A stretch of DNA of 64,000 nucleotides from Candidatus Zixiibacteriota bacterium (GTDB taxonomy: Bacteria > Zixibacteria > MSB-5A5 > DSPP01): positions 1 through 64,000 of the forward strand of contig JAKEHY010000017.1 of NCBI GenBank assembly GCA_022614805.1, read 5' to 3'. Position numbers and translations under genes: made by a program. Below are positions 1 to 64,000 of the stretch, piece after piece. The notes beneath the pieces are model-generated. The model saw only the letters and a list, made by a program, of their open reading frames with translations. It did no database searches and had not been told where the DNA came from. The first letter of the stretch is position 1, and the number at the start of each line of letters is the position of its first letter.

Positions 1-762
1 CCAGCCGCTGGGGGTGGCCCCTTGGTCAACGGCCGTAACCACCGAGCCGTCCTGATTGATGGCCCTGATGAATGAGCCGGGTGCCGCGACTCCGGTTACC
101 CGGCGCTGTACCTGGGTCGCATCGACTTCGCTGGTGCCTACCGCTCCGGCGGCGATTTCGTCAGCCCCCACGGAATTGCTCCCCAGGTCCTCTATGGTTA
201 TGGTGCCGTCGAAGACCGTACCGCCAAGCCCACCAACGACACTACTCGTACCCAATTCTGCCGAGGTAATGCTGCCATCGACAATCTTATCCGAACCGAC
301 CGAGTTGGCGGCCAAATCGGCAGCATCCACGCAGCCGGTGCAGGTCAAATCGAGGGCAACCGTGGCGGTGGCGGCGGAATCGGAGCGCAGGGCGTGAAAA
401 GCGAAAGGTATGGAAATAAGCCGGGTGCGGGGGGCCGTCTCTGCATCTCCCCCGACTTTAACCCCTACGAATCGGTTTACCCCTTCAAAAAGACCGTTCG
501 GCAAGTCGGTGGTGTCTCCCAGCCGGACGTTGAAAAGACCGTTGGCTGTCTGCACGTCGTCGAACTCTTCCCATAGATTGGTTCCAGCCGTGGAGTCGTC
601 ATAAATCCGGAAGCGGATGCTATAAATCCCGTCCGCCACTGGATTACCAGAGCCATCCCGCAGTATCCCTTGAAAGTTGATGAGCTTGGGGACATCCGCG
701 ACAGCAACACTGGAGATAAAGAGCATAATCCCCAGTCCGAAAAGCATTGTGAAGCGCTTCAT
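1..762 (-). CDS. Secreted protein with N-terminal carbohydrate-binding-like repeat region, C-terminus cut by window edge
   Basis: The gene runs off the left edge, so only its first 254 codons are present. The ATG at 762 follows a strong AGGAGG site. The product begins with a signal peptide (about residues 1-22, ending in VAVADVP) and then has a LINFQGILRDGSGNPVADG stretch. Openings of this kind are common in exported proteins of FCB and related bacteria. It continues with a beta-rich domain (FRIYDDS, LWEEF, VRLGD) and then threonine/serine/alanine/glycine-rich segments with a recurring pattern (SVGSDKIVDGSI, SVGADEIAAGAV). These resemble the stalk repeats of long surface fibres. Function is unknown; a surface or tail-fibre-like adhesive role is an inference. 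The missing C-terminus would decide the matter. Confidence 0.8.
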   Translation of the reverse strand, partial: MKRFTMLFGLGIMLFISSVAVADVPKLINFQGILRDGSGNPVADGIYSIRFRIYDDSTAGTNLWEEFDDVQTANGLFNVRLGDTTDLPNGLFEGVNRFVGVKVGGDAETAPRTRLISIPFAFHALRSDSAATATVALDLTCTGCVDAADLAANSVGSDKIVDGSITSAELGTSSVVGGLGGTVFDGTITIEDLGSNSVGADEIAAGAVGTSEVDATQVQRRVTGVAAPGSFIRAINQDGSVVTAVDQGATPSGW

Positions 763-1259
763 TTGAACCTCCTTTTTGGTTTGTGTTTTCGTAGGGATAC
801 GTTGCACGTATCCTGTTTGTTTGTCCCTGTCTTTTTTCGGGGTGCTGGGTGGACTAATCACTAATCCCCAATCCCTAATCCCTGTCTTATAAAGAGGGGA
901 CACCTGTTTCCGTCCGTATCCAGATTTGAGGGTCGGGAAAATCCGGAAAGGGCATAGTGTCCCCAGTTTTCTGCCTCTTGGCTTTTGCCTACGGTTTCTT
1001 GCGGAAAAAATGGAAAAAACGAAAACAGTGTCCCCCTTTCAGTTTTGGAGGTTTTTTTTATCTATTCCGTTGGCTCCAGAATTCCAACGGGGCCTGTTTT
1101 CGAGTTTTAACTGCTACTTACTACTGCCCTGCAAGCACCCTGACCCTGCGGAGTAAAGATAGGCCCCTGGAAAAGCGGATGTCAAGTGTTTTTTGGGAAA
1201 TTGAAAAACGAAAAGGGCGGGCCAAAACCCGCCCCCTGCATAGACAACTTCAAAAACTT
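763..1259. other. Long intergenic region with GATTAG-type repeat and TGTCCCC motifs
   Basis: No convincing gene is present in these 500 bases. ORFs across it have no ribosome-binding site and no recognisable family. Visible structure: a TAATC-rich stretch at about 854-886, an inverted GGGGACA at about 896, two AGTGTCCCC motifs at about 955 and 1028, and a terminator hairpin near 1205-1235 for the gene on the right. The promoter of the truncated leftward gene should lie next to 770-850, but I see no clear -35/-10 pair. Confidence 0.5.
1205..1235 (-). terminator. Rho-independent terminator of the M23 peptidase gene
   Basis: On the minus strand a GGGCGGG/CCCGCCC stem with a six-base loop is followed by a T-rich run. 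It lies 25 bases past the stop codon of the peptidase gene. Confidence 0.75.
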
Positions 1260-2207
1260 TTACTGGTCGGCCAAGAGGAAACGGCGGGGATTCAAGGGGC
1301 GGCCCCACTGGCGGACCTCGTAATGCAGGTGCGGGCCGGTGGAATAACCGGTCGAGCCGACTTTTCCCAAAAGCGCGCCAGCCGCAACCGCCTGTCCCCG
1401 CTTGACCGTGATGACGGACAGATGGCCGTAGTAGGATTCGTAGCCCTTTTTGTGACGCAAAATCACAAGCTTTCCGAAGCCGTTTTCCCAGCCGGAAAAA
1501 ATCACCCAGCCGGCGGAGGGGGCGTGCACGGGCGTGCCGTAGGGGGCGGCTATGTCCATTCCCTTGTGATAGCGGATGGCGCCTGATATGGGGTCTTCCT
1601 TGAAGCCGATGCCGCGCGAAATCCGGCCGTCGACCGGAATCGTGCGGGGGACGTATTCGAGATAGGACAGTTTAAGGGCGTATTCACGGTCAAGCCGTTC
1701 CAGCAAATTCTTTTGCAAAACCGCCTGTTTTTCGATTTCCGTCAGCCGCTCCTCGAATGTGGAGGCCCCTCCGAGAAGGTCAGGGTCAAAATCCGGCGGC
1801 GGGACGGGGCCCATCAACGGTTTTTCCCTGACGATGCCCAAGAGCTGGCGCAGCCGCTTTTCCTGCTCGGCCACGGACTGCATCTGCTGTTTCAAGTCGT
1901 TGACCAGATGGGACGGGTCGTAGGGGATGGAGGCGTAGAGGCCGGATTCGTTCGCTTCCAGCCGGGCCTCGAAGGCGTTGCGGATGAACTTGACCGAGAA
2001 AAGCAGGTCGGAAAAGACAAAAAAGAGGAAAATCCCGGCCACTCCAACCAGCCAGCGGCGGGGGAAGGCCAGCCGGAAGGTCCGACCGGAGGGTTCCAAG
2101 CGCAGCGTGACGAAAATCTTTTTATCCATACGTTTCCCGAAAAAGGGGAAGTAGGATAAAAAATCCCCCCAAGCTCTGTCAAGCTCTTTTATCCATTTTG
2201 CCCGCAT
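1260..2207 (-). CDS. Membrane-anchored M23 (LytM-type) zinc endopeptidase
   Basis: This is a cell-wall endopeptidase of the M23/LytM family, predicted to cut peptidoglycan cross-links in the periplasm. The 315-residue product has a basic cytoplasmic start, one membrane segment (about residues 49-66), a heptad-rich region (about 95-200, including QMQSVAEQEKRLRQLLG) and a C-terminal LytM domain. The zinc ligands are visible: H and D of YHKGMDIAAPYG, and the HLH of GPHLHYEVRQWG. I chose the ATG at 2207 because a GGAGG lies 8 bases upstream; an in-frame ATG at 2249 has none. A coiled coil plus LytM is the layout of EnvC/MepM-like proteins. The active site appears complete, so it is probably an enzyme rather than an inactive activator. 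Confidence 0.88.
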   Translation of the reverse strand: MRAKWIKELDRAWGDFLSYFPFFGKRMDKKIFVTLRLEPSGRTFRLAFPRRWLVGVAGIFLFFVFSDLLFSVKFIRNAFEARLEANESGLYASIPYDPSHLVNDLKQQMQSVAEQEKRLRQLLGIVREKPLMGPVPPPDFDPDLLGGASTFEERLTEIEKQAVLQKNLLERLDREYALKLSYLEYVPRTIPVDGRISRGIGFKEDPISGAIRYHKGMDIAAPYGTPVHAPSAGWVIFSGWENGFGKLVILRHKKGYESYYGHLSVITVKRGQAVAAGALLGKVGSTGYSTGPHLHYEVRQWGRPLNPRRFLLADQ

Positions 2208-2269
2208 TTTCTTTTCCTCCAGAAACTTACCCCAGCTTCCACTGCCCATTTTTACACCCTCCGGTCGGG

Positions 2270-2410
2270 TTATTTGATTACCAAGTATTCCCGGCGCAGG
2301 ATTTTGTTTATCACTTTTATGAACTTCTCCGAGCTTAGGTTCTGCAGGCTGTAGAGGTGCCAGGCGGACTTTTCCGGAACCCGGTAACGGGGTTTTCTTT
2401 TGCGAGCCAT
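2270..2410 (-). CDS. Small basic protein of unknown function (46 aa)
   Basis: This is a short lysine/arginine-rich protein beginning MARKRKPRYRVPEKSAW and ending in LRREYLVIK. The ATG at 2410 is preceded by AGGAGAGG at good spacing. A longer version from 2521 is possible, with a weaker GGGGTGG site, and would add 37 residues. It ends about 60 bases before the M23 gene on the same strand, so the two may be co-transcribed. No family is recognised. The charge pattern would fit a nucleic-acid- or ribosome-associated protein, but this is only a guess. Confidence 0.5.
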   Translation of the reverse strand: MARKRKPRYRVPEKSAWHLYSLQNLSSEKFIKVINKILRREYLVIK

Positions 2411-2803
2411 CTTTGCCTCTCCTTTGCGCGGGACGGTTTTAAGGGAGAGGTCGCGGCCTGACTGATTCCCTCTATCCCCATTATCGGCGGCTTTAGGCCG
2501 GTTTATAACCGTCTGACCCATATTTTGCCACCCCTTTTAAGGTGCAAGAGTTATGCCTTCGGACCGGTGGCACAAGCTTTGGCGCTAATGCATTGCGGGG
2601 AAAATCGTTACGCTATTAACTATGGGATTCACCCCTCATTTTGACCCCCCCGTTATGGGCAGATACCTTCAACATATCGGTAATAAACGGGTGCAGGAAT
2701 TTGCTTGTATTTTATAAGGGGAAAAGATAACTTGAGGATTGGCGTACCCGAAGCAGACGGGTTGCGAATATGGCCATATTTTGCCAAACATCGATAAGGG
2801 TTT

Positions 2804-3874
2804 GTGTTCGCTGTGTCCCGCAATAGAAATCGTTCGATTTCGCTAATCTCTCTTTTTCTGCTATTCGCCGCTTTTTCCTATCTTAGCACGATGTACCGAG
2901 TGGCCGTCCTCGGGCGCCCGAATTTTCTGCGCTCCCGGGTTGAAGAAGTCCAATTGGGGCACCACCAAAGCGCAATGAGCAACACGGCTCCGGCCCCTTA
3001 CCAATATCGGGTCTTAAGCACGCTCATCCTGGAGGGACTATTACGGGAGGGCGAGCGACTGGGCATCAGACCGCTCGTGGTGATGATTCTTTTTAAAATG
3101 TCGCTCCATTTCGTCATCTTTTGGCTTTCCTACTTTTTCTTCCGCCGGCTCCGGTTGGGAATGGGACTTTCGCTTTTCGGGGTGGCCTTCACCTTTTATG
3201 CCATTCTGGCCTCCTACTATAACGAGGATTTGGTTTTCTATCAGTATCTGGATTTTTTGTTCTTTCTTGCCGCCTTTGTTTTAATTTTGAAAAATTCCGA
3301 TTTCTCGCTTATTCCGCTGATGTTTCTGGCCATGTTAAACAAGGAAACGGCGGCGGCCCTCCCCTTTGTGTACCTGTTAACCCGGCTGGAGCTTCCCAAA
3401 AAGGGGCAGTGGAAAAACCTCAAGGAATTTTTCGCTTGCATCGTACAAAAAACGGCCGATTTTCGCGGAGTGCTTTTCAAATTCGCCCTCCTGTTGGTGG
3501 TAACCGTCGGCGTGTATGCGGGGGTACGGCTTTACTTCGGAACGGACAGAGAATACATTACAGCCGGTCCCCCCGGCTGGGAGCTTTTGAAAATGAATTT
3601 TTTCCACAAGTACTTCTATATAAACTGGCTGGTGTTCTTCAATTTCCTGCTTTTTACGCCCTGGTTCAAGTGGGGCCAGCAACCGGTACTTATAAAAAGA
3701 GCCGCTTTGGTTCTTTTCCCTTTTCTGGTCTTAGGCAATCTACTCTTGGGTGCCATGGCGGAGGTTCGCACCTTCTTTTGCCTGTTGCCCCTTTTGCTTG
3801 CGGCCAGCCTGATTAATCTCGACTGCTGGACGCGGGAAGCCGCGATTTCCCACGAAAGCAAGCCAAAAGCGTAA
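2804..3874 (+). CDS. Polytopic membrane protein of unknown function, GT-C-like
   Basis: The 356-residue product has about eight hydrophobic segments and very little soluble sequence. Two features recall membrane glycosyltransferase-like hypothetical proteins: a periplasmic APYQYRVLSTL motif after the first membrane segment and a LNKETAAALP motif in a mid-protein loop. Such proteins often have (P/A)YxYR and N(K/R)E motifs. No classic GT-C catalytic DE or ED motif is obvious, so a transferase function is unproven. The start is a GTG at 2804 with a weak AAGGG just upstream. An ATG 29 codons later is the alternative but would cut into the first membrane segment. The gene converges on the nucleotide-sugar operon. 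Confidence 0.75.
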   Translation: MFAVSRNRNRSISLISLFLLFAAFSYLSTMYRVAVLGRPNFLRSRVEEVQLGHHQSAMSNTAPAPYQYRVLSTLILEGLLREGERLGIRPLVVMILFKMSLHFVIFWLSYFFFRRLRLGMGLSLFGVAFTFYAILASYYNEDLVFYQYLDFLFFLAAFVLILKNSDFSLIPLMFLAMLNKETAAALPFVYLLTRLELPKKGQWKNLKEFFACIVQKTADFRGVLFKFALLLVVTVGVYAGVRLYFGTDREYITAGPPGWELLKMNFFHKYFYINWLVFFNFLLFTPWFKWGQQPVLIKRAALVLFPFLVLGNLLLGAMAEVRTFFCLLPLLLAASLINLDCWTREAAISHESKPKA

Positions 3875-3909
3875 GGCGCAGCGGAACCCAAAAAGAATTC
3901 CGCCGGACT

Positions 3910-5211
3910 TCAGAGTTTCACAATATTTTTGAACTTCTTCGCGAGGCCGCCGGTGGCGTTGCGGGTGTCGAAGATTAAGCGGGCGTGGGCGGCCAGCCAG
4001 GGATAGTCGTAGGCGGAGTGGTTGGTCAAAATGACGATGAGGTCGGCTTTTTTGACGCGGTCCAAGGTGAGGGAAACGGAGCGCATACGGAGGTCGTCCA
4101 GCTTGACTTTGGGGACGTGGGGGTCGTTGTAGGAAACGTCCGCGCCGGCTTTGTCCAGGAGCTTTAAAACGTCCAGGGCGGGGGATTCCCGCAGGTCCTG
4201 GATGTCTTTTTTGTAGGCCACGCCCAAAACGAGGATGCGGGCGCCTTTGAGCGCTTTTTGGCGGTCGTTCAAGGTGCGGGTGATGCGCTCGATGACGTAT
4301 TCCGGCATATGAGAGTTGATGTCGCCGGCCAGCTCGATGAAGCGGGCGTAATAGTTCAAGGATTTCAGCTTCCAGGAAAGGTAGTGCGGGTCAATGGGGA
4401 TGCAGTGGCCCCCTAGGCCGGGGCCGGGATAGAAGGGCATAAAGCCGAACGGCTTGGTGGCGGCGGCGTCTATGATTTCCCAGACGTCGATGCCCAGCCG
4501 GTCGCACATCAGGGCAACCTCGTTCACCAAGCCGATGTTGACCGAGCGGAAGGTGTTTTCCAAAAGCTTGACCATCTCCGCAGACTGGGTGGAAGAGACT
4601 GGAATCACCTTTTTGACGATTTGCTGGTAGAAAAGCGTCGCAATCTTTGTGCAGGCCGGGGTGACGCCGCCGACGATGCGGGGGGTGTTGCGGGTGTCGT
4701 AGGCGGAGTTGCCGGGGTCGACCCGCTCCGGCGAGAAGGCCAGGTAGAAATCACGCCCCGCCTTGAGGCCGGTGGATTCGAGAATGGGGAGAATGAGCTC
4801 CACCGTGGTGCCGGGATAGGTGGTGGATTCGAGCACGACCAGCTGGCCGCGGCGCAGATACTTTTTGACCCCTTCGACCGCGGAGAGGATGTAGGAGACG
4901 TCCGGGTCTTTGGTTTTGTTTAGGGGCGTGGGGACGCAGATGGAGATGCAGTCCGCTTTTTTAAGGATGGCGTAGTCGCCGGTGGCAATCAAGGTCTTGG
5001 AGAAAACCAAAGGACGCAAAGTTTCGTTGGAGACGTCGTCGATGTCGGACACACCCCGGTTGATGCGGGCGACGCGGGCTTGGTCGTAGTCGATGCCGTA
5101 GGTTTTGAAGCCGACCGAGGCGAAGGCGACGGCAAGGGGCAGGCCGACGTAGCCCTGGCCGATTATGGCGACGGTGGCGGTGCGTTTTTCGATTTTCTCT
5201 TTCAAGTCCAT
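3910..5211 (-). CDS. wbpA: UDP-N-acetylglucosamine 6-dehydrogenase, WbpA-type nucleotide-sugar dehydrogenase
   Basis: The enzyme oxidises the C6 hydroxyl of a UDP-N-acetylhexosamine in two NAD-dependent steps to give the uronic acid, for surface polysaccharide synthesis. Three UDPGDH domains are present in 433 residues, the usual length. The N-terminal Rossmann motif is IGQGYVGLPLAVAFA, the helical linker contains KLLENTFRSVNIGLVNE, and the catalytic cysteine lies in GPGLGGHCIPIDPHYLSW. The GLGGHCIPIDPxYLxW form is typical of the WbpA branch rather than WecC or TviB. It is the last gene of the leftward gmd operon, 115 bases after rmd, and is probably co-transcribed. Substrate (GlcNAc rather than ManNAc or Glc) is inferred from the motif only. 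Confidence 0.9.
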   Translation of the reverse strand: MDLKEKIEKRTATVAIIGQGYVGLPLAVAFASVGFKTYGIDYDQARVARINRGVSDIDDVSNETLRPLVFSKTLIATGDYAILKKADCISICVPTPLNKTKDPDVSYILSAVEGVKKYLRRGQLVVLESTTYPGTTVELILPILESTGLKAGRDFYLAFSPERVDPGNSAYDTRNTPRIVGGVTPACTKIATLFYQQIVKKVIPVSSTQSAEMVKLLENTFRSVNIGLVNEVALMCDRLGIDVWEIIDAAATKPFGFMPFYPGPGLGGHCIPIDPHYLSWKLKSLNYYARFIELAGDINSHMPEYVIERITRTLNDRQKALKGARILVLGVAYKKDIQDLRESPALDVLKLLDKAGADVSYNDPHVPKVKLDDLRMRSVSLTLDRVKKADLIVILTNHSAYDYPWLAAHARLIFDTRNATGGLAKKFKNIVKL

Positions 5212-5283
5212 AGTTTATCTTTCGGTAAACCGTATTTTAACTGCAACGGCGGAGTTCGTCAAATTCCCCTCTCCTCCACCCAG

Positions 5284-5304
5284 ATTCCTCGCTTCGCTCG
5301 GAAT
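5284..5304. repeat. REP-like imperfect palindrome between rmd and wbpA
   Basis: ATTCC and GGAAT arms flank a TCGCTTCGCTC core. It is one of several different palindromic elements in the intergenic spaces of this window. Confidence 0.5.
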
Positions 5305-5326
5305 GACAGGGTGGAGCGAAAGTAAT

Positions 5327-6307
5327 TCAAACCGCAACTTCGTTCGTATGGTTCCTGCCCCGCCAGTAGTCGAGGGTGTCGGAAAGCGTTTTTTCGAGCT
5401 TAATGGCCGGCTTCCAGCCGAGCTCCCGGCGGGCTTTTGAAAAATCGCCGCGCAGGACGGGGATTTCGGAGGGGCGCTGGCGGGCCGGGTCGCTTTTGAC
5501 TTTGATTTTCACTTTGGACAGGCGCAAAAGCATCTTCAAAACCCGCTCGATGGTAACGTCTTTGCCGGAGCAAAATGTATAGATCTCCCCCGGTTTCCCC
5601 TTTTTCAAAACCAGTTCATAGCCGCGGACGACGTCGCGCACGTCGGAAAAGTCGCGGCGGGCTTTCAGGTTGCCGACAGAGAGGACCGGCTTGGCGGCTC
5701 CGGCTTCGATTTGGGAAATTTGCGAGGCGAAATCGGGGACGGCGAACCCCGGCCCCTGGCGCGGGCCGGTGTGGTTGAAGGCCAGGGCGTGATAGACCGG
5801 AATCTTGAAGGAGTGAAAGTAGGCCTGGCCGATTAAATCCGCCGCCCCCTTGGAGGCGGCGTAGGGGGAACGGGGGGCCCAGGGCTCGGTCCCCTTCAAA
5901 GGCAGCCACTTTTTGTTCACCTGCCCAAAAATGTCGGAGGAGGAAACGAGTAAGACTTTGGGCGGAACAGACATTTCGCGGACGGCTTCGAGCAAATTCA
6001 ACGTCGAAACGAAGTTGTTTACGAGCGTTTCTTCCGGTCTTTTGAAGGAAAACCCGACCGAGGAGAAGGCGGCCAGGTGAAAAATCCATTTGGGCTGGGC
6101 GGCCCAGATGACCTTTTTGACGCTTTCCTTCAGCCGCAAATCGACCTGAAAAAACTCCAGCCGGTCGGCAATACCGGACAAATTTTCCAGCGATTTTTCA
6201 ACAAGAAACGTCCCGGCTATGGAGTATTTCCGGTCGAGCAAAAGCTCGGCCAGATGCGAGCCGACAAAGCCGGAGACGCCGGTGATTAGGCAGTCGAAGG
6301 CGGCCAA
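5327..6307 (-). CDS. rmd: GDP-6-deoxy-D-lyxo-4-hexulose reductase (Rmd-like extended SDR)
   Basis: It reduces the 4-keto product of Gmd to GDP-D-rhamnose, an NAD(P)H-dependent step in the cytoplasm. The 326-residue extended SDR has the nucleotide-binding motif TGVSGFVGSHLAELLL, the catalytic serine triplet in VSSSDIFG and the YxxxK pair in RSPYAASKGAADL. The FNHTGPRQGPGFAVPDFASQ stretch is characteristic of Rmd-type reductases. The start codon is TTG directly after the TAG stop of the OmpH-like gene (TAGTTG), with no separate ribosome-binding site, so translational coupling is likely. With gmd upstream, the operon can make GDP-D-rhamnose or a closely related 6-deoxyhexose. Confidence 0.85.
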   Translation of the reverse strand: MAAFDCLITGVSGFVGSHLAELLLDRKYSIAGTFLVEKSLENLSGIADRLEFFQVDLRLKESVKKVIWAAQPKWIFHLAAFSSVGFSFKRPEETLVNNFVSTLNLLEAVREMSVPPKVLLVSSSDIFGQVNKKWLPLKGTEPWAPRSPYAASKGAADLIGQAYFHSFKIPVYHALAFNHTGPRQGPGFAVPDFASQISQIEAGAAKPVLSVGNLKARRDFSDVRDVVRGYELVLKKGKPGEIYTFCSGKDVTIERVLKMLLRLSKVKIKVKSDPARQRPSEIPVLRGDFSKARRELGWKPAIKLEKTLSDTLDYWRGRNHTNEVAV

Positions 6308-6847
6308 CTACTTTTTGGGAGCGGCGGTAGAGGCGGTTTTGTTCAGCTCGGCCAGGACCTTGTCGGTCAAATCGCTTCCCTCTTTGGCATAGACCACGCT
6401 TTCATCCGAGAAAACGAAGGTGTAGTTCTCCGCTTTCGCCACCCGCTGGATGACTTCCATCACCTTGTCCAAAATCGGCTTGGAAAGATTCAAGCGCATT
6501 TGCTCCAGCTTCCCTCCCTGTCCGAAGGTGGCCTGTCGGAACTGGAAGTAGGCGGCCTGCTTGGCCTCGAACGATTTTTCCTTTTCCGCCTTTTTGGCCG
6601 GGCTCAAAACCGCCGCCTGCCGGGTAAGCTCATCCTGCAGCTTTTCCAGCTCGGAGGCCAGAATCGAATCCTGGCGCTGCGAGCCGATAATCAGCGAATC
6701 GAGTTGGGCCTGGGCGGTGGCGAACTCCTTGAACTCGAAGCGAATCCGGTCGGAATCGACGTACCCCAGCTTGAGCGGCTCCTGCGCGGAAGCAAGCGCG
6801 CTCAATCCGAAAAGAAGTGTTGCCGCCAATGCCATTTTCTTTCTCAC
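6308..6847 (-). CDS. OmpH/Skp-family periplasmic chaperone-like protein
   Basis: The 179-residue exported protein has a signal peptide (MALAATLLFGLSALASAQ) and begins its mature part with LKLGYVDSDRIRFEFKEF, the typical first strand and helix of OmpH/Skp proteins. A long charged helical hairpin follows and the fold closes with YTFVFSDESVVYAKEGSDLT. Members trimerise and hold unfolded outer-membrane proteins. The start is a GTG at 6847 because AAGGAGG lies 4-5 bases upstream; an ATG 4 codons downstream is too far from that site. It sits, unusually, between gmd and rmd, with 39 bases to gmd and none to rmd. A dedicated role in exporting the polysaccharide made by the operon is possible but unsupported. 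Confidence 0.85.
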   Translation of the reverse strand: MRKKMALAATLLFGLSALASAQEPLKLGYVDSDRIRFEFKEFATAQAQLDSLIIGSQRQDSILASELEKLQDELTRQAAVLSPAKKAEKEKSFEAKQAAYFQFRQATFGQGGKLEQMRLNLSKPILDKVMEVIQRVAKAENYTFVFSDESVVYAKEGSDLTDKVLAELNKTASTAAPKK

Positions 6848-6886
6848 AAATCCTCCTTTTGCAAATTTAATCATTTTTTCATTGAA

Positions 6887-7855
<969 letters not shown>

Positions 7856-7899
7856 TGGGGGGAGAATATACGGTTTTGCGAAGGGGTGTCAAAGCGGGC

Positions 7900-7928
7900 T
7901 TGACAAATGCTGGAAAGACATCATCTTT
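7900..7928 (+). promoter_or_regulatory. Candidate sigma-70 promoter of the beta-helix gene
   Basis: TTGACA at 7900-7905 is followed after about 16 bases by a weak -10 (CATCTT). The start codon lies about 30 bases further on. The -35 is perfect and the -10 is poor. Confidence 0.4.
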
Positions 7929-7958
7929 AAAAGGGAGAAAGTAACAGCTTAAACCAAG

Positions 7959-10529
7959 ATGGGGATAGGCCTTTTGAGAAAACTTGCTCTGCAGACAATA
8001 AGTGCAGTCCTTTTTTTGTTCTCTCCCCTACTCGCCACCACCATCCGCGTTCCCCAAGATCAGCCCACCATCCAGGCGGGAATAAATGCAGCGGCGAATG
8101 GGGATACAGTTTTAGTTTCCCCGGGAACCTACACCGAAATTATCAACTTTTCCGGTAAGAATATTCTGGTGCAATCAGTGGCCGGGGCGGAAGCAACGGT
8201 ACTTATACCCCCCACAAGCGGACAAACGTTGGTAACTTTTAGCAGCGGGGCACCGCAAGCCGCCATTTTGGGCGGTTTTAAAATAAAGGGGGCAAGCTCA
8301 CCAAACGGAGCTGTTCTTATATCCACTAGTTCCAGCGCAATTTTAAGAAATAATATCTTCGAAGATGACACCGTTACCGTGAATAATGATGGGTCAGCTG
8401 CAGGCGTTTCCTGCATCAACTGTACTGCCCTGATTGAGTCAAACAGGTTTCAAAGAATGGTACACAATGGAGGCGGTTATGGGACAGCCGTACATATTCA
8501 AAACGGTTCCGCAACCGTTCGCCGAAATGTCTTTACCAACACGGTCCGAGGCATCGGTACGGCGAGATTTGTAAACGGCTCCTCGGGCGACTTCATAAAC
8601 AATACTTTCGATTCAAACAAAACCTATACGGCATTATTAGTACAGAATGCTCCTTCCGTCCGGGTAAGAAACAACATTGTAACCAACACAGAGTCCTACT
8701 ACGGGATTTATGTGGAGGGTGGAAATAGCGATTACAATGACGCCTACGGTAACGCTCTCAATTTTTATCCTTCCCAGTCCTCACACGATATATCCTCCCC
8801 ACCTCTTTTTGTAGGGGGAAGCCCCTTCAGCTATCATTTACAAACAGGGTCACCCTGCATTGATGCTGGTGACCCGGCTACTCCGGTTCCACCGAGCGGC
8901 GGCGCCCGAGTCGATATGGGTGCTTTTGAGTTCGCAGGCATTGGGCTTATTTTTCCACCCGATGAAGACAGGGTAGCGTTGCGGAGGCCACAATTCATCT
9001 GGACTCGAATTCCTGACACCGCCGTTTCGGCCACCTACCGGGTCGTCCTGGATACGGCGAGCAATTTTGCTTCTGCAGACAGCTCTCCTCCGCTTGCCGA
9101 CACCACGTATAGGTTTCCCTACCAACTTGAATTAAATCAGAGTTATTTTTGGAAAGTATTTGCCGTTCCGGATAGCGGCGACACGGTTTTTACCGGGGGA
9201 AGCAGATTCTCCGTTTCTCCGTCGGTGGTCTTAAATCTTCCACAAGATTCCAGCCGTGTATTTGTCAAGCAGCCAATTTTCGTTTGGGAAGCGGTACGCG
9301 ATACATCCATCCCCGACCTCTTCACCTATCAGGTTCTCTATTCAAAAAACTCGAACTTTACGGACGCCAGCTCTTCGCCCATTTTGAGCGACACGTCTTG
9401 GCAGGTGCCGTTGCCTTTAGATATTGGTACAACCTATTTCTGGCGGGTACTGGGTTTCTACAGCAGCACCAGCGATACCCTACAGCCGGAACGAGACTTT
9501 CGCTTCCTTTTGGCTCCAACCAAAATTGAAGTTCCCCTCGATCGCCCCACCATTCAACAAGCCATCGATATAAGTTTGAACGGGGACACAGTTCTGGTGT
9601 CACCGGGGACTTACGTTCAGAACATTCTGTTTCGAGGGAAGAAAATAAAACTCTTAAGCGAAAGCGGGCCGGAGAATACAACCATTACCAAACTGGTCGA
9701 TGGAGCGGCGCTGGTGATTTTTTCCGGCTCGGAGGATTCAAATTCCGTTTTAAGCGGATTCACCCTGCGAGGGGGACACCTTGCCACAAGCGGAGCGGCC
9801 ATAAGTATTGTGAATGCCTCCCCAATAATCGAAAACAATTATTTAATTGATAACGATGGTGATACATCAGTCATCTACGTGCGGAACGGCTCTCCCAAAA
9901 TACGGCGCAATCTGATTGCAAACAACAATACCAGCATTTCCGTCATCGGGTTTTTCGGCGGGCCCGGCGGGCATCTCATCAACAACACCATAACAGGCAA
10001 CGCCGGTGACGGGGTCCGCATTATCCCGGGTATGGGAATGCAAATAATCAACAATATCATTGCGTTCAACAGCGGCTATGGGATTCGGTCGGTCGGCGGC
10101 GTCAACAGTTCATCCACGATAAGCTATAACGATATATTTGCCGACAGCCAGGGAACCTATTTCGCAGCGATACCCACCTTTGGCGACATTTATGAAGACC
10201 CGCAATTTATCGGCGGCGAAGTTTTCGACTACCATCTGTCCGACAGCTCTCCCTGCATAGACGCCGGAGACCCGTCGTTTCCACCGCCGCCCGGCGGCGG
10301 AGCCATAATTGACATGGGCGCTTTTGAGTTTACGGGACACCGGGGGGATTTGAACCGGGATGGTGTGTTCTCTGCGGCCGATATCGTGCTTTTAGTTAAC
10401 TGCGTATTTCTTCAGACGGGGGAATGTTTTTTTTCGCTGACGGATTTGAACTGCGACGGGCAGTTGACCGGAGCGGATATAGTTTTGGAACTGGGCTGGA
10501 TATTCCAGCAAATCCCTCCCCCCTGCTGA
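7959..10529 (+). CDS. Secreted right-handed beta-helix protein with two helix halves, FN3-like linkers and C-terminal dockerin
   Basis: The 856-residue exoprotein opens with a signal peptide (to about residue 27). Two parallel beta-helix domains start with near-identical openings: RVPQDQPTIQAGINAAANGD at about 30 and EVPLDRPTIQQAIDISLNGD at about 521, each followed by DTVLVSPGTY. Both end in an SPCIDAGDP...DMGAFEF closing motif. Between them lie two FN3-like repeats (PQFIWTRIPDT and PIFVWEAVRDT). The C-terminal 65 residues are a type I dockerin with two calcium-loop copies (GDLNRDGVFSAADIVLLVN and DLNCDGQLTGADIVLELGW). Such proteins are usually surface glycan-binding or polysaccharide lyase-like; no catalytic residues are evident. 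It lacks the C-terminal sorting domain found in the 39.8 and 45 kb proteins, so it probably leaves by another route or binds a cohesin. Confidence 0.85.
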   Translation: MGIGLLRKLALQTISAVLFLFSPLLATTIRVPQDQPTIQAGINAAANGDTVLVSPGTYTEIINFSGKNILVQSVAGAEATVLIPPTSGQTLVTFSSGAPQAAILGGFKIKGASSPNGAVLISTSSSAILRNNIFEDDTVTVNNDGSAAGVSCINCTALIESNRFQRMVHNGGGYGTAVHIQNGSATVRRNVFTNTVRGIGTARFVNGSSGDFINNTFDSNKTYTALLVQNAPSVRVRNNIVTNTESYYGIYVEGGNSDYNDAYGNALNFYPSQSSHDISSPPLFVGGSPFSYHLQTGSPCIDAGDPATPVPPSGGARVDMGAFEFAGIGLIFPPDEDRVALRRPQFIWTRIPDTAVSATYRVVLDTASNFASADSSPPLADTTYRFPYQLELNQSYFWKVFAVPDSGDTVFTGGSRFSVSPSVVLNLPQDSSRVFVKQPIFVWEAVRDTSIPDLFTYQVLYSKNSNFTDASSSPILSDTSWQVPLPLDIGTTYFWRVLGFYSSTSDTLQPERDFRFLLAPTKIEVPLDRPTIQQAIDISLNGDTVLVSPGTYVQNILFRGKKIKLLSESGPENTTITKLVDGAALVIFSGSEDSNSVLSGFTLRGGHLATSGAAISIVNASPIIENNYLIDNDGDTSVIYVRNGSPKIRRNLIANNNTSISVIGFFGGPGGHLINNTITGNAGDGVRIIPGMGMQIINNIIAFNSGYGIRSVGGVNSSSTISYNDIFADSQGTYFAAIPTFGDIYEDPQFIGGEVFDYHLSDSSPCIDAGDPSFPPPPGGGAIIDMGAFEFTGHRGDLNRDGVFSAADIVLLVNCVFLQTGECFFSLTDLNCDGQLTGADIVLELGWIFQQIPPPC

Positions 10530-10588
10530 CAGTTTTTTGGGGGAACCTTTTGGGGGCGGCTTTTTTTAGATGTCACCTCACCCCCTGG

Positions 10589-10615
10589 CCCCCTCTCCGC
10601 CAAGCAGAGAGGGGG
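10589..10615. repeat. Palindromic repeat, CCCCCTCTC/GAGAGGGGG
   Basis: Perfect 9-base inverted arms lie 9 bases apart in the gap after the beta-helix gene. It resembles dispersed REP-like elements and may also slow transcription leaving the upstream gene. Confidence 0.55.
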
Positions 10616-10707
10616 AAACGCGGGAACCTTTTGGTGGTTCAGCGGGGTTCACCATAAAGCGGGGCTAAAGTTTTAAGGAAAAAGGCAGATATAATGGATA
10701 AAGGTGC

Positions 10708-10735
10708 TTGACAAAGCGGGATTTATAAATAAATT
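10708..10735 (+). promoter_or_regulatory. Candidate sigma-70 promoter for the 10.8-13.6 kb gene run
   Basis: TTGACA at 10708-10713, a 16-base spacer and TAAATT at 10730-10735. It lies about 40 bases before the likely start of the first gene and could drive the run through rho. Confidence 0.5.
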
Positions 10736-10772
10736 GAAACTGTTCAGCCAAAAGATGGGTAGAATAATTGGA

Positions 10773-11255
10773 ATGACCGGAAAGACGAAAACCCCAAAGG
10801 TCTTATTTTTGTTTTCTGCCGCCTTTGCCTTAACGGCGGCTTTGGGCTGGGGACAGACCTCAACGGGTGGTTTTGCCGCACCGCCGGAGGTGGATTTGAC
10901 CATCGACGCCCCGAAGGGGAGCTCGGTCTTTCTTTTGGACCCCTCCCGCTTCAAAATCGGGCATACGATTTCCACCTCGTACGCCAGCATCGGCGGGCGG
11001 GGGGTCCTGACGAGTATGTATCTGGCGGACATCAGCTATAAGTTGGCGAATCCTTTGGACATCCGACTGACTTTGGGAGTGGCGAACTCGCAGGGGGCGC
11101 TTTTTGGGCCCAAAGGGAGCGCCAATTCGTTCATTCCCGGTTTTCAACTGCATTATCATCCGTCGAACGTTTTTAATTTGATTATCAATTACCAGCAGTA
11201 CCCGGCCGGCTCTTTGTATTATCCCGGTCTTTTGCCGCTTGAGTATAGACGGTAA
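10773..11255 (+). CDS. Small exported protein, probably outer-membrane beta-barrel-like
   Basis: The 160-residue protein starts with a signal peptide (KVLFLFSAAFALTAALGWGQ). The mature part is beta-rich with alternating hydrophobic residues (DISYKLANPLDIRLTLGVAN, NLIINYQQYP), as in small outer-membrane barrels or one half of a larger one. I place the start at 10773 so that the signal peptide has a normal length. In-frame ATGs at 10755 and earlier would add an unlikely N-terminal extension, and neither has a strong ribosome-binding site. No family is recognised. It precedes the anchored protein at 11323 and rsfS on the same strand. Confidence 0.65.
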   Translation: MTGKTKTPKVLFLFSAAFALTAALGWGQTSTGGFAAPPEVDLTIDAPKGSSVFLLDPSRFKIGHTISTSYASIGGRGVLTSMYLADISYKLANPLDIRLTLGVANSQGALFGPKGSANSFIPGFQLHYHPSNVFNLIINYQQYPAGSLYYPGLLPLEYRR

Positions 11256-11322
11256 GCAGCTTTTTCATCCGGCAGGCCGGAACGGGAGCGGCCCTTCCCT
11301 TAAACGGGCCAGACAATAATCA

Positions 11323-11820
11323 ATGAATGGCTCGCGGTTGCGATACAAAAAGAAAGTTTGGATAGCCCCCGATTCGAAACGCCTGGGCTGGAATTGGGCG
11401 GAGAAGGCGCTGGCCGGAACCGTAATTATGGCCGCGCTCGCTTCCGTGGGGCTGGCGCTCTATCTATTTTGGCCGCGGGAGGCGGAGGCGGTAAGAGATT
11501 TCGAATTTGCGCAGGTGCAATTGATTGTGCCGCCGGAACTGAAAGGGGCAGTCCCGATGTTTACAAAAAGGCTGGGGAAGGAGCTGGCCAAAGAGAATTG
11601 TTTGATTCAGGTAGTGGATATCCTCCATGTGAAATCGCCGGCTCTGAAAAAGAGTATGCTGGTCAAACGGGTGCCCGAGCCGCCGGTTTTCAAGCAGGCG
11701 GCCCGGCTTATGGGAATCGTTCCTTCCCGGATGGTGGAAAAAAGGTTGGTGGATAACGTCAAAGGAGTGCTATTCTCGATTTATCTGGGCGAAGATGCCC
11801 TCGAGTTTTCCGCCAATTAA
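11323..11820 (+). CDS. Single-pass membrane protein with LytR C-terminal-like domain
   Basis: The 165-residue product has a basic cytoplasmic tail, one membrane segment (about residues 28-49, ending LALYLFWPR) and an extracytoplasmic alpha/beta domain. The order of strands and helices (VQLIVPPELKG, ...FTKRLGKELAKENCLIQVVDILHV, ...RLMGIVPSRMVEKRLVDNV) suggests a LytR_C-like fold, which in other bacteria is attached to cell-wall proteins. The resemblance is weak. The gene ends 25 bases before rsfS. Confidence 0.65.
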   Translation: MNGSRLRYKKKVWIAPDSKRLGWNWAEKALAGTVIMAALASVGLALYLFWPREAEAVRDFEFAQVQLIVPPELKGAVPMFTKRLGKELAKENCLIQVVDILHVKSPALKKSMLVKRVPEPPVFKQAARLMGIVPSRMVEKRLVDNVKGVLFSIYLGEDALEFSAN

Positions 11821-11845
11821 AGCTGGAGGTAACTTTCTCCGGTAG

Positions 11846-12220
11846 ATGAGAGCTTTGGCGGGGAAAAGACTGGCCCGGCTGGTCGGCCGGCTGGTTTTGG
11901 ACAAAAAGGGGGGCGAGGTGGTTTTAATTGACCTGCGCAGGCTCTCTTCCATCGCCGACTTTTTCGTGGTGGCGACGGCCGAGGCGGACGTGCATGCCCA
12001 TGCCATCGCCAGCCATATTCAGGACAAGCTGAAGGAAAAAGGAATAAAGATGGGACACGAAGAGAAAAGCGGGCGGTGGACCCTTTTGGATTACAGCGAC
12101 GTGGTGGTGCATCTCTTTTTGAAGGAGGCCCGCCGCTTTTACGCGCTGGAAAAATTTTGGGGGGACGCTCCGCAGGAGACATTGTTGGAGCGGCCCCGAA
12201 AAAGCCGGATGGCCGGGTAG
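11846..12220 (+). CDS. rsfS: Ribosomal silencing factor RsfS (Iojap family)
   Basis: RsfS binds ribosomal protein uL14 on the large subunit and blocks joining of the small subunit when nutrients run low. The 124-residue protein has the family core: VVLIDLRRLSSIADFFVVAT, the helix HAHAIASHIQDKLKEKG and GRWTLLDYSDVVVHLFLKEARRFYALEKFWGDA. Length is typical. The ATG at 11846 has a GGAGG only at a long distance (about 16 bases), so initiation may be weak. rho follows after about 80 bases on the same strand. Confidence 0.93.
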   Translation: MRALAGKRLARLVGRLVLDKKGGEVVLIDLRRLSSIADFFVVATAEADVHAHAIASHIQDKLKEKGIKMGHEEKSGRWTLLDYSDVVVHLFLKEARRFYALEKFWGDAPQETLLERPRKSRMAG

Positions 12221-12301
12221 TTCGCCGACGAATTTCCCGCCCGCCGCAAACAGAGCTCAACCATGAATCGGAAAACAACCAAAACGTCAGAGGTGACCAA
12301 A

Positions 12302-13627
12302 ATGGAAAAAACGGAAACGGAAAAGACCGCCGTTGCGGAAAAGCCCGTGGTGGAACGGTCGATGACCCCGGAAATGAAGATGGACATCGTGCAGTTGAAG
12401 ACCAAAACGGTGGGCGAACTGCAGGAAATCGCCGAGGGGCTGAACATTCCCGGCAGCTCCGGGATGCGCAAGCAGGAGCTGATTTTCAAAATCCTGGAGA
12501 CCAAAACCGAGCAGGACGGGCTGATTTTCGCCGAGGGGGTGATGGAGATTATGGAGGAGGGGTACGGCTTTTTGCGCTCCCCGGACTACAACTATCTCCC
12601 CGGCCCGGACGACATTTACGTTTCGCCGTCGCAAATCAAGCGCTTTGATTTGCGCACGGGCGACACCATCTCGGGCCAGGTGCGCCCGCCCAAGGACTCC
12701 GAGCGCTACTTTGCCCTGCTCAAAATCGAGGCCATCAACTTCGAATCGCCGGAGATGGCCAAGCACAAGGTTCTATTCGACAACCTGACCCCGCTCTACC
12801 CGCAGACCAAGTTTTCGCTGGAATACGACCCCCGACGAATGTCCACCCGGATTATGGACCTGCTCTGTCCCGTCGGCAAGGGGCAGCGGGCCTTGATTGT
12901 ATCGCCCCCCAAGGCCGGGAAAACGATGCTCTTGCAGGAGATTGCCAACGCCATCACCACCAACCATCCGGACGTGAAGTTAATCGTGCTTTTGATTGAC
13001 GAGCGGCCGGAAGAGGTGACCGATATGAAGCGCTCGGTGCGCGGGGAGGTGGTTTCCTCCACCTTCGACGAGCCGGCCGAGCGGCACGTGCAGGTCGCCG
13101 AGATGGTGATTGAAAAGGCCAAGCGGCTGGTGGAGCACAAGCATGACGTGGTGATTCTCTTGGACTCGATTACCCGGCTGGCGCGGGCCCACAACGCCGT
13201 GGTGCCGCATTCCGGCAAAATCCTTTCCGGCGGGGTGGACGCCAATGCCTTGCAACGCCCCAAGCGCTTCTTCGGCGCCGCCCGGAATATCGAGGAAGGG
13301 GGGAGTTTGACCATCATCGGCACGGCCTTGATTGAGACCGGCAGCCGGATGGACGAGGTGATTTTTGAGGAGTTCAAGGGAACCGGCAACTCCGAAATCG
13401 TGCTCGACCGGCGGTTGTCCGACCGCAGGATTTTCCCGGCGATGGACATCAACCGCACCTCCACCCGCAAGGAGGAACTCTTGTTGTCGTCTGAAGTTCT
13501 GGCCAAGGTCTGGATTCTGCGCAAGTTTTTGAACGAGATGAACCCCATCGAGGCGATGGAGTTTTTAATCGACCGGATGAAGAAGGCCAAAAACAACGAC
13601 AAGTTCTTGGAGTCGATGAAGAGTTAG
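12302..13627 (+). CDS. rho: Transcription termination factor Rho
   Basis: Rho is a hexameric ATP-dependent RNA translocase that ends transcription and suppresses antisense RNA. Domains in order: a Rho_N helical segment ([20 protein letters not shown]), a cold-shock-like RNA-binding domain ([20 protein letters not shown]) and a RecA-type ATPase with Walker A in [15 protein letters not shown] and Walker B in [15 protein letters not shown]. The R-loop region is [21 protein letters not shown] prefer the ATG at 12302 (441 aa) because AGAGGTGA lies 8 bases upstream. The upstream in-frame ATG at 12263 would add 13 residues without such a site. Confidence 0.95.
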
Positions 13628-13661
13628 GCGCTTCATCCCGCATCTTCCCCTTTCTCCGCAG

Positions 13662-13700
13662 GCCGGGTTTCAACCCGGCGGTGCGGCACTGAAGTGCCGC
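13662..13700. repeat. Double palindromic REP-like element after rho
   Basis: Two adjacent perfect palindromes: GCCGGGTT/AACCCGGC at 13662-13679 and GCGGCACT/AGTGCCGC at 13683-13700. No T-run follows, so this is more likely a dispersed repeat than a terminator. Confidence 0.6.
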
Positions 13701-13818
13701 CTACGGATTTTTGCAAAACTTCATAGACCGAAATTTCGGTTGCCAAGCCCTCCCCTCTCCCCTATTTTCCGCCTGCATTGGATAGGAAAGCCAACCTAAA
13801 TTTCCAAAGGAGGGGAAT

Positions 13819-14238
13819 ATGGAATTAGGACGGGTGCTCTTGACCGGTCTGGTGATAGGAATCTTAGGCAATGTCGTCCATTTTTTGGCCCACAGCTTCA
13901 TCGGCGCCAAAGCGGTTAAAAAGTTTTACGAGGAAAACCCCAAAGCCTTGGCGGAGGGGATGACTTCCAACTCCGCCACCATCCGGGCGGTCATTCTGAC
14001 TTTTGTCTATGGTTTTGTAACCGCTTGGGTCTTCAGTTTTGGGAGCGATTATTTGGAGGTAAATGGCACAAGCGGCGGATTTATGTTCGGCCTGGCCCTC
14101 TGGTTCGGCTACTGGGCCATCGAGTATACCCTGACCACGTTTGCCCGCACGCCGATGGGCTCGCGCATCGCCAGCTTGGTCGGTTATGGTATAATGCTTA
14201 TGGGGGGCGGGATGATAGCGGCGAAGATGTTAGTGTAA
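13819..14238 (+). CDS. Small four-helix integral membrane protein of unknown function
   Basis: The 139-residue product has four predicted membrane spans, starting LLTGLVIGILGNVVHFLAHS and ending SLVGYGIMLMGGGMIAAKML. A GGAGGGG precedes the ATG at 13819. The pattern GNVVHFL...FYEENP...AVILTFVYGFVTAWVF loosely recalls DUF1761-type proteins, another member of which is at 27373. Function is unknown. It lies 48 bases upstream of a DUF1579-like gene and is probably co-transcribed with it. Confidence 0.75.
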   Translation: MELGRVLLTGLVIGILGNVVHFLAHSFIGAKAVKKFYEENPKALAEGMTSNSATIRAVILTFVYGFVTAWVFSFGSDYLEVNGTSGGFMFGLALWFGYWAIEYTLTTFARTPMGSRIASLVGYGIMLMGGGMIAAKMLV

Positions 14239-14286
14239 GAAAGAGAAAACCAAAAAAATAAACCCAATCAAAGGAAAGGAGCGGAG

Positions 14287-14868
14287 ATGAGAAAGGTTCT
14301 GTCGGCGATGCTCACGGCCATTTTCCTGGCAGCGGTGACGCTACTCTGGGCACAGGAACAACAGCCGCAACAGGGAGGGGCGCCCCCCAAGCCGAAGTTC
14401 GGGCCGGAGCTGGCCAAGCTTTCTTTTTTGGTCGGCAATTTCACCACCGAAAATATGACCCACGACTCCCCGATGGGAAAAGGGGGCCCCGGCAAGGGAA
14501 GGAATATGAACCGCTGGGGGCTGGATTCCCTCTTCGTGATGGCGAACTACGAAGGGACGATGGCCGGTATGGGGGACTACAAGGGGCACGGAATGTTCAC
14601 CTATGACGGGCAGGCCCAGCAGTACAAATGCTGGTGGTTCGACAACTTCGGCAATCACAGCGAGTACACGGGGAGTTTTGTGGGGGACACGCTCGCAATG
14701 GAGTCCGAAATTCCGACCCCGCAGGGGAACGTAAAGGAAAGAATTATGTGGCACCCGGAGGGGAAAAAAGTGAAATTTCAAATGACCTGGGATATGGGGC
14801 AGGGGCCGGTGCCGATGATGGAAGAGACCGCCACCCCTTCCGGCGCAACGGGCGGCAAGAAAAAGTAA
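14287..14868 (+). CDS. Exported DUF1579-like protein
   Basis: The 193-residue protein has a signal peptide (to about residue 21, LLWAQEQ). The lipocalin-like domain includes LAKLSFLVGNFTTENM, MANYEGTMAGMGDYKGHGMF and MWHPEGKKVKFQMTWDMG. DUF1579 proteins contain the LVGxW / GhGhxxYD layout seen here; their function is not known. A GGAGCGGAG site lies just before the ATG. A clear terminator follows, ending the pair with the membrane protein upstream. Confidence 0.75.
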   Translation: MRKVLSAMLTAIFLAAVTLLWAQEQQPQQGGAPPKPKFGPELAKLSFLVGNFTTENMTHDSPMGKGGPGKGRNMNRWGLDSLFVMANYEGTMAGMGDYKGHGMFTYDGQAQQYKCWWFDNFGNHSEYTGSFVGDTLAMESEIPTPQGNVKERIMWHPEGKKVKFQMTWDMGQGPVPMMEETATPSGATGGKKK

Positions 14869-14886
14869 GTTTCGACCCAAACGAAG

Positions 14887-14919
14887 GCCCTCATTCAAAA
14901 AACGGATGGGGGCTTTTTT
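14887..14919 (+). terminator. Rho-independent terminator after the DUF1579-like gene
   Basis: An 8-base stem (GCCCTCAT/ATGGGGGC, one wobble pair) with an 11-base loop is followed by six T residues. Confidence 0.8.
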
Positions 14920-14949
14920 GTGGAATTTGAAGTCGGTTTTGGAAACCGG

Positions 14950-17010
14950 TTACGATTTGCGGGAAGCGGATGAGTGAGCGGAGCGCTGGACCGGCCGGGC
15001 GGCATCCTTCGAAAGTATTTCCGAAATGGAGCGGCGCACGTCATCAAGGTGGAAGGGCTTGTTCAAAACCAAGTCGATACCCGATTCTTGCACCCGGGCC
15101 GAATCGATCTGGGCCCCCCAGCCGGAAACCAGCATAACCGGCGTTTTGGGGTTCTTCTCCTTGACCCGCCGGGCCACCTCCCAGCCGGAAACCCCCGGCA
15201 TCCCCAAATCGGTGATGACCAAATCATAATCGGCGCGGCCCAATAGATTGAACGCCTCGCCGCCGTCCGGGGCGGCCGCGACCCGGTGCCCCAGAAAGTC
15301 CAGCATTTCCGCCAGCACGTTGCGGATGTTTTCGTCGTCATCCACAACCAAAATGGAAAGCTCCCCCACTTTTTTGACGGCGGTTGCAACCGGTTCGGGC
15401 TTTTTGGGCGCCGGAGTGGAGGCCGGAAAACGCAAGGTGAAGAGGGAGCCTTTCCCCTCTTCCGACTGGACGGCGATTTCCCCCCCGTGGCGGGTGACCA
15501 CGCCGTAGGCCACGGAAAGCCCCAGGCCGGTTCCCCGTTTTCCCTTGGTGGTGAAAAACGGAAAGAAAATTTTGCTTTTTGTCTCCGGGCTCATCCCCGT
15601 GCCGTCATCGCGAACGGCGAGGAACACCTCCCGTTCCTTTTGGAAGGTGGAAACCCGGATTTTTCCGCCGGTGGGGAGGGCATCGGCGGCGTTGGCAATC
15701 AGGTTGGCGGCCACCTCCACCAGCTCGGAAAAACTCCCCAGAACCGGCGCGGTCGGTTTTAAATCCGGCTCCAGTTCAATCGTCCCGCCGACCGAATCAA
15801 TCCGGTCGCGCCAGACCGGTTTCGTCAACTCGATGGCTTCCCGGGCGACGGAGACCAAATCGGCCGGCTCGGGGTTTCCCCCCTGCCGGTCGCGGGTGAA
15901 CTCCTGCAGCCGGGCCACCGTGCGGGCGGCTTCCAGGGCGGAAGCCTCAATCTGGCGCAGGGCGCGGGAGATTTTCTCATCCAGGGGCTGGGCCAACAGG
16001 AGCTGAACCCGCCCCAGAATGGCCCCCAAAACGTTGTTGAAGTCGTGGGCCATCCCGCCGGACATCTCCTTCAAGGCCACCAGCCGCTCCGATTGGAGCA
16101 ACCGTTCCTGGGCCCCCGAAAGGGAGTGGTGGGCGACTTCGAGATGCTCGAAATTGCGGGCGTTGACCAAGGCCTGTACGGCCGTTTGGACAAAAAGGAT
16201 GGCCAGTTCCAAGTCGGCTTGGGTAAAGGGGTCGTTCGGCAGGTGTTGAAAAACCATCCCCCCCTCCACCTCTTCGCCGCGCAACAGCGGCACGAGCATA
16301 AGCGGCTTGGGAAACTCCGCCAGTTCGTCGGCGGCCTCCGGGCCGTTGAAAACCAGGGGCCGGCGCTTGGCCAAAAGCTTTTCCAAAAAACCGCTCGCGT
16401 GCGCTCGTTGAAAAGGAACCGGTCCGAATTTTCCGGCGTGGGCCGCGATTTTTAAATTTTTGTCGCCGGAGGGGAGGAAAAACAGAGCCGCCCCGACCGT
16501 GTTCAAGAGTTCGGCGCCGCGCGCCACAATCCGCTCCGCCAAATCCGTTTCCTTCAAGGTCGAAAAAAGCTGTTTTTGGAAGACCGCCAGCTTTTCCAGC
16601 CGCCTTTGATAGAGACGCATCCCGCTTTCCAGAACCTGCCAGCGCCCCGCCGATTGAACCAGAGCGGCCAGCCCGACGGCCAGTCGGAGCTGTTTGGAAG
16701 CTTCCAAGGGGGCCGGGCTCAAGGAGGAAAACAAAAGCCCCCGGCCGTCTTCGAGAAACACGACCAGATGCCAGTTCCACTCCGGAAAAGAGGGGAAGGG
16801 GTCCAGAAACCCGGTTTTATTCCGTTTCTGGCGGAGGGCGGCGACCAGCTCGCCGGAGCGCAAAAGCAGCTCGGCCCGGCCCCGCGCGGCGGCGGAAGTT
16901 TCCAAGGATTCCGGCCGCAATTTTTCCTCCAATGGTTGGAAGAAAACCAAGAGGTCAGCCCCCATCACCGGGCCGGCCGCTTCCCAAATCAGTTTTATCG
17001 CCTGACTCAT
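14950..17010 (-). CDS. Hybrid sensor histidine kinase with GAF and C-terminal receiver domain
   Basis: The 686-residue cytoplasmic kinase has no membrane segment. Domain order: N-terminal sensory region, GAF domain (about 135-290), DHp domain with phosphoacceptor H322 in MSGGMAHDFNNVLGAI, an ATP-binding domain with N-box NLIANAADAL, G1 box RDDGTGMS and G2 box GTGLGLSVAYGV, and a receiver domain with D601 (LVITDLGMPG) and K651. All catalytic residues appear intact. The HDFNN form places it in the NtrB-like/HisKA_4 type of hybrid kinase. It starts 13 bases after the pseudo-kinase gene at 17023, so the pair is one operon. No output regulator is encoded nearby. Confidence 0.92.
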   Translation of the reverse strand: MSQAIKLIWEAAGPVMGADLLVFFQPLEEKLRPESLETSAAARGRAELLLRSGELVAALRQKRNKTGFLDPFPSFPEWNWHLVVFLEDGRGLLFSSLSPAPLEASKQLRLAVGLAALVQSAGRWQVLESGMRLYQRRLEKLAVFQKQLFSTLKETDLAERIVARGAELLNTVGAALFFLPSGDKNLKIAAHAGKFGPVPFQRAHASGFLEKLLAKRRPLVFNGPEAADELAEFPKPLMLVPLLRGEEVEGGMVFQHLPNDPFTQADLELAILFVQTAVQALVNARNFEHLEVAHHSLSGAQERLLQSERLVALKEMSGGMAHDFNNVLGAILGRVQLLLAQPLDEKISRALRQIEASALEAARTVARLQEFTRDRQGGNPEPADLVSVAREAIELTKPVWRDRIDSVGGTIELEPDLKPTAPVLGSFSELVEVAANLIANAADALPTGGKIRVSTFQKEREVFLAVRDDGTGMSPETKSKIFFPFFTTKGKRGTGLGLSVAYGVVTRHGGEIAVQSEEGKGSLFTLRFPASTPAPKKPEPVATAVKKVGELSILVVDDDENIRNVLAEMLDFLGHRVAAAPDGGEAFNLLGRADYDLVITDLGMPGVSGWEVARRVKEKNPKTPVMLVSGWGAQIDSARVQESGIDLVLNKPFHLDDVRRSISEILSKDAARPVQRSAHSSASRKS

Positions 17011-17022
17011 CGGTTTTAGGGT

Positions 17023-19170
17023 TTAATCCTTTTCCGAGTCCACGAGGCCGTACGGCAACCGCGCCGGCAGATCCCGCACCGTGCTTTTCAACTCCGACAC
17101 TTTCTGCACCGTTTTGTGAATGCGGTCGGCCTGCTTTTCGATGATGCCCAAATAGCGGGAAATCTCCGGCGGAGGGTTCTCCAACTTCAGGCGGATCAGG
17201 TCAATGGCTCCCAAAACGGCGGTGAGCGGGTTGTTGATGGAGTAATTCAGGTTGGGAAAAAACTCGAGGGCTTCAGAAGAGCGGCGGGCGGACACGATTT
17301 GGGCCTCGATGGCCTTCAAACGCTCCCCGGCCCGCTTCTGGGCGTCCCGGCGGGAAAGACCGGAAAGGCTCAAAGCGACCTGGTCGGAGATTCCCCGTGC
17401 AAAAGCCAAATCCTGAGGTGAAAAGGCCCGGCGCTTCCAGCTGCGCATCTCTCCCAAGGAAACCAGGCCGAGGGGGCGCCCCTCCATCTCCAGGGGGATT
17501 AAAACCGCCGCCTGTACCCGCCGGGCCAACGATTTGACTTTTTCCTCCTCCGACATCACCGCCTCCGGGTCCTCCTCGTTGACCAAAACCATCCGGTGTT
17601 CGTTCAAAGCCATCCGGTGCCAGGGAAGCTGGGCTAAGGGAACCTCCTTTTCCAACTGCAGTTCGGGCGAGATGTCCCGCAGGGCGGAAAAGCTGACGGT
17701 TTCCAAAACTTCCGGCCCCAGCTTCCAGAAGCGGCTGAAGGTCACCGGCAACTCCTGGGTCAAAACCTCCCCGGCCTGGGAGAAAAGCTTTTTTTCGTCG
17801 GTGGTGTTCAAAAGCAGGCGTGAGCTTTCCACGAAGGAGAAAAGCCGCCGTTCGGTTTCCTCGGCCAAAAGTTTTTCCTGAAAACGCAAGGCCAGGATGC
17901 GGGCCCCCTCGCACAAGCTGTGAAAAAACCGCTCTTCTTCCTCCCCCCAGGCCGGCTGCTTTTCAAAAGCGAGGGCCAAACCGAACGCCCAGCGGTGGGG
18001 GAGTTCGGAGGCCTTGAAGACATAACTTTTGGCTCCGAGGGAAGCCAAAAACCGTTCCTCGGGCGTCTGCGGCGCGAACGCGCTTCTGCGCAGGCAGATG
18101 GTGTGCCCTCCCAAAGGAAGCGAAAGCCAGCTCGTTTCCCCCGAATGGAAGGGAATTTTGTCGGAAAGCAGCCGGCCCGAAGGCCCGACGGTGAAGCGCC
18201 GCACCCGCAGCCCCTTCGGCTCCAAAATGGAGAAAATCAAAAAATCGGCGGAAAGGGCTTCCCCGGCCTGCCGGAAAAAATCGGGCAGGAGTTTCTCTGG
18301 ATTGGAGGAATCCCCCGAGGCGCCCAGAATTTTTTCGCTGAAGCGCAAGCACTTTTCCTGCCGGGCCAGATAGCCGGAAATCAAAAGGCTCTGGAAGGCG
18401 GAGCCCAGAAAGGTGGAAAGGTGAGCGAAAAGGGCCCGTTCCTCCGTCAAAAAGGGCTCGGAGGAGGGATAAAAGAGAGCCAGGATGCCGACCGTTCCCC
18501 CCTGCGCCAGAATGGGGATGAAGACCGCTTTGGCCATCCGTTCCTCCGGCTCGAAAAGCCGGTAGTAGTCGTTGTAGATTTCCAAGTCTTTGGTGATGTA
18601 GGAAGGGACCGCCGAGCGGACGGCCTGGTAGAACCAGTTTTTTTCCAGGGAAATGGCGCGGACGGATTCGGTTTTATTTGGACTCAATTTGGTGGCGGCC
18701 AGAAAATCGAGCGAACCCCCGTCCGGTGAAACCTTCCAGAGAAAGGCCCGGCTGGAAGGGTCGGCGTAAGCTTCGACCAGCAACTCGCAAAAAGCCCGAA
18801 AGTTTTTGGCCCGTTCGAACCTTTCTCCCAGCTCCACCAGCTGGCTTACGGATTGCCCTATCCGCTGTAGACGTCCCTTTTCCGAACTGACCTTGCGGGC
18901 AAAACTTCCGAGACCGGCCAAAACCAGCCCCAGCCCGGCGGCGCCTGTGACATAGGACAAAAAGCGCACCAGCCCGGGCGGTTTTGTTCCGAAAACTTCG
19001 CCGGATGCCGCCATAAAGAGAACCGACAGGCACAAAACGGCCGAACCCCAGAAAAGCTCCCGCTGGGGGGCGGAACCCAGGTAGTCCAATTTTTTGAGCT
19101 TGAAATACCAGAAGAAGAAAACCGCAAAGGCGGCGGCGAAAAGAAAGGCGCCTAAAATTAGCTCCGGCAT
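17023..19170 (-). CDS. Membrane-bound multi-GAF sensor with degenerate histidine-kinase dimerisation domain
   Basis: The 715-residue protein has three N-terminal membrane segments (about 5-23, 41-56, 70-90), a coiled region, and two or three GAF-like domains (about 110-265, 280-420, 440-605). Its C-terminal helix pair matches a DHp domain, but the H-box reads LNYSINNPLTAVLG where kinases have (A)HEINNPL, so the phosphoacceptor His is Tyr (Y643). No ATP-binding domain follows; the protein stops after the second DHp helix. It cannot autophosphorylate. Most likely it senses a signal and steers the hybrid kinase encoded immediately downstream, perhaps by forming mixed dimers. The ATG at 19170 has a strong GAGGAGG site. 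Confidence 0.85.
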   Translation of the reverse strand: MPELILGAFLFAAAFAVFFFWYFKLKKLDYLGSAPQRELFWGSAVLCLSVLFMAASGEVFGTKPPGLVRFLSYVTGAAGLGLVLAGLGSFARKVSSEKGRLQRIGQSVSQLVELGERFERAKNFRAFCELLVEAYADPSSRAFLWKVSPDGGSLDFLAATKLSPNKTESVRAISLEKNWFYQAVRSAVPSYITKDLEIYNDYYRLFEPEERMAKAVFIPILAQGGTVGILALFYPSSEPFLTEERALFAHLSTFLGSAFQSLLISGYLARQEKCLRFSEKILGASGDSSNPEKLLPDFFRQAGEALSADFLIFSILEPKGLRVRRFTVGPSGRLLSDKIPFHSGETSWLSLPLGGHTICLRRSAFAPQTPEERFLASLGAKSYVFKASELPHRWAFGLALAFEKQPAWGEEEERFFHSLCEGARILALRFQEKLLAEETERRLFSFVESSRLLLNTTDEKKLFSQAGEVLTQELPVTFSRFWKLGPEVLETVSFSALRDISPELQLEKEVPLAQLPWHRMALNEHRMVLVNEEDPEAVMSEEEKVKSLARRVQAAVLIPLEMEGRPLGLVSLGEMRSWKRRAFSPQDLAFARGISDQVALSLSGLSRRDAQKRAGERLKAIEAQIVSARRSSEALEFFPNLNYSINNPLTAVLGAIDLIRLKLENPPPEISRYLGIIEKQADRIHKTVQKVSELKSTVRDLPARLPYGLVDSEKD

Positions 19171-19343
19171 AAAACCTCCTCGTTAAAGCTCCAAAGACCG
19201 TTTGGTCGTGCCCCCAATAGCTTCCAATGTCTTCGACCCATCTATATTAAGTATCGGCGGGATAGGGTTTTAGTTAAGCTTGGTCAGGAAGAGGTTAGCT
19301 TTCACATACGGAAGCCTGCACCGGTCAAGTTAAAAAAATACCC

Positions 19344-19373
19344 AGAAAAAAACCCCACTTACAAACAGCGGGC
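19344..19373 (-). terminator. Probable terminator of the leftward TetR/SDR gene run
   Basis: On the minus strand a short CCCGCT/AGTGGG stem (one wobble) is followed by GTTTTTTT, about 90 bases after the last gene at 19461. The rest of the 19171-19460 gap shows no gene. Confidence 0.5.
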
Positions 19374-19460
19374 TTTTAAACTGAATCAGAAAAGCAGGCT
19401 TAAGAACTAAATTTCGGTTCCCAGCCAGCGGGGCTGACTGCTTGAATCAGAGCGGCCGGG

Positions 19461-19976
19461 CTATTTTTTCCTCTCGTACTGGAAGGTTTCCGTGTAGGCG
19501 TCCTTGCCGTATTCCCGCCAGGTCCAATCCTGCGACATATGCTTTTTATCTTGGAAGGTAAACACCAGCCGGTGCATATGGCCGGAATCGGGAGGGGCGA
19601 GATTGGTGGCATCCAGATAAGAAAAAGCAAGGGAATTGACTTCGTCGGAGACCGGCTGGGCTTTCATCCGGGGCTGGTTGTTGGCCGAGCAGTAGTGGGT
19701 CATCATCAACTGCTCGCCGTCCATGTGGTAAACCGTTACCATCGTACCTTCCCCCTTCTTCCCCATTTCCAGCGTTTCCATAAGCGCGCTGCCGTTGGAA
19801 ACGAGCTTGTAGGAAGTTTTTACCGTCTGGCCGTCCCTGGTTTTGGCCTGCCATTCACCGGCCAGGGTTTTCAACTTTTCAAAAGCGGGCAAAGTTTTGG
19901 GGGCTTTGGGTTTTTCATCGGCAAAGAGCATTGCCCCCGTCAAAACCAAGCTCAATAAGATACTTAAAACTTTCAT
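19461..19976 (-). CDS. Exported lipocalin-like/DUF1579-type protein
   Basis: The 171-residue protein has a signal peptide (LSILLSLVLTGAMLFADE). The domain begins with FEKLKTLAGEWQAK and includes YKLVSNGSALMETL, MVTVYHMDGEQLMMTHYC and SANNQPRMKA. This pattern (LAGEW, SxGSAL, YHxDG, THYC, NQPRM) recurs in periplasmic proteins of unknown role with a small-molecule-binding barrel. AAGGAGG precedes the ATG. It is the last gene of the run that starts with the TetR gene at 24663. Confidence 0.75.
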   Translation of the reverse strand: MKVLSILLSLVLTGAMLFADEKPKAPKTLPAFEKLKTLAGEWQAKTRDGQTVKTSYKLVSNGSALMETLEMGKKGEGTMVTVYHMDGEQLMMTHYCSANNQPRMKAQPVSDEVNSLAFSYLDATNLAPPDSGHMHRLVFTFQDKKHMSQDWTWREYGKDAYTETFQYERKK

Positions 19977-20077
19977 ACCTGCCTCCTTATGGGTTGCGAG
20001 ATTTTGCTTTTCCCCACTGCAAAGTGCAATAAAAGTCCCCCTTCGTCAACCCCCCGCGTCCGTTGGGGCTGGCCCTT

Positions 20078-20431
20078 TTAACGCCTTGCCGCCTTACGCT
20101 TGGAATTTTTGGGGAGGGTGGAAGCGTATTCGACGGCTCCGGTTATCCAGGAGGAGAGGGATTTTTCCGTGCGGCAGCCGGCGGGGCCGACAAAGACGAA
20201 TCCCTTGAGGGGGTGGCCGGTGAAATCCATCGGCCGGACGTGGGGCCGGGCCAGCGCCTTCTTATGGTTTTCCGCTCCGACCCGCAGCACCAGGTCATCC
20301 TTCAAAACGCCGCAAATCATTTTGCCTTGGAGCATAAAGCAAAGCCCGCCGAACATTTTCTTTTCGTCGAACCCCTTCCTCCCGGCCAGAAGATTCCGGA
20401 CCCGTCCGGCCAGTTTTTCATCGTAGGCCAA
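20078..20431 (-). CDS. TfoX/Sxy N-terminal domain protein
   Basis: The 117-residue protein shows the TfoX_N fold: KKMFGGLCFMLQGKMICGVL, LVLRVG and MDFTGHPLKGFVFVGP, then a basic tail. In Haemophilus-type bacteria TfoX is a competence regulator; stand-alone TfoX_N proteins in other phyla mostly have unknown roles. The start is TTG at 20431, supported by a GGAGTG about 10 bases upstream. It follows the SDR gene by 28 bases. Confidence 0.82.
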   Translation of the reverse strand: MAYDEKLAGRVRNLLAGRKGFDEKKMFGGLCFMLQGKMICGVLKDDLVLRVGAENHKKALARPHVRPMDFTGHPLKGFVFVGPAGCRTEKSLSSWITGAVEYASTLPKNSKRKAARR

Positions 20432-20458
20432 AGGCGCTCACTCCAGTTTCAATCCTAA

Positions 20459-21214
20459 TTATACCTCAACCGGTTGGGGAAGCATAGTGGACCAAGCTTT
20501 TTCAAGTCCCTTGGCATCGGCTTTCAGTTTGGCTGCAAAATCCAGGGAGACCTTATCGGGATAGACCTCTTCCGCACCGGACTCAATCCCCAAAAAAATT
20601 TCCCGGGCCACCTGTTGCGGTGTTTCCTTTTCGATATCCAATCGGGCCGCCATATCCGTGTCAATGGGCCCTGGATAAACACAGATGACGCGCGTGCCTT
20701 GGGCGCTTAATTCTCCGCGAACGCTTTGGGTCAGGGAATGGACCGCGGCCTTGGTGGCGCAGTAGGTGCCGAAGGCGGGAATGCCGAGTAAGCCCCCAAC
20801 GGAGGAAATGTTAACCAACACTCCGCCTTCGTTTTTAGCCAAGATGGGGGCGAAGGCGCGCGTCATATTCATCAGTCCAAAATAATTGACCTCCATTTCG
20901 GCCCGGGCCGATTTTGAATCGGCGGCGGAAATGACCCCGGTGTAATTAGCGATGCCGGCATTGTTGATAAGAATTTGCGTATCCGGCGCGCTTCTTGCCG
21001 CAGCCCTTATTTGCTCTTCGCTGGTTACATCCAGGCGCACGGCCACGACTTTTCCCTTTGAGGCAGCTACCAACTCTTTCAGGGCTTCCGTGTTTCGGGC
21101 GGCAGCATACACTTTGGCCGCGCCGCTTTTTATCAATTCTTCAACGATGGCCCGACCGATGCCACGGTTGGAGCCGGTGACAAAGCATACGGAACCCTTA
21201 AGTTGCATATCCAT
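20459..21214 (-). CDS. Short-chain dehydrogenase/reductase (classical SDR)
   Basis: This 251-residue NAD(P)-dependent oxidoreductase has the TGSNRGIG cofactor motif, NNAGIANYTG, the catalytic serine in VNISSVGGLLG and the YCATKAAVHS active-site pair, then the PGPIDTDMA loop. AARNTEAL after the second strand favours NADP. Substrate cannot be told from sequence. GGAGGTAATCC precedes the ATG. It lies in the putative TetR-controlled run. Confidence 0.9.
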   Translation of the reverse strand: MDMQLKGSVCFVTGSNRGIGRAIVEELIKSGAAKVYAAARNTEALKELVAASKGKVVAVRLDVTSEEQIRAAARSAPDTQILINNAGIANYTGVISAADSKSARAEMEVNYFGLMNMTRAFAPILAKNEGGVLVNISSVGGLLGIPAFGTYCATKAAVHSLTQSVRGELSAQGTRVICVYPGPIDTDMAARLDIEKETPQQVAREIFLGIESGAEEVYPDKVSLDFAAKLKADAKGLEKAWSTMLPQPVEV

Positions 21215-21338
21215 GGATTACCTCCTTTAGTTTGTGAAAGCACGCTGACGTGATTGCACCCTGTCTCGAGTTTCCCGGCCGCCCCCTCCGTAGATTACGG
21301 CGTTCTTGTCATTTAGTAACATTTCAGTCCTCCTTATC

Positions 21339-22268
21339 TCAGGCTTTCGTCGCGAACAGGTTTGGCTGATTCTTACCCGTGGTGATCAGCGTGCGCAAAT
21401 TGCCGTTTATGAGCATGCCCCAGGCGCTCGAGCATTCGCTGTAACATTCATACGCCGGCACCAAGCCCACGTGCGTGAATCGGACTTCGGTTATACCGTC
21501 CTTTTCGGAAATTTCAAAGACGATTTTTGTGCCCGTCCACTCGCTCTTGTGTTCGACAAAATCCAGTTGAGCCTCTAAAACATGCCAAACGACTCTTTTA
21601 CCGGGAATTAATTCCGTTATCTCCTGTTTGCTGTAGTGAGCGCCCGGGTAACGGTACGTGAACTGGGAGCCGAGTTTGTCCGTGTTGCCCTCGATTTCCC
21701 CCGACCACCACCCCCGGACGTTGTTGATGGCAGCGAAGGCTTCTTCGGGGGTATGGTCTATCAAGAAGGCCGTGGTATAGCTTGGCGTTTTCTCGGGGTT
21801 TTCTATACCGTGTTTGTTTGCAATTTGCTCGTTTTGGTTGGGCTGGCCCTTGCCCTTGGTAATCAGATTGCGCAGGCTGCCCTTGATGTAGGTGCCCCAG
21901 GCGTCCGAGCAGACGCTGTAGCATTCGTATGCGGGGATGAGGCCTACGTGCGTGAAGCGAACTTCCGTTTTGTCGCCCTTTTTGGCGATTTCAAAGACAA
22001 TGTCGGTGTCCTTCCACTCGCTTTTGTCTTTTACGAAGTTAAAGTAGTTGTCAACAACATGCCAGGCAACCTTTTTACCTGGAACAAGTTCGGTGATTTT
22101 CATGGTGCAGCGGTGGACGTCTTGATAGTGGTACTTAAATTCACCGAGTTGGTCGGTCCGGCCCTCAATTTCTTCCGACCACCATCCGCGAACGTTATTG
22201 ATGGCGTCGAAGGCCTCTTTTGGGGTTTGGTCCACCAAAAAGGCCGTGGTGTAGTTTTGATCGCTCAT
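21339..22268 (-). CDS. Tandem SRPBCC (START-like/AHSA1) protein, two fused copies
   Basis: The 309-residue protein contains two homologous START-like hydrophobic-pocket domains. Each has TTAFL(V/I)D(Q/H)TP(K/E)EAF, AINNVRGWWS(E/G)EIEG, IVFEI and EVRFTHVGL(I/V)PAYECY. The copies span about residues 3-140 and 160-300, joined by a Gln/Asn/Lys-rich linker. I start at 22268 because GGAGGTGA lies 7 bases upstream; the longer in-frame start at 22310 lacks support. Single-domain relatives usually bind lipids or aromatic ligands; internal duplication is uncommon. It is part of the run behind the TetR gene. Confidence 0.85.
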   Translation of the reverse strand: MSDQNYTTAFLVDQTPKEAFDAINNVRGWWSEEIEGRTDQLGEFKYHYQDVHRCTMKITELVPGKKVAWHVVDNYFNFVKDKSEWKDTDIVFEIAKKGDKTEVRFTHVGLIPAYECYSVCSDAWGTYIKGSLRNLITKGKGQPNQNEQIANKHGIENPEKTPSYTTAFLIDHTPEEAFAAINNVRGWWSGEIEGNTDKLGSQFTYRYPGAHYSKQEITELIPGKRVVWHVLEAQLDFVEHKSEWTGTKIVFEISEKDGITEVRFTHVGLVPAYECYSECSSAWGMLINGNLRTLITTGKNQPNLFATKA

Positions 22269-22443
22269 GCTTCTCACCTCCGTTTTGGACTTCGTTTGTT
22301 CGACTTTCATTTTCCTCTCCTTCTTTTTGAACTCTCGGGACGGCCTTCCTGCCGAAAGTTTTCAACCTAATTCGTCTCACGACGAACGCCGCAACTCCCC
22401 CGAAGTCGCGGTTGAAATCGCGGCCGAATGTGATTTTGGTTGG

Positions 22444-22737
22444 CTACATAACCTGATATATCTCCCGACTGCCGGTTAGATACATCTCCTGGTAACCGGC
22501 CATTTTCGCCATGGCTTCCTTCATTTCCTTGGACTCCTGTTTGTATTTCTCCCAGCTCTTTTCGTAGGCGGTCAGATTTTCATATTTGGATACCATGACC
22601 ACTTTGTTGAACTGGCCGGTCATATCAGTCATAACGTTGACTACGTCCTCGTTTCCGGCCATGGCTTCTTTGAACATTTTCGCCAATTTAGAGGCGTTAC
22701 CCGGTTTGCAGATAAAAATATCGTGGACAATAATCAT
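22444..22737 (-). CDS. Small ferredoxin-like (NIPSNAP/ABM-type) protein
   Basis: The 97-residue protein has the pattern of a dimeric alpha/beta barrel: IIVHDIFICKPGNASKLAKM, QFNKVVMVSKYENL and a charged helix KYKQESKEMKEAMAKM. Relatives include antibiotic-biosynthesis monooxygenases and NIPSNAP proteins, but no catalytic residue can be assigned. The start at 22737 has a GGTGGTG site and lies next to the stop of the upstream gene at 22739, so the two are coupled. Confidence 0.7.
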   Translation of the reverse strand: MIIVHDIFICKPGNASKLAKMFKEAMAGNEDVVNVMTDMTGQFNKVVMVSKYENLTAYEKSWEKYKQESKEMKEAMAKMAGYQEMYLTGSREIYQVM

Positions 22738-22738
22738 T

Positions 22739-23515
22739 TTAATCACCACCTTTCTCTTTTGGCAGACACCAGAGGTCATTGATCTTGCAAAGTCTTGCAA
22801 GCATCTCTTCGTACTCTTTGTTAATTGCTGCTCTTTCTGTCAGGCCGAGAGGCTGAATCATGTATCCATGGTGGCCGTGAAGGATAACAAAAGGATACGT
22901 GCCGCCGAGCTCCCCGGCGCCGATGTCTTCACCGGAAACATCGGGGGCGTAGTACATGACGTGTGGGTAGTTTATGGTGATGACACCGTCGCTCTCTTCC
23001 GGGTTGAAGTACGTTCTCAGCACGGGAGACAGCATATATGAGATACCGGCTCGTTCCGGCGCTTTATAGTATCCTGTTTTTTGACGCTCGAGCATGATTT
23101 TCTTGAGATCACCGGGAGGAGTGCCTTTGGCCTGCATCTCGGCTGCGTCAAAGAAGACGCGCATCTGCGCCTTGGCGCCCGCTTTGTCAAAGGAAACCGG
23201 GTAGAGAATATCATCTCTATATTCCGTTAAGGGCCAGGACCCCCTGAACGTATCATCGCCGGTTCGAGCAACAAGGGCGTGGAATCCATTCGTACCCTTG
23301 CGGGCAACTTCGAAGCCCTTGGCCGGGTTCAAAACGTATACGGTTGCGCTGTCTCTTAGGTGCGGCGGCAGCGCGCTTAGGGCGAGCTGAATTTCCAAAT
23401 CGCGCGGCAGCGGCTCGAGTTTATTCATCGCCTTGGGGGTCTGCTTATTTTCCGCGCTCGCGGTCAGCGAGAACAAGAGACCCACAATTACTGCCATTGT
23501 CCGGATCTTTCTCAT
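22739..23515 (-). CDS. Exported protein of unknown function
   Basis: The 258-residue product has a signal peptide (MAVIVGLLFSLTASAE) followed by LPRDLEIQLALSALPPHLRDSATVYVLNPAKGF. It has a central GTNGFHALVAR segment and a C-terminal VILHGHHGYMIQPLGLT segment; clustered histidines there might bind a metal. I do not recognise the family. The ATG at 23515 has an ideal AAGGAGG. It is coupled to the small barrel protein downstream. Confidence 0.7.
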   Translation of the reverse strand: MRKIRTMAVIVGLLFSLTASAENKQTPKAMNKLEPLPRDLEIQLALSALPPHLRDSATVYVLNPAKGFEVARKGTNGFHALVARTGDDTFRGSWPLTEYRDDILYPVSFDKAGAKAQMRVFFDAAEMQAKGTPPGDLKKIMLERQKTGYYKAPERAGISYMLSPVLRTYFNPEESDGVITINYPHVMYYAPDVSGEDIGAGELGGTYPFVILHGHHGYMIQPLGLTERAAINKEYEEMLARLCKINDLWCLPKEKGGD

Positions 23516-23603
23516 CTTGACCTCCTTTTTTCCGGTTTGGATTTCATTTGAGCGGCTTTCATTTCGCTCCACTTCTTTTTGGGGATTGAGAATGCTCTGG
23601 TTA

Positions 23604-24005
23604 TCATGTATGGACCTCTGCATTTTCCAGAATTGCGGTGCCCCAGGGATTGTCCACGGCAATCAGCCAGCGGCCGTCCGGTTGTCGCCGCAGGACATCC
23701 GCGGACAGGCCGCTCATCTGCACCGGCTTGCCATCCGGGCCGGTTCCGGAAAGCGTCCATTCGGAACAGTTGAGCACCAGGTCCCCGGCCTCAACCACGA
23801 CATGTTGCTTGCTTTCCAGGGCGGGCCGCAGGTTGAAAAAACCTTGCAAGGCCTGACGGAGAGCCGCCGGTCCGTTAGCGTTCTTCCCGGGCTCTACTAC
23901 CATTGATGCCTGCGGCTCGTATAACGCCAGGGCCTCTTCAAGATTTCCTCGATTTATTGCCTCAATCAACTGATTGACCGTTTCTACGGGACTACGATTC
24001 GTCAT
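23604..24005 (-). CDS. NTF2-like/SnoaL-type protein (DUF4440 style)
   Basis: The 133-residue protein starts with TVNQLIEAINRGNLEEALALYEPQASMVVEPG and ends in DVLRRQPDGRWLIAVDNPWG, the typical helix-sheet layout of the cone-shaped NTF2 fold. Such proteins are small-molecule isomerases, hydrolases or ligand-binding proteins; no catalytic residues can be named. GGGAGG precedes the ATG at 24005, 10 bases after the TetR stop codon, so it is co-transcribed with the regulator. Confidence 0.82.
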   Translation of the reverse strand: MTNRSPVETVNQLIEAINRGNLEEALALYEPQASMVVEPGKNANGPAALRQALQGFFNLRPALESKQHVVVEAGDLVLNCSEWTLSGTGPDGKPVQMSGLSADVLRRQPDGRWLIAVDNPWGTAILENAEVHT

Positions 24006-24015
24006 ACAACCTCCC

Positions 24016-24663
24016 TTACTCGTTGGTTTTTTTGAACGTGTCTTGCGGCCTTTTTTCCGCAAACAAGCTTTGTAGGTATCTCCTGAAATGTTCGAGGTTA
24101 TCCAGCATCCCTTTCGTATCCTGCGTGGCCTTGGTAAAAATGTGCGAGCCCTGCACTATGGCAAAAAAGTAATGGGCCAGACTATCGGCATCGACGGCTG
24201 CACGGGGCGGATGGGCCCGGGCGGCATCTTCAATCAAACTTTGGAGATATGCAATGTGCCACGAAAAATTTTGGGCGCAGACCGAGCGCAGCTCCGGACT
24301 AGTCAACGCGAGCTCCTGGGTCAAATTGCCGATTAGACAGCTTTTGAGTACCTTCGAGTTTCTTACGGAAGTTGCTATAAAATCCAGATAACCGTACAAA
24401 CGGTCAAGGGGGTCGACAAAAGTGTGGAAAGAGCCGGCCTCGAAGGCCTGCATTTGGCAGTTGCTGAAGTGGTTGATGGCGGCTTTTGCCAACTCCTCTT
24501 TGCTTTCAAAATAATGAAAGAAGCTCCCCTTGGTAACCCCGGCGGCTTCACAAATGCCGTCCACCGAAGTTGCCGTAAACCCCCTCTCCTGCATTAACTT
24601 AACAGCAGATTCTACCAAGTTATCCCTTGTGCTTTGACGTTTAGGTTTATCTTTTGTTTTCAT
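24016..24663 (-). CDS. TetR/AcrR-family transcriptional repressor
   Basis: The 215-residue regulator has a typical N-terminal helix-turn-helix: STRDNLVESAVKLMQERGF, TSVDGICEAAGVTKGSFFHYF and SKEELAKAAI. The C-terminal ligand domain resembles the TetR_C type found in AcuR/NemR-like repressors. The ATG at 24663 lies just downstream of a perfect 8+2+8 inverted repeat overlapping the promoter, which indicates autoregulation. The genes after it (NTF2-like, exported protein, ABM-like, tandem SRPBCC, SDR, TfoX_N, DUF1579-like) all point the same way and may be its regulon. The ligand is unknown. Confidence 0.92.
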   Translation of the reverse strand: MKTKDKPKRQSTRDNLVESAVKLMQERGFTATSVDGICEAAGVTKGSFFHYFESKEELAKAAINHFSNCQMQAFEAGSFHTFVDPLDRLYGYLDFIATSVRNSKVLKSCLIGNLTQELALTSPELRSVCAQNFSWHIAYLQSLIEDAARAHPPRAAVDADSLAHYFFAIVQGSHIFTKATQDTKGMLDNLEHFRRYLQSLFAEKRPQDTFKKTNE

Positions 24664-24666
24664 ATC

Positions 24667-24684
24667 ATACCAACCAGTTGGTAT
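24667..24684 (-). promoter_or_regulatory. TetR-family operator, perfect inverted repeat
   Basis: ATACCAAC and GTTGGTAT arms flank a 2-base centre. The element sits between the -10 box and the start codon of the TetR gene, so a bound repressor would block initiation. Confidence 0.8.
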
Positions 24685-24714
24685 ATTATACGCGCAAAAG
24701 TACCCTTTGGTCAA
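24685..24714 (-). promoter_or_regulatory. Sigma-70 promoter of the TetR gene run
   Basis: On the minus strand TTGACC (24714-24709), an 18-base spacer and a perfect TATAAT (24690-24685) abut the operator. The predicted leader is only about 15 bases. Confidence 0.75.
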
Positions 24715-24841
24715 GAAAAAATTCAATTAAATACTGCTATTTTTATAACTTATTAATTGTTAATAGGTTGCCTAAACACCCACGAGTCGATAAATCAATG
24801 ACATCGGGTACTTAGCTCACATTTACCTAACGACACTCCCA

Positions 24842-25207
24842 TTAAACGTCGACGAAGACTTTGAACCCGCCATAGGCCATACGCTTCACGTCGAAGGGCA
24901 TCGGTTTGTCCTTGTACTTCGGGTCGTTCATAAAGGGATCTTTCATCACTTTGGCGTTCACTTTGTCCCGGTGGGCGCGGGATTTGTAAACGATAAACGA
25001 GAAGGCCATCGTTTCACCGGGCTTAGCCCCGGCCAATTTAAGAAACGGGATTCCTCCCCAGTGATTTTCCGGATCATCTACGAGGCATTCCCGGTAGTCC
25101 AAAGCGCCGTGCTTGCGCCAAACCTTTCCCGCTTCCCGGGCCAGCTTGCGATAGGCCGCCAAGCTTTTCTTTGGAACGGGCAGGATGAATCCATCCACGT
25201 AGCTCAT
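24842..25207 (-). CDS. DUF1428 family protein
   Basis: The 121-residue protein matches DUF1428: MSYVDGFILPVPKKSLAAYR, ARKAGKVWRKHGALDYREC-like start, MAFSFIVYKSRAHRDKVNAK and MPFDVKRMAYGGFKVF. The family has a ferredoxin-like dimeric barrel fold and no assigned reaction. It is among the small proteins that commonly accompany DGPF, DoxX and PhnB-type genes. The ribosome-binding site is weak. Confidence 0.88.
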   Translation of the reverse strand: MSYVDGFILPVPKKSLAAYRKLAREAGKVWRKHGALDYRECLVDDPENHWGGIPFLKLAGAKPGETMAFSFIVYKSRAHRDKVNAKVMKDPFMNDPKYKDKPMPFDVKRMAYGGFKVFVDV

Positions 25208-25235
25208 ATAAATTTTTCTTTGGTTGCGTTCTCCG

Positions 25236-25658
25236 TCATACCCCGCTCACAACCCCTCCGCGTTTGCGGCGAACCAGCGCGTCCAAGCTCCAGTCGCCGG
25301 CACCGCGGGCGGCCATATAGAGATAGATGAAGCAGAACAAAACGGCCGGTTCGCCGTGGTTCTGAATCGGCCAAAAACCGTTCGGCTGGTGAAACTGGAA
25401 GTAGGCCACCGCCATTTCACCGGACAAAATGAAGGCAACCGGCCGGGTGAAAAGGCCGAGCATAATCGCGAGACCGCCAAAGAACTCCAGCACCCCGCCG
25501 ATTCCTATCTGGGACATCAGGGGCGGTTGACCGCCCATTTCGGCGGGTATTCCCCCAAACCAAGCGAACAGTTTCATGCCACCTGCCTGGAGAAACAACA
25601 GACCCGCCACGATGCGAAGCAAAAAGTACGCCGCCTGTGCGATACGGTCTTGGTTCAT
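25236..25658 (-). CDS. DoxX-family membrane protein
   Basis: The 140-residue protein has four membrane spans and the DoxX signature: LLRIVAGLLFLQAGGMKLF, GGVLEFFGGLAIMLGLFTRPVA, GEMAVAYFQFH and AVLFCFIYLYMAARG. DoxX proteins are linked to thiol and redox stress in actinobacteria, but their chemistry is unclear. GGAGGTAATCG precedes the ATG. It is followed after 28 bases by the DUF1428 gene. Confidence 0.92.
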   Translation of the reverse strand: MNQDRIAQAAYFLLRIVAGLLFLQAGGMKLFAWFGGIPAEMGGQPPLMSQIGIGGVLEFFGGLAIMLGLFTRPVAFILSGEMAVAYFQFHQPNGFWPIQNHGEPAVLFCFIYLYMAARGAGDWSLDALVRRKRGGVVSGV

Positions 25659-25710
25659 CGATTACCTCCTGTTTGTAGGACGTGATCATTCAGGCTCGGA
25701 CATCCAACCA

Positions 25711-26061
25711 TCATTTGACCTCCACTAAATACGAAATCAACCGTTTAATCTTGCCGCGCTGCATAATGAATACGTCGCAGAACACGGCGTCAAAGAAGCC
25801 GCCGGCCTTTCTTTGTACGCGCACGGAGCCTTCCGCCGCCACGACGTCGTTTTCTTCCGTCATCCGCAAAACGGTTATTTCAGGGCGGCCGACGAAGGCC
25901 GGGCTCTCAATTTCACGGTCGAAGGCCTCCTTGCCAATTAAGTGAAACGCGCCGGGCATCTCCCATTCAACGTCATCCGTCAAGCAGGACAAAATCTGGG
26001 TATGGTCACTTTTTCGGAAGCCCTCCATATATTGTTCCACCGTTTTTTTGTTTTCAGTCAT
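25711..26061 (-). CDS. NTF2-like/SnoaL-type protein
   Basis: The 116-residue protein begins MTENKKTVEQYMEGFRKSDH and contains LTDDVEWEMPGAFHLIGKEAF and a C-terminal VFIMQRGKIKRLISYLVEVK, fitting a SnoaL-like NTF2 fold. I place the start at 26061, where the family pattern begins. An ATG at 26100 would add 13 residues and overlap the remnant gene upstream. Neither has a strong ribosome-binding site, so translation may be coupled to that remnant. Confidence 0.78.
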   Translation of the reverse strand: MTENKKTVEQYMEGFRKSDHTQILSCLTDDVEWEMPGAFHLIGKEAFDREIESPAFVGRPEITVLRMTEENDVVAAEGSVRVQRKAGGFFDAVFCDVFIMQRGKIKRLISYLVEVK

Positions 26062-26086
26062 TTCGGAAACGCCGGTCGCGCCTCTA

Positions 26087-26215
26087 TCATTTACCGGCAT
26101 ACGCCCGCTCAAGACCTTTTATGTCGATTTTTCTCATTTGGAGCATGGCCTGCATAACCCTTTGCGATTCCTTTGCATCTTTATCAAACCATAAATGTGG
26201 GACTATTTTTTGCAT
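26087..26215 (-). pseudogene. Internally deleted PhnB-like (VOC) gene, 42 codons
   Basis: An uninterrupted 42-codon frame reads MQKIVPHLWFDKDAKES and then directly QRVMQAMLQMRKIDIKGLER. The first part matches the N-terminus and the second the C-terminus of PhnB-like proteins such as the intact 155-residue neighbour at 26831 (MQKITPFLWFDKEAREA and RAMQAMLQMKKIDIEKL). About 110 residues of the core are missing and the junction is in frame. It is most simply a deletion remnant of a second PhnB paralogue. A functional microprotein cannot be excluded, because the frame is intact. Confidence 0.8.
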
Positions 26216-26270
26216 ATGATTATTTTACCAAATCCTTTCTCAAGTTTTTCTTTGGCGGCAAATTCCTTCC

Positions 26271-26750
26271 TCAAGGATTTCCTAAAACATCCGTTACCGA
26301 TTTATTACCGAGTTGCTCGGCCAGTGCGACGATAATGCCCTCGGGGCCGCGGAGGTAGCAGAGTCGATACATGTCCTCGTACTGTGCCACCTCGCCAACG
26401 AGTTCGGCCCCACGCTTTTGCAGGCGGGCAACGACGTCATCGATATCCTCCACGGCGAACATGACCCGAAGATAGCCCAGAGCGTTCACTGGGGCGTTCC
26501 GGTGATCAGCGACGGTGGCCGGCTTCAGAAAACGCGATATCTCGAGCCGACCGTGGCCATCGGGGGTGACCATCATGGCAATCTCACAGCGCATGTCGCG
26601 CAAGCCAGTGACGCCATCGGCCCAGTCTCCTTCAACCGTCGCCCGCCCCTCCAGATTGAGGCCGAGCTCGGTGAAGAACGCGATTGCAGTCTCCAGGTTT
26701 TCAACCACGATGCCGACGTTGTCCATTCGTAGTAATTTATTTTTCTTCAT
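26271..26750 (-). CDS. VOC superfamily (glyoxalase/bleomycin resistance-like) protein
   Basis: The 159-residue protein has two beta-alpha-beta-beta-beta units: MDNVGIVVENLETAIAFFTELGL and LRVMFAVEDIDDVVARLQKRGAEL, with a closing RLCYLRGPEGIIVALAEQL. The final glutamate (or nearby polar residues) and a histidine in the HGRLEISRF strand could be metal ligands. The substrate is unknown. AAAGGT precedes the ATG at 26750. Its codon use looks more GC-rich than the flanking genes. Confidence 0.88.
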   Translation of the reverse strand: MKKNKLLRMDNVGIVVENLETAIAFFTELGLNLEGRATVEGDWADGVTGLRDMRCEIAMMVTPDGHGRLEISRFLKPATVADHRNAPVNALGYLRVMFAVEDIDDVVARLQKRGAELVGEVAQYEDMYRLCYLRGPEGIIVALAEQLGNKSVTDVLGNP

Positions 26751-26830
26751 GGTTTACCTTTCTTGATTGAAAGGACATATATTATTTTATTCAAATCTTC
26801 TATTTAAATTTTTCTTTATCGGCGAAAATC

Positions 26831-27298
26831 TTATTTCGCCTCGCTTGCCTTTTTTAGCTTTTCAATATCAATCTTCTTCATTTGGAGCATCGCCTGCATA
26901 GCTCTCCCCGATTTCTTCGGGTCCTTGTCCTGCAACAGTTTGTTCAGAATGGCGGGAACCACCTGCCAGGAGAGGCCGAATTTGTCTTTCAGCCAGCCGC
27001 ACATGCTTTCCTGTCCGCCGCCCGAGGTCAGTTTTTCCCAATAATAATCGACTTCGTCCTGCGACGTGCAGTTCACCACGAACGATACGGCCTCGTTGAA
27101 CTTGAACTGCGGGCCGGCGGACATCAATATAAACTCCTGGCCCAAGAGTTCGATGGCGACCACGTCAACCGCTCCCGACGGGGTGTCCGAGAACGTGTCC
27201 GTGCCTTTTATTTTTGAACCCTTGAAGATGGAGGTGTAAAACTTCGCCGCCTCCCGGGCTTCCTTGTCGAACCACAAAAACGGGGTGATTTTTTGCAT
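26831..27298 (-). CDS. PhnB-like VOC-family protein (3-dmu-9 3-mt type)
   Basis: The 155-residue protein shows the PhnB-like pattern: ITPFLWFDKEAREAAKFYTS, IFKGSKI, VAIELLGQEFILMSAGPQF, VNCTSQDEVDYYWEKL, CGWLKDKFGLSWQVVP and RAMQAMLQMKKIDIEKL. These proteins are VOC-fold, sometimes annotated as 3-demethylubiquinone methyltransferase-like, but the reaction is not established. AAGGAGG precedes the ATG. Its first codons recur at two other loci in the window (26215 and 27804). Confidence 0.9.
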   Translation of the reverse strand: MQKITPFLWFDKEAREAAKFYTSIFKGSKIKGTDTFSDTPSGAVDVVAIELLGQEFILMSAGPQFKFNEAVSFVVNCTSQDEVDYYWEKLTSGGGQESMCGWLKDKFGLSWQVVPAILNKLLQDKDPKKSGRAMQAMLQMKKIDIEKLKKASEAK

Positions 27299-27372
27299 TG
27301 GTGTCCTCCTTGTTTGTTTAATAATGATTGCATTAAGTCAGGCTCATCAATACTTCTTGACCCAGGTTCTTT

Positions 27373-27804
27373 CTACCGACGCCACAGCGCAAGGATGGCG
27401 GCCATGAGAAGCGTCTTCAACAGCGCATCACCGGCATGAATAGCATAAAGCATCAAAGGCATCCTTTCATGCAGGAGGGCACCCAATAGCATCATGGCTT
27501 GAAATCCGACCCACACCCAGAGTCCAAGCTGCATCGCTCCCTTCCAATTGTCGAACCCCAGACCCACGAGAAAGTGTGCGAGCACAAAGGCGATCACGAA
27601 ATTCCTCACAAACTCCCCGAGCAACTCGGCTGCCGATGGGGTTATATCGGCCACTGCTCCCGGGACGATTCCGCGCAGTTCCAAATAGGCCTTGCCGAAC
27701 AAGAGAGGACTGTACCAGACCGCGCCGACCACAAACGCCGCCAGAGCCGACACGACGACGGCCCAATAGTTTATTCCCTCCATGAATGGGGTAATTTTTT
27801 GCAT
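27373..27804 (-). CDS. DUF1761 membrane protein with PhnB-derived 5' end
   Basis: The 143-residue, four-span protein has the DUF1761 signature INYWAVVVSALAAFVVGAVWYSPLLFGKAY and a final span LLKTLLMAAILAL. Its first seven residues, MQKITPF, are not DUF1761-like but are identical to the first seven of the PhnB protein at 27298. They are encoded by nearly the same bases and sit behind their own AAAGGAG site. A second in-frame ATG (MEGINYW) seven codons on is the probable ancestral start. Function is unknown. Confidence 0.85.
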   Translation of the reverse strand: MQKITPFMEGINYWAVVVSALAAFVVGAVWYSPLLFGKAYLELRGIVPGAVADITPSAAELLGEFVRNFVIAFVLAHFLVGLGFDNWKGAMQLGLWVWVGFQAMMLLGALLHERMPLMLYAIHAGDALLKTLLMAAILALWRR

Positions 27805-27817
27805 ACGGTTTCTCCTT

Positions 27818-28210
27818 TCATTTGGTTTTTTTCGATTTTGCCCTTTCTCTTTCCAAATTCTCTTTCAGCCGAAACCTCACAATCTTTTGTATCAACCCAA
27901 GCGGGAGCGGTTGGTCGAGTGGAAATTGGACCGTCCCCTTCCCCGTTTGGTAGCGGGATACTTCCTTCTTGAAGGCCGCATCGCCTCTTGGAACGGGATA
28001 AACCGATACGTGTTTTTTCCATCCGGCAAAAGCAACTAAACCCCTCCCGCGCCATTTAAAGGCCGGAATTTGATAGCTGATGACTTCCTCCGTCCCGGGC
28101 GCCGCTTTGCGAATGGTTTGCCGGACTTTTTCCAAAAGAACCTGCACGTTCTTCGGGAAGGTGTCAATATACTCATCGATGGTTTGATGTTTATTTTTTG
28201 CCGATGGCAT
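27818..28210 (-). CDS. DUF1801 family protein
   Basis: The 130-residue protein matches DUF1801: TIDEYIDTFPKNVQVLLEKV, RKAAPGTEEVISYQIPAFKW, LVAFAGWKKHVSVYPVP and a closing PLPLGLIQKIVRFRL. The family resembles the frataxin/YdhG-type iron-binding or acetyltransferase-associated fold, but its role is unproven. GGAGGACCG precedes the ATG at 28210. It lies 13 bases upstream of the DUF1761 gene and is probably co-transcribed with it. Confidence 0.88.
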   Translation of the reverse strand: MPSAKNKHQTIDEYIDTFPKNVQVLLEKVRQTIRKAAPGTEEVISYQIPAFKWRGRGLVAFAGWKKHVSVYPVPRGDAAFKKEVSRYQTGKGTVQFPLDQPLPLGLIQKIVRFRLKENLERERAKSKKTK

Positions 28211-28252
28211 CGGTCCTCCGTTCTTTTCTCGCGATGATTTGCCTGTTCGTAC

Positions 28253-29668
28253 TTACACCCGCACCGTCTTCCAGCGGCCCCGCGTAAACAGCCACAGGGT
28301 GAAGAGCCCCACGGAGGTCTCCGAAATAAAAATCGCCCAGAAGACGCCCGTGTGCTCGAACCCGAGCGTTTTTCCCAAAAGGTAGGAAAGCGGAATCTGG
28401 ATGAGCCAGAAAAAGACCAAATTGATTTTGGTCGGCGTGGCCGTATCCCCCGCCCCGTTGAAGGCCTGGATCGACACCATCCACCAGGCGTAGACAAAAT
28501 AGGAGTAGGAAACGATGGTCAGCCATTTCCCGCCGATGGCGATGACTTCCGCGTCGTCGGAGAAAATGTCCACCAGCGGTTCGCTGAAAATAAAATAGAA
28601 GACCGACACGGCGATCAAAAAGAGCATGTTCCAGAAGCCCGTCACCCAGACGGAGCGTTCGGCCCGGTCGGGTTTTTGGGCGCCCAGATTCTGCCCCACC
28701 AAAGTCGCCACCGCGTTCGACATTCCCCAGGCGGGCATCAAGGTGAACATCATAATTCGCAGGGCGATGGTCGCCCCGGCGACCGCCTGGCTCCCGAACT
28801 CGGAAATAATGCGCATCACGAAAATCCAGGAGGTCATCGCCACAATCATCTGCCCGATTCCGCCCAAGGAGGTGCGAATGATATTGGCAATGACCTTCCC
28901 GTTCAGTTGCAGGTGGGAACGGAGCATGCGGATATGTTTGCCGCCTTTGAACAGGGTCCACAATTGAACCAAAACGCCGACACCCCGGCCGATATTGGTG
29001 GCGATGGCGGCCCCTTGAATGCCCAGCTCCGGAAAAGGCCCCAGCCCGTAGATGAGAACCGGGTCGAGAATGATATTGCATCCATTGGCTATCCACAGAA
29101 CGCGCATGGCGATGGCGGCATCGCCGGCGCCTCGGAAAACGGAGTTGATGACAAACAAGAGCATAATCACGGCATTCCCGCCCAGCATCCATTGGGTATA
29201 GCGGTAGCCAAATTCGAGAGTCCAGGCATCGGCGCCCATCAAACCAAGCAAATCCTTGGCGAAGAAAATACCGATAAAGGCGAACGGCACGGAAACCAAA
29301 ACGGCAAGAAAGATGGCTTGAACAGCCGCGACGGCGGCTTGATCCTTCTCCTTTTCGCCTATCCGTCTGGCAACGACGGCGGTAACCGCCATGGACAAAC
29401 CGATGCCGATTGAATAGAGCAGAAAGAGATAGGTTTCCGTCAGCCCGACGGTCGCCACGGCGGAAGCGCCGAGCGTGCCGACAAAGAAAATGTCCACGAC
29501 CGCAAAGGTGGACTCCATAATCAGCTCCAAAATCATCGGAACGGCCAGCAAAAACACGGCTTTGCCGATTTTGATTTGCGTGTAATCGGCCTCCGTCCCG
29601 CGTATGGCGTTTTTCAATTCCTGCCAGAGGGATTGCGCGGAAGACTGTGGTATTTGGCTGTCTGTCAT
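28253..29668 (-). CDS. MATE-family multidrug efflux transporter
   Basis: The 471-residue protein has twelve membrane segments in two homologous halves. These include AVFLLAVPMILELIMESTFAVVDIFFVGTLGASAVATVGL near the N-terminus (shown in parts: VPMILELIMEST and VDIFFVGTLG) and TLVGQNLGAQKPDRAERS in the second half. MATE proteins export cationic or organic compounds in exchange for sodium ions or protons. AAGGAAAAA precedes the ATG. The location downstream of DGPF and RibD-type genes fits a stress or detoxification role for the island. Confidence 0.93.
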   Translation of the reverse strand: MTDSQIPQSSAQSLWQELKNAIRGTEADYTQIKIGKAVFLLAVPMILELIMESTFAVVDIFFVGTLGASAVATVGLTETYLFLLYSIGIGLSMAVTAVVARRIGEKEKDQAAVAAVQAIFLAVLVSVPFAFIGIFFAKDLLGLMGADAWTLEFGYRYTQWMLGGNAVIMLLFVINSVFRGAGDAAIAMRVLWIANGCNIILDPVLIYGLGPFPELGIQGAAIATNIGRGVGVLVQLWTLFKGGKHIRMLRSHLQLNGKVIANIIRTSLGGIGQMIVAMTSWIFVMRIISEFGSQAVAGATIALRIMMFTLMPAWGMSNAVATLVGQNLGAQKPDRAERSVWVTGFWNMLFLIAVSVFYFIFSEPLVDIFSDDAEVIAIGGKWLTIVSYSYFVYAWWMVSIQAFNGAGDTATPTKINLVFFWLIQIPLSYLLGKTLGFEHTGVFWAIFISETSVGLFTLWLFTRGRWKTVRV

Positions 29669-29704
29669 TTTTTCCTTTAATTTTTACCCTAATCCAATCA
29701 GCCG

Positions 29705-30061
29705 CTACGGCCCAGCAGGCTCCATGACCGGCCGCAGTTCGACCGTTCCCCAGCGGGTCGCCGGAATTTTCGATGCCACTTGGAGGGCTTCCGCGTGATC
29801 CGCGGCTTCAATCAAATAGAATCCGCCCAGCTGCTCTTTGGTCTCGGCGAAGGGGCCGTCCGTCACGATGACTCGGCCGTTGCGGTTGCGAATGATGGTT
29901 GCCGTCCGGGCGGGCCGGAGACGTTGCGAGGCCAAATGATGGCCGCTTTTCTTGATTTCTTCCCCGAAAGCGGACACCTCCCCCAGGAACCCTTTCATTT
30001 CGCTCTCGGACAATGCTTCGCCCGCTTTTTCGTCGTGATAGAGCAAACATAAATACTTCAT
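29705..30061 (-). CDS. DGPF (YCII-related) protein, short type
   Basis: The 118-residue protein has the family signature [19 protein letters not shown] in its middle, an N-terminal MKYLCLLYHDEKAGEALSE and a C-terminal GTVELRPVM. DGPF proteins have a dimeric ferredoxin-like barrel; their reaction is unknown, but they are strongly linked to ECF42 sigma factors. GGAGG precedes the ATG. This is the most distal DGPF gene in the island, 37 bases upstream of the MATE gene. Confidence 0.92.
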   Translation of the reverse strand: MKYLCLLYHDEKAGEALSESEMKGFLGEVSAFGEEIKKSGHHLASQRLRPARTATIIRNRNGRVIVTDGPFAETKEQLGGFYLIEAADHAEALQVASKIPATRWGTVELRPVMEPAGP

Positions 30062-30078
30062 AATTCATTCCTCCGTTT

Positions 30079-30645
30079 TCACGCTGCCGTCTCGTAGGAA
30101 AGGAAAACCTTGCCGTTGCGGAAGGTTCGAGATTGGGCCAGCTTGAGTTTCAGCCGCTCCCAGACACCCTCGAACATCGTCCGTCCGCCGCCCAAAACGA
30201 CGGGAACCACCACGAACTGGTATTCATCAATCAAACCCTCGCCGGCCAATTGCGCAACGATACTGCCACTTCCCAAAATAACCATATCCGGCCCGGATTC
30301 TTTTTTCATCTTTCGTATTTCCGCCGCCGGGTCGCTTTTCACCAGTTTGGTATTGTTCCACGATGCCTTGTCCATCGTATTGGAAAACACGATTTTCGGC
30401 ATTCTGTTCATACCAAGGGCCACCTCCGGCATCTGCTGGGCCGCCATTGGCGTCGGCCAGTAGCCGGCCATAAGCTCGTAGGTTTTCCGGCCGAATAAAA
30501 GCACGCCTTCGCCGCTTGCATTTCCGGCGACAAAGACATCCCACTCCGCATCCGGGCTGACGTTATAGACCCAGCTCATATCGTTGTTTTTGTCCGTAAA
30601 GTATCCGTCCAGCGATACGTTGTTGAAAACAGCCAGTTTCCGCAC
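30079..30645 (-). CDS. RibD C-terminal domain (dihydrofolate reductase-like) protein
   Basis: The 188-residue protein has the DHFR-like RibD_C pattern: VFNNVSLDGYFTDKNNDMSW, VLLFGRKTYELMAGYWPT, MVILGSGSIVAQLAGEGLID and VVPVVLGGGRTMFEGV. Such proteins probably reduce an unidentified NADPH-dependent substrate; they lack the deaminase half of RibD. The start is GTG at 30645. It differs clearly from the two other RibD-like proteins at 31289 and 34986, so it is not a recent copy. Confidence 0.9.
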   Translation of the reverse strand: MRKLAVFNNVSLDGYFTDKNNDMSWVYNVSPDAEWDVFVAGNASGEGVLLFGRKTYELMAGYWPTPMAAQQMPEVALGMNRMPKIVFSNTMDKASWNNTKLVKSDPAAEIRKMKKESGPDMVILGSGSIVAQLAGEGLIDEYQFVVVPVVLGGGRTMFEGVWERLKLKLAQSRTFRNGKVFLSYETAA

Positions 30646-30671
30646 GATTTTTCTCTTTTTTTGTTTTTCGA

Positions 30672-31184
30672 TTAAAAGAACCAGTTGGCATCCGGTTCGT
30701 CGGCGGAGGGGCCGTAGATGGCGGGGACTTTGCCGCCCGCCATTCGCAGATAGACGGCGAACTGCCCGCGGTGGTGCACGCCGTGCATAACGGCGAACCA
30801 GAGCAAATCGCCGGCGCGAACCTTGTCTCCCTTTCCCGGCTGCATTTCATACGGAATCGGCTTTTGCAAATCCGCTTCCGAAAGGTTTTTCAGTTTGCCG
30901 GCCAGCTCCCGGTGCTCTTTTTCATAGGCCGCCAATATTTCCGCCAGCGTGGCCGGGGGCTTGGGGTAATTTTCCTCCTCCATCTCCATATCTATCCGGC
31001 CATTGACCGCTCCCTGAATGGCCATCCGGTCCTCCATCGGGAAACACCAGGCCAAATTCCGGGCGGTCATTGCGCGTTCGTGGGGCTTGAATTCCAACTT
31101 GTCGGCGGGGAAGGCCCTTAACACTTTGAGCGTGGTTTGAAACTCCCGCTCCCAGGTTTTCAGGAACATATCCTTCTCGTTCAT
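30672..31184 (-). CDS. DinB-family protein
   Basis: The 170-residue four-helix protein begins MNEKDMFLKTWEREFQTTLK and has the conserved metal-ligand histidines in KPHERAMTARNLAWCF and in FAVMHGVHHRGQFAVYLR. DinB/YfiT proteins are often thiol-dependent (bacillithiol or mycothiol) transferases; this one has all three usual histidines. I start at 31184 because AAGGAG lies 6 bases upstream; a longer frame from 31229 has no such support. Its leader is duplicated upstream of the RibD-like gene at 31939. Confidence 0.9.
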   Translation of the reverse strand: MNEKDMFLKTWEREFQTTLKVLRAFPADKLEFKPHERAMTARNLAWCFPMEDRMAIQGAVNGRIDMEMEEENYPKPPATLAEILAAYEKEHRELAGKLKNLSEADLQKPIPYEMQPGKGDKVRAGDLLWFAVMHGVHHRGQFAVYLRMAGGKVPAIYGPSADEPDANWFF

Positions 31185-31212
31185 AACGAACTCCTTTCCG
31201 TTTTCGCTCCGG

Positions 31213-31280
31213 TTATTTTTCTTCCGCAACTCCCAAGTCGCTAAAGCGCTCGATCTGCTCGTGGGGAACGCTCCACTCGT
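31213..31280 (-). pseudogene. C-terminal fragment of a DGPF protein
   Basis: This frame ends SVPHEQIERFSDLGVAEEK and a TAA stop. The end of the intact long-type DGPF protein at 32420 is SEQIERFRELGVGEEK, so this is the tail of a sister gene whose body is gone. It sits directly after the stop codon of the RibD-like gene and directly before the DinB leader. The RibD-like gene therefore appears to have replaced or interrupted the DGPF gene. Confidence 0.8.
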
Positions 31281-31288
31281 TCGCTACG

Positions 31289-31939
31289 TCAAGCGCGGTT
31301 GCGGGGTGGTCGCGGAAGGGGCACCGCGCTCGCTCCGACTTGCGCTTCGGCACTGGCTCTGGCGTACGTCGCCAAGATCGCGCCGGTCGTGATCGTCTCG
31401 CTCGTCACGAGCGTGAATCGCCGACGGACTCCATCGTCGCGGAAGAAGCGTTTGCCGCCGCCGAGGATGACGGGATCGATCATAAGACGGAGCTCGTCGA
31501 CCAGATCGTGCGCGAGGAGCGCCGCCGCGAGCTCGGTGCTGCCTATCAGGAGCAGGTCCTTGCCGTCCTGGCGTCTTAGCTTCGCCACGGACTCGGCGAT
31601 GTCGTCGCCGAGCAGCATCGAGTTCTGCCAGCCGAGTGGCTCCTTCAGCGTTCTCGAGGCGACATACTTCGGGAGCGTGTTCAATGGCTGGGCAAAGGCC
31701 TGCTCCTCCTGGGGCGCCTCGGGCCAGTGCTCCGCGAATACGTCGTACGTGCGGCGCCCGAGCAGGAATCCCCCCGCTCCACTCACACCCTCGATGAGCC
31801 ACTTCATCGAACGTTCCTCAAAGTACCGCAGATGCCACCCGCCGTACTTGAACCCACCGCTGGGGTCCTCGTCCGTGTACGCTGGCGCTTGCACGACGCC
31901 GTCGAGGCTCATCCACTCGGACGCGATTACCTTGCGCAT
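31289..31939 (-). CDS. RibD C-terminal domain (dihydrofolate reductase-like) protein, probably transferred
   Basis: The 216-residue protein has MRKVIASEWMSLDGVVQAP, GFLLGRRTYDVFAEHWPE, LLLIGSTELAAALLAHDLVD and MIDPVILGGGKRFFRDDG, the RibD_C pattern. Base composition is visibly more GC-rich than the neighbours, with many CG dinucleotides, which suggests origin in a high-GC genome. The gene lies between two copies of a leader/tail segment (DGPF tail plus DinB start). The translation signal is AAGGAGG, formed inside the duplicated DinB leader. Its last residues run through the junction and may not be original. Confidence 0.88.
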   Translation of the reverse strand: MRKVIASEWMSLDGVVQAPAYTDEDPSGGFKYGGWHLRYFEERSMKWLIEGVSGAGGFLLGRRTYDVFAEHWPEAPQEEQAFAQPLNTLPKYVASRTLKEPLGWQNSMLLGDDIAESVAKLRRQDGKDLLLIGSTELAAALLAHDLVDELRLMIDPVILGGGKRFFRDDGVRRRFTLVTSETITTGAILATYARASAEAQVGASAVPLPRPPRNRA

Positions 31940-31991
31940 TGATAGGCCTCCTTCTCATTCATAACGAACTCCTTTCAATTTTGAGTTTCGA

Positions 31992-32391
31992 TTACTTCTC
32001 TTCTCCGACTCCCATTTCGCGGAAGCGTTCGGGGAAAGACGCCAACAATGTTTCACCTTCATTCCTCCGGCCAAAAAGGGCGGATTTCGATTTTGCCAAA
32101 GCGGGCCATGGGATGTTTTGAGGCGATCTCAACGGCCGTATCGAGATCCGCACACTCCAGTAAATCGAAGCCGGCTATCCATTCCTTGGTCTCGGCAAAC
32201 GGGCCATCCGTGACCAGAAGTTTGCCGTTCCGCCGGCGAACGGTGGTGGCCTCTTCCACTCCTTTCAGGCGATTGCCGAGAACGCGCACTTTCCGCCGGT
32301 CCATCTCGGCGCACCAATCCTCTATGTTGTCCTCTTCGGGCACGTACTTCTCGGCTGCGGGGTCGACGCAAACGAACATTATGTAACGCAT
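31992..32391 (-). pseudogene. DGPF (YCII-related) gene, long type, with a C-terminal frameshift
   Basis: The main frame starts at an ATG at 32391 behind AAGGAG (MRYIMFVCVDPAAEKY) and contains [20 protein letters not shown]. It stops at a TGA at 32061-32059. Skipping one base at about 32061 restores a frame that reads EGETLLASFPERFREMGVGE and ends in EK and a TAA at 31994-31992. That tail is the same as in the intact DGPF protein downstream at 32420. The gene is therefore frameshifted by one base near its end, or the assembly carries an extra base here. The truncated product keeps the whole DGPF domain. Confidence 0.85.
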
Positions 32392-32419
32392 AGGGTCTCC
32401 TTGCTGACTTGGGTAACGA

Positions 32420-32845
32420 TTACTTTTCTTCTCCAACTCCCAGCTCGCGAAAGCGTTCTATCTGTTCGCTGGGGGCGAAGTCCTCCAGTTCGTACAACTG
32501 GCGCACCTCGATTTCGCAGTCCGTGAAATGGGGTTTGGGATAGCGTTTGCTCCATTCCAACGCTTCTTCCCTCGATTTCACTTTGATGAGCGTGTAGCCG
32601 GCGATGAGTTCCTTCGTTTCTGCGAAAGGCCCGTCGATTACGGTGCGTTTTCCGCTGGAGTACTGGATGCGCCAGCCCTTGGAGCTCGGCTGCAACCCGG
32701 AGGCGTCGAGGAGCATCCCGGCTTTTGCCAGTTCCTCGTGGTAGGTGGCCATTGCGGCAAAGAGCTTCTCATTCTCCTCCCCCTCATTGGGCGCGGTCTC
32801 TTTTTCCGAGTCCTTGGTGGCCTTGACGATAATCATAAACCGCAT
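32420..32845 (-). CDS. DGPF (YCII-related) protein, long type
   Basis: The 141-residue protein starts MRFMIIVKATKDSEKE, has a [20 protein letters not shown] core and ends with the acidic tail SEQIERFRELGVGEEK that is typical of the longer type. AAGGAG precedes the ATG. It is 35 bases from the DGPF gene at 32881 and 28 bases before the frameshifted one, so a tandem array is transcribed together from the ECF42-type promoter at 33.8 kb. Confidence 0.93.
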   Translation of the reverse strand: MRFMIIVKATKDSEKETAPNEGEENEKLFAAMATYHEELAKAGMLLDASGLQPSSKGWRIQYSSGKRTVIDGPFAETKELIAGYTLIKVKSREEALEWSKRYPKPHFTDCEIEVRQLYELEDFAPSEQIERFRELGVGEEK

Positions 32846-32880
32846 AATCGTTTCTCCTTATGGTTTCAGGTTAAAAAACC

Positions 32881-33315
32881 TCAACGCTTCGCCGCCTTGT
32901 TTAACTCTTCGACTTGGGCGCGTAGGCGGTTCTCCTGTTCCCGCAGTTGTCCAGAAGGGTCGCTGGCAGCGAATTCCTCGGTTTCGAACACTTGGCGGAT
33001 TTCAACCTCCGTGTTGTCGAATGGGGCGCGCTTGAGCCATTCGATTGCCTCCTCTTTCGATTTCACCTGCCAGAGCCAGAAGCCGGCGACCAGTTCCTTT
33101 GTCTCGGCGAAGGGCCCGTCGATGACGGTCCGTTTGGCTCCGTTGAACCGAACGCGCACTCCCTTGGAGCTCGGCTGGAGCCCCTCTCCCGCCAACATCA
33201 CACCCGCTTTCACCAGTTCCTCGTTGAACTTTCCCATTTCGGTCAGGAGCTTCTCGCTCGGCATCACGCCGGCCTCGGACTCCTTGTCCGCTTTTACGAT
33301 GACCATAAACCGCAT
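32881..33315 (-). CDS. DGPF (YCII-related) protein, long type
   Basis: The 144-residue protein starts MRFMVIVKADKESEAG and contains [20 protein letters not shown]. Its tail (QLREQENRLRAQVEELNKA) is a predicted coiled helix rather than the ERFRELGVGEEK tail of its neighbours. I prefer the ATG at 33315 over one two codons earlier, because the spacing to AAAGGAG is then 8 bases and the neighbour at 32845 has the same arrangement. Confidence 0.92.
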   Translation of the reverse strand: MRFMVIVKADKESEAGVMPSEKLLTEMGKFNEELVKAGVMLAGEGLQPSSKGVRVRFNGAKRTVIDGPFAETKELVAGFWLWQVKSKEEAIEWLKRAPFDNTEVEIRQVFETEEFAASDPSGQLREQENRLRAQVEELNKAAKR

Positions 33316-33337
33316 AATCATTTCTCCTTTCTTTTGG

Positions 33338-33736
33338 TTATTTTTCTTTTGTCGTTGAACGGCGCCGTTCGCTTTCCCGAATCATTCCGGTCAAGTCCTC
33401 GGCCGGGCGAATCTCGAAGGGGCCAATCTTGACGCCGGGATGCTTCGACATCAACTGGATGGCGTGGTTCAGGTCGTTGGCTTCGAGTATCAAAATTCCC
33501 CCTAATTGCTCTTTGGTCTCGGCAAAGGGGCCGTCGGTGACGACCACTTTTCCCTTTTGATATCGCAGGGTGGTAGCGTTGCGGGCGGTTTGCAGCGCTT
33601 CCCCGCCGGCAAAGTGGCCGCCTTCTCTAAGCACGTCGTCGTAAGCGAAGCAGGCGTCCATCAACGCGCTTTGCTCGCTTTCCGACAGCGTTTCCCACTT
33701 CTTCTCGTCAAAGTATCCCAGGCAAATGTATTTCAT
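33338..33736 (-). CDS. DGPF (YCII-related) protein, first gene behind ECF42-type promoter
   Basis: The 132-residue protein begins [19 protein letters not shown] and has [20 protein letters not shown], then [24 protein letters not shown] precedes the ATG. A TGTCGA-17-CGACT site lies 50-75 bases upstream, making this the first gene of an ECF42-driven transcript that continues through the DGPF genes at 32881, 32420 and 31992. Confidence 0.93.
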
Positions 33737-33784
33737 TTTGTTTCCTCCTTAGTTGTTAGACATTGTCGTTGTCATTCATTGTAT

Positions 33785-33812
33785 AGTCGTTTGAGGAAAC
33801 CCAAAATCGACA
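33785..33812 (-). promoter_or_regulatory. ECF42-type promoter upstream of the DGPF array
   Basis: On the minus strand TGTCGA (33812-33807), a 17-base spacer and CGACT (33789-33785) followed by ATA. This agrees with the promoter known for ECF42 sigma factors (TGTCGA at -35 and CGA(A/T)C or a similar CGA-containing -10). The same motif with the same spacing recurs at 36.2 kb. The base run TCAAACGACTAT/CCAAACGACTAT is also shared. Confidence 0.8.
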
Positions 33813-33826
33813 ACGGGACATACTGT

Positions 33827-34285
33827 TTAGTTCCAGAGTGGCCGCAGCAAAGCCGAGCATTCCTGCAGGAAGGCCTCATCCTCCGCCTGGAATGCGTTTA
33901 CCCGGTCACTTTCAACGTCAATGGTGCCGATAACGCGCGACCCATCCGGTGTGAACACCGGGAAGATAGCCTCCCCGCGTGTGGCGCCGAAGGTCACAAG
34001 ATAGCGGCTGTCCTGTGCGACATCCTGAACGATGACCGGCTTTTTCTCTGCGACGGCCGCGCCATTGAGGCCCTTGGTTACCGGGAACGAGGGAAATGCG
34101 GGCGCTTCATTTCCGGTCCAAGCAATGGCCGAAATGTGCGTGGACGAAACGTCGTACAGGCCGACCCAATGATAACCGCGGTGGGCGCGAATCAGCTCGG
34201 CCAAGGCCTTGGCCTTGTCGGCGCGGTTGCCGGAAGCTTGCAGAAGTTCCAAAGTACGATGGCGAAAAGTCTCCATCGGGTTCAA
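33827..34285 (-). CDS. GAF-domain protein, fRMsr-like but without catalytic cysteines
   Basis: The 152-residue protein is a single GAF domain: RGYHWVGLYDVSSTHISAI, GLNGAAVAEKKPVIVQDVAQ and VFTPDGSRVIGTIDVESD. The layout is like free-methionine-(R)-sulfoxide reductase, but only one cysteine remains (near the C-terminus), so that activity is unlikely; it may bind a ligand. Its ATG overlaps the TGA of the SRPBCC gene by a few bases (34282-34285), so the two are translationally coupled. Confidence 0.85.
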   Translation of the reverse strand: MNPMETFRHRTLELLQASGNRADKAKALAELIRAHRGYHWVGLYDVSSTHISAIAWTGNEAPAFPSFPVTKGLNGAAVAEKKPVIVQDVAQDSRYLVTFGATRGEAIFPVFTPDGSRVIGTIDVESDRVNAFQAEDEAFLQECSALLRPLWN

Positions 34286-34767
34286 CGGGATTCCTCCCTC
34301 TTTTCAGCGGGAGTCGCAACAGTAGGCCCGGAGCCTTCTCCGAGGGCCCAAGCAAGCCCGCCGAGAATATCAATCCAACCCGCCTCGGTGCGCTTTGCAT
34401 ATCCCGCTTGCACTCCCACGTGAGTTAAGGTAAGCTCGCAACCGTTCCCCGAAGGAACGATTTCGATTATAACGCGGCTCTCGCCCGGCGAATATTTCCC
34501 CACGGAGAGGGTGAAAACCAAAAGTTGGGGCTGGTCAATCTCGAGGTACTTGCCGGTATGCTCAATCTCTTCGCCATCCCGCCGGTCGACAAAGGTGAAC
34601 AAGCCCCCCACGCGGGCGTCGATTTCCGCCCGAATAATTTCACCCGATTCCGTCGCGAAGAGGAATTGCCGCGCCTTTTCGGGATTGAGCCAGGCGTCGA
34701 AAACCGGCTTCGGAGCCGCCGCAAAGCGGCGGGTGACCCGCACATCTATATTTTGTTCAGCGTTCAT
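34282..34767 (-). CDS. SRPBCC/AHSA1-type protein
   Basis: The 161-residue protein has the START-like layout: VRVTRRFAAAPKPVFDAWLN, GGLFTFVDRRDGEEIEHTGK, YLEIDQPQLLVFTLSVG and a C-terminal helix GWIDILGGLAWALGEG. These proteins bind hydrophobic ligands and are regular members of ECF42 and DGPF-linked gene groups. AAAGGAG precedes the ATG. It is coupled to the GAF gene. Confidence 0.9.
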   Translation of the reverse strand: MNAEQNIDVRVTRRFAAAPKPVFDAWLNPEKARQFLFATESGEIIRAEIDARVGGLFTFVDRRDGEEIEHTGKYLEIDQPQLLVFTLSVGKYSPGESRVIIEIVPSGNGCELTLTHVGVQAGYAKRTEAGWIDILGGLAWALGEGSGPTVATPAEKREESR

Positions 34768-34795
34768 TGAAATTCTCCTTTCTTTAGTTTCGCCG

Positions 34796-34985
34796 TCACC
34801 CAGTGCGCGCGGGGCGGAGCAGGGTCACAGTAAGGATGGCGATGCCAATTACCAAAGCGGCGCTGATAACGGCGGTTATCTGCAACCCTGAAGTGAAGGC
34901 CGCTCGAGCCGCTTCGAGCAGCGATCCCCCGAGTTGTTGCGGCAGCTCTCCGACTACTGCCAAAGCGCTCCCCAGAGTATCCCGC
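34796..34985 (-). pseudogene. C-terminal remnant of an MFS (DHA2-type) drug transporter
   Basis: Directly after the stop of the RibD-like gene the frame continues as LGSALAVVGELPQQLGGSLL, ARAAFTSGLQITAVISAALV and GIAILTVTLLRPAR to a stop at 34796. This matches the last extracellular loop and final membrane segment of DHA2-type transporters. Only about 60 residues remain and no start codon of its own is needed by the fragment. It probably came with the RibD-like gene from another genome. Confidence 0.7.
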
Positions 34986-35597
34986 TCAGCCGTTCGCGTC
35001 GGCGAAAGATTCGGTTCGCAGCGATCCAACGTATCGGTACAAGTTTATGAGCACGCCCGTGGACGAGGCCTTCGTGCTGACAAGAGCGAGTTCCCGCGGG
35101 TCGGCACTCTCCGCAAAGAAGCGCTTGCCCCGGCCCAGCAAGACCGGGTAGACGAGCAGCAGAACCTCGTCGGTCAGTCCCCGCTCGAGCAGCACGGGCG
35201 TCAGAGTCGAACTTCCCCAGACGATCAGGCCAGGGCCGTCCTTGGCCTTGACGGCGCGAACACCCTCAATGATGTCCGCGCCCAGGTCCTTGGCCGGACC
35301 CCATTTGAGGCTGTCCGGCCTGTGGGTCGCGACGTATTTCGTCGCGGCGTTCAGACCATCCGCCAAGGGACTGCTCTCTGCCTTCGGCCAGTAGCCGGCC
35401 CAGATATCGTAGGTGCGGCGGCCAAGCAGCAGATCGAAGCTCTTGCCCTGCGCCGCGATGATGACCTCTCCGCTCGCCGCATCCATATACCGCATCGCCC
35501 ATCCACCATGGGCGTAGTCGCCGTCTTCGTACCGCCCGCCGGGCGCTTGGATCACGCCGTCCAGCGAGATGTGTTCGATGATCCTTATCTTTCTCAT
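34986..35597 (-). CDS. RibD C-terminal domain (dihydrofolate reductase-like) protein, probably transferred
   Basis: The 203-residue protein has RIIEHISLDGVIQAPGGRYE, DLLLGRRTYDIWAGYWPKAE, IVWGSSTLTPVLLERGLTDE and LVYPVLLGRGKRFFAE, the RibD_C pattern. It is GC-rich and sits just before an MFS remnant, so a horizontally acquired segment is likely. Its ATG overlaps the TGA of a 35-codon frame upstream (ATGA), which brings a good AGGAGG site. The last residues (FADANG) may have been added at the junction. Confidence 0.88.
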   Translation of the reverse strand: MRKIRIIEHISLDGVIQAPGGRYEDGDYAHGGWAMRYMDAASGEVIIAAQGKSFDLLLGRRTYDIWAGYWPKAESSPLADGLNAATKYVATHRPDSLKWGPAKDLGADIIEGVRAVKAKDGPGLIVWGSSTLTPVLLERGLTDEVLLLVYPVLLGRGKRFFAESADPRELALVSTKASSTGVLINLYRYVGSLRTESFADANG

Positions 35598-35701
35598 TTT
35601 GAGTCTCCATCTGTTAGATGTTTTGCCTGCTCGGTTCCGACACTGCGTATTCCGACGTAATCGGCCACCGTCGTTTGCAAAGCGGCAGTTATTTTTCGCA
35701 T
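35594..35701 (-). CDS. 35-codon frame, 5' remnant of another RibD-like gene, coupled to the next gene
   Basis: ATG at 35701 with GAGGAGG at ideal spacing opens MRKITAALQTTVADYVGIRS. That is how RibD_C proteins usually begin (MRKI(I/T)AxLQ(T/V)(S/T)(V/L)DG). The similarity ends there and the frame stops by overlapping the ATG of the RibD-like gene at 35597. The native gene was probably interrupted by the incoming one, and its leader now drives that gene by translational coupling. Confidence 0.55.
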   Translation of the reverse strand: MRKITAALQTTVADYVGIRSVGTEQAKHLTDGDSK

Positions 35702-35739
35702 ATATTCCTCCTCAATTTTGGCTTATTTTCATTTGAGCG

Positions 35740-36090
35740 TCAGCTCAACTCCATCGTCGGCCGCACTTCGATGCATCCCAAGCGCGCACCGGACAACCGG
35801 GAAGCCACCTGAATCGCCTCGTTTAAGTCCCGCGCCTCTATCAAGAAGAATCCCCCCAACTGCTCCTTGGTCTCGGCAAAGGGGCCATCCGTCGTGGAGA
35901 CTTTGCCGTTTCGAACTCTCACCGTCGTGGCGTTTTCCGTAGGCTGAAGGGCCTGCGAGGTAATCAAGCGGCCGTTTTTGTGGAGTTCCTCGTTGTAGGC
36001 ATAGGTCTCGCGCACGATATCGTCCCACTCGCTTTTGGGCATCGCCTTCAATTTTTTTTCTTCTTCATAACACAGACAAACGTATTTCAT
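35740..36090 (-). CDS. DGPF (YCII-related) protein, first gene behind second ECF42-type promoter
   Basis: The 116-residue protein starts MKYVCLCYEEEKKLKAMPKS and has [20 protein letters not shown]. It ends GARLGCIEVRPTMELS. TTAAGGAGGATTA precedes the ATG. The promoter TGTCGA-17-CGACT lies 75-100 bases upstream. Confidence 0.93.
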   Translation of the reverse strand: MKYVCLCYEEEKKLKAMPKSEWDDIVRETYAYNEELHKNGRLITSQALQPTENATTVRVRNGKVSTTDGPFAETKEQLGGFFLIEARDLNEAIQVASRLSGARLGCIEVRPTMELS

Positions 36091-36164
36091 TAATCCTCCT
36101 TAAGTTGTGACCGAACGACCGTTGACCTTTTATAGTCGCTCGGTGGGTCTTTGTTTCATTAAAT

Positions 36165-36192
36165 AGTCGTTTGGGGAAGCGCGAAATCGACA
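36165..36192 (-). promoter_or_regulatory. ECF42-type promoter, second copy
   Basis: On the minus strand TGTCGA (36192-36187), a 17-base spacer and CGACT (36169-36165). It has the same spacing as the site at 33785-33812 and directs transcription to the DGPF gene at 36090. A third lone CGACTATA at about 36138-36131 lacks a -35. Confidence 0.8.
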
Positions 36193-36254
36193 ATTGACCC
36201 GATGGAAGTGTGGAGGGCAGACATGGAAACCCCTGCCCTTACCTATTGCAGTCG

Positions 36255-36611
36255 CTAACCGGTTGGCAGACCGGGGATTTCCACGACCGGCCGGATTTCG
36301 ACGGTGCCTTTGTGCACCATTGGAATTTTGGCGGCTGTGCCGATCGCCTCGTCCAAATCCTTGGCGTCTATCAGGAAGTAGCCGCCAAGCTGTTCGCGGG
36401 TTTCGGCGAAGGGGCCGTCGGTTACCAGCCGCTTTCCCTCCCGCACCCGGACGCTGGTGGCCGTCGAAACGGGGTGAAGCGGGTTGGCGGCCAGATACCG
36501 GCCGCTCGAATTGAGTTCCCGCGCGAGCTGGACGGAATCCACATAACACTCCTGTCGTTCGGTCTCGCTCAAGTCCTGCTCGTCAAAGTAAATCAAAAGC
36601 ATATATCTCAT
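36255..36611 (-). CDS. DGPF (YCII-related) protein next to the sigma factor gene
   Basis: The 118-residue protein begins MRYMLLIYFDEQDLSETERQ and has [20 protein letters not shown], with Arg in place of the usual Lys. GAAGGAAGAAGAGAC precedes the ATG. It lies 83 bases downstream of the ECF42 gene, separated by a pair of strong palindromes. No ECF42-type promoter precedes it, so it is probably transcribed with the sigma factor gene. Confidence 0.92.
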   Translation of the reverse strand: MRYMLLIYFDEQDLSETERQECYVDSVQLARELNSSGRYLAANPLHPVSTATSVRVREGKRLVTDGPFAETREQLGGYFLIDAKDLDEAIGTAAKIPMVHKGTVEIRPVVEIPGLPTG

Positions 36612-36635
36612 GTCTCTTCTTCCTTCAGTTAGCCC

Positions 36636-36686
36636 AGGGGCTTCCGCCCCTTGGAAACGAATACCCCCCCGGCAGAAGCCGGGGGG
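36636..36686. repeat. Paired palindromic REP-like element between the sigma factor and a DGPF gene
   Basis: Two adjacent hairpins: AGGGGC/GCCCCT at 36636-36651 and CCCCCCGGC/GCCGGGGGG at 36665-36686, each with a 4-base loop. No T-run follows on the minus strand, so full termination is not certain. Confidence 0.6.
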
Positions 36687-36693
36687 CTAAACT

Positions 36694-37947
36694 TCAGTCC
36701 GGCAGTTCCGCGAGCCGCCGTTCCAGAAAGCGCCGCTCCGTTTCCTGCTGCGTGAGGTCCAAAGCGCGCTGGTAAGAGACCCGGGCCTCCACCGTTTTTC
36801 CCAGCCGCCGGCAGAGGTCCGCCCGAGCCGAGTGCGCCAGGTGGTAGGCGTCCAGGTCGCCGCGTGTCAGGATGGCGTCGATTAAGACCAAGCCTGCAGA
36901 AGGGCCGTCGCGCATCGCCACCGCCACGGCTCGGTTCAACTCGACTACGGGGGAGGGATTTGCCTGCACCAAAAGGTCATACAGCCCGACAATCCTGGCC
37001 CAGTCCGTGGCGGCGCCATTCTGTGCTTTGGCGTGCTCGGCAGCAATCGCCGCCTGAAGCGTGTACGGGCCAAAGCGGCGGGAGGAGAGAGCCCGTTCTA
37101 CCAGAGCCAGCCCCTCCTCAATCTGTCCCCGATTCCAAAGGGTGCGGTCCTGGTCGTCCAAAAGAATTAGTTCCCCAGACGGAGAGGTGCGCGCAACCCG
37201 GCGCGATTCGTGTAACAACATCAACGCCAAAAGCCCTGACACCTCTGGCTCCGGCAACAACTCGAGCAAGAGCCGCCCCAAGCGTATGGCTTCCCCCGAA
37301 AGGTCGGCCCGCGTAAGCGTTGCTCCCGACGAAGCGGAGTATCCTTCGTTAAACACCAAATAAACCACTTGGAGCACGGTTTCGAGCCGGTCGGGAAGGT
37401 CGGCACGCGACGGCACTTGATACGGAATGCGGGCTTCTTTGATTTTCGCTTTGGCCCGCACGATGCGTTGGGCCAGCGTGGGGGGGGCGGTGAGGAAGGC
37501 GCGCGCAATTTCCTCGGTCGTCAGGCCGCACACCTCCCGCAAGGTCAAGGCTACCCGGGCTTCCGGCGGCAGGGCCGGATGGCAGCAGGTGAAGATGAGC
37601 CGCAGCCGGTCGTCTTCGACCCCCTCGCTTTCCCGCGGTTCGACGTAACGACTGTCGGCCTCGAGTTGGAGGGCCAGAGTTTCAAGCGAGGCGTCATAGC
37701 GGGCGCGTCGGCGCAGGGTATCGATGGCCTTGAAACGGCCGGCCGAAACGAGCCAAGCCCGCGGCTTGACGGGGACGCCGTCTTTCGGCCACTTTTCGAG
37801 CGCCGCTGCAAAGGCATCGTGGAGGGCGTCCTCGGCCAAGTCGAAATCGCCGAGCAGGCGGATGAGAGTCGCCAAAACCCGGCGGGATTCGGAGCGGTAG
37901 GTCGCTTCCACCATTTCGCGTGCCCGTCCGGCGGCGTTTTCGGTCAT
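36694..37947 (-). CDS. ECF42-type sigma factor with C-terminal TPR-like extension (DUF6596)
   Basis: The 417-residue protein opens with a sigma-70 region 2 (EATYRSESRRVLATLIRLLG, LAEDALHDAFAAALEKWPKD, PRAWLVSAGRFKAIDTLRR) and region 4 (LPPEARVALTLREVCGLTTE, EIARAFLTAPPTLAQRIVRA). About 230 further residues follow with repeated helical pairs (TLQAAIAAEHAKAQ, RALDLTQQETERRFLERRL). That layout and the DGPF-rich context identify the ECF42 group, which is known to lack a classical anti-sigma factor; the C-terminal extension is needed for activity. I use the ATG at 37947, where GAGGA lies 10 bases upstream; a TTG at 37983 is the alternative. Its targets are probably the TGTCGA/CGACT sites at 33.8 and 36.2 kb. 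Confidence 0.93.
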   Translation of the reverse strand: MTENAAGRAREMVEATYRSESRRVLATLIRLLGDFDLAEDALHDAFAAALEKWPKDGVPVKPRAWLVSAGRFKAIDTLRRRARYDASLETLALQLEADSRYVEPRESEGVEDDRLRLIFTCCHPALPPEARVALTLREVCGLTTEEIARAFLTAPPTLAQRIVRAKAKIKEARIPYQVPSRADLPDRLETVLQVVYLVFNEGYSASSGATLTRADLSGEAIRLGRLLLELLPEPEVSGLLALMLLHESRRVARTSPSGELILLDDQDRTLWNRGQIEEGLALVERALSSRRFGPYTLQAAIAAEHAKAQNGAATDWARIVGLYDLLVQANPSPVVELNRAVAVAMRDGPSAGLVLIDAILTRGDLDAYHLAHSARADLCRRLGKTVEARVSYQRALDLTQQETERRFLERRLAELPD

Positions 37948-38020
37948 TGTGATGTGTCCTCGATAGATGCCGGTTGAACTCAATTTTTTGCGGGAGTAGT
38001 TAGGAAAAGCGGAGCTTATT

Positions 38021-38026
38021 TGTCAA
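38021..38026 (-). promoter_or_regulatory. Candidate -35 box of the sigma factor gene
   Basis: TTGACA on the minus strand, about 75 bases upstream of the ATG. The -10 region (CTAACT/TAACTA after 17-18 bases) is weak. No TGTCGA site precedes this gene, so autoregulation by its own type of promoter is not seen. Confidence 0.35.
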
Positions 38027-38055
38027 GGGCTAATTGGTTTTTCCTTATCTACGAC

Positions 38056-38748
38056 CTATAACATTCGACCTACGATTTTCTGCGTGTTTTTGAAGTGCCA
38101 TTTGGCTACGGAGCGCAAGCCGGCCTCCCCCTTTTCTTTGTAAATGCCGCGGGCGATGGCATCGGTCGGCTCCCCGGCCCCTTTGTGCAGTTTCCAGCCG
38201 ATTTCTTCGGACAGGTCATCCAACGCATACAGAAAGGCGGCCCGGGCTAAAACGGAGGCACAGGCGACGGCCGGATATTCTTCGGCTTTGGGGAACTGAA
38301 CCAACTTCATTTCCCGCCCGCCGGGCAAAAGCGCTTTTTCCAAACGCCATTCGTTGGCGAACTTGTCGGAAATTACCAGTTCGACCGGCTCTTTTAATTC
38401 GGCCAGGACATTTTCCAAAGCGCGGGAATGCCCCCAAGCCAAAAGTTTATTCAAATTGCCGAACTTTCCGTACAGCTCGTTGTATTTGGAAGGGTTGATT
38501 TTGACCACCGAATGGGGGCAGTGTTTTTTGATTTCCGAAGCCAGCGATTTGGCCCGGCCGTCGGAAATCTTTTTGGACTCTTTTATCTCCAGATTGCCTA
38601 AAGCGGCAAAGGCCGCGGGGTTCAAAAAACAGGCGGCTGTGACCAGGGGGCCAAAGTAATCCCCCTTGCCGGTCTCGTCGATGCCGATGACCGACAGGGT
38701 ACCCAGACGGGCCTTTTCCAGAAGTTCAGGACTTGCGCTTGAGGCCAC
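38056..38748 (-). CDS. rnhC: Ribonuclease HIII, catalytic domain only
   Basis: RNase HIII removes RNA from RNA-DNA hybrids using magnesium ions. The 230-residue protein has the signature IGIDETGKGDYFGPLV (D24, E25) and ends with KWHFKNTQKIVGRML. The usual form has an additional N-terminal TBP-like substrate-binding domain of about 80 residues. Here the catalytic motif starts at residue 21, so that domain is absent. The GTG start at 38748 lies 5 bases from the efp stop, so the two genes are coupled, and the reading frame upstream is occupied by efp, leaving no room for the missing domain. Confidence 0.9.
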   Translation of the reverse strand: MASSASPELLEKARLGTLSVIGIDETGKGDYFGPLVTAACFLNPAAFAALGNLEIKESKKISDGRAKSLASEIKKHCPHSVVKINPSKYNELYGKFGNLNKLLAWGHSRALENVLAELKEPVELVISDKFANEWRLEKALLPGGREMKLVQFPKAEEYPAVACASVLARAAFLYALDDLSEEIGWKLHKGAGEPTDAIARGIYKEKGEAGLRSVAKWHFKNTQKIVGRML

Positions 38749-38753
38749 CCGGC

Positions 38754-39311
38754 TTACATTCTTTCAAGGTATTCACCCGTGCGGGTATCCACTTTGACCA
38801 TATCCCCCTCCTTGACGAAAAGGGGGACTTTTACCGAGAGTCCGGTTTGCAGTTTGGCCCCCTTGGTCAAATTGGAGACCGAATCTCCCTTCACCCCCGG
38901 CTCGCTTTCCACCACCTTCAAAACGGCCGCGGCGGGCAAATCGAGGGAAAGGGGGTTTCCCTCAAAAAAGAGGATTTTGTACTCCTCGTTTTCCACCAGG
39001 TACCATTTGTAGTCCCCTATCTGCTCGGTGGAAAGCTCAACCTGTTCATAGCTTTTCTGGTCCATAAAATGGTATTCCGAACCGGTGGTGTACATATACT
39101 GCATCTTGCGCTGCTCAAAGTTGGGTTCGTCGAACATCTCCCCAGCGGCAAAGGTGCGTTCCAAAACCGAGCCGGTTTTGAGGTTTTTGAGCCGGGTCCA
39201 GACGTTGGCCCGGCGCTGGGCCGTCCGGGCATGCTGGAAATCGACGATTTCGTACAATTCACCATCGAGGGCCAGTTTTCTTCCCTTTCTGAAATCCGAA
39301 GTGCTAAGCAT
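38754..39311 (-). CDS. efp: Elongation factor P with an unusual tip residue
   Basis: EF-P binds the ribosome next to the P-site tRNA and helps make proline-rich stretches. The 185-residue protein has all three domains: an N-terminal KOW-like domain (SDFRKGRKLALDGELYEIVD), a central OB domain (TFAAGEMFDEPNFEQRKMQY) and a C-terminal OB domain (LTKGAKLQTGLSVKVPLFV, ending VKVDTRTGEYLERM). An ungapped alignment to E. coli EF-P puts TAQRR where E. coli has PGKGQ, so the modified K34 is replaced by Q32 here and the adjacent residues are arginines. AAAGGA precedes the ATG. It is followed directly by rnhC. Confidence 0.93.
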   Translation of the reverse strand: MLSTSDFRKGRKLALDGELYEIVDFQHARTAQRRANVWTRLKNLKTGSVLERTFAAGEMFDEPNFEQRKMQYMYTTGSEYHFMDQKSYEQVELSTEQIGDYKWYLVENEEYKILFFEGNPLSLDLPAAAVLKVVESEPGVKGDSVSNLTKGAKLQTGLSVKVPLFVKEGDMVKVDTRTGEYLERM

Positions 39312-39358
39312 TGCTTCCTTTCTTTAGTTAATACTTCGCCATTTAGTTCGGTAAAAGG

Positions 39359-39389
39359 CAAATATAATCCGGATGGCGCACAAAGCAAA
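39359..39389 (-). promoter_or_regulatory. Candidate Bacteroidetes-type promoter of efp
   Basis: TTTG (39389-39386), 19 bases, then TATATTTG (39366-39359) on the minus strand match the TTTG-N19-TAnnTTTG form known in Bacteroidetes. It lies about 48 bases upstream of the efp ATG. Confidence 0.4.
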
Positions 39390-39472
39390 CCTCCCGGTAT
39401 CCATCCTCCGGGTCGCCCTAATAAGGGGCTATTGGGCCAGCCCTAAAAACTTAAAAAAAACCCAAAAAAGCC

Positions 39473-39500
39473 TTGACAAGTATATGGGGTTGTTTATATT
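39473..39500 (+). promoter_or_regulatory. Sigma-70 promoter of the HYR protein gene
   Basis: TTGACA (39473-39478), 16 bases and TATATT (39495-39500). The start codon is 270 bases away, which implies a long leader. Confidence 0.75.
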
Positions 39501-39542
39501 AGGGCCGAGCGTTTAAGTAGAGGAACGAAAAAAACCTGCCTG

Positions 39543-39573
39543 ACGATAGCAAAAGCTGTCGTTTTTCCTTTTT
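39543..39573 (+). terminator. Rho-independent terminator inside the HYR gene leader (attenuator or small RNA end)
   Basis: An 8-base stem ACGATAGC/GCTGTCGT (one wobble) with an AAAA loop is followed by TTTTTCCTTTTT. It lies 40-70 bases after the expected transcription start, well before the start codon at 39773. Read-through must be possible for the gene to be expressed. Confidence 0.7.
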
Positions 39574-39597
39574 ATAGCATACAGCGTGGTAGTTTCT

Positions 39598-39624
39598 GCG
39601 CTTTTTCTATTCGAAAAGAAGCGC
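39598..39624 (+). other. Second leader hairpin
   Basis: GCGCTTTTTC and GAAAAGAAGCGC arms (2-base bulge) flank a 5-base loop. No T-run follows. Its proximity to the terminator suggests an alternative structure, but I cannot show pairing between the two. Confidence 0.4.
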
Positions 39625-39772
39625 AAGTCTATCAAAGGGTTAGAGGAAAAAAGTCGGCTTTATCAACGATTTAGGAGAGCGTCATCTTTCAAATCCCAGA
39701 GGGGGGATAGAAAGAAAAATAAAGAGGCGTGGAAGAGTTAAGGAATTGGGAAAGTATTCGAAGGAGGGGCAA

Positions 39773-42700
39773 ATGCGGTTAAACCGGAACTCGCAAACAG
39801 GGGTTTCGTTCAAGAACCGCCTTTTTGTTAGGGCCTCCAAAAGCCCAAAGCGAACCGGTGGGTCCGCTATTTGCGCGGTCCTGTTTGCCACATTTATCCT
39901 CCTCTCTTTCACCCCCTCTTTTGCGCTGGGTGCCACGGTGGTAACCGACAAATCGGACTACGCACCCGGCGATACGGCTTGGATAATCGGCAACGGCTTT
40001 GGAGCCGGCGAATGGGTGACTGTTCAAGTAACCCATATAGGTGGTGATTCCTGCGGTTTTTGCGGGAATGAACCGTGGACGGTTTTAAGTTCCGCATCAG
40101 GGAGTTTTGTCACTTCTTACCTTGTCACCGAAGGGGATATAGGCGAGAGTCTTTTGGTGGCGGCCACTGGCCAGACTTCAGGTTTGACTGCCACCACAAC
40201 TTTCACCGACCATAACGCCGTTCTCACCATTACCAGCAATATTCCCGGAACGTTATGCCCGGGGAGCACTTTGCAGGTTTGTGCGAATTTGGTTCAGAAA
40301 TGTGCCGGGGGCGGCACCGCGCCTTTACCGGGAAGGGAGCTACTATTTTATGTCAATCCCGGCAACTGCGGGGTGAACGTCGGCCAGAACGCCAACGACT
40401 CGGTCCTGACGGATGCCGCCGGCAACGCTTGTGCCACGTTGACCATCCCTACCACCCCCGGCGCCTATTCCATCCGGGTAAAGTTTCGCGGCGAGGACAA
40501 ACCCTCCCCCTGCCCCAATCCGGGAAACAGTGCCTGTAATCCCAACGACCCCAGCTACACCAAACGTTGCGTGAAACTCTCTTCTTCCAACGAATGCAAA
40601 ACGACCGCCGTGCTCTCGTCTTGTTGCACGCCGCCGGTAATAACCTGCCCGGCCAACATCGTGAAGAACAACGATGCCGGCCAATGCACGGCGGCGGCCA
40701 GCTTTTCCGCAACGGTCACCGGAGGCTGCGGCCCAATAACCGTGGCTTGCACACCTCCTTCCGGTTCAACTTTTCCGGTCGGCACGACCGTGGTTACCTG
40801 CACCGCCACGAATTCGGCCGGCCAGAAAGATACCTGTCAGTTTACGGTCAGAGTAAACGACATCCAGAACCCATCCATAAGCTGTCCGGCGAATATTACC
40901 AAAAGCAATGACCCCGGCCAGTGCGGCGCGGCGGCAAGCTATACGGTCACCGCCGCGGACAACTGCCTTGGCGCAACGGTAACCTGCAACCCGCCTTCCG
41001 GCTCCTTCTTCCCGATTGGCACGACAACCGTAACCTGCACGGCGGCGGATGCCGCCGGTAATCAAGCCAACTGCAGCTTTACTGTCACGGTTAACGACAC
41101 CGAAAATCCAACTATTAGCTGTCCACCCAATATTGTAAAAGGCAACGACCCCAGCCATTGCGATACAATGGTAACTTATACGGCAATAGCCACCGACAAC
41201 TGCCCGGGGGTCAGCTATGTTTGTTCACCTCCCTCCGGCTCCTCCTTCCCGGTTGGCACTACTGCCGTGACCTGCACGGCGACCGACGCCGTTGGCAATC
41301 AGTCCACCTGTCAGTTCACGGTTACGGTCACCGACGTACAAGGCCCGACCATCGTCTGTTCGCCGAATATCGTAACCGGCACCGACCCTGGGGCCTGCAA
41401 TGCGGTGGTCACATACACAGTTACGGCTTCCAACGGCTGTCCCGGAGTTACCCTCGTTTGCAGTCCACCTTCCGGCTCGACTTTTCCGAAAGGAGTTACC
41501 ACAGTCAACTGCACGGCCACGGACGTGGGCGGTAATCAGGCCAGTTGTCAGTTCACAGTCACGGTCAACGACACCGAACCGCCTGCCTTGACATGCCCTG
41601 CTAACGTAATTACCAACAACGACCCTGGGCGGTGCGACAAGAGAGTTACATATTTTGACTCACCCACAACGGATAATTGCGACGGGACTGTGCCCGTATT
41701 TTGCACTCCACCGCCCGCCACGATTTTCCCCGTGGGGGTCACGACAGTTACTTGCAGAGTCGCCGATGCCGCCGGCAACAAGGACAGCTGCCAGTTCACG
41801 GTGGCGGTCAACGACAACCAGCCGCCGGTGGCTTCCTGCCCGGCGGATATCACCACGAACGCCACCGGGGGAGGAAATTGCACCGCGGTGGTCAATTACA
41901 ACGCCAACGTCAGCGACAACTGTGCGGGCGCCACAATTGCCTGCACGCCGCCTTCCGGTTCGACTTTCCCAAGCGGCACTACCTTAGTCACCTGCATCGC
42001 TACGGACGCTTCCGGTAACAAGGATACCTGTGAGTTCAATGTAAACGTAGAGGATAACATACCGCCGGCGGTTACCTGCCCGGCGAACATCACCACAAAC
42101 ACCGCCCCCGGCCAGTGCGCCGCCAATGTGAGCTACACGGCCAACGCCACCGACAACTGCCCCGGGGTTGGCGTGGCCTGCACGCCCCCTTCCGGTTCCA
42201 GCTTCCCTAAAGGAACCTCCACAGTCACCTGCATTGCCACCGATGCAGGAGGACGGAAGGACACCTGCCAGTTTATGGTGACGGTGAATGATACCGAACC
42301 GCCCACAGTGCACTGCCCTAACGACGTTACAGTCGACAACGCTCCCGGACAATGCGGGAAAAATTCAAATTTTGGCGCTACCGCCACCGATAATTGTCCC
42401 GGCATTACCACTGTCGCCTGCACTCCGCCCCTCGGCACTTTCTTGCCGGTAGGGGTCACAACCATCATCTGTATTGCTACCGATGCTTCGGGAAACAAGG
42501 ATACCTGCCAGTTCACGTTCACGGTAAGAGACAACGAAAAGCCAGTGATTTCCTGCCCGGCCAATATGACCGTTTCCCATTCCCCGGGGAACTGCAGCAA
42601 CGTGGTGGATTATCCACCTCCGACAGTTAGTGACAATTGTGTCGGCGAAGGAACGTTTGTCAACTGCACGCCGCCGCCGGGTTCGGCCTTCCCGTTTGGA

Positions 42701-44887
42701 ACCACGACGGTTACCTGCGTGGCCACTGATGGGGCGGGGAACAAGGACAGCTGCAGTTTCACCGTTACGATTACCAATCAGCCGCCGACTATCACCGTCC
42801 GGGACAGCAGCGTTTCCGACTGCCCGGGCAACGAGATTTGCCTGCCGGTTTCCGCTTCCGACCCGGATGCGGGGGACATCCTTACCGTGGAAAAAGTTTC
42901 CGGCCCCGGCACCTTTGCGACGGTGACCGGAGCGACGCCGATAAATGCCCAGTTCTGTTTCACCCCGTCTGCCAATGAAATTTTTCAATTCGTTTTCAAG
43001 GTGACCAATTCCTGCGGAGCGACGGATTACGACACCGCCATGGTTGACGTTAACTGCCTGCCGCCAACTCCGCCGGCAGCCCCCACCCCCTTATCTCCAG
43101 CAGACGGGGCGACCAACGTAGCGGTTCCTGTGACCCTCTCTTGGAATCCATCGTCGGGCGGCGCTTTCCATCCCGTTCAAGCGTCGGATGCCACGACCTT
43201 TTGCGTGCAAGTGTCGACGAGCCCGGCTTTTGCCACGTTTGTATATAATCAATGCGGTCTTACGTCAACCTCGGTAGTCATCTCCGGCCTCGCCCCCGGC
43301 ACCACATACTACTGGCGGGTGAACGCAACCAATGCGGGCGGCACCAGCAACTGGTCGCCGGTCTGGAGCTTTACAACGGCAGCCGGGTCGCCGTCAGAGA
43401 CTTGTCTTTCGCTGGTCATCAATACCGTAACGGCCTTTTTAGGTTCAGACGTGGAAGTCCCGATTGTCAACCCGGCCCAATTCGTGGACTCTTCCACGTT
43501 GCCGAATCCTTCCGGCATCGGCGCTTTCTCCTTCTTGGTTTCCTATGACTGCGCCTGCCTGCAATTCCTCTCCGCCCGCAAAGGGGAGCTTTTGGAACGG
43601 CAGGGATGGGAGTTCTTCACCTTCCGCATCACCGCCGGCTCCACCTGCCTCATACGGGTCGTGGCCATAGCCGACATCAACAACGGCGCCGCCCATCCGA
43701 ACCTGACCCGTGAGAATCAGGGCCAGTGGGCGGTTCTGAAATTCCGGGCTACCAGCGACCGCAGCCTGGGCGGACAGTTCTGCCCGGTGAACTGGTACTG
43801 GTTCGACTGCGCCGACAATTCGGTTTCCGACTCAACCGGCAACCAGTTGTGGGTAGTGAAGGAACTTACCAACATCGACGGCACCTCCATTGACCTTAAT
43901 ACCGCTTTCCCGAACAACGTCGCCAATTGCGACCAGTTCTCCAGCGGGCCGGGTACACCCTCCCCCAAAAAGAAACTTTGCTTCCGCAATGGAGGGGTCT
44001 ACCTGCCGGTTGACCAGGGTGCTCAAGTTGTCCGCGGTGACCTGAACCTTAACGGCTTGCCGTATGAACCGGGGGACGCCAACCTGTATGAGAACTACTT
44101 CATCTACGGGCCGAGCGTTTGGAATTCGGATCCGGCCCTGCGCCAACTCCAGATTAACTCTTCCGACATCAACGGGGACAGTCAGGTTCTGACCGTGGCC
44201 GACCTGGTGATGTTGATTCGCATTCTCACCAACGATGCCGCCCCGCTGCCGAAACTCAACCCCGGCACATCGGCGGTGAGTTTAAGCTGGCAGGTGAGTG
44301 GAAGCGAGTTAGAAATCACTACCGCCTGTGCCACCGAACTGGGCGGGTTGTACCTCCGCTTCAAGTATTCCGGCAGGGCGGAAAAACAGGCCCAACTTTT
44401 AACCCCGGCGGAAGGAATGGTGCCGAGGGTCGGAAACGAAGCCGGCGAGCTGCGAATTTTAATCGGCCCCGACCGGAAAGGGGCCCGGCTGCCGGCGGGA
44501 GAAGTCAGTTTCACTCTTCCGCTGGAAGGGAAAGCCGAGCTTGTTGAGGCCCAGGCCTCCAGCTACCAGGGGCAGAGCCTGCCGGTGATGACCCAGAGGG
44601 CGTTGGTGCCCGCGCAATTTGCCCTCTCGCAGAATTATCCGAATCCATTCAATCCAAAAACAAGCTTTACTTTGTCAATGCCGGCCGCCGGGCACTACAA
44701 GATTACGATTTACAACCTGTTGGGGGAGGCCGTGCGGGTCTTTGAAGGAGAGGCCGCCGCCAGCCGTCAAATTTTCACCTGGGATGGCACGGACAGGCGG
44801 GGTCGGGCGGTTTCTTCCGGGATTTATTTCTATAAAGCGGAAATTGGAAATCAGGTGATAACCAAAAAGATGATGCTCATTAGATAG
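39773..44887 (+). CDS. Giant secreted protein with nine HYR repeats, cohesin- and dockerin-like parts and type IX sorting domain
   Basis: The 1704-residue exoprotein starts with an unusually long signal peptide (about residues 1-53, hydrophobic part ICAVLFATFILLSFTPSF). After an N-terminal beta domain come nine HYR repeats of about 78-81 residues (about 286-1002), each with CPAN(I/V), an internal DNC, FPxGTTxVTC and a C(Q/S)F(T)VTV end. Then follow a cadherin-like stretch, an FN3-like domain (about 1096-1203), a cohesin-like beta domain, a dockerin-like pair (GDLNLNGLPYEPGDANLYEN and SSDINGDSQVLTVADLVMLI) and the C-terminal sorting domain (from about 1616, FALSQNYPNPFNPKTSF to the end). The ATG at 39773 has GGAGGGG. 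A surface adhesion or scaffold role is inferred from the domains. Confidence 0.93.
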   Translation: MRLNRNSQTGVSFKNRLFVRASKSPKRTGGSAICAVLFATFILLSFTPSFALGATVVTDKSDYAPGDTAWIIGNGFGAGEWVTVQVTHIGGDSCGFCGNEPWTVLSSASGSFVTSYLVTEGDIGESLLVAATGQTSGLTATTTFTDHNAVLTITSNIPGTLCPGSTLQVCANLVQKCAGGGTAPLPGRELLFYVNPGNCGVNVGQNANDSVLTDAAGNACATLTIPTTPGAYSIRVKFRGEDKPSPCPNPGNSACNPNDPSYTKRCVKLSSSNECKTTAVLSSCCTPPVITCPANIVKNNDAGQCTAAASFSATVTGGCGPITVACTPPSGSTFPVGTTVVTCTATNSAGQKDTCQFTVRVNDIQNPSISCPANITKSNDPGQCGAAASYTVTAADNCLGATVTCNPPSGSFFPIGTTTVTCTAADAAGNQANCSFTVTVNDTENPTISCPPNIVKGNDPSHCDTMVTYTAIATDNCPGVSYVCSPPSGSSFPVGTTAVTCTATDAVGNQSTCQFTVTVTDVQGPTIVCSPNIVTGTDPGACNAVVTYTVTASNGCPGVTLVCSPPSGSTFPKGVTTVNCTATDVGGNQASCQFTVTVNDTEPPALTCPANVITNNDPGRCDKRVTYFDSPTTDNCDGTVPVFCTPPPATIFPVGVTTVTCRVADAAGNKDSCQFTVAVNDNQPPVASCPADITTNATGGGNCTAVVNYNANVSDNCAGATIACTPPSGSTFPSGTTLVTCIATDASGNKDTCEFNVNVEDNIPPAVTCPANITTNTAPGQCAANVSYTANATDNCPGVGVACTPPSGSSFPKGTSTVTCIATDAGGRKDTCQFMVTVNDTEPPTVHCPNDVTVDNAPGQCGKNSNFGATATDNCPGITTVACTPPLGTFLPVGVTTIICIATDASGNKDTCQFTFTVRDNEKPVISCPANMTVSHSPGNCSNVVDYPPPTVSDNCVGEGTFVNCTPPPGSAFPFGTTTVTCVATDGAGNKDSCSFTVTITNQPPTITVRDSSVSDCPGNEICLPVSASDPDAGDILTVEKVSGPGTFATVTGATPINAQFCFTPSANEIFQFVFKVTNSCGATDYDTAMVDVNCLPPTPPAAPTPLSPADGATNVAVPVTLSWNPSSGGAFHPVQASDATTFCVQVSTSPAFATFVYNQCGLTSTSVVISGLAPGTTYYWRVNATNAGGTSNWSPVWSFTTAAGSPSETCLSLVINTVTAFLGSDVEVPIVNPAQFVDSSTLPNPSGIGAFSFLVSYDCACLQFLSARKGELLERQGWEFFTFRITAGSTCLIRVVAIADINNGAAHPNLTRENQGQWAVLKFRATSDRSLGGQFCPVNWYWFDCADNSVSDSTGNQLWVVKELTNIDGTSIDLNTAFPNNVANCDQFSSGPGTPSPKKKLCFRNGGVYLPVDQGAQVVRGDLNLNGLPYEPGDANLYENYFIYGPSVWNSDPALRQLQINSSDINGDSQVLTVADLVMLIRILTNDAAPLPKLNPGTSAVSLSWQVSGSELEITTACATELGGLYLRFKYSGRAEKQAQLLTPAEGMVPRVGNEAGELRILIGPDRKGARLPAGEVSFTLPLEGKAELVEAQASSYQGQSLPVMTQRALVPAQFALSQNYPNPFNPKTSFTLSMPAAGHYKITIYNLLGEAVRVFEGEAAASRQIFTWDGTDRRGRAVSSGIYFYKAEIGNQVITKKMMLIR
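40630..42780 (+). repeat. Nine tandem HYR-coding repeats
   Basis: Nine in-frame units of roughly 235-245 bases encode HYR domains. Recurrent coding motifs (for example for PPSGSTFPxGTT and TVND) are conserved but not identical, so the units have diverged and are not a recent expansion. Confidence 0.85.
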
Positions 44888-44964
44888 TTTCCGGTTAAAG
44901 GACCTGGGTGTCCTCCCCTGCACGATTTCTTCGAAGGGTGGTACGGGAGGCTCAGGATAAGGTG

Positions 44965-45000
44965 GCCCGTTCCGGAAAACGGAACGGGCTGCTTTATTTT
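44965..45000 (+). terminator. Strong terminator after the HYR gene
   Basis: A perfect 10-base stem (GCCCGTTCCG/CGGAACGGGC) with a 5-base loop is followed by a T-rich tail (TGCTTTATTTT). Confidence 0.8.
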
Positions 45001-45029
45001 GGTCCGGACTGTAGTATATTATGCCAAGA

Positions 45030-45051
45030 CGGCTCCCGAAGAAGGGAGCCG
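45030..45051 (+). other. Hairpin just upstream of the ribosome-binding site
   Basis: CGGCTCCC/GGGAGCCG with a 6-base loop lies 10 bases before the GAGGAG site of the gene at 45070. It may protect the mRNA or modulate translation. Confidence 0.5.
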
Positions 45052-45069
45052 GTAACGTGAGGAGTTTGT

Positions 45070-45963
45070 ATGAAGCGACCGATTTTTGCCGAAACCGTTC
45101 CCGCAAGAGCGGTTCTTTTTTTGATGCTGACCGCTGCTCTTTTTGCCGTTCCGGCAAAGCCTCTCTCGGCCTCCGAGTTTCAGCCCGAGGGCTTGCCAGA
45201 AAACCAGATGAAAATCGGTTCGACAACGGGCGCCCCTGGTGATTTGGTGAGCGTCCCCGTGTCGATACGGAATACCGTGCCGGTGGGGCTTTTGTATATG
45301 CGGATTAGCTATGCGATGAACTTCGGCCAGTATTTTGTTGCGTTTCGCGCCTTCCGGCCGGCTCCGCGGACTGTCATCTGGGAGTATTTTGACTCGGACA
45401 GCGACACGTTCCCCGGGCCCGGACAAATTCACATCAGCGGCGTAACGGATCCAAACTATCCGATGCAGCCGGACAGCACCCCGGTGTGCTATCTTGACTT
45501 TGAAATCATCGACCAACCGGTTCCCCCGAACGTTATTATTCCCATCTGCTTCGAGTTCCGGGATTCCATCGACAACACGATGTACGATTCGACCGGCGAT
45601 TGGATTGATTCCAGTGAGATAGATTACGTCTGCGGCAGCATCACCATACTCCCGACCGGCGTGCAAAATCCAAAGGGGGGGCGGCCCCGGGGTTTCGAGT
45701 TGGGCCAGAACTATCCCAACCCGTTCAATTCGTCAACCAGTTTTACCCTCACCTTGTCAAAATCGGGACCGTATACGGTTCAAATCTACAATCTTGCCGG
45801 TCAGCGGGTGAAAAGCTTCGAAGGGGAAGCCCCGGCCGGGAGGAAAACCCTTAGCTGGGATGGAACGGACCAAAACGGCGCTCCCGTGTCATCCGGGATT
45901 TATTTTTACAAGGCGGTGGCAGGGGGCTTTTCGTCAACCAAAAAAATGATTTTGGTAAAATAG
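45070..45963 (+). CDS. Secreted cohesin-like protein with type IX sorting domain
   Basis: The 297-residue protein has a signal peptide (LFLMLTAALFAVPAKPLSA). A cohesin-like beta domain follows (KIGSTTGAPGDLVSVPVSIR, LLYMRISYAMNFG, PVCYLDFEII). The C-terminal sorting domain runs from about residue 209 (FELGQNYPNPFNSSTSF, IYNLAGQRVKSFEGE, SSGIYFYKAVAGG, KKMILVK). GAGGAG precedes the ATG. A cohesin-like module here and dockerins in the two large exoproteins might pair as a surface complex; this is inference. Relation to classical cohesins is weak. Confidence 0.85.
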   Translation: MKRPIFAETVPARAVLFLMLTAALFAVPAKPLSASEFQPEGLPENQMKIGSTTGAPGDLVSVPVSIRNTVPVGLLYMRISYAMNFGQYFVAFRAFRPAPRTVIWEYFDSDSDTFPGPGQIHISGVTDPNYPMQPDSTPVCYLDFEIIDQPVPPNVIIPICFEFRDSIDNTMYDSTGDWIDSSEIDYVCGSITILPTGVQNPKGGRPRGFELGQNYPNPFNSSTSFTLTLSKSGPYTVQIYNLAGQRVKSFEGEAPAGRKTLSWDGTDQNGAPVSSGIYFYKAVAGGFSSTKKMILVK

Positions 45964-46237
45964 CCATTATCCGAAAAGGCGAATGAGCTGAAGTAGGCCT
46001 TCGAATCGAGTTTCAGCTCAACCGAAAAGAACGGGGAACTGTGGAGAAAACCCCGCACTTTAAGCGACAACTTGCATTTTACAAAACCGAGTGCGGGTCA
46101 GATACGACGGGTGAATTTAGAGGGCCGGGTATCTCTCTGCCGTTAAACGGGTTGCAACTCGGGCCGCCGGCTTCTTCCCTGACCCAAAATTTCTGTTCCC
46201 CGGTATCGAAATTGCATTTATCCAGAGGGTAAAACAG

Positions 46238-46278
46238 TAAAAAACGGCCGGTTCTTCCAAGAAAAAAAAGAGCCGGCC
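46238..46278 (-). terminator. Terminator of the leftward membrane-protein gene
   Basis: On the minus strand a 9-base stem (one wobble) of GAGCCGGCC-type arms is followed by GTTTTTT. Confidence 0.6.
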
Positions 46279-46289
46279 GGATAAAGTCG

Positions 46290-46322
46290 CCGGAGGGTAA
46301 GTCGGCCCCCTCCGGTTTTTTT
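46290..46322 (+). terminator. Terminator, plus strand
   Basis: A perfect 8-base CCGGAGGG/CCCTCCGG stem is followed by seven T residues. It can end any transcript reading out of the 45 kb gene. Confidence 0.75.
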
Positions 46323-46359
46323 ATTCCTTGCTGGGTGATTCCGCTTCTCCGTCGGCAGG

Positions 46360-46806
46360 CTAAGTTCCTCCCATTTCTTGAGAATGGTGGATTTTACCTC
46401 CCAAATTGGAGGTTTTGGCGGTGAGGATAGCAACGCTTATGGCCAGGACTACAACCGTTAACAAAAAACCAACCGGCAGTTTTTCCCGGCGGCCGAAGAG
46501 GGCGAAACCCATAAGGGAGGCGAGGGACAAAACTTCGATAAAAATCAAAGTGACGATGGCCGAGTCCTCATGCGCTTCAATGGCCTCGTGCGAGACTCCC
46601 GGGAATTTTTCGACGATCTCCTCGGCCTCGTTTCCGGAGAGATAAACGGGAATGGAAACAAGCCCCACAAAAACAAACAAAATCAGGGCCGTTTTCTGCA
46701 CGGCCGATTTTTTTCCCATCCAGCCCAGAAGCAAAACCAGAAAAGCCATAAAAGTCCCGACCACGGGGAAGTGGTTGATAATCAGGTGCAGGTAAGCGGG
46801 GTTCAT
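46360..46806 (-). CDS. Small membrane protein, DUF2231-like
   Basis: The 148-residue protein has four membrane spans. The start MNPAYLHLIINHFPVVGTFM resembles the LHLxxxHFPxxL opening of DUF2231-like membrane proteins, which carry histidines that might bind haem. Further histidines (SHEAIEAHED and the C-terminal GGKIHHSQEM) are on loops. AAGGAGAGACG precedes the ATG. It lies about 90 bases downstream of the pyr operon in the opposite reading sense to the terminators, and its role is unknown. Confidence 0.78.
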   Translation of the reverse strand: MNPAYLHLIINHFPVVGTFMAFLVLLLGWMGKKSAVQKTALILFVFVGLVSIPVYLSGNEAEEIVEKFPGVSHEAIEAHEDSAIVTLIFIEVLSLASLMGFALFGRREKLPVGFLLTVVVLAISVAILTAKTSNLGGKIHHSQEMGGT

Positions 46807-46895
46807 CGTCTCTCCTTCCGTCGAAAACTTTGCTTATTTTATCCGGGGCAGGGGCCCCGGGCTACCCGGTGAATAGTAAGGTAAAAGCTAAAAGA

Positions 46896-48314
46896 CTATT
46901 TTCTTTTTTTCTGTTTTTTTCTTTCAGCAACCTGCAACTTGATTTTGTCCTGCGGGGACAGCCCGACCACTTCCAATTTTGACTCAACGGGATAAACCAC
47001 TTTTCCGGCGAGGAGGGTAGAGGTGACTTTTCCTTTGAAACCCCAACCGTCAAAGGGGGAATTGATGGATTTGGAAAAGCCTTCGCTGGCGCGATACGTC
47101 CAACTCTGCCCGGGATCGAAGATGATGATATCGGCGGGGTGACCGATTTTCAATTGACCTCCCGGAAGACCAAAAACCTGGGCCGGGGCCGAAGTCAGTT
47201 TTTCGACGGCCTGTGCTAAAGATAAATATCCCTTGGCGACGATTTCGGTCATAACGATACCGAAAGCGGTCTCCAAGCCAATCATCCCGTTTGGAGCGGC
47301 ATCGAACTCCACCTCTTTTTCTTCACGGGAGTGGGGCGCGTGGTCGGTGGCAATGGCGTCGATGGTGCCGTCGACTAAACCCTCGCGCAGCGCCTCCACA
47401 TCTTTACGCGAACGCAGCGGAGGATTGACCCGCAAATTGGGATTGAAACTTTTTTTAATTTCTTCGTCAGTCAAGGTCAAATGATGCGGCGTCACTTCGC
47501 AGGTGACCGGCAGTTTTTTCTTTTTGGCCTGGCGTACCAACTCCAATGCCCCGGCGGTGGAAATATGGGCGACGTGCAGCCGTCCGCCGAAGGTTTCCAA
47601 CAATTTCAAATCCCGGGCGACAATGACCTCCTCCGCCGCCGCCGGAATGCCACGCATTCCCAAAATGGTGGAGACAAACCCTTCGTGCATTAGGCCGCCA
47701 AAAGAGAGGTTCGTATCTTCCGCATGCTGGACGATTGGAATGCCGAACATCCGGGAGTACTCGAAAGCCAGGCGCATTACGGAAGCGTCCATCACCGGCG
47801 AGCCGTCGTCGGTGACGGCGACCGCTCCGGCGGCGACGATGTCGCCAATTTCAGCAATCCGTTCCCCCTTGCGTCCCTGGGTGATGCAGCCCAGCGGATA
47901 TACCCGGGCGAAGCCGGCTTTGGCCTGTTCCAGAACAAAGCGGATATTCTCCTGATTATCCAGAGGGGGGTCGGTGTTGGGCATACAGCAGACGGAAGTG
48001 AAGCCTCCTGCGGCGGCGGCCTTTGTCCCGGTGGCAACCGTTTCCTCATCCTCCCGACCCGGCTCGCGAAGATGGACGTGCAGGTCTATGAAGCCGGGGG
48101 AAACCACCTGGCCGGACGCGTCCATCACTTTATGCGAACCCACCGATTGAATGGACTTTTTTGAAAGCAGCTTGTTAAACTCGATGCGGACAATTTTTCC
48201 ATTTTCAATGTAGAGATCCCCGGTTTTATCGATGCTGGCGGTGGGGTCAATGATGCGGCCTCCGGCAATTACCGCCGGAACCCGGGGGAATCCTTCTTCC
48301 TTCTTCTTAGGCAA
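46896..48314 (-). CDS. pyrC: Dihydroorotase
   Basis: It catalyses the third step of pyrimidine synthesis, cyclising carbamoyl aspartate to dihydroorotate. The 472-residue class I enzyme has the zinc-binding HVH in [18 protein letters not shown], the carboxylate region [19 protein letters not shown]-type histidines, [10 protein letters not shown] and the [12 protein letters not shown] motif. The gene overlaps pyrB by 8 bases and uses a TTG start. A charged C-terminal tail (ERKKQKKRK) is longer than usual. It is the last gene of pyrR-pyrB-pyrC. Confidence 0.95.
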
Positions 48315-49245
48315 CCGCTTCCTCCTGTTGTCCGGAAAGGAGGTACAAAACCGCCATCCGCACGGCGACCCCGTTGGTGACCTGCGCCAAAATCACCGAC
48401 TCCGGAGAATCGGCCACTTCCGGAGTGATTTCCACCCCCCGGTTAATCGGGCCGGGGTGCATAATCGTATAGTTTTTGTTCAAGAGCGTCAGCCGCTCCC
48501 GGGTGATGCCGAAAAGACGGGAGTATTCCCGCAGGGTGGGCAGAAAACCCCGCTCCTGACGCTCCAGCTGCAGGCGCAAAACGTTGACCACGTCGGCGCC
48601 CCAGAGGGCCTTGTTCAAATCGGTAAAAACTTCCACTCCCATTTTCTCGATTTCTGCCGGCAAAAGTGTGGAGGGAGCGCAGACCGAAACCGAAGCCCCC
48701 ATCGCTTTGAGTCCCCAGATATTGGAACGGGCCACCCGGCTGTGCTTGACGTCGCCAACGATGACCACCCGCAACCCTTCGACTTTGCCGTATTTTTCGC
48801 GGATGGTGTAGATATCCAGAAGTCCCTGGGTGGGATGCTCGTGGGCGCCGTCGCCGGCGTTGATAATGGAGGATTCGAGGCACCGGGTCAAAAAATACGG
48901 CACGCCGGAAGAGGCGTGGCGCACCACCACCATATCGATTTTCATCGCTTCCAGATTGCGCACAGTGTCCCGCAGGGTCTCTCCTTTTTTGACGGAGGAG
49001 CCGGAGGAGGAAAAATTAACCGTGTCGGCGGAAAGCCGCTTTTGGGCCAGTTCGAAGGAGATGCGGGTGCGGGTGGATGGTTCGTAGAACAGATTTACGA
49101 TGGTCAGCCCGCGCAGGGTGGGGACTTTCTTAATCGGCCGCTCCAGCACTTCTTTGAAGGTGACGGCGGTGTCCAAAACGAACTCGATTTCCTCACGAGT
49201 CATTCCTTCCAGCCCCAGCAAGTGCTTGTGAGCGAACTTCTTCAC
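48307..49245 (-). CDS. pyrB: Aspartate carbamoyltransferase catalytic subunit
   Basis: It condenses carbamoyl phosphate with aspartate. The 312-residue protein has the carbamoyl-phosphate loop [13 protein letters not shown], the [12 protein letters not shown] segment and [11 protein letters not shown]. The GTG start overlaps the pyrR stop (GTGA), showing translational coupling. No pyrI regulatory subunit is encoded here, as expected for the class B/C type. Regulation is probably through the PyrR leader. Confidence 0.95.
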
Positions 49246-49793
49246 TTTTTGGCTCTCTTTTTATCCCTAAGTGCAACCGAATCCTGCCGGTCGGTTTCCT
49301 TAACGCGAACCACCACTTCCTGCGAAAGGGAGGTGGGAATGTTTTTGCCGACGTAATCGGCCCGAATCGGCAACTCCCGGTGGCCGCGGTCGACCAAAAC
49401 GGCCAGTTGGACGGCTTTGGGGCGGCCGAAATCGACAAGCTCATCCAAGGCCGCGCGCACGGTGCGGCCGGTGAAAAGCACGTCATCCACCAGAATGATG
49501 ATTTTGTCGTCTATGGAGAAGGGCAGATTGGTTTTTTTAACTATCGGTCGGTCCGGGCGGGTCTCGATGTCATCCCGGTAGAAAGTAATGTCCATCTCTC
49601 CCACCGGAACTTTCAGACCCTCCAGTTCGGAAAGGAGTTGGGCCAACCTTCGAGCCAGATGGGCGCCGCGGGTCTGAATGCCGACAACCACCAAATTTTT
49701 GGCGCCGGCGTTGCGCTCGGCGATTTCGTGGGAAATCCGGGCCAAAACCCGCCCCAGTTGGCGTTCGTCTAAAATGAGGGTTTCTTTCTGCAT
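49242..49793 (-). CDS. pyrR: PyrR bifunctional regulator/uracil phosphoribosyltransferase
   Basis: PyrR binds pyr mRNA in response to UMP/UTP and can also convert uracil and PRPP to UMP. The 183-residue protein has the PRPP loop [18 protein letters not shown], the [11 protein letters not shown] helix and the final [18 protein letters not shown]. Its basic surface residues are typical. It is the first gene of the operon, with a PyrR-binding hairpin in its own leader. The C-terminus is lysine-rich (DKKRAKK). Confidence 0.95.
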
Positions 49794-49837
49794 CCTTGTC
49801 CTTTCCGGCCTCGCGGGACCGGTTTAAAGGAACCGGT
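49794..49837 (-). promoter_or_regulatory. PyrR-binding leader with alternative hairpins and possible anti-Shine-Dalgarno
   Basis: On the minus strand the leader has a hairpin CCGG-loop-CCGG (49822-49805) whose loop reads TCCCGCGAGG. This fits the PyrR-binding consensus UCCNGNGAGG. Its 5' arm overlaps an alternative upstream hairpin ACCGGTT/AACCGGT (49837-49818). The upstream loop contains TTCCTTT, complementary to the AAAGGA that precedes the pyrR ATG. No terminator T-run is present, so control is more likely at translation. The model is inferred from the sequence. Confidence 0.65.
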
Positions 49838-49840
49838 TGG

Positions 49841-49868
49841 AACTTAAGGTCAAAAAAGAAGATGTCAA
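49841..49868 (-). promoter_or_regulatory. Promoter of pyrR-pyrB-pyrC
   Basis: TTGACA (49868-49863), 16 bases and TAAGTT (49846-49841) on the minus strand. The -10 is imperfect. Confidence 0.55.
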
Positions 49869-49913
49869 GCGATTTTCAATAATTTCCATTTCCCGCCGTG
49901 AAAATTCTTCAGC

Positions 49914-49940
49914 TTGACATCATTCCCCCCCCCTTTTATT
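49914..49940 (+). promoter_or_regulatory. Promoter of the glycan-cluster membrane protein, near-leaderless
   Basis: TTGACA (49914-49919) and a TTTATT -10 at 49935-49940 (15-base spacer). The start codon at 49949 is only 8 bases from the -10, so the transcript would have almost no leader. Confidence 0.45.
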
Positions 49941-49948
49941 CTGGCGCA

Positions 49949-51763
49949 ATGGCCGAAAAAAAGTCCAAGCCGCCTCGTCCAACCGCAGCGCCCCCCAGTG
50001 AAATTTCCAAACAAACGATCTGGGTGCTTTTGGGTCTGGTTGTTGTGGTGGGGTTCTTTCTCCGCATCAACGGACTGACCGCCGATGCACCGCGGGATTT
50101 GACCTGGAGCCTGTCCCCGTACACGGACGAGGGGTTTATGGTGCAAAACGCCAAGAACAAAGTGCTTTTCGGCCGGTGGCTTCTGGACGATTTTTTCCGA
50201 ATGGCGGTCTCCCCGCTCTTTTCGGTGATAATGTATGCCAATTTCAAACTATTTGGTTTTGGATTCTCCCAAGCCAGAATGGTATCCGTGCTTTTCGGCT
50301 TGGGAACCGTTCTGCTCACATTCTTTATTTTAAAACGGGAAGCCGGAACCAAAGTCGGGCTCTTGGGGAGCTTTTTGGCGTCCACGAGTTTTCTTTGGAT
50401 TATGCAGAACCGGTTGGCACTGGAAGAATCCACGATGATGTTTTTTGTTCTGCTTGCGATTTTCTTTTGGACGGCTCCGGCCCGCAACGATTGGCAATTT
50501 CTTGCCGCCGGGCTTTCGGCTTCGGTGGCGATTTTCTTCGTCAAACTCTCCGGGCTTTTTTTTGCGCCGGTGCTGGTGGCCGAGGCGCTGCGCCAAAAAT
50601 TTTTGGTTCCCGATTCCCCCTTGAAAGAAAGGGGCTGGAAGCCGTTTTTGTTTTTTGCCGCCGGATTTCTCATCGGCCCGGTCGTCTGGATATTCACGAT
50701 TCTAATCCCCTTCGGCTATCCGGCACGATTGATGGTAAAAGCGAACACCATCGAATCGGCGGGAGGCAAGCCGGAAGATATCTGGGTTTTCATCCGGAAT
50801 ATCGTGACGCTCGGCACCGGCGACCGGCTTAGCTCTCGAGCGCCGGTCGTCTTTCTTTTGGCATGCTGGGGGCTTCTGGCCTGGGTGGGGAATATCAAAA
50901 ACAATCTGCGGGAAAAAAATGCACTCAAATTCATTCTTTTCGCCGGCTACGGCACGGGAACGATTATGCTGGCCCTGACCAATTATCATCCCCTGCGGTA
51001 CCAGATGATTTTTTTGCTCCCCACCATTTTCTGGGCCAGCTTGAAAGCGGTCGAGCTCTGGCAGGAGGGATTCAAACCAACCCATCCAAGGGCAGCCGGT
51101 TTGCTTATAAAAACCCCTCTGGTAATCCTATTCAGTTTCAACCTGCTCTACGCTTGGTATGCTTTCGTGCTGAACAATTATCCGAATTTCACCGGCCTGG
51201 TTGGGACTTTCAGTTCCAACCCGCAGGCCTGGTTTAAGGGGCTTCTGAAAACCGTTCAAAGTTACGGAAAACTGCTCACGCAAGCCGTAATTGTAGGAGT
51301 CATCGGGCTGGGTTTATGGTGGTGGATAAGCGCAAAATTTTCCAAACACCCTTCTGCCTCCGTTTTTCGGGCTCGGGTTTTGGTTGTAATTCTTCTTTTC
51401 ATCGGAACCCTTTCCGACTTTTCGCAATACAACCGCTGGTCGAAGAACAAAACTTATCAGTTGGTGGAGCTTTCGCGCGATTTGAAGAACCTGCCGGCCG
51501 GAAGCATGGTCGCGGGCCCCTGGTCCTCCTCCGCCACCATCGAAGCGCCGGTGCGGGCTTTGCCGATGCAGGTGTATTTGCACAAGGAGAAGGTGCTGGA
51601 GCGCTTTCCGGTGACCCATCTTTTAATCTTTCAGGGCGGCTGGGAGGCCGAATTCTTTCAGAAAACCTATCACGACGTTCTGGCCAAAAGCAAGGTTTTG
51701 AAGACCTATCCCATCGCCGGCGGCAGTCTTTACCTGCTCGAACTTCCCCCTAAAAATTCCTAA
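49949..51763 (+). CDS. Membrane glycosyltransferase, GT-C/ArnT-like
   Basis: The 604-residue protein has about 12-13 membrane segments and begins with a proline-rich cytoplasmic tail. The first periplasmic loop carries SPYTDEGFMVQNAKN, the acidic DE motif position of GT39/GT83 enzymes that use polyprenyl-phosphate sugars. Later segments include NYHPLRYQMIFLLPTIFWAS, with YHPLRYQ as in ArnT-like proteins. I use the ATG at 49949; the frame begins earlier, but the promoter at 49914-49940 rules out an upstream start. It is the first gene of a four-gene glycan cluster and overlaps the next start by one base. Confidence 0.85.
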   Translation: MAEKKSKPPRPTAAPPSEISKQTIWVLLGLVVVVGFFLRINGLTADAPRDLTWSLSPYTDEGFMVQNAKNKVLFGRWLLDDFFRMAVSPLFSVIMYANFKLFGFGFSQARMVSVLFGLGTVLLTFFILKREAGTKVGLLGSFLASTSFLWIMQNRLALEESTMMFFVLLAIFFWTAPARNDWQFLAAGLSASVAIFFVKLSGLFFAPVLVAEALRQKFLVPDSPLKERGWKPFLFFAAGFLIGPVVWIFTILIPFGYPARLMVKANTIESAGGKPEDIWVFIRNIVTLGTGDRLSSRAPVVFLLACWGLLAWVGNIKNNLREKNALKFILFAGYGTGTIMLALTNYHPLRYQMIFLLPTIFWASLKAVELWQEGFKPTHPRAAGLLIKTPLVILFSFNLLYAWYAFVLNNYPNFTGLVGTFSSNPQAWFKGLLKTVQSYGKLLTQAVIVGVIGLGLWWWISAKFSKHPSASVFRARVLVVILLFIGTLSDFSQYNRWSKNKTYQLVELSRDLKNLPAGSMVAGPWSSSATIEAPVRALPMQVYLHKEKVLERFPVTHLLIFQGGWEAEFFQKTYHDVLAKSKVLKTYPIAGGSLYLLELPPKNS

Positions 51764-52641
51764 TGGCTCCCCTCTCACCGGAGCTTTGTTATCTCTGTTC
51801 CTCGCCGGTCAGATTGCGCTATCCGGCCACGACCCGGCCGGAAGAGGAAAGCTACGCCATAACAGAAAACCGCACGGGCAAACACGGGAACCTGTTTGCC
51901 TGCCCCAATTGCGGGCTCTGGATGCTTTCCAAGAGAGAACGGGAAGCTTTTGCCGCCACTCCGAGCAAGCCGGATCCGACCTACCTCGAAGAGGAGGCCG
52001 GCCGGCGCAAGGCGTCCAGAAAAGTGTTGGAAAGTATTGAGAGGCTGGCAACCAAAGGGAAAATTTTGGACATCGGCAGCTCGGCCGGGTTTTTTCTGGC
52101 GGAGGCGAAATGCCGGGGCTGGGAGACAACGGGCATCGAGTTTTCGAGCTGGTCAAAAAGATATGCGGAGGAGCATTTTGGCCTAACCGTTTACGACCAG
52201 CCGCTGGAAAAGCTGAACTGGCCCAAGGAAAACTTTGACGCCGTAACGATGCTGGATGTCATCGAGCATTTGACCGAACCGTGGAAAATCCTGTCGGAAA
52301 TAAAAAAAATCCTGAAGCCGAACGGCGTTTGTGTCATCACGACGCCGGACATTGACAGTCTGACAGCCAAACTGACCAAAGAGAAATGGTACGCCATTCT
52401 TCCCGGTCATCTGTTTTATTTTTCCCCCAAAACCCTGGAAAAAATTCTTGTTGGAGCCGGCTTCCGCATAATACAGAGAAGAACCCACACCCGTTATTTC
52501 TCGCCGGCCTATTTTTTTTACCGGCTGGGAGGTTATCTTTCTTTTATGGAAAAGCTGGGAAAAAGCCGGGCTTTAAGGAAAGTGATGCTGCCGCTCAACT
52601 TCTTCGACCAGCTGGAATGGTATGCTAAGAAGAACGGATAG
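51763..52641 (+). CDS. SAM-dependent methyltransferase with N-terminal zinc ribbon
   Basis: The 292-residue protein starts with a zinc-ribbon-like part: C9/C12 in CYLCSS and C47/C50 in FACPNCGLW. It then has a class I methyltransferase domain with the SAM motif KILDIGSSAGFFLAEA and VTMLDVIEHLTEPWKILSEI. It resembles the sugar- or lipid-modifying methyltransferases found in polysaccharide gene clusters. The ATG overlaps the stop of the upstream gene (TAATG). The target is unknown. Confidence 0.9.
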   Translation: MAPLSPELCYLCSSPVRLRYPATTRPEEESYAITENRTGKHGNLFACPNCGLWMLSKREREAFAATPSKPDPTYLEEEAGRRKASRKVLESIERLATKGKILDIGSSAGFFLAEAKCRGWETTGIEFSSWSKRYAEEHFGLTVYDQPLEKLNWPKENFDAVTMLDVIEHLTEPWKILSEIKKILKPNGVCVITTPDIDSLTAKLTKEKWYAILPGHLFYFSPKTLEKILVGAGFRIIQRRTHTRYFSPAYFFYRLGGYLSFMEKLGKSRALRKVMLPLNFFDQLEWYAKKNG

Positions 52642-53416
52642 AAGCAAAAAAGTGACCGCCGTTCTGCCGGCGTATAACGCCGAGAAGACACTGGGGCGGA
52701 CGGTGGCGGATATTCCCCGTGAATGGGTGGATGAAATTATCTTAGTGGACGACGCCAGCCGGGATGGAACCGTGGACTTGGCTCTCAAGCTCGGTTTGAC
52801 GGTCGTCCGACACGAAAAAAACCGGGGCTACGGCGGCAACCAGAAAACCTGTTACACGGAAGCTTTGAAGCGGGAAGCCGACGTGGTGGTGATGGTGCAT
52901 CCCGATTATCAATACGACCCGACCTACATTCCCGGTTTGATTGCTCCCATTCTGGAGGGTAAATCGGACGCCGTTTTCGGCTCGCGGATGTTTGCCCGCA
53001 GGGGGGCGCTGGAAGGGGGAATGCCCTATTGGAAGTTTTTTGCCAACATTTTTCTTACGACCATCGCCAACGGGGTGTTGGGCTATCAGTTGAGCGAATA
53101 CCACTCCGGCTTCCGGGCCTACAGCCGGCAATTGCTCTTGAGTCTGCCTCTGGAATTGAATTCGGATAATTTTGTTTTCGATTCCGAAATCATCGTGCAG
53201 TGCGTGGCGGGCGGCTATCGCATTGGTGAAGTGCCGATTCCGACCCGTTATTTTAAGGAGGCCTCCTCCATCGGCTTCTGGAAGTCGGTGCAATACGGGC
53301 TGAACATCCTCTGGGTGCTTATGCAGTACCGATTACACCGCCTCAAGCTTTTGAATTTTCCCAAATATGAAAAGGTGGCGATGGCGGCATCGTTGAAGCC
53401 GGAAACCGGCAACTAA
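52622..53416 (+). CDS. Glycosyltransferase family 2, dolichol-phosphate-mannose synthase-like
   Basis: The 264-residue GT-A enzyme has VTAVLPAYNAEKTLGRTVAD, the DDAS motif in ILVDDASRDGT, NRGYGGNQKTCYTEA and MVHPDYQYDP with the acceptor-side D. It would load a sugar onto a polyprenyl phosphate for the GT-C enzyme upstream; this pairing is inference. The N-terminus overlaps the methyltransferase gene by 20 bases. No membrane segments are present beyond a short C-terminal hydrophobic stretch. Confidence 0.9.
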   Translation: MLRRTDRSKKVTAVLPAYNAEKTLGRTVADIPREWVDEIILVDDASRDGTVDLALKLGLTVVRHEKNRGYGGNQKTCYTEALKREADVVVMVHPDYQYDPTYIPGLIAPILEGKSDAVFGSRMFARRGALEGGMPYWKFFANIFLTTIANGVLGYQLSEYHSGFRAYSRQLLLSLPLELNSDNFVFDSEIIVQCVAGGYRIGEVPIPTRYFKEASSIGFWKSVQYGLNILWVLMQYRLHRLKLLNFPKYEKVAMAASLKPETGN

Positions 53417-53422
53417 ATTCAC

Positions 53423-54622
53423 TTGGCTCACTCCCCGACGGAAAAGAAAGTTTTTTTTCTAAGTCATTCTTTTTTTCGTTTCAAGGCGGAAGAGCTTTCC
53501 CACTATTTGAATACGCTGGCGCAGGAGCTGGCGAAAAGGGGATGGGAGGTAACACTCATTTTGCCCCACGCCCCCGGGTTGGCCGGCGAAGAACGGTTGG
53601 CCGGCATGAAACTTCTCCGCTTTCGATATTTTTTTGAAAAATGGGAAAATCTGGCCTACACGGGGGATATGGCCGAGCGGGTGCAAAAAAGCTTCTTTTA
53701 CAAAATCGTCTTTCTTTTCTTCCTTGCCGCCTTCTTCCTTAAAACAAGGAAAATGGTTAAAAAAGAAGAACCGGCCCTTTTGCATGCCCACTGGTGGATT
53801 CCGGGCGGGCTGGTGGCGTACGGACACTCCTTCTTTTCAAAAATCCCCTACCTCGTCACCCTGCACGGCACCGACTTGATGTTGCTTCGCAAAAGCGGCT
53901 TTCTGCGGAAAGTGGCCAAGAAGGTTTTCAATCGGGCATCCCGCCTAACGGTCGTTTCCAGCTTCTTAAAAAATGAACTGATTTCTCTTTTTCCCCAAAT
54001 CGAGGCAAAAACAGCAATCATTCCGATGCCGATTGACCCGGAAGCTCTGCGACGGGAACCGAAAGCAAAACCAAGCGAAAGAATCATCCTATCTCCGGCG
54101 CGGCTGATTGAACAGAAAAACCTGGGGACGCTCATTGAGGCCTTTTCCAACGTGGCGCCGGAATTTCCAGACGCAAAATTACTCATTGTGGGGAGCGGGC
54201 CGAAGGAGGCGGAGTTGAAAAACAGGGTGCGGCATTTGGACCTGGAGAAAAAAGTGGAATTTCTCCCTTCGATGCCGCCGCCGAAATTGGGGGGGCTGTA
54301 TCAGGCAACTGAAATTGTGACGCTCGTCTCAAAAAACGAGGGGTTCGGCCTGGTTTTGGTGGAAGCGTTCCTTTTTCAAAAGCCGGTGGTGGCGGCCCGC
54401 TCGGGCGGAGCGACCGACATCGTCACCGACGGTGAAAATGGTTTTCTGGTCGACCCGGACAATCCGGATGAAATCGCGGATGCGTTAAAAAAATTGCTGG
54501 CCGATGCCGATTTGAGGGAAAGAATGGGGAAAAACGGCCACCGAACCTATGTCGAAAAATTTTCTCCGGCGAAACTGGCGGAAAAATTCGACCGGCTGTA
54601 TTCGGAATTGACGCAAGCTTGA
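53423..54622 (+). CDS. Glycosyltransferase family 4
   Basis: The 399-residue GT-B enzyme has LNTLAQELAKRGWEVTLILP, HGTDLMLLRKSGF, LSPARLIEQKNLGTLIEAFS and the EX7E motif in KNEGFGLVLVEAFLFQKPVV. The start is TTG at 53423; the next ATG is 61 codons downstream and would lose the first Rossmann strand. The ribosome-binding site is weak. Product is a retaining transfer using an NDP-sugar; donor and acceptor are not visible. Confidence 0.9.
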   Translation: MAHSPTEKKVFFLSHSFFRFKAEELSHYLNTLAQELAKRGWEVTLILPHAPGLAGEERLAGMKLLRFRYFFEKWENLAYTGDMAERVQKSFFYKIVFLFFLAAFFLKTRKMVKKEEPALLHAHWWIPGGLVAYGHSFFSKIPYLVTLHGTDLMLLRKSGFLRKVAKKVFNRASRLTVVSSFLKNELISLFPQIEAKTAIIPMPIDPEALRREPKAKPSERIILSPARLIEQKNLGTLIEAFSNVAPEFPDAKLLIVGSGPKEAELKNRVRHLDLEKKVEFLPSMPPPKLGGLYQATEIVTLVSKNEGFGLVLVEAFLFQKPVVAARSGGATDIVTDGENGFLVDPDNPDEIADALKKLLADADLRERMGKNGHRTYVEKFSPAKLAEKFDRLYSELTQA

Positions 54623-54702
54623 CTTTGGGTCAATCTTTCATAATTTCAAATCCTTGTGAAAATTGAGGGCTAAAAAAATCGCCTTGCACAAATAACTAAG
54701 GT

Positions 54703-55968
54703 ATGGACAAGTTTGTAATTTTCGGCAAAAAGAAGCTTTCCGGATCGGTGGAAATCGACGGCTCCAAAAACGCCGTTCTGCCGATTCTGGCCGCTTCGCT
54801 GCTTCTGGACAGGGGGCAATCGGTCATCGAAAACGTCCCCAATTTGGCGGACGTTTCCACAATGGTGGAAGTAATGGAGCATCTGGGAGCCAAGGTTGAA
54901 AAGGACCTGCCCCACAAGAGGCTGGCCGTGGATGCTTCCGGCGTCAACAAAACGGTGGCTCCCTACGAGTTGGTGCGCAAGATGCGGGCCTCGTTTCTCG
55001 TTTTGGGTCCCCTGCTTGGACGATTTGGCAAGGCCAAAGTTTCCCTCCCCGGCGGATGCGTATTGGGTCAGCGGCCGGTCAATCTACACCTGTACGGCTT
55101 TTCCCGGATGGGGGCGAAATTCGAGGAGGAAGGCGGCTACGTCATCGGGGAGGCCAGGGAGCTTTCCGGCGCCACCATTTTTTTCGATCGACCGACCCAC
55201 ACCGGCACGGAAAACATCATCACCGGCGCGGTCTTGGCCAAGGGGAAAACCACCATCATCAACGCCGCCTGCGACCCGGAGGTGGTGGATTTGGCCAATT
55301 TTTTGAACAAGATGGGGGCCAAAATCGAGGGAGCCGGCACCTCGCAGATTACCGTCACCGGCGTCAAAAAGTTAGAACCAGTGGAGCACAAGGTGATTCC
55401 CGACCGGCTGGAAGCGGGAACTTTTCTGACCGCCGCCGCCGGCACCGCCGGGTACGTGGAGCTGACCAACCTCTGCCCGACCCATCTGCATATGGTTTTA
55501 ATCAAGCTGGCCGAAATGGGGGTGCATCTTGAAGTGAACCGGAACGCTCTCAAGGCCAAAGGTCCCTCCCGCTTGAAGGCCTTCAACATGGTAACCTTCC
55601 CCTATCCGGGATTCCCCACCGACCTGCAGGCCCAGATGATGTCTCTGGCTACAGTGGCCAACGGCACCAGTCATATCCGCGAAACCGTTTTCGAGGACCG
55701 TTTCACCCACGCGCCGGAGTTGGGGCGGTTGGGGGCTAAAATTGAAATTGCCCACGACGAAGCGGCCATCACCGGGGTGGAAACCCTGAAAGGAGCAACC
55801 GTGATGGCCTCCGACATACGGGCCGGAGCCGGGCTGGTGGTGGCGGCCTTGGCGGCGGAGGGAAAATCGGAAATTTTGCGGGTTTATCACATTGACCGCG
55901 GCTACCATAAAATAGAGCAAAAACTCTCCCACCTGGGCGCCGAAATCCAGCGGGTCGAAGCGGACTAA
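54703..55968 (+). CDS. murA: UDP-N-acetylglucosamine 1-carboxyvinyltransferase
   Basis: MurA transfers enolpyruvate from PEP to UDP-GlcNAc, the first committed step of peptidoglycan synthesis. The 421-residue protein has SKNAVLPILAASLL (K22, N23), the fosfomycin-sensitive cysteine in SLPGGCVLGQRPVNLH (C119) and DRLEAGTFLTAAAGTAG. Length is normal. A fosfomycin-sensitive enzyme is expected. It is separated from the glycan genes by 80 bases, which include a TTGACT and CATAAT box pair. Confidence 0.96.
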   Translation: MDKFVIFGKKKLSGSVEIDGSKNAVLPILAASLLLDRGQSVIENVPNLADVSTMVEVMEHLGAKVEKDLPHKRLAVDASGVNKTVAPYELVRKMRASFLVLGPLLGRFGKAKVSLPGGCVLGQRPVNLHLYGFSRMGAKFEEEGGYVIGEARELSGATIFFDRPTHTGTENIITGAVLAKGKTTIINAACDPEVVDLANFLNKMGAKIEGAGTSQITVTGVKKLEPVEHKVIPDRLEAGTFLTAAAGTAGYVELTNLCPTHLHMVLIKLAEMGVHLEVNRNALKAKGPSRLKAFNMVTFPYPGFPTDLQAQMMSLATVANGTSHIRETVFEDRFTHAPELGRLGAKIEIAHDEAAITGVETLKGATVMASDIRAGAGLVVAALAAEGKSEILRVYHIDRGYHKIEQKLSHLGAEIQRVEAD

Positions 55969-56078
55969 GCCCAAAAAGCCATCAAATCCCGAGTGCAAGC
56001 GTATATTTCATTGAGCGAAAGTTTGCACATCAAAGCCGGGAACGAACCGGCTTTGCAGGGTGTTAAAAAGGTAGCGAA

Positions 56079-56156
56079 ATGGATTTCAACGACTTACAAA
56101 GGACTGCGGACGGCACACCGATTGCGATTTTGCGGGTAGGCCAAAAAAGGAGATGA
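56079..56156 (+). CDS. Possible 25-aa leader peptide upstream of the protease-propeller gene
   Basis: ATG at 56079 follows AAAGGTAGCGAA and opens MDFNDLQRTADGTPIAIL, ending RVGQKRR and TGA at 56156. The last codons include the AAGGAG site of the next gene, whose ATG at 56161 is 4 bases away, so the two would be coupled. It may be a chance frame; only comparison with relatives could decide. Confidence 0.3.
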   Translation: MDFNDLQRTADGTPIAILRVGQKRR

Positions 56157-56160
56157 CCGA

Positions 56161-59100
56161 ATGAAGCTTATCCGCACCTTCACCGTAGCCGCCGCCCTCC
56201 TGTTCTTATTTGCCGTAGGAAGCGCCCAGGAAACCTACTTCGGAAAGAACAAGGTTCACTACAAAAAGTTCGACTGGCATTATATCCAGACCGAGCATTT
56301 TGACATCTATTACTATCAGAGCGGTTACGACCTGGCCAAGTTTGCGGCGGCCTCCCTGGAGTCGGCCTACGTGTATGTGCGCAAAAGCCTGAACTACGAC
56401 ATCCGCAAGCGGGTGCCGGTTATCCTCTTTTTGTCCCATAACGATTTCCAGCAGACCAACGTCACTCCGGAGCTGATTGAGGAAGGTGTGGGGGGATTCA
56501 CCGAATCGTTCAAAAACCGCGTGGTCTTGCCCTTTATGGGGAATTACGAGGATTTTCGCCACGTTTTGCACCACGAACTGACCCACGCCGTTATTTTTGA
56601 CATGCTTTTTGCCAACCCCTTCGGCTCGATACTCTCCCGTCAGGCTTTCTTTAGAATTCCTCTCTGGTTTGCGGAGGGGTATGCCGAGTACTCCTCCCGC
56701 TTTGGGATGGACCCCTTCGCCGACATGGTTTTGCGGGACGCCACCATCAATAACTACCTGCAGCCCCTCGATTACGTCGGCGGCTTTTTGGCCTACAAGG
56801 AGGGGCAGTCGGCCCTGGCCTATCTGGCGCAGAAGTACGGCGAGGAGAAAATTTCCGAAATCATCTCCAAGGGGAAGGTCAATCTGTCGATGGACCGGGC
56901 GATGAAGGCCGCCATCGGTCAGTCGATGTCGCAGTTCAACGACGAATGGGTGAAGGCCCAGAAGAAAATCTACTGGCCGGAGTTGAATCTGCGCAAAGAG
57001 CCGCGCGAATTCGCCAAGCAGCTGACCAATCACGAAAAGGACGGCTCCAACTTTAACGAGCGCCCCTCCTTTTCCCCCACCGGCAACGAGATTGCGATTT
57101 TCACCGACCGCTCCGATTTCACCGAGGTTTATCTGATTTCGGCCGCCGACGGCAAGCGGATTAAAAAGATTTTGAAGGGAGAGCGCTCCGGGGATATGGA
57201 GTCTTTGCACTCCTATGTTTCCGGGCTTTCCTGGTCGCCGGACGGGACGCGCATCGCCTTGGTGACCAAAAGCAAGGGGGAGGACGCCTTAACCATCTTC
57301 AAAGTCAAAGGCGGCGTGGAGCGGCGCTATAAGTTCGGGATGGACGGACTCTACTCCCCTTCCTACTCGCCGGACGGCTCTAAAATCGTTCTGGTTGGGA
57401 TGAAAGCGGGACAGACCAACCTGTATGAAGTCGATTTGAAAACCGGCAAGTTGTCGCAGGTGACCAACGACGCTTTTGGCGACTACGACCCGACCTACAG
57501 CCCGGACGGGAAATCCATCATCTTCGTTTCCGACCGGGCGGTGGAAAACGGCCACCCCTACAACCACCACAGCTTTAAGTACGGCTACTACAATCTCTTC
57601 AAATGGGAAGCCGAAGGGGGAAGCATTACCCCCTTGACCAAAGACGGGGCCAACAACCGAAGCCCGGTTTTTTCTCCGGACGGCAAGCGCCTGGCCTTTA
57701 CCGCCAATCCTTCCGGGGTGGACAACATCTACGTGATGGATATAGACAGCTTGAAGAGCTACCCGGTGACCAACGTTTTGACCGGCTGCTTTAATCCGAG
57801 CTGGTCCAAAGACGGCGACCGCTTGGCCTTTGCCTGCTTTTACAAGGGGGGATTTGACATCTTCGTTTTGAAAGACCCCAAGCCGGTCACCAAGCCGGGA
57901 GAAGAGCTGCCCCCCACCCACTTCGTTAAAACCCGCCGGGAGGCAGCCCCCTTTTACGTTTTGGACGAGGAGGAAAAGGACTCCGTGGCCGCATTTGAAA
58001 AAGCGAAAAAAGAAACGGAAAAAGAAAACAAAAAAACCGCCGTTTCCGACACCACGAAGACCGGACAACCGGAAAAAACCGAGACGGCGGAAGCCAAAGA
58101 TGACCCTTTCCGCTCCTTTGTTTTTACCGCCGAGCCGGAAACCGAAAAAAAGGATAGCGCCAAAGCGAAGGTCAAAGATTTGGCTGCCCCGGCCGATTCC
58201 CTGACCGATTCCACCCTCGTGGCCAGGCGGGAGCAGGACAGCATCTCGGCCACCGCCAAGCTTCCCGACGGTGAGTACAAGCAAAAGAAATACAGCCCCA
58301 AGTTCGCCCCCGACGTGGTGGCGGGGGGGCTTTCGTACGACACCTTTTTCGGCCTGCGGGGACAGTCCTTCCTTTACGTCACCGACGTGATGGGGGACCA
58401 CCAGTTCTTTCTGGCGACCGACTTGTTGAATTCCATCGACCAGTCCAACTTCCAGCTTTTCTACAACTACAGCAAAAAGCGGATAGATTACGGCTTCGGG
58501 CTTTTGTATTACAAGAATTTTTACATCGACAACCGCTCCGCCGCAGGCTTTTCCGACCGGCTCTTTTCCGACAAGGTGTACGGGGTGCTTTCGCAGGCAG
58601 CCTATCCCTTCTCGAAATTCACCCGCGCCCAGCTTTCCCTTTCGGCCCTGAATTTCGACCGGGAGTACTTTGACCCCCCCTATGACGACGCCAGCCGGCA
58701 GTTGGTGGTCGGCAACCTTTCGCTGGTCTCCGACGTGGTGCTTTGGGGCATCGTCGGGCCGACCAACGGTCACCGCTACGTTCTTTCGGCCGAGTATGCC
58801 CCCAAGGCGGCCAACAAGGGGATTTCTTACAGCGCCTATGAAGGGGACTTTCGCAAGTATTGGAAGTTCTGGAAGCGGTATAATTTCGTCTTCCGGCTCA
58901 CCGGCGGGCTTTCAAACGGGCCCACCCCCAAGCTGTTTTTCGTTGGCGGCGCCACCAACCAGATTACCTCTACGGTGGACCAGCAGCTGGCCTATACGCC
59001 GGAGGGGTTCTACGCTTCCAGCGTGATTACCCCCCTGCGCGGCATTGATTACTACGAATTGGCGGGAAACCGCTACTTTTTGACCAACTTGGAGTTCCGT

Positions 59101-59412
59101 TTTCCGTTCGTGGATGAGCTGCGGACCCGTTTTCCTTTGGCGATGATTTTGAGCCGGATTGAAGGGGTGATGTTCTTCGACGCCGGCGCCGCCTGGTATA
59201 AAGGGCAGCCCTTCCAGGCCTTTTCCGGGACGGACGACCCGACCACGCAAGAATTTGAAGGGAGCCGCTTGAAGGATTTAAAGTCCGGGTTCGGCTTCGG
59301 TGCCCGCGCGAATCTGGGGTTGTTTGTTTTGCGGTGGGATATGGCCTGGAAGACCGATTTCGATAAGACCTCTTCCCCGCGCCATTACTTCTCCTTCGGG
59401 GCGGATTTTTAA
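56161..59412 (+). CDS. Exported zinc-protease/TolB-type propeller/beta-barrel fusion
   Basis: The 1083-residue protein starts with a signal peptide (to about residue 22, VGSAQE). An MA-clan peptidase domain follows, with H138-E139-x-x-H142 in VLHHELTHAVIF and a candidate third ligand in WFAEGYAEYSS (E172/E176). A TolB-like propeller follows (about 300-590) with repeated (Y/F)SPDGxxI motifs (LSWSPDGTRIALV, YSPDGSKIVLV, FSPDGKRLAFT). Next comes a charged Lys/Glu/Thr linker (about 605-690). The C-terminal 370 residues are beta-rich and end in an aromatic residue (HYFSFGADF), like an Omp85/surface-antigen barrel. The AAGGAG ribosome-binding site is clear. The protein may be a barrel-anchored surface protease; the joint reading is inference. 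Confidence 0.88.
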   Translation: MKLIRTFTVAAALLFLFAVGSAQETYFGKNKVHYKKFDWHYIQTEHFDIYYYQSGYDLAKFAAASLESAYVYVRKSLNYDIRKRVPVILFLSHNDFQQTNVTPELIEEGVGGFTESFKNRVVLPFMGNYEDFRHVLHHELTHAVIFDMLFANPFGSILSRQAFFRIPLWFAEGYAEYSSRFGMDPFADMVLRDATINNYLQPLDYVGGFLAYKEGQSALAYLAQKYGEEKISEIISKGKVNLSMDRAMKAAIGQSMSQFNDEWVKAQKKIYWPELNLRKEPREFAKQLTNHEKDGSNFNERPSFSPTGNEIAIFTDRSDFTEVYLISAADGKRIKKILKGERSGDMESLHSYVSGLSWSPDGTRIALVTKSKGEDALTIFKVKGGVERRYKFGMDGLYSPSYSPDGSKIVLVGMKAGQTNLYEVDLKTGKLSQVTNDAFGDYDPTYSPDGKSIIFVSDRAVENGHPYNHHSFKYGYYNLFKWEAEGGSITPLTKDGANNRSPVFSPDGKRLAFTANPSGVDNIYVMDIDSLKSYPVTNVLTGCFNPSWSKDGDRLAFACFYKGGFDIFVLKDPKPVTKPGEELPPTHFVKTRREAAPFYVLDEEEKDSVAAFEKAKKETEKENKKTAVSDTTKTGQPEKTETAEAKDDPFRSFVFTAEPETEKKDSAKAKVKDLAAPADSLTDSTLVARREQDSISATAKLPDGEYKQKKYSPKFAPDVVAGGLSYDTFFGLRGQSFLYVTDVMGDHQFFLATDLLNSIDQSNFQLFYNYSKKRIDYGFGLLYYKNFYIDNRSAAGFSDRLFSDKVYGVLSQAAYPFSKFTRAQLSLSALNFDREYFDPPYDDASRQLVVGNLSLVSDVVLWGIVGPTNGHRYVLSAEYAPKAANKGISYSAYEGDFRKYWKFWKRYNFVFRLTGGLSNGPTPKLFFVGGATNQITSTVDQQLAYTPEGFYASSVITPLRGIDYYELAGNRYFLTNLEFRFPFVDELRTRFPLAMILSRIEGVMFFDAGAAWYKGQPFQAFSGTDDPTTQEFEGSRLKDLKSGFGFGARANLGLFVLRWDMAWKTDFDKTSSPRHYFSFGADF

Positions 59413-59477
59413 CCTAATCCCTCGAGTTCACTCGGGACAAGCCCCCTTTATCCCCTTCCCGACACGGGAAGGGGAAC

Positions 59478-59497
59478 GGGCGAGGCATGCCTCGCCC
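59478..59497. repeat. Perfect 20-base palindrome
   Basis: GGGCGAGGCA and its exact inverse, with no loop. It is one of several REP-like elements in this window. Confidence 0.6.
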
Positions 59498-59512
59498 CTA
59501 CGAAAACCGAAA

Positions 59513-59541
59513 GCCCTGTCGTTATAGACGGGGGCTTTTTT
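59513..59541 (+). terminator. Terminator after the protease-propeller-barrel gene
   Basis: GCCCTGTC and GACGGGGGC arms (one bulged G) with a 6-base loop are followed by six T residues. Confidence 0.75.
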
Positions 59542-60089
59542 CACCACCACCGTTTTCCTTTTAGAAGTGTTCTCAGAAGTTCATCTAACCTCCGAGCACT
59601 TTCAGAAGTATTTTCATATTTCCAATCACCTTGAGCACTCAAATCGAATTTTTTGAAGGAGTGAGAAAGTGAATCATAGAGGAAAGCAAAGAAGCTTGTT
59701 GATCCTGCATCGGCCATTGTGTTTACGGGCTCAGTATATTTTCCTTCACTTGCGGGTTTTATAAGTTTCAGGATCATTTTCAAGGTGTCCTCCGGGATCT
59801 TTCGAGAAATTTTGATTGCGTTTTTCAAAAGACGTTGAATCTCAACTTCAGAATAGACTCCTTTTCTGCCCACAGTCCAGGAACTGTCACCAAGAGTATA
59901 CTTAACGCTATCAATATTCCCAGTATTGTCGACATATAGGGCGTAGTGGTGATAACCCCACGCCCAATTTTCGTATTCCGCTCCACACAGGAGTATTTTT
60001 TTAAGTGCGCTTCGAGAAGAAAGCCCCGTTCTCGCCGAGGTGCAAACAACAAGAAAAAGCGCGGATAGTAAGAGAATAAACTTCTGCAT
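59541..60089 (-). CDS. Exported protein of unknown function
   Basis: The 182-residue protein has a signal peptide (KFILLLSALFLVVCTSAR). The cysteine there is preceded by LVV, so it is not a proper lipobox. The mature part contains YHHYALYVDNTGNIDSVKYT and VEIQRLLKNAIKISRKIPED. No family is recognised. The start ATG at 60089 has no ribosome-binding site. Base composition is more AT-rich than the neighbours, which might indicate an acquired gene. Confidence 0.65.
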   Translation of the reverse strand: MQKFILLLSALFLVVCTSARTGLSSRSALKKILLCGAEYENWAWGYHHYALYVDNTGNIDSVKYTLGDSSWTVGRKGVYSEVEIQRLLKNAIKISRKIPEDTLKMILKLIKPASEGKYTEPVNTMADAGSTSFFAFLYDSLSHSFKKFDLSAQGDWKYENTSESARRLDELLRTLLKGKRWW

Positions 60090-60169
60090 TGGTGGTTAGC
60101 CTAACTACCTTCGCTTTTCAAATATAGAGCCCCTTTAACCTTGGGCTGATTTAAACAGCCGCAAATCGA

Positions 60170-60583
60170 TTAAACTGCTCCCACGGCGCGGGCGGCTTTG
60201 GCCGTGTCTTTGGGCTTGACCCAGAAGATGGCGCCGTAGCGGCTGAAACCGGCGGCGATGCCGTCCAAGGCGATAAGGCTGACTTTGGCGGCGGCCAGCT
60301 TGGCTAAAATATCGGACAAGGCCCCGGCCCGGTCTTCACCCTGCACCAGAAAGACTGCTTTTCCGGCGCCGACTTTAATGCCGGCGGCTTTGGCGGTGCG
60401 TTCAAAGGCGGCGGGGTCTTCCGGGATGAAATCCAGCTGGGCTTTTTTGCCTGCGGGAAAACCGCTGAAGGCGAGCAGGTTGATGCCGGAGCCGCGCAAA
60501 CCTTCCAAAAGTCGCGCCCCCTGGCCGGCCTTGTTGGGGACCATTACCTTGTAGTAGGTCACCTGACGAATCGTGTCTGCCAT
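60170..60583 (-). CDS. ACT-domain protein (paired ACT repeats)
   Basis: The 137-residue protein consists of two ACT-like halves: VTYYKVMVPNKAGQGARLLE, GINLLAFSGFP and AVFLVQGEDRAGALSDILAK, VSLIALDGIAAGFSRYGAIF. ACT domains bind amino acids or small ligands and are usually regulatory. The AAGGAGGAAGCT site precedes the ATG. Stand-alone double-ACT proteins of this kind have no firm function. It is not clearly linked to the neighbours. Confidence 0.82.
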   Translation of the reverse strand: MADTIRQVTYYKVMVPNKAGQGARLLEGLRGSGINLLAFSGFPAGKKAQLDFIPEDPAAFERTAKAAGIKVGAGKAVFLVQGEDRAGALSDILAKLAAAKVSLIALDGIAAGFSRYGAIFWVKPKDTAKAARAVGAV

Positions 60584-60690
60584 AGCTTCCTCCTTGTTTT
60601 TGGGGAAGGATACGAAAGTGCGGGAAGGTCGTCAATCGGGGCTGTTGTTGACTCCACCCTTCGGCTCCTGCCTGCGGCGGGGGTCTTAAT

Positions 60691-60710
60691 CCCTCCCCTC
60701 AAGGGGAGGG
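60691..60710. repeat. Palindrome CCCTCCCCT/AGGGGAGGG
   Basis: Perfect 9-base arms separated by CA in the 218-base gap between the ACT and amidohydrolase genes. No gene is seen in that gap. Confidence 0.55.
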
Positions 60711-60801
60711 AAAAGACACAGAGATTAGTAACTGCAGATTAACGATTAGTAAGAATGCTCCAAGGCTGATTTGAACTGATGAGGAACTGCCTAAAAGGGA
60801 T

Positions 60802-61941
60802 TTATGAAGCGGCGGGCAGCAAGACGTTAAAGTTTTTGAACATCGGATGGCCGGGAAAGGCGGCTTGTAACTCGCGGTAGTTGACGTCCAAAAGGTTATC
60901 TTCCGGAATGACGATGCGTTCCAGATGGCCTTGCATAACCGCTTTGAAATCCTCCCACATTTCCCCCAAGTCGGCGGAGAGTTCAAAAGCGGGGGTGGGG
61001 AAGTCGCTGCCGAACAAAAGATATTCCGGCGGAAGCTTGGCCACATCTTTGAAGTAATCCCGGCGGAAGGGGGTGCAAAAAGCGGAAACATCGGCGTAGG
61101 CGCGTCTTTTCTTGCCGGAAAGGGCTTTGAGATTGCCCTCCAGGTAGCGGCGGACTTCATCGAAGTCGGAATGCTCGGCAAATTCCTTCAAAAAATTGGG
61201 GGCAAAATAAGGCAACCCGCAGTGGGCGAAAATGATGACGGCACCGGCGTCCAACGCCGCCTCCAGGTTGGCGCGAATCTCCTTGACTTTGGGCCTGTGC
61301 CACTTTTTACCGAACCGCCAGAAATTCCAGAACCCGTCCCACCAGCCCCAAGTAAGGAAGTCGTAGGAAGTGGTGCGGAAATCGGAGGTGGGGATGGCAT
61401 ATTCCACCCCGCAATGTAGGAGCAAAGGCAGGGGCTTGCCATCGCGAGCTTGGGCCAGAAAGAGCAGGGCATCTTTGACTCTCGGGTCGGCCAAATCAAT
61501 CTGCTGGGCGGAGGGGAGCCATTTGAGCAGAACGGCCCCTTCACCCACATACTTTTTCACCCGCTCTTTGAAACTGGGGTCGTAGGGATGGACGGAGGCG
61601 CCGAGAAGGATTTTTTGGGGAAGTTCTTTTCTAAGTTCAACGATATAGTCGTTATCCACCCACAGGTGGGAAAGCTCCGGGCGGCGAACTCCTTTGGCGT
61701 CGTACACCGGGTCGAGGGCTAAACAGACTACCTGGTCTAGGCCGGAAGCTTCGATGGTGGCAAGGGCTTTCTCCTTCAGCACCCGGTCGGAAACCTGGTC
61801 TTCCTTGATGCGGGCGTACAAAAGAAAAATCTTGTAAACCAGCTGCCGGCGATACCAGTCCGAAAGTTTCCCCCATTGGGGCCACTGGTTCCCCAAAAGG
61901 CCCACGTGCATATGCATATCGATTCGTTTGTCGGGGCTCAT
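60802..61941 (-). CDS. Amidohydrolase 2-type metal-dependent hydrolase
   Basis: The 379-residue TIM-barrel protein begins RIDMHMHVGLLG, the HxH metal site, and has LLLHCGVEYAIPTSDF, FAHCGLPYFAPNFLKEF and LLFGSDFPTPAFELSADLG, the typical HC(G), H and D of PF04909 members. These enzymes are decarboxylases or hydrolases on acidic substrates. The substrate is not evident. The ATG at 61941 is divergent from the phosphoesterase gene. It may share regulation with that gene. Confidence 0.88.
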   Translation of the reverse strand: MSPDKRIDMHMHVGLLGNQWPQWGKLSDWYRRQLVYKIFLLYARIKEDQVSDRVLKEKALATIEASGLDQVVCLALDPVYDAKGVRRPELSHLWVDNDYIVELRKELPQKILLGASVHPYDPSFKERVKKYVGEGAVLLKWLPSAQQIDLADPRVKDALLFLAQARDGKPLPLLLHCGVEYAIPTSDFRTTSYDFLTWGWWDGFWNFWRFGKKWHRPKVKEIRANLEAALDAGAVIIFAHCGLPYFAPNFLKEFAEHSDFDEVRRYLEGNLKALSGKKRRAYADVSAFCTPFRRDYFKDVAKLPPEYLLFGSDFPTPAFELSADLGEMWEDFKAVMQGHLERIVIPEDNLLDVNYRELQAAFPGHPMFKNFNVLLPAAS

Positions 61942-62035
61942 CTCTTAATTGGGAATATACGAAAAAACGGGCCGTCTTGACAAAGCCGCCCGGTTTGACA
62001 AAATTGTCCGCGCCAAATTAAAAAAGGAAAGCCAA

Positions 62036-63325
62036 ATGCCGGTAGACAAGCGAGCTTCGAAGGAACTGACGGGGCTAATGCGGGCGCCTTCCCAGAATCA
62101 CTGGCGCACCCAGAAAGACATTCGTAAAAGCCAGGCCCTGCCGGACCGCTCGAGATTCTATCGGTTGGCCGATTTCTTGAAGCTACAACTTTTCGATTGG
62201 GTTTATCATTATTTCAAAAGCCGCTTCGGTTCCAAGCATCCTTTTGTCACCTACCCGACGGGAGAAAGCGGAATTTACCCGCTGGGAGCTTCCCATCCCG
62301 CGGGAGGCAAAGTAAAAGTATCGCTGGTGGCCGATTGGGCCACCCGCACGAAAACCTCCGAGGAAATCGCCAAACAGGTCGGGGCATTCGACCCGGATTA
62401 TACCATTCACCTGGGGGACACCTATTATGTGGGGACGCGCGATGAGATTAACCAGAATTTTTTTGACGTGGTGCAATGGCCGCTGGGGCGACTGGGGAGT
62501 TTCGCCTTGAACGGCAACCACGAAATGTACGCCCGGGGAAAGGCCTATTTTAAGAATTTATTGCCCCGGCTCGGGCCGCGGGAGGAGCCCGGCGAGAAAT
62601 TCCTGGAACAAAAAGCCAGTTTTTTCTGTCTACAAAACGACTTTTGGCGGATTATCGGCCTGGACACGGGCTATAAGTCGGTCGGATTCCCGATTCTTGA
62701 AAAAATCTGGCCCTTCACACCGAAATGCGAATTTCCGGAGCCGCTGGTGAAATGGCTGACAAAACAGCTGAACCTGTCGGAGCAAAACGACCGTCGCGGC
62801 ATGATTTTGCTCACCCATCATCAGTATGTCTCGGCTTTCGAGTCCAGCTATCACAAGCCGGGGGAGCAATTGGCCGAGGTCTTTGGCCGGGAACGCCCGG
62901 CGCTCTGGTTCTGGGGCCACGAGCACCGGTTTGCGCTGTACGGGAAAACGGTCAACAAGAACGGCATTCCAGCCTACGGGCGGTGCATTGGGCACGGCGG
63001 AATGCCGGTGGAATTGGGGAAACAACCGGACATAAAGGATGCCGCCCGGTTCAAACTGGTTTTGTACGACGAGCGGCCCAACTCGAAGGCCGAAGATATG
63101 CCCGCCGACATCCAAGTAGGCTTCAACGGGTATGCCAATTTGATTTTTGAGGGAAACCAGCTTGCCATCGAATACCGGGACATCGAGAAGAACTTGCTGG
63201 TTGCGGAAGCCTGGGAAGTGGAAACTGCCACGGGGAAGCTGAACGGAAAAGCCATTACGGTGAGCGAGCTGGAACCGCCGCTGACCAAATTTGCGGGGGA
63301 CGCATCACTGGCGATACGCCCGTGA
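62036..63325 (+). CDS. Calcineurin-like metallophosphoesterase
   Basis: The 429-residue protein has the phosphoesterase motifs in order: VADWATRTKT (D), DYTIHLGDTYYVGTRDE (GD), ALNGNHEMYARG (GNHE), ILLTHHQYVSAF (H) and WFWGHEHRFALYG (GHEH). A C-terminal beta region follows. I prefer the ATG at 62036 (AAAGGAAAG upstream) over an earlier TTG in frame at 61949 with no ribosome-binding site. Two TTGACA boxes at about 61975-61997 lie upstream and suit the shorter form. The substrate is unknown. Confidence 0.88.
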   Translation: MPVDKRASKELTGLMRAPSQNHWRTQKDIRKSQALPDRSRFYRLADFLKLQLFDWVYHYFKSRFGSKHPFVTYPTGESGIYPLGASHPAGGKVKVSLVADWATRTKTSEEIAKQVGAFDPDYTIHLGDTYYVGTRDEINQNFFDVVQWPLGRLGSFALNGNHEMYARGKAYFKNLLPRLGPREEPGEKFLEQKASFFCLQNDFWRIIGLDTGYKSVGFPILEKIWPFTPKCEFPEPLVKWLTKQLNLSEQNDRRGMILLTHHQYVSAFESSYHKPGEQLAEVFGRERPALWFWGHEHRFALYGKTVNKNGIPAYGRCIGHGGMPVELGKQPDIKDAARFKLVLYDERPNSKAEDMPADIQVGFNGYANLIFEGNQLAIEYRDIEKNLLVAEAWEVETATGKLNGKAITVSELEPPLTKFAGDASLAIRP

Positions 63326-63342
63326 CTTCCGGAAAAATTTAA

Positions 63343-63416
63343 TACCCCCGGGCCGATTCGAACGGCCGACCCTCTGCTTAGAAGGCAGATGCTCTATCCA
63401 CCTGAGCTACGGGGGC
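63343..63416 (-). tRNA. tRNA-Arg (anticodon TCT)
   Basis: A full cloverleaf can be drawn: acceptor GCCCCCG/CGGGGGT with a G-U end pair, D arm AGCTCAGGTGGATAGAGCA, anticodon loop CTTCTAA (TCT) on a TCTGC/GCAGA stem, and T-loop GTTCGAATC. CCA is not encoded. It reads AGA codons. Confidence 0.95.
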
Positions 63417-63424
63417 GCTGTAAG

Positions 63425-63465
63425 ACGGAGACTATAGATTAGAGATTGGAGATTAGTTAAAAACC
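63425..63465 (+). repeat. Left inverted repeat of the four-helix-bundle cassette
   Basis: ACGGAGA followed by GATTAG/GATTGG/GATTAG-type repeats. It matches, in inverted orientation, the copy at 63845-63884 (same start, about three quarters of positions alike). Confidence 0.6.
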
Positions 63466-63478
63466 AACCCTCTCCTTC

Positions 63479-63841
63479 TCAGCCAATGCTTTTCATCAAG
63501 GCGTGTATCATTTTAATCAATTCCACATAACCTTGCTGCAAACGCTCCGTTTTTTCCTTTCCGACAAGACCGCGTTCCGATGCTAAAAGCAGCCAGTAAT
63601 CCGTTTCCGTCAAGGATTTCCTGGCGTTGAACAGAAAACTCATCAATTCTTTCCCGATTCTCCCGCCATACCCTTCCGCGATGTTGGCGGGTACGGAGGT
63701 AGCGGAATGAATCAACTGCGAGGCAATTGCCCGGGCCGTCATACTGCCGTTGAAGCTTTCACAGACATCCAACACTTCTTTGGCCAACCCGTGCGCTTTC
63801 TGCCAGATTTCTAAGTCCCGATAAGACGCGATTTTCGGCAT
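63479..63841 (-). CDS. Four-helix-bundle protein (23S rRNA intervening sequence-like family)
   Basis: The 120-residue protein has the family pattern: YRDLEIWQKAHGLAKEVLDV, ASQLIHSATSVPANIAEGYG, KELMSFLFNARKSLTETDYWLL and a final helix. The family was first seen in rRNA intervening sequences and elsewhere occurs as mobile, strain-variable genes with unknown role. The frame could be extended upstream through the repeat and the tRNA-Pro gene, which is not plausible. I start at 63841 (MPKIAS), where the family begins; the ribosome-binding site is poor. An ATG at 63877 inside the repeat is the alternative. Confidence 0.85.
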   Translation of the reverse strand: MPKIASYRDLEIWQKAHGLAKEVLDVCESFNGSMTARAIASQLIHSATSVPANIAEGYGGRIGKELMSFLFNARKSLTETDYWLLLASERGLVGKEKTERLQQGYVELIKMIHALMKSIG

Positions 63842-63844
63842 TTG

Positions 63845-63884
63845 ATTTTGACTAATCTCTAATCTCCAGTCTCCCATCTCCGTT
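63845..63884 (-). repeat. Right inverted repeat of the four-helix-bundle cassette
   Basis: On the minus strand ACGGAGA is followed by GAGATTAGAGATTAGT. It mirrors the copy at 63425-63465 and ends next to the tRNA-Pro gene. Confidence 0.6.
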
Positions 63885-63888
63885 TCTA

Positions 63889-63962
<74 letters not shown>

Positions 63963-63972
63963 AATTTTTGCC

Positions 63973-63993
63973 GGGGCCCGTACAACGGGCCCC
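63973..63993. repeat. Palindrome GGGGCCCGT/ACGGGCCCC at the window edge
   Basis: Perfect 9-base arms with an ACA loop, 10 bases upstream of tRNA-Pro. Confidence 0.55.
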
Positions 63994-64000
63994 TATCAGA

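Follow-up and report, generated by a model that had tools for sequence, protein, structure and literature searches.

Arrays of DGPF, RibD and DinB genes are common beside ECF42 sigma factors. ECF42 loci have been described as having a TPR extension on the sigma factor and a YCII neighbour (PMC8999054), and the mapped promoters of RpoE10, the ECF42 sigma factor of Sinorhizobium meliloti, read TGTCGG...CGTC (PMC6180224).

The window, the whole stretch of 64,000 nucleotides of Candidatus Zixiibacteriota DNA that we analysed, holds such an array, and within it a RibD-like gene that sits between two sets of gene remnants. We consider it probable that an old DGPF/DinB array took up an Actinomycetota/Chloroflexota-type RibD_C gene by microhomology joining and lost the gene bodies in between. 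The features on which this reading rests are as follows.

26.8-38.0 kb, minus strand: run of small genes sitting behind an ECF sigma factor
30672-31184, minus strand: intact DinB-family gene (PF05163, E 6e-19)
31171-31198, minus strand: leader copy A, preceding the intact DinB gene
31213-31266, minus strand: orphan DGPF tail A, PHEQIERFSDLGVAEEK and a stop (from tblastn, codon comparison and the fine GC profile)
31289-31939, minus strand: DHFR-like/RibD_C reductase-family gene of 216 codons (PF01872, E 3.2e-24)
31927-31962, minus strand: 11-codon minicistron MNEKEAYQCAR and a stop, read from the sequence and putatively translated
31948-31953, minus strand: predicted 5' junction AAGGA(G), common to the DinB codons and the RibD-like gene's own Shine-Dalgarno
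31949-31976, minus strand: leader copy B, with the Shine-Dalgarno, start codon and first codons of a putatively lost DinB gene
31992-32030, minus strand: orphan DGPF tail B, ERFREMGVGEEK and a stop, beyond the stop codon of DGPF 32059-32391 (from tblastn and codon comparison)
32059-32391, minus strand: short DGPF (YCII) gene (PF03795), ending just ahead of tail B
32420-32845, minus strand: intact DGPF (YCII) gene with tail copy C (PF03795 and tail comparison)
33786-33812, minus strand: ECF42-type promoter-like site TGTCGA-N17-CGAC, preceding DGPF 33338-33736
36166-36192, minus strand: second ECF42-type promoter-like site TGTCGA-N17-CGAC, preceding DGPF 35740-36090
36694-37983, minus strand: ECF42-like ECF sigma factor (Sigma70_r2, r4_2; DUF6596, PF20239, E 2e-37)

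The resemblance to described ECF42 loci lies in the sigma factor, its neighbours and the promoter-like sites. The sigma factor has a TPR-type C-terminal extension, in which the TPR matches are weak and below the cut-off, and YCII/DGPF genes lie nearby, as in PMC8999054. The motif TGTCGA-N17-CGAC occurs at two sites in the window against 0.4 expected, and these TGTCGR...CGWC promoter-like sites agree with the S. meliloti RpoE10 promoters (PMC6180224). The locus is thus an ECF42-type array, and the insert belongs to its second half. The site at 33786-33812 is likely to be the head of the transcript that contains the RibD-like insert. Both promoter-like sites sit within a 39-base repeat (D14) whose copies are 85% identical. 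Unlike the loci of PMC8999054 and PMC6180224, the array here is long, with at least seven intact DGPF/YCII genes (five recognised by PF03795 and two more by repeat and alignment), three RibD_C genes, one DinB gene and others, as well as gene remnants. From this family's neighbourhood, the RibD-like protein presumably has a stress- or detoxification-type role under the ECF42 sigma factor, as do other array genes.

The RibD-like protein matches PF01872 along its whole length (86.3 bits against a cut-off of 24.1, profile positions 1-196 of 197), and its match to PDB 8jsv, a 'dihydrofolate reductase family protein', has an E value of 7e-41. In this it is like the single-domain DHFR-family/RibD_C proteins such as 8jsv and 2gd9 (YyaP). 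Scores against the riboflavin reductase models fell short of the cut-offs (TIGR01508, 23.5 against 186.45 bits; TIGR00227, 19.4 against 150.15), so that by these curated values it is no riboflavin reductase; the matches to PF01872 and 8jsv mark it as a single-domain DHFR-like/RibD_C protein. Unlike the other single-domain proteins it has about 20 extra C-terminal residues: the family core ends near residue 193, and the last 20 or so go past the point where close relatives stop.

A preliminary description had placed a GC-rich RibD_C gene between the two sets of remnants and suggested that its GC and codon usage would set it apart from the genome. The position, family and GC content were borne out. 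Measured against the window together with 477 kb of sampled contigs, the gene has a GC content of 65.4%, compared with a host-gene mean of 55.9%, a value reached by 2 of 354 length-matched host chunks; its GC3 lies in the top 2.5%. The codon part of the suggestion held less well, as the overall codon likelihood falls at the 15th percentile, mildly unusual and within the normal range. The individual skews are towards GCG (16 of 24 alanines, 26% in host genes), CTC (13 of 25 leucines, 15% in the host) and ACG (9 of 11 threonines, 27% in the host). On a fine profile the high GC starts right after the 5' leader and stops near 31270. The composition argument is tempered by two other GC-rich genes in the same array, the sigma factor gene and a second RibD_C gene at 34986-35597 on the minus strand (63.4%). 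This second RibD_C gene has a very long branch, placed among Pseudomonadota sequences, and may be another acquisition.

Within the phylum, 133 genomes yielded homologues of the RibD-like protein with 43% identity at best. Full-length matches of 64%, 60% and 62% came from Actinomycetota and Chloroflexota, in searches round a Micromonospora genome and a Chloroflexota bin, the best identity being 64% in the first phylum and 62% in the second. Among named genomes, a scan found matches in Micromonospora, at 62% identity along 149 residues, and in a Methanoperedens bin, at 54%. A single-sequence scan of genome contigs with the inserted protein gave no close relatives, and an alignment-based scan found homologues. 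A maximum-likelihood tree built from 71 rows places the gene in a seven-row Actinomycetota/Chloroflexota-type clade with support of 100/100, and forcing it together with the phylum's own homologues was rejected (lnL difference 124); the genus-mate's own RibD copy branches in another part of the tree. Both signs of transfer, nearest relatives beyond the host phylum and a conflicting tree, are thus present. The composition, the lack of close homologues in the phylum, the closer homologues in Actinomycetota and Chloroflexota and the tree test all argue that the gene, as first proposed from its sequence, was acquired from outside the lineage, with a donor of either Actinomycetota or Chloroflexota type. 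The closest named homologue, in Micromonospora qiuiae (L065 4001-6083), has a DGPF gene and an ECF42-like sigma factor gene after it.

The remnants on either side of the gene come from the array itself. A pattern search of the whole window, allowing up to three mismatches, found the 28-base DinB leader GAAAGGAGTTCGTTATGAAYGAGAAGGA at two sites, 31171-31198 and 31949-31976, both on the minus strand, where 100 shuffles gave an expectation of 0. An orphan DGPF C-terminal tail stands ahead of each copy, and both tails match the C-terminus of the intact gene at 32420-32845. The two leader copies with their tails had been recognised at the outset; their extents needed correction. Tail A has its stop at 31213 and homology from about 31266, rather than 31280, and tail B has its stop at 31992 and clear homology from about 32030, rather than 32045. 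The DinB gene that follows leader A has a 53% identical homologue in one genome of the same order.

The two leaders are identical at 27 of 28 bases, and the order of tail, leader and DinB is the same in both copies. These are the observations that favour a recent tandem duplication of a single DGPF-DinB unit, its middle then replaced by foreign DNA and an AAGGAGG arising from the DinB codons, which is how the preliminary description explained the locus. The near-identity of the leaders is in part a matter of function, through the Shine-Dalgarno, the start codon and the conserved MNEK, and may in part reflect recombination inside the array. The tails tell against recency. Over the last 13 codons, a comparison that spans just 39 bases, tails A and B differ at 10 positions, A and C at 7 and B and C at 5, so that A and B, which a recent event would have left mutually closest, are each nearer to the third tail than to one another. 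Of the 10 variable columns, seven fall at third positions of codons (P about 0.02), and four of the five codons changed between B and C are synonymous. The bias and the counts suggest, at the modest strength that so short a comparison gives, that the tails diverged while still coding and that neither A nor B is the other's nearest copy. Both seem to be what is left of old paralogues within one DGPF family, from two older units. We therefore think a recent duplication improbable.

The reading frame of tail B is open back through the end of DGPF 32059-32391. As a frameshifted end of that gene, tail B would give lengths that do not fit an intact tail; this point marks a frameshift or, alternatively, the replacement of a second gene body.

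The same comparison bears on a single insertion that copied about 100 bases of its target as a target-site duplication, with no prior duplication of the unit. The direct repeats on both sides of the foreign gene are what such an event would leave, but it too predicts that A and B are mutually closest. Moreover, copy A starts midway through a DGPF gene and continues into an intact DinB gene, while copy B ends at DinB codon 5. The homology thus does not extend up to the insert on both sides as it would after duplication of a target, and we regard this explanation as very improbable.

We give no more credence to the arrival of the gene within a piece of another lineage's DGPF/RibD array, brought in by homologous recombination at conserved sequences, in which case one of the flanking remnants would be foreign. 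The neighbourhood of the close Micromonospora homologue, with its DGPF gene and ECF42-like sigma factor, is just what such a piece would look like. However, the flanking remnants are host-like in GC (0.40-0.53), tail B is nearest to the host's own gene, and the DNA upstream of the relative is unlike the leader. A chimeric contig, in this draft genome, is unlikely, and an integron cassette was rejected as no attC-like site (RYYYAAC ... GTTRRRY) was seen by eye at 31213-31330.

We looked for the array as it might have been before the insertion. No array without the insert was found among the genomes examined, and the single genus-mate has a rearranged one. Its order (G001) is RibD, DGPF 32881, two RibD and MATE, with no DinB close to that of the window and no DGPF 32420; given the different gene order and the absence of a close DinB, we rejected it as an 'empty site'. 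In the genus-mate (L042, G001:C71, 4008-7881) the counterparts of RibD 30079, DGPF 32881 and MATE are kept at 78-89% identity in a changed order. Judged by these gene orders, the array has been rebuilt quickly within one genus. Across the phylum, homologues of the DGPF genes at 32420 and 32059 were found only in the genus-mate and in one class relative, whose contig starts inside the array, and the DinB loci of order and class relatives have no DGPF gene ahead of DinB.

Uptake of the foreign gene by an old array, the reading that we prefer, fits with the junctions. The nearest full-length relative (L173) has AAGGAGGCC before its start codon, at the same place as the site in the window; its start region reads gactgcAAGGAGGCCgagATG, where the window reads ATGAATGAGAAGGAGGCCtatcaATG. 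Other relatives carry AAGGAGG, AAGGAG or AGGAGG at the same distance from the start. The ribosome site is thus kept in relatives of the inserted gene, and the AAGGAGG probably came in with the inserted gene rather than arising, as had been supposed, in the DinB start. DinB codons 4-5 (AAG GA) overlap the first bases of this Shine-Dalgarno, and the 5' junction probably lies within the resulting microhomology of 5-6 bases.

The 3' junction can be placed at about 31266-31280, not fixed to the base. Relatives stop soon after a TYA motif (TYAPAEA and a stop, or similar), whereas the frame of the RibD-like protein stays open in GC-rich sequence for about 20 residues more and reaches its stop at 31289, some 20 bases short of the DGPF tail. 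It is probable that the stop codon of the donor gene was lost or bypassed.

The sequence of events would then have been as follows. The ancestral locus would have been an array of paralogous DGPF and DinB genes under an ECF42-like sigma factor. A segment of about 0.68 kb, bringing its own Shine-Dalgarno, would have been fused at its 5' end to DinB codons 4-5 through the short microhomology. Its 3' end would have landed in the C-terminal portion of a second DGPF gene, with the loss of the intervening DinB and DGPF bodies. The remnants are most simply read as those of two DGPF-DinB units between which these two bodies were replaced. The short sequence shared at the 5' junction and the truncated genes at both ends are like those of microhomology-mediated illegitimate insertion; unlike in the usual insertion that leaves remnants, the flanks here are paralogous, so the remnants resemble a duplication. 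The new gene would now be read from the array's ECF42-type promoter.

The junction also left a short reading frame across the start of the new gene. The minicistron opens at the old DinB start (31962) and ends 13 bases inside the RibD-like gene (stop at 31927, gene start at 31939), and the gene's own Shine-Dalgarno sits within it. This arrangement may couple translation of the RibD-like gene to the minicistron, and so to a strong start site. Predicted RNA folding at the leader region is ordinary (z -0.15) and speaks neither for nor against coupling. In the bicistronic design (BCD) leaders of synthetic biology (PMC5995908) a short leader peptide likewise holds a second Shine-Dalgarno and the stop and start overlap; unlike those, the leader here comes from a gene junction and is putatively translated.

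The locus is a neat example of two known processes at work in a tandem array, horizontal transfer and illegitimate joining, and involves no new principle. Its attractive detail is what would be a natural two-cistron leader, made by the capture of a gene behind a well-translated start codon. It is conceivable, if rather unlikely, that such capture is a general route by which ECF42/DGPF arrays gain new genes that are expressed at once. The locus keeps both scars of one gene exchange and so shows how such arrays change their content: the flanks derive from old paralogues, and the newcomer is a foreign gene from the same functional set that brings its ribosome site with it.
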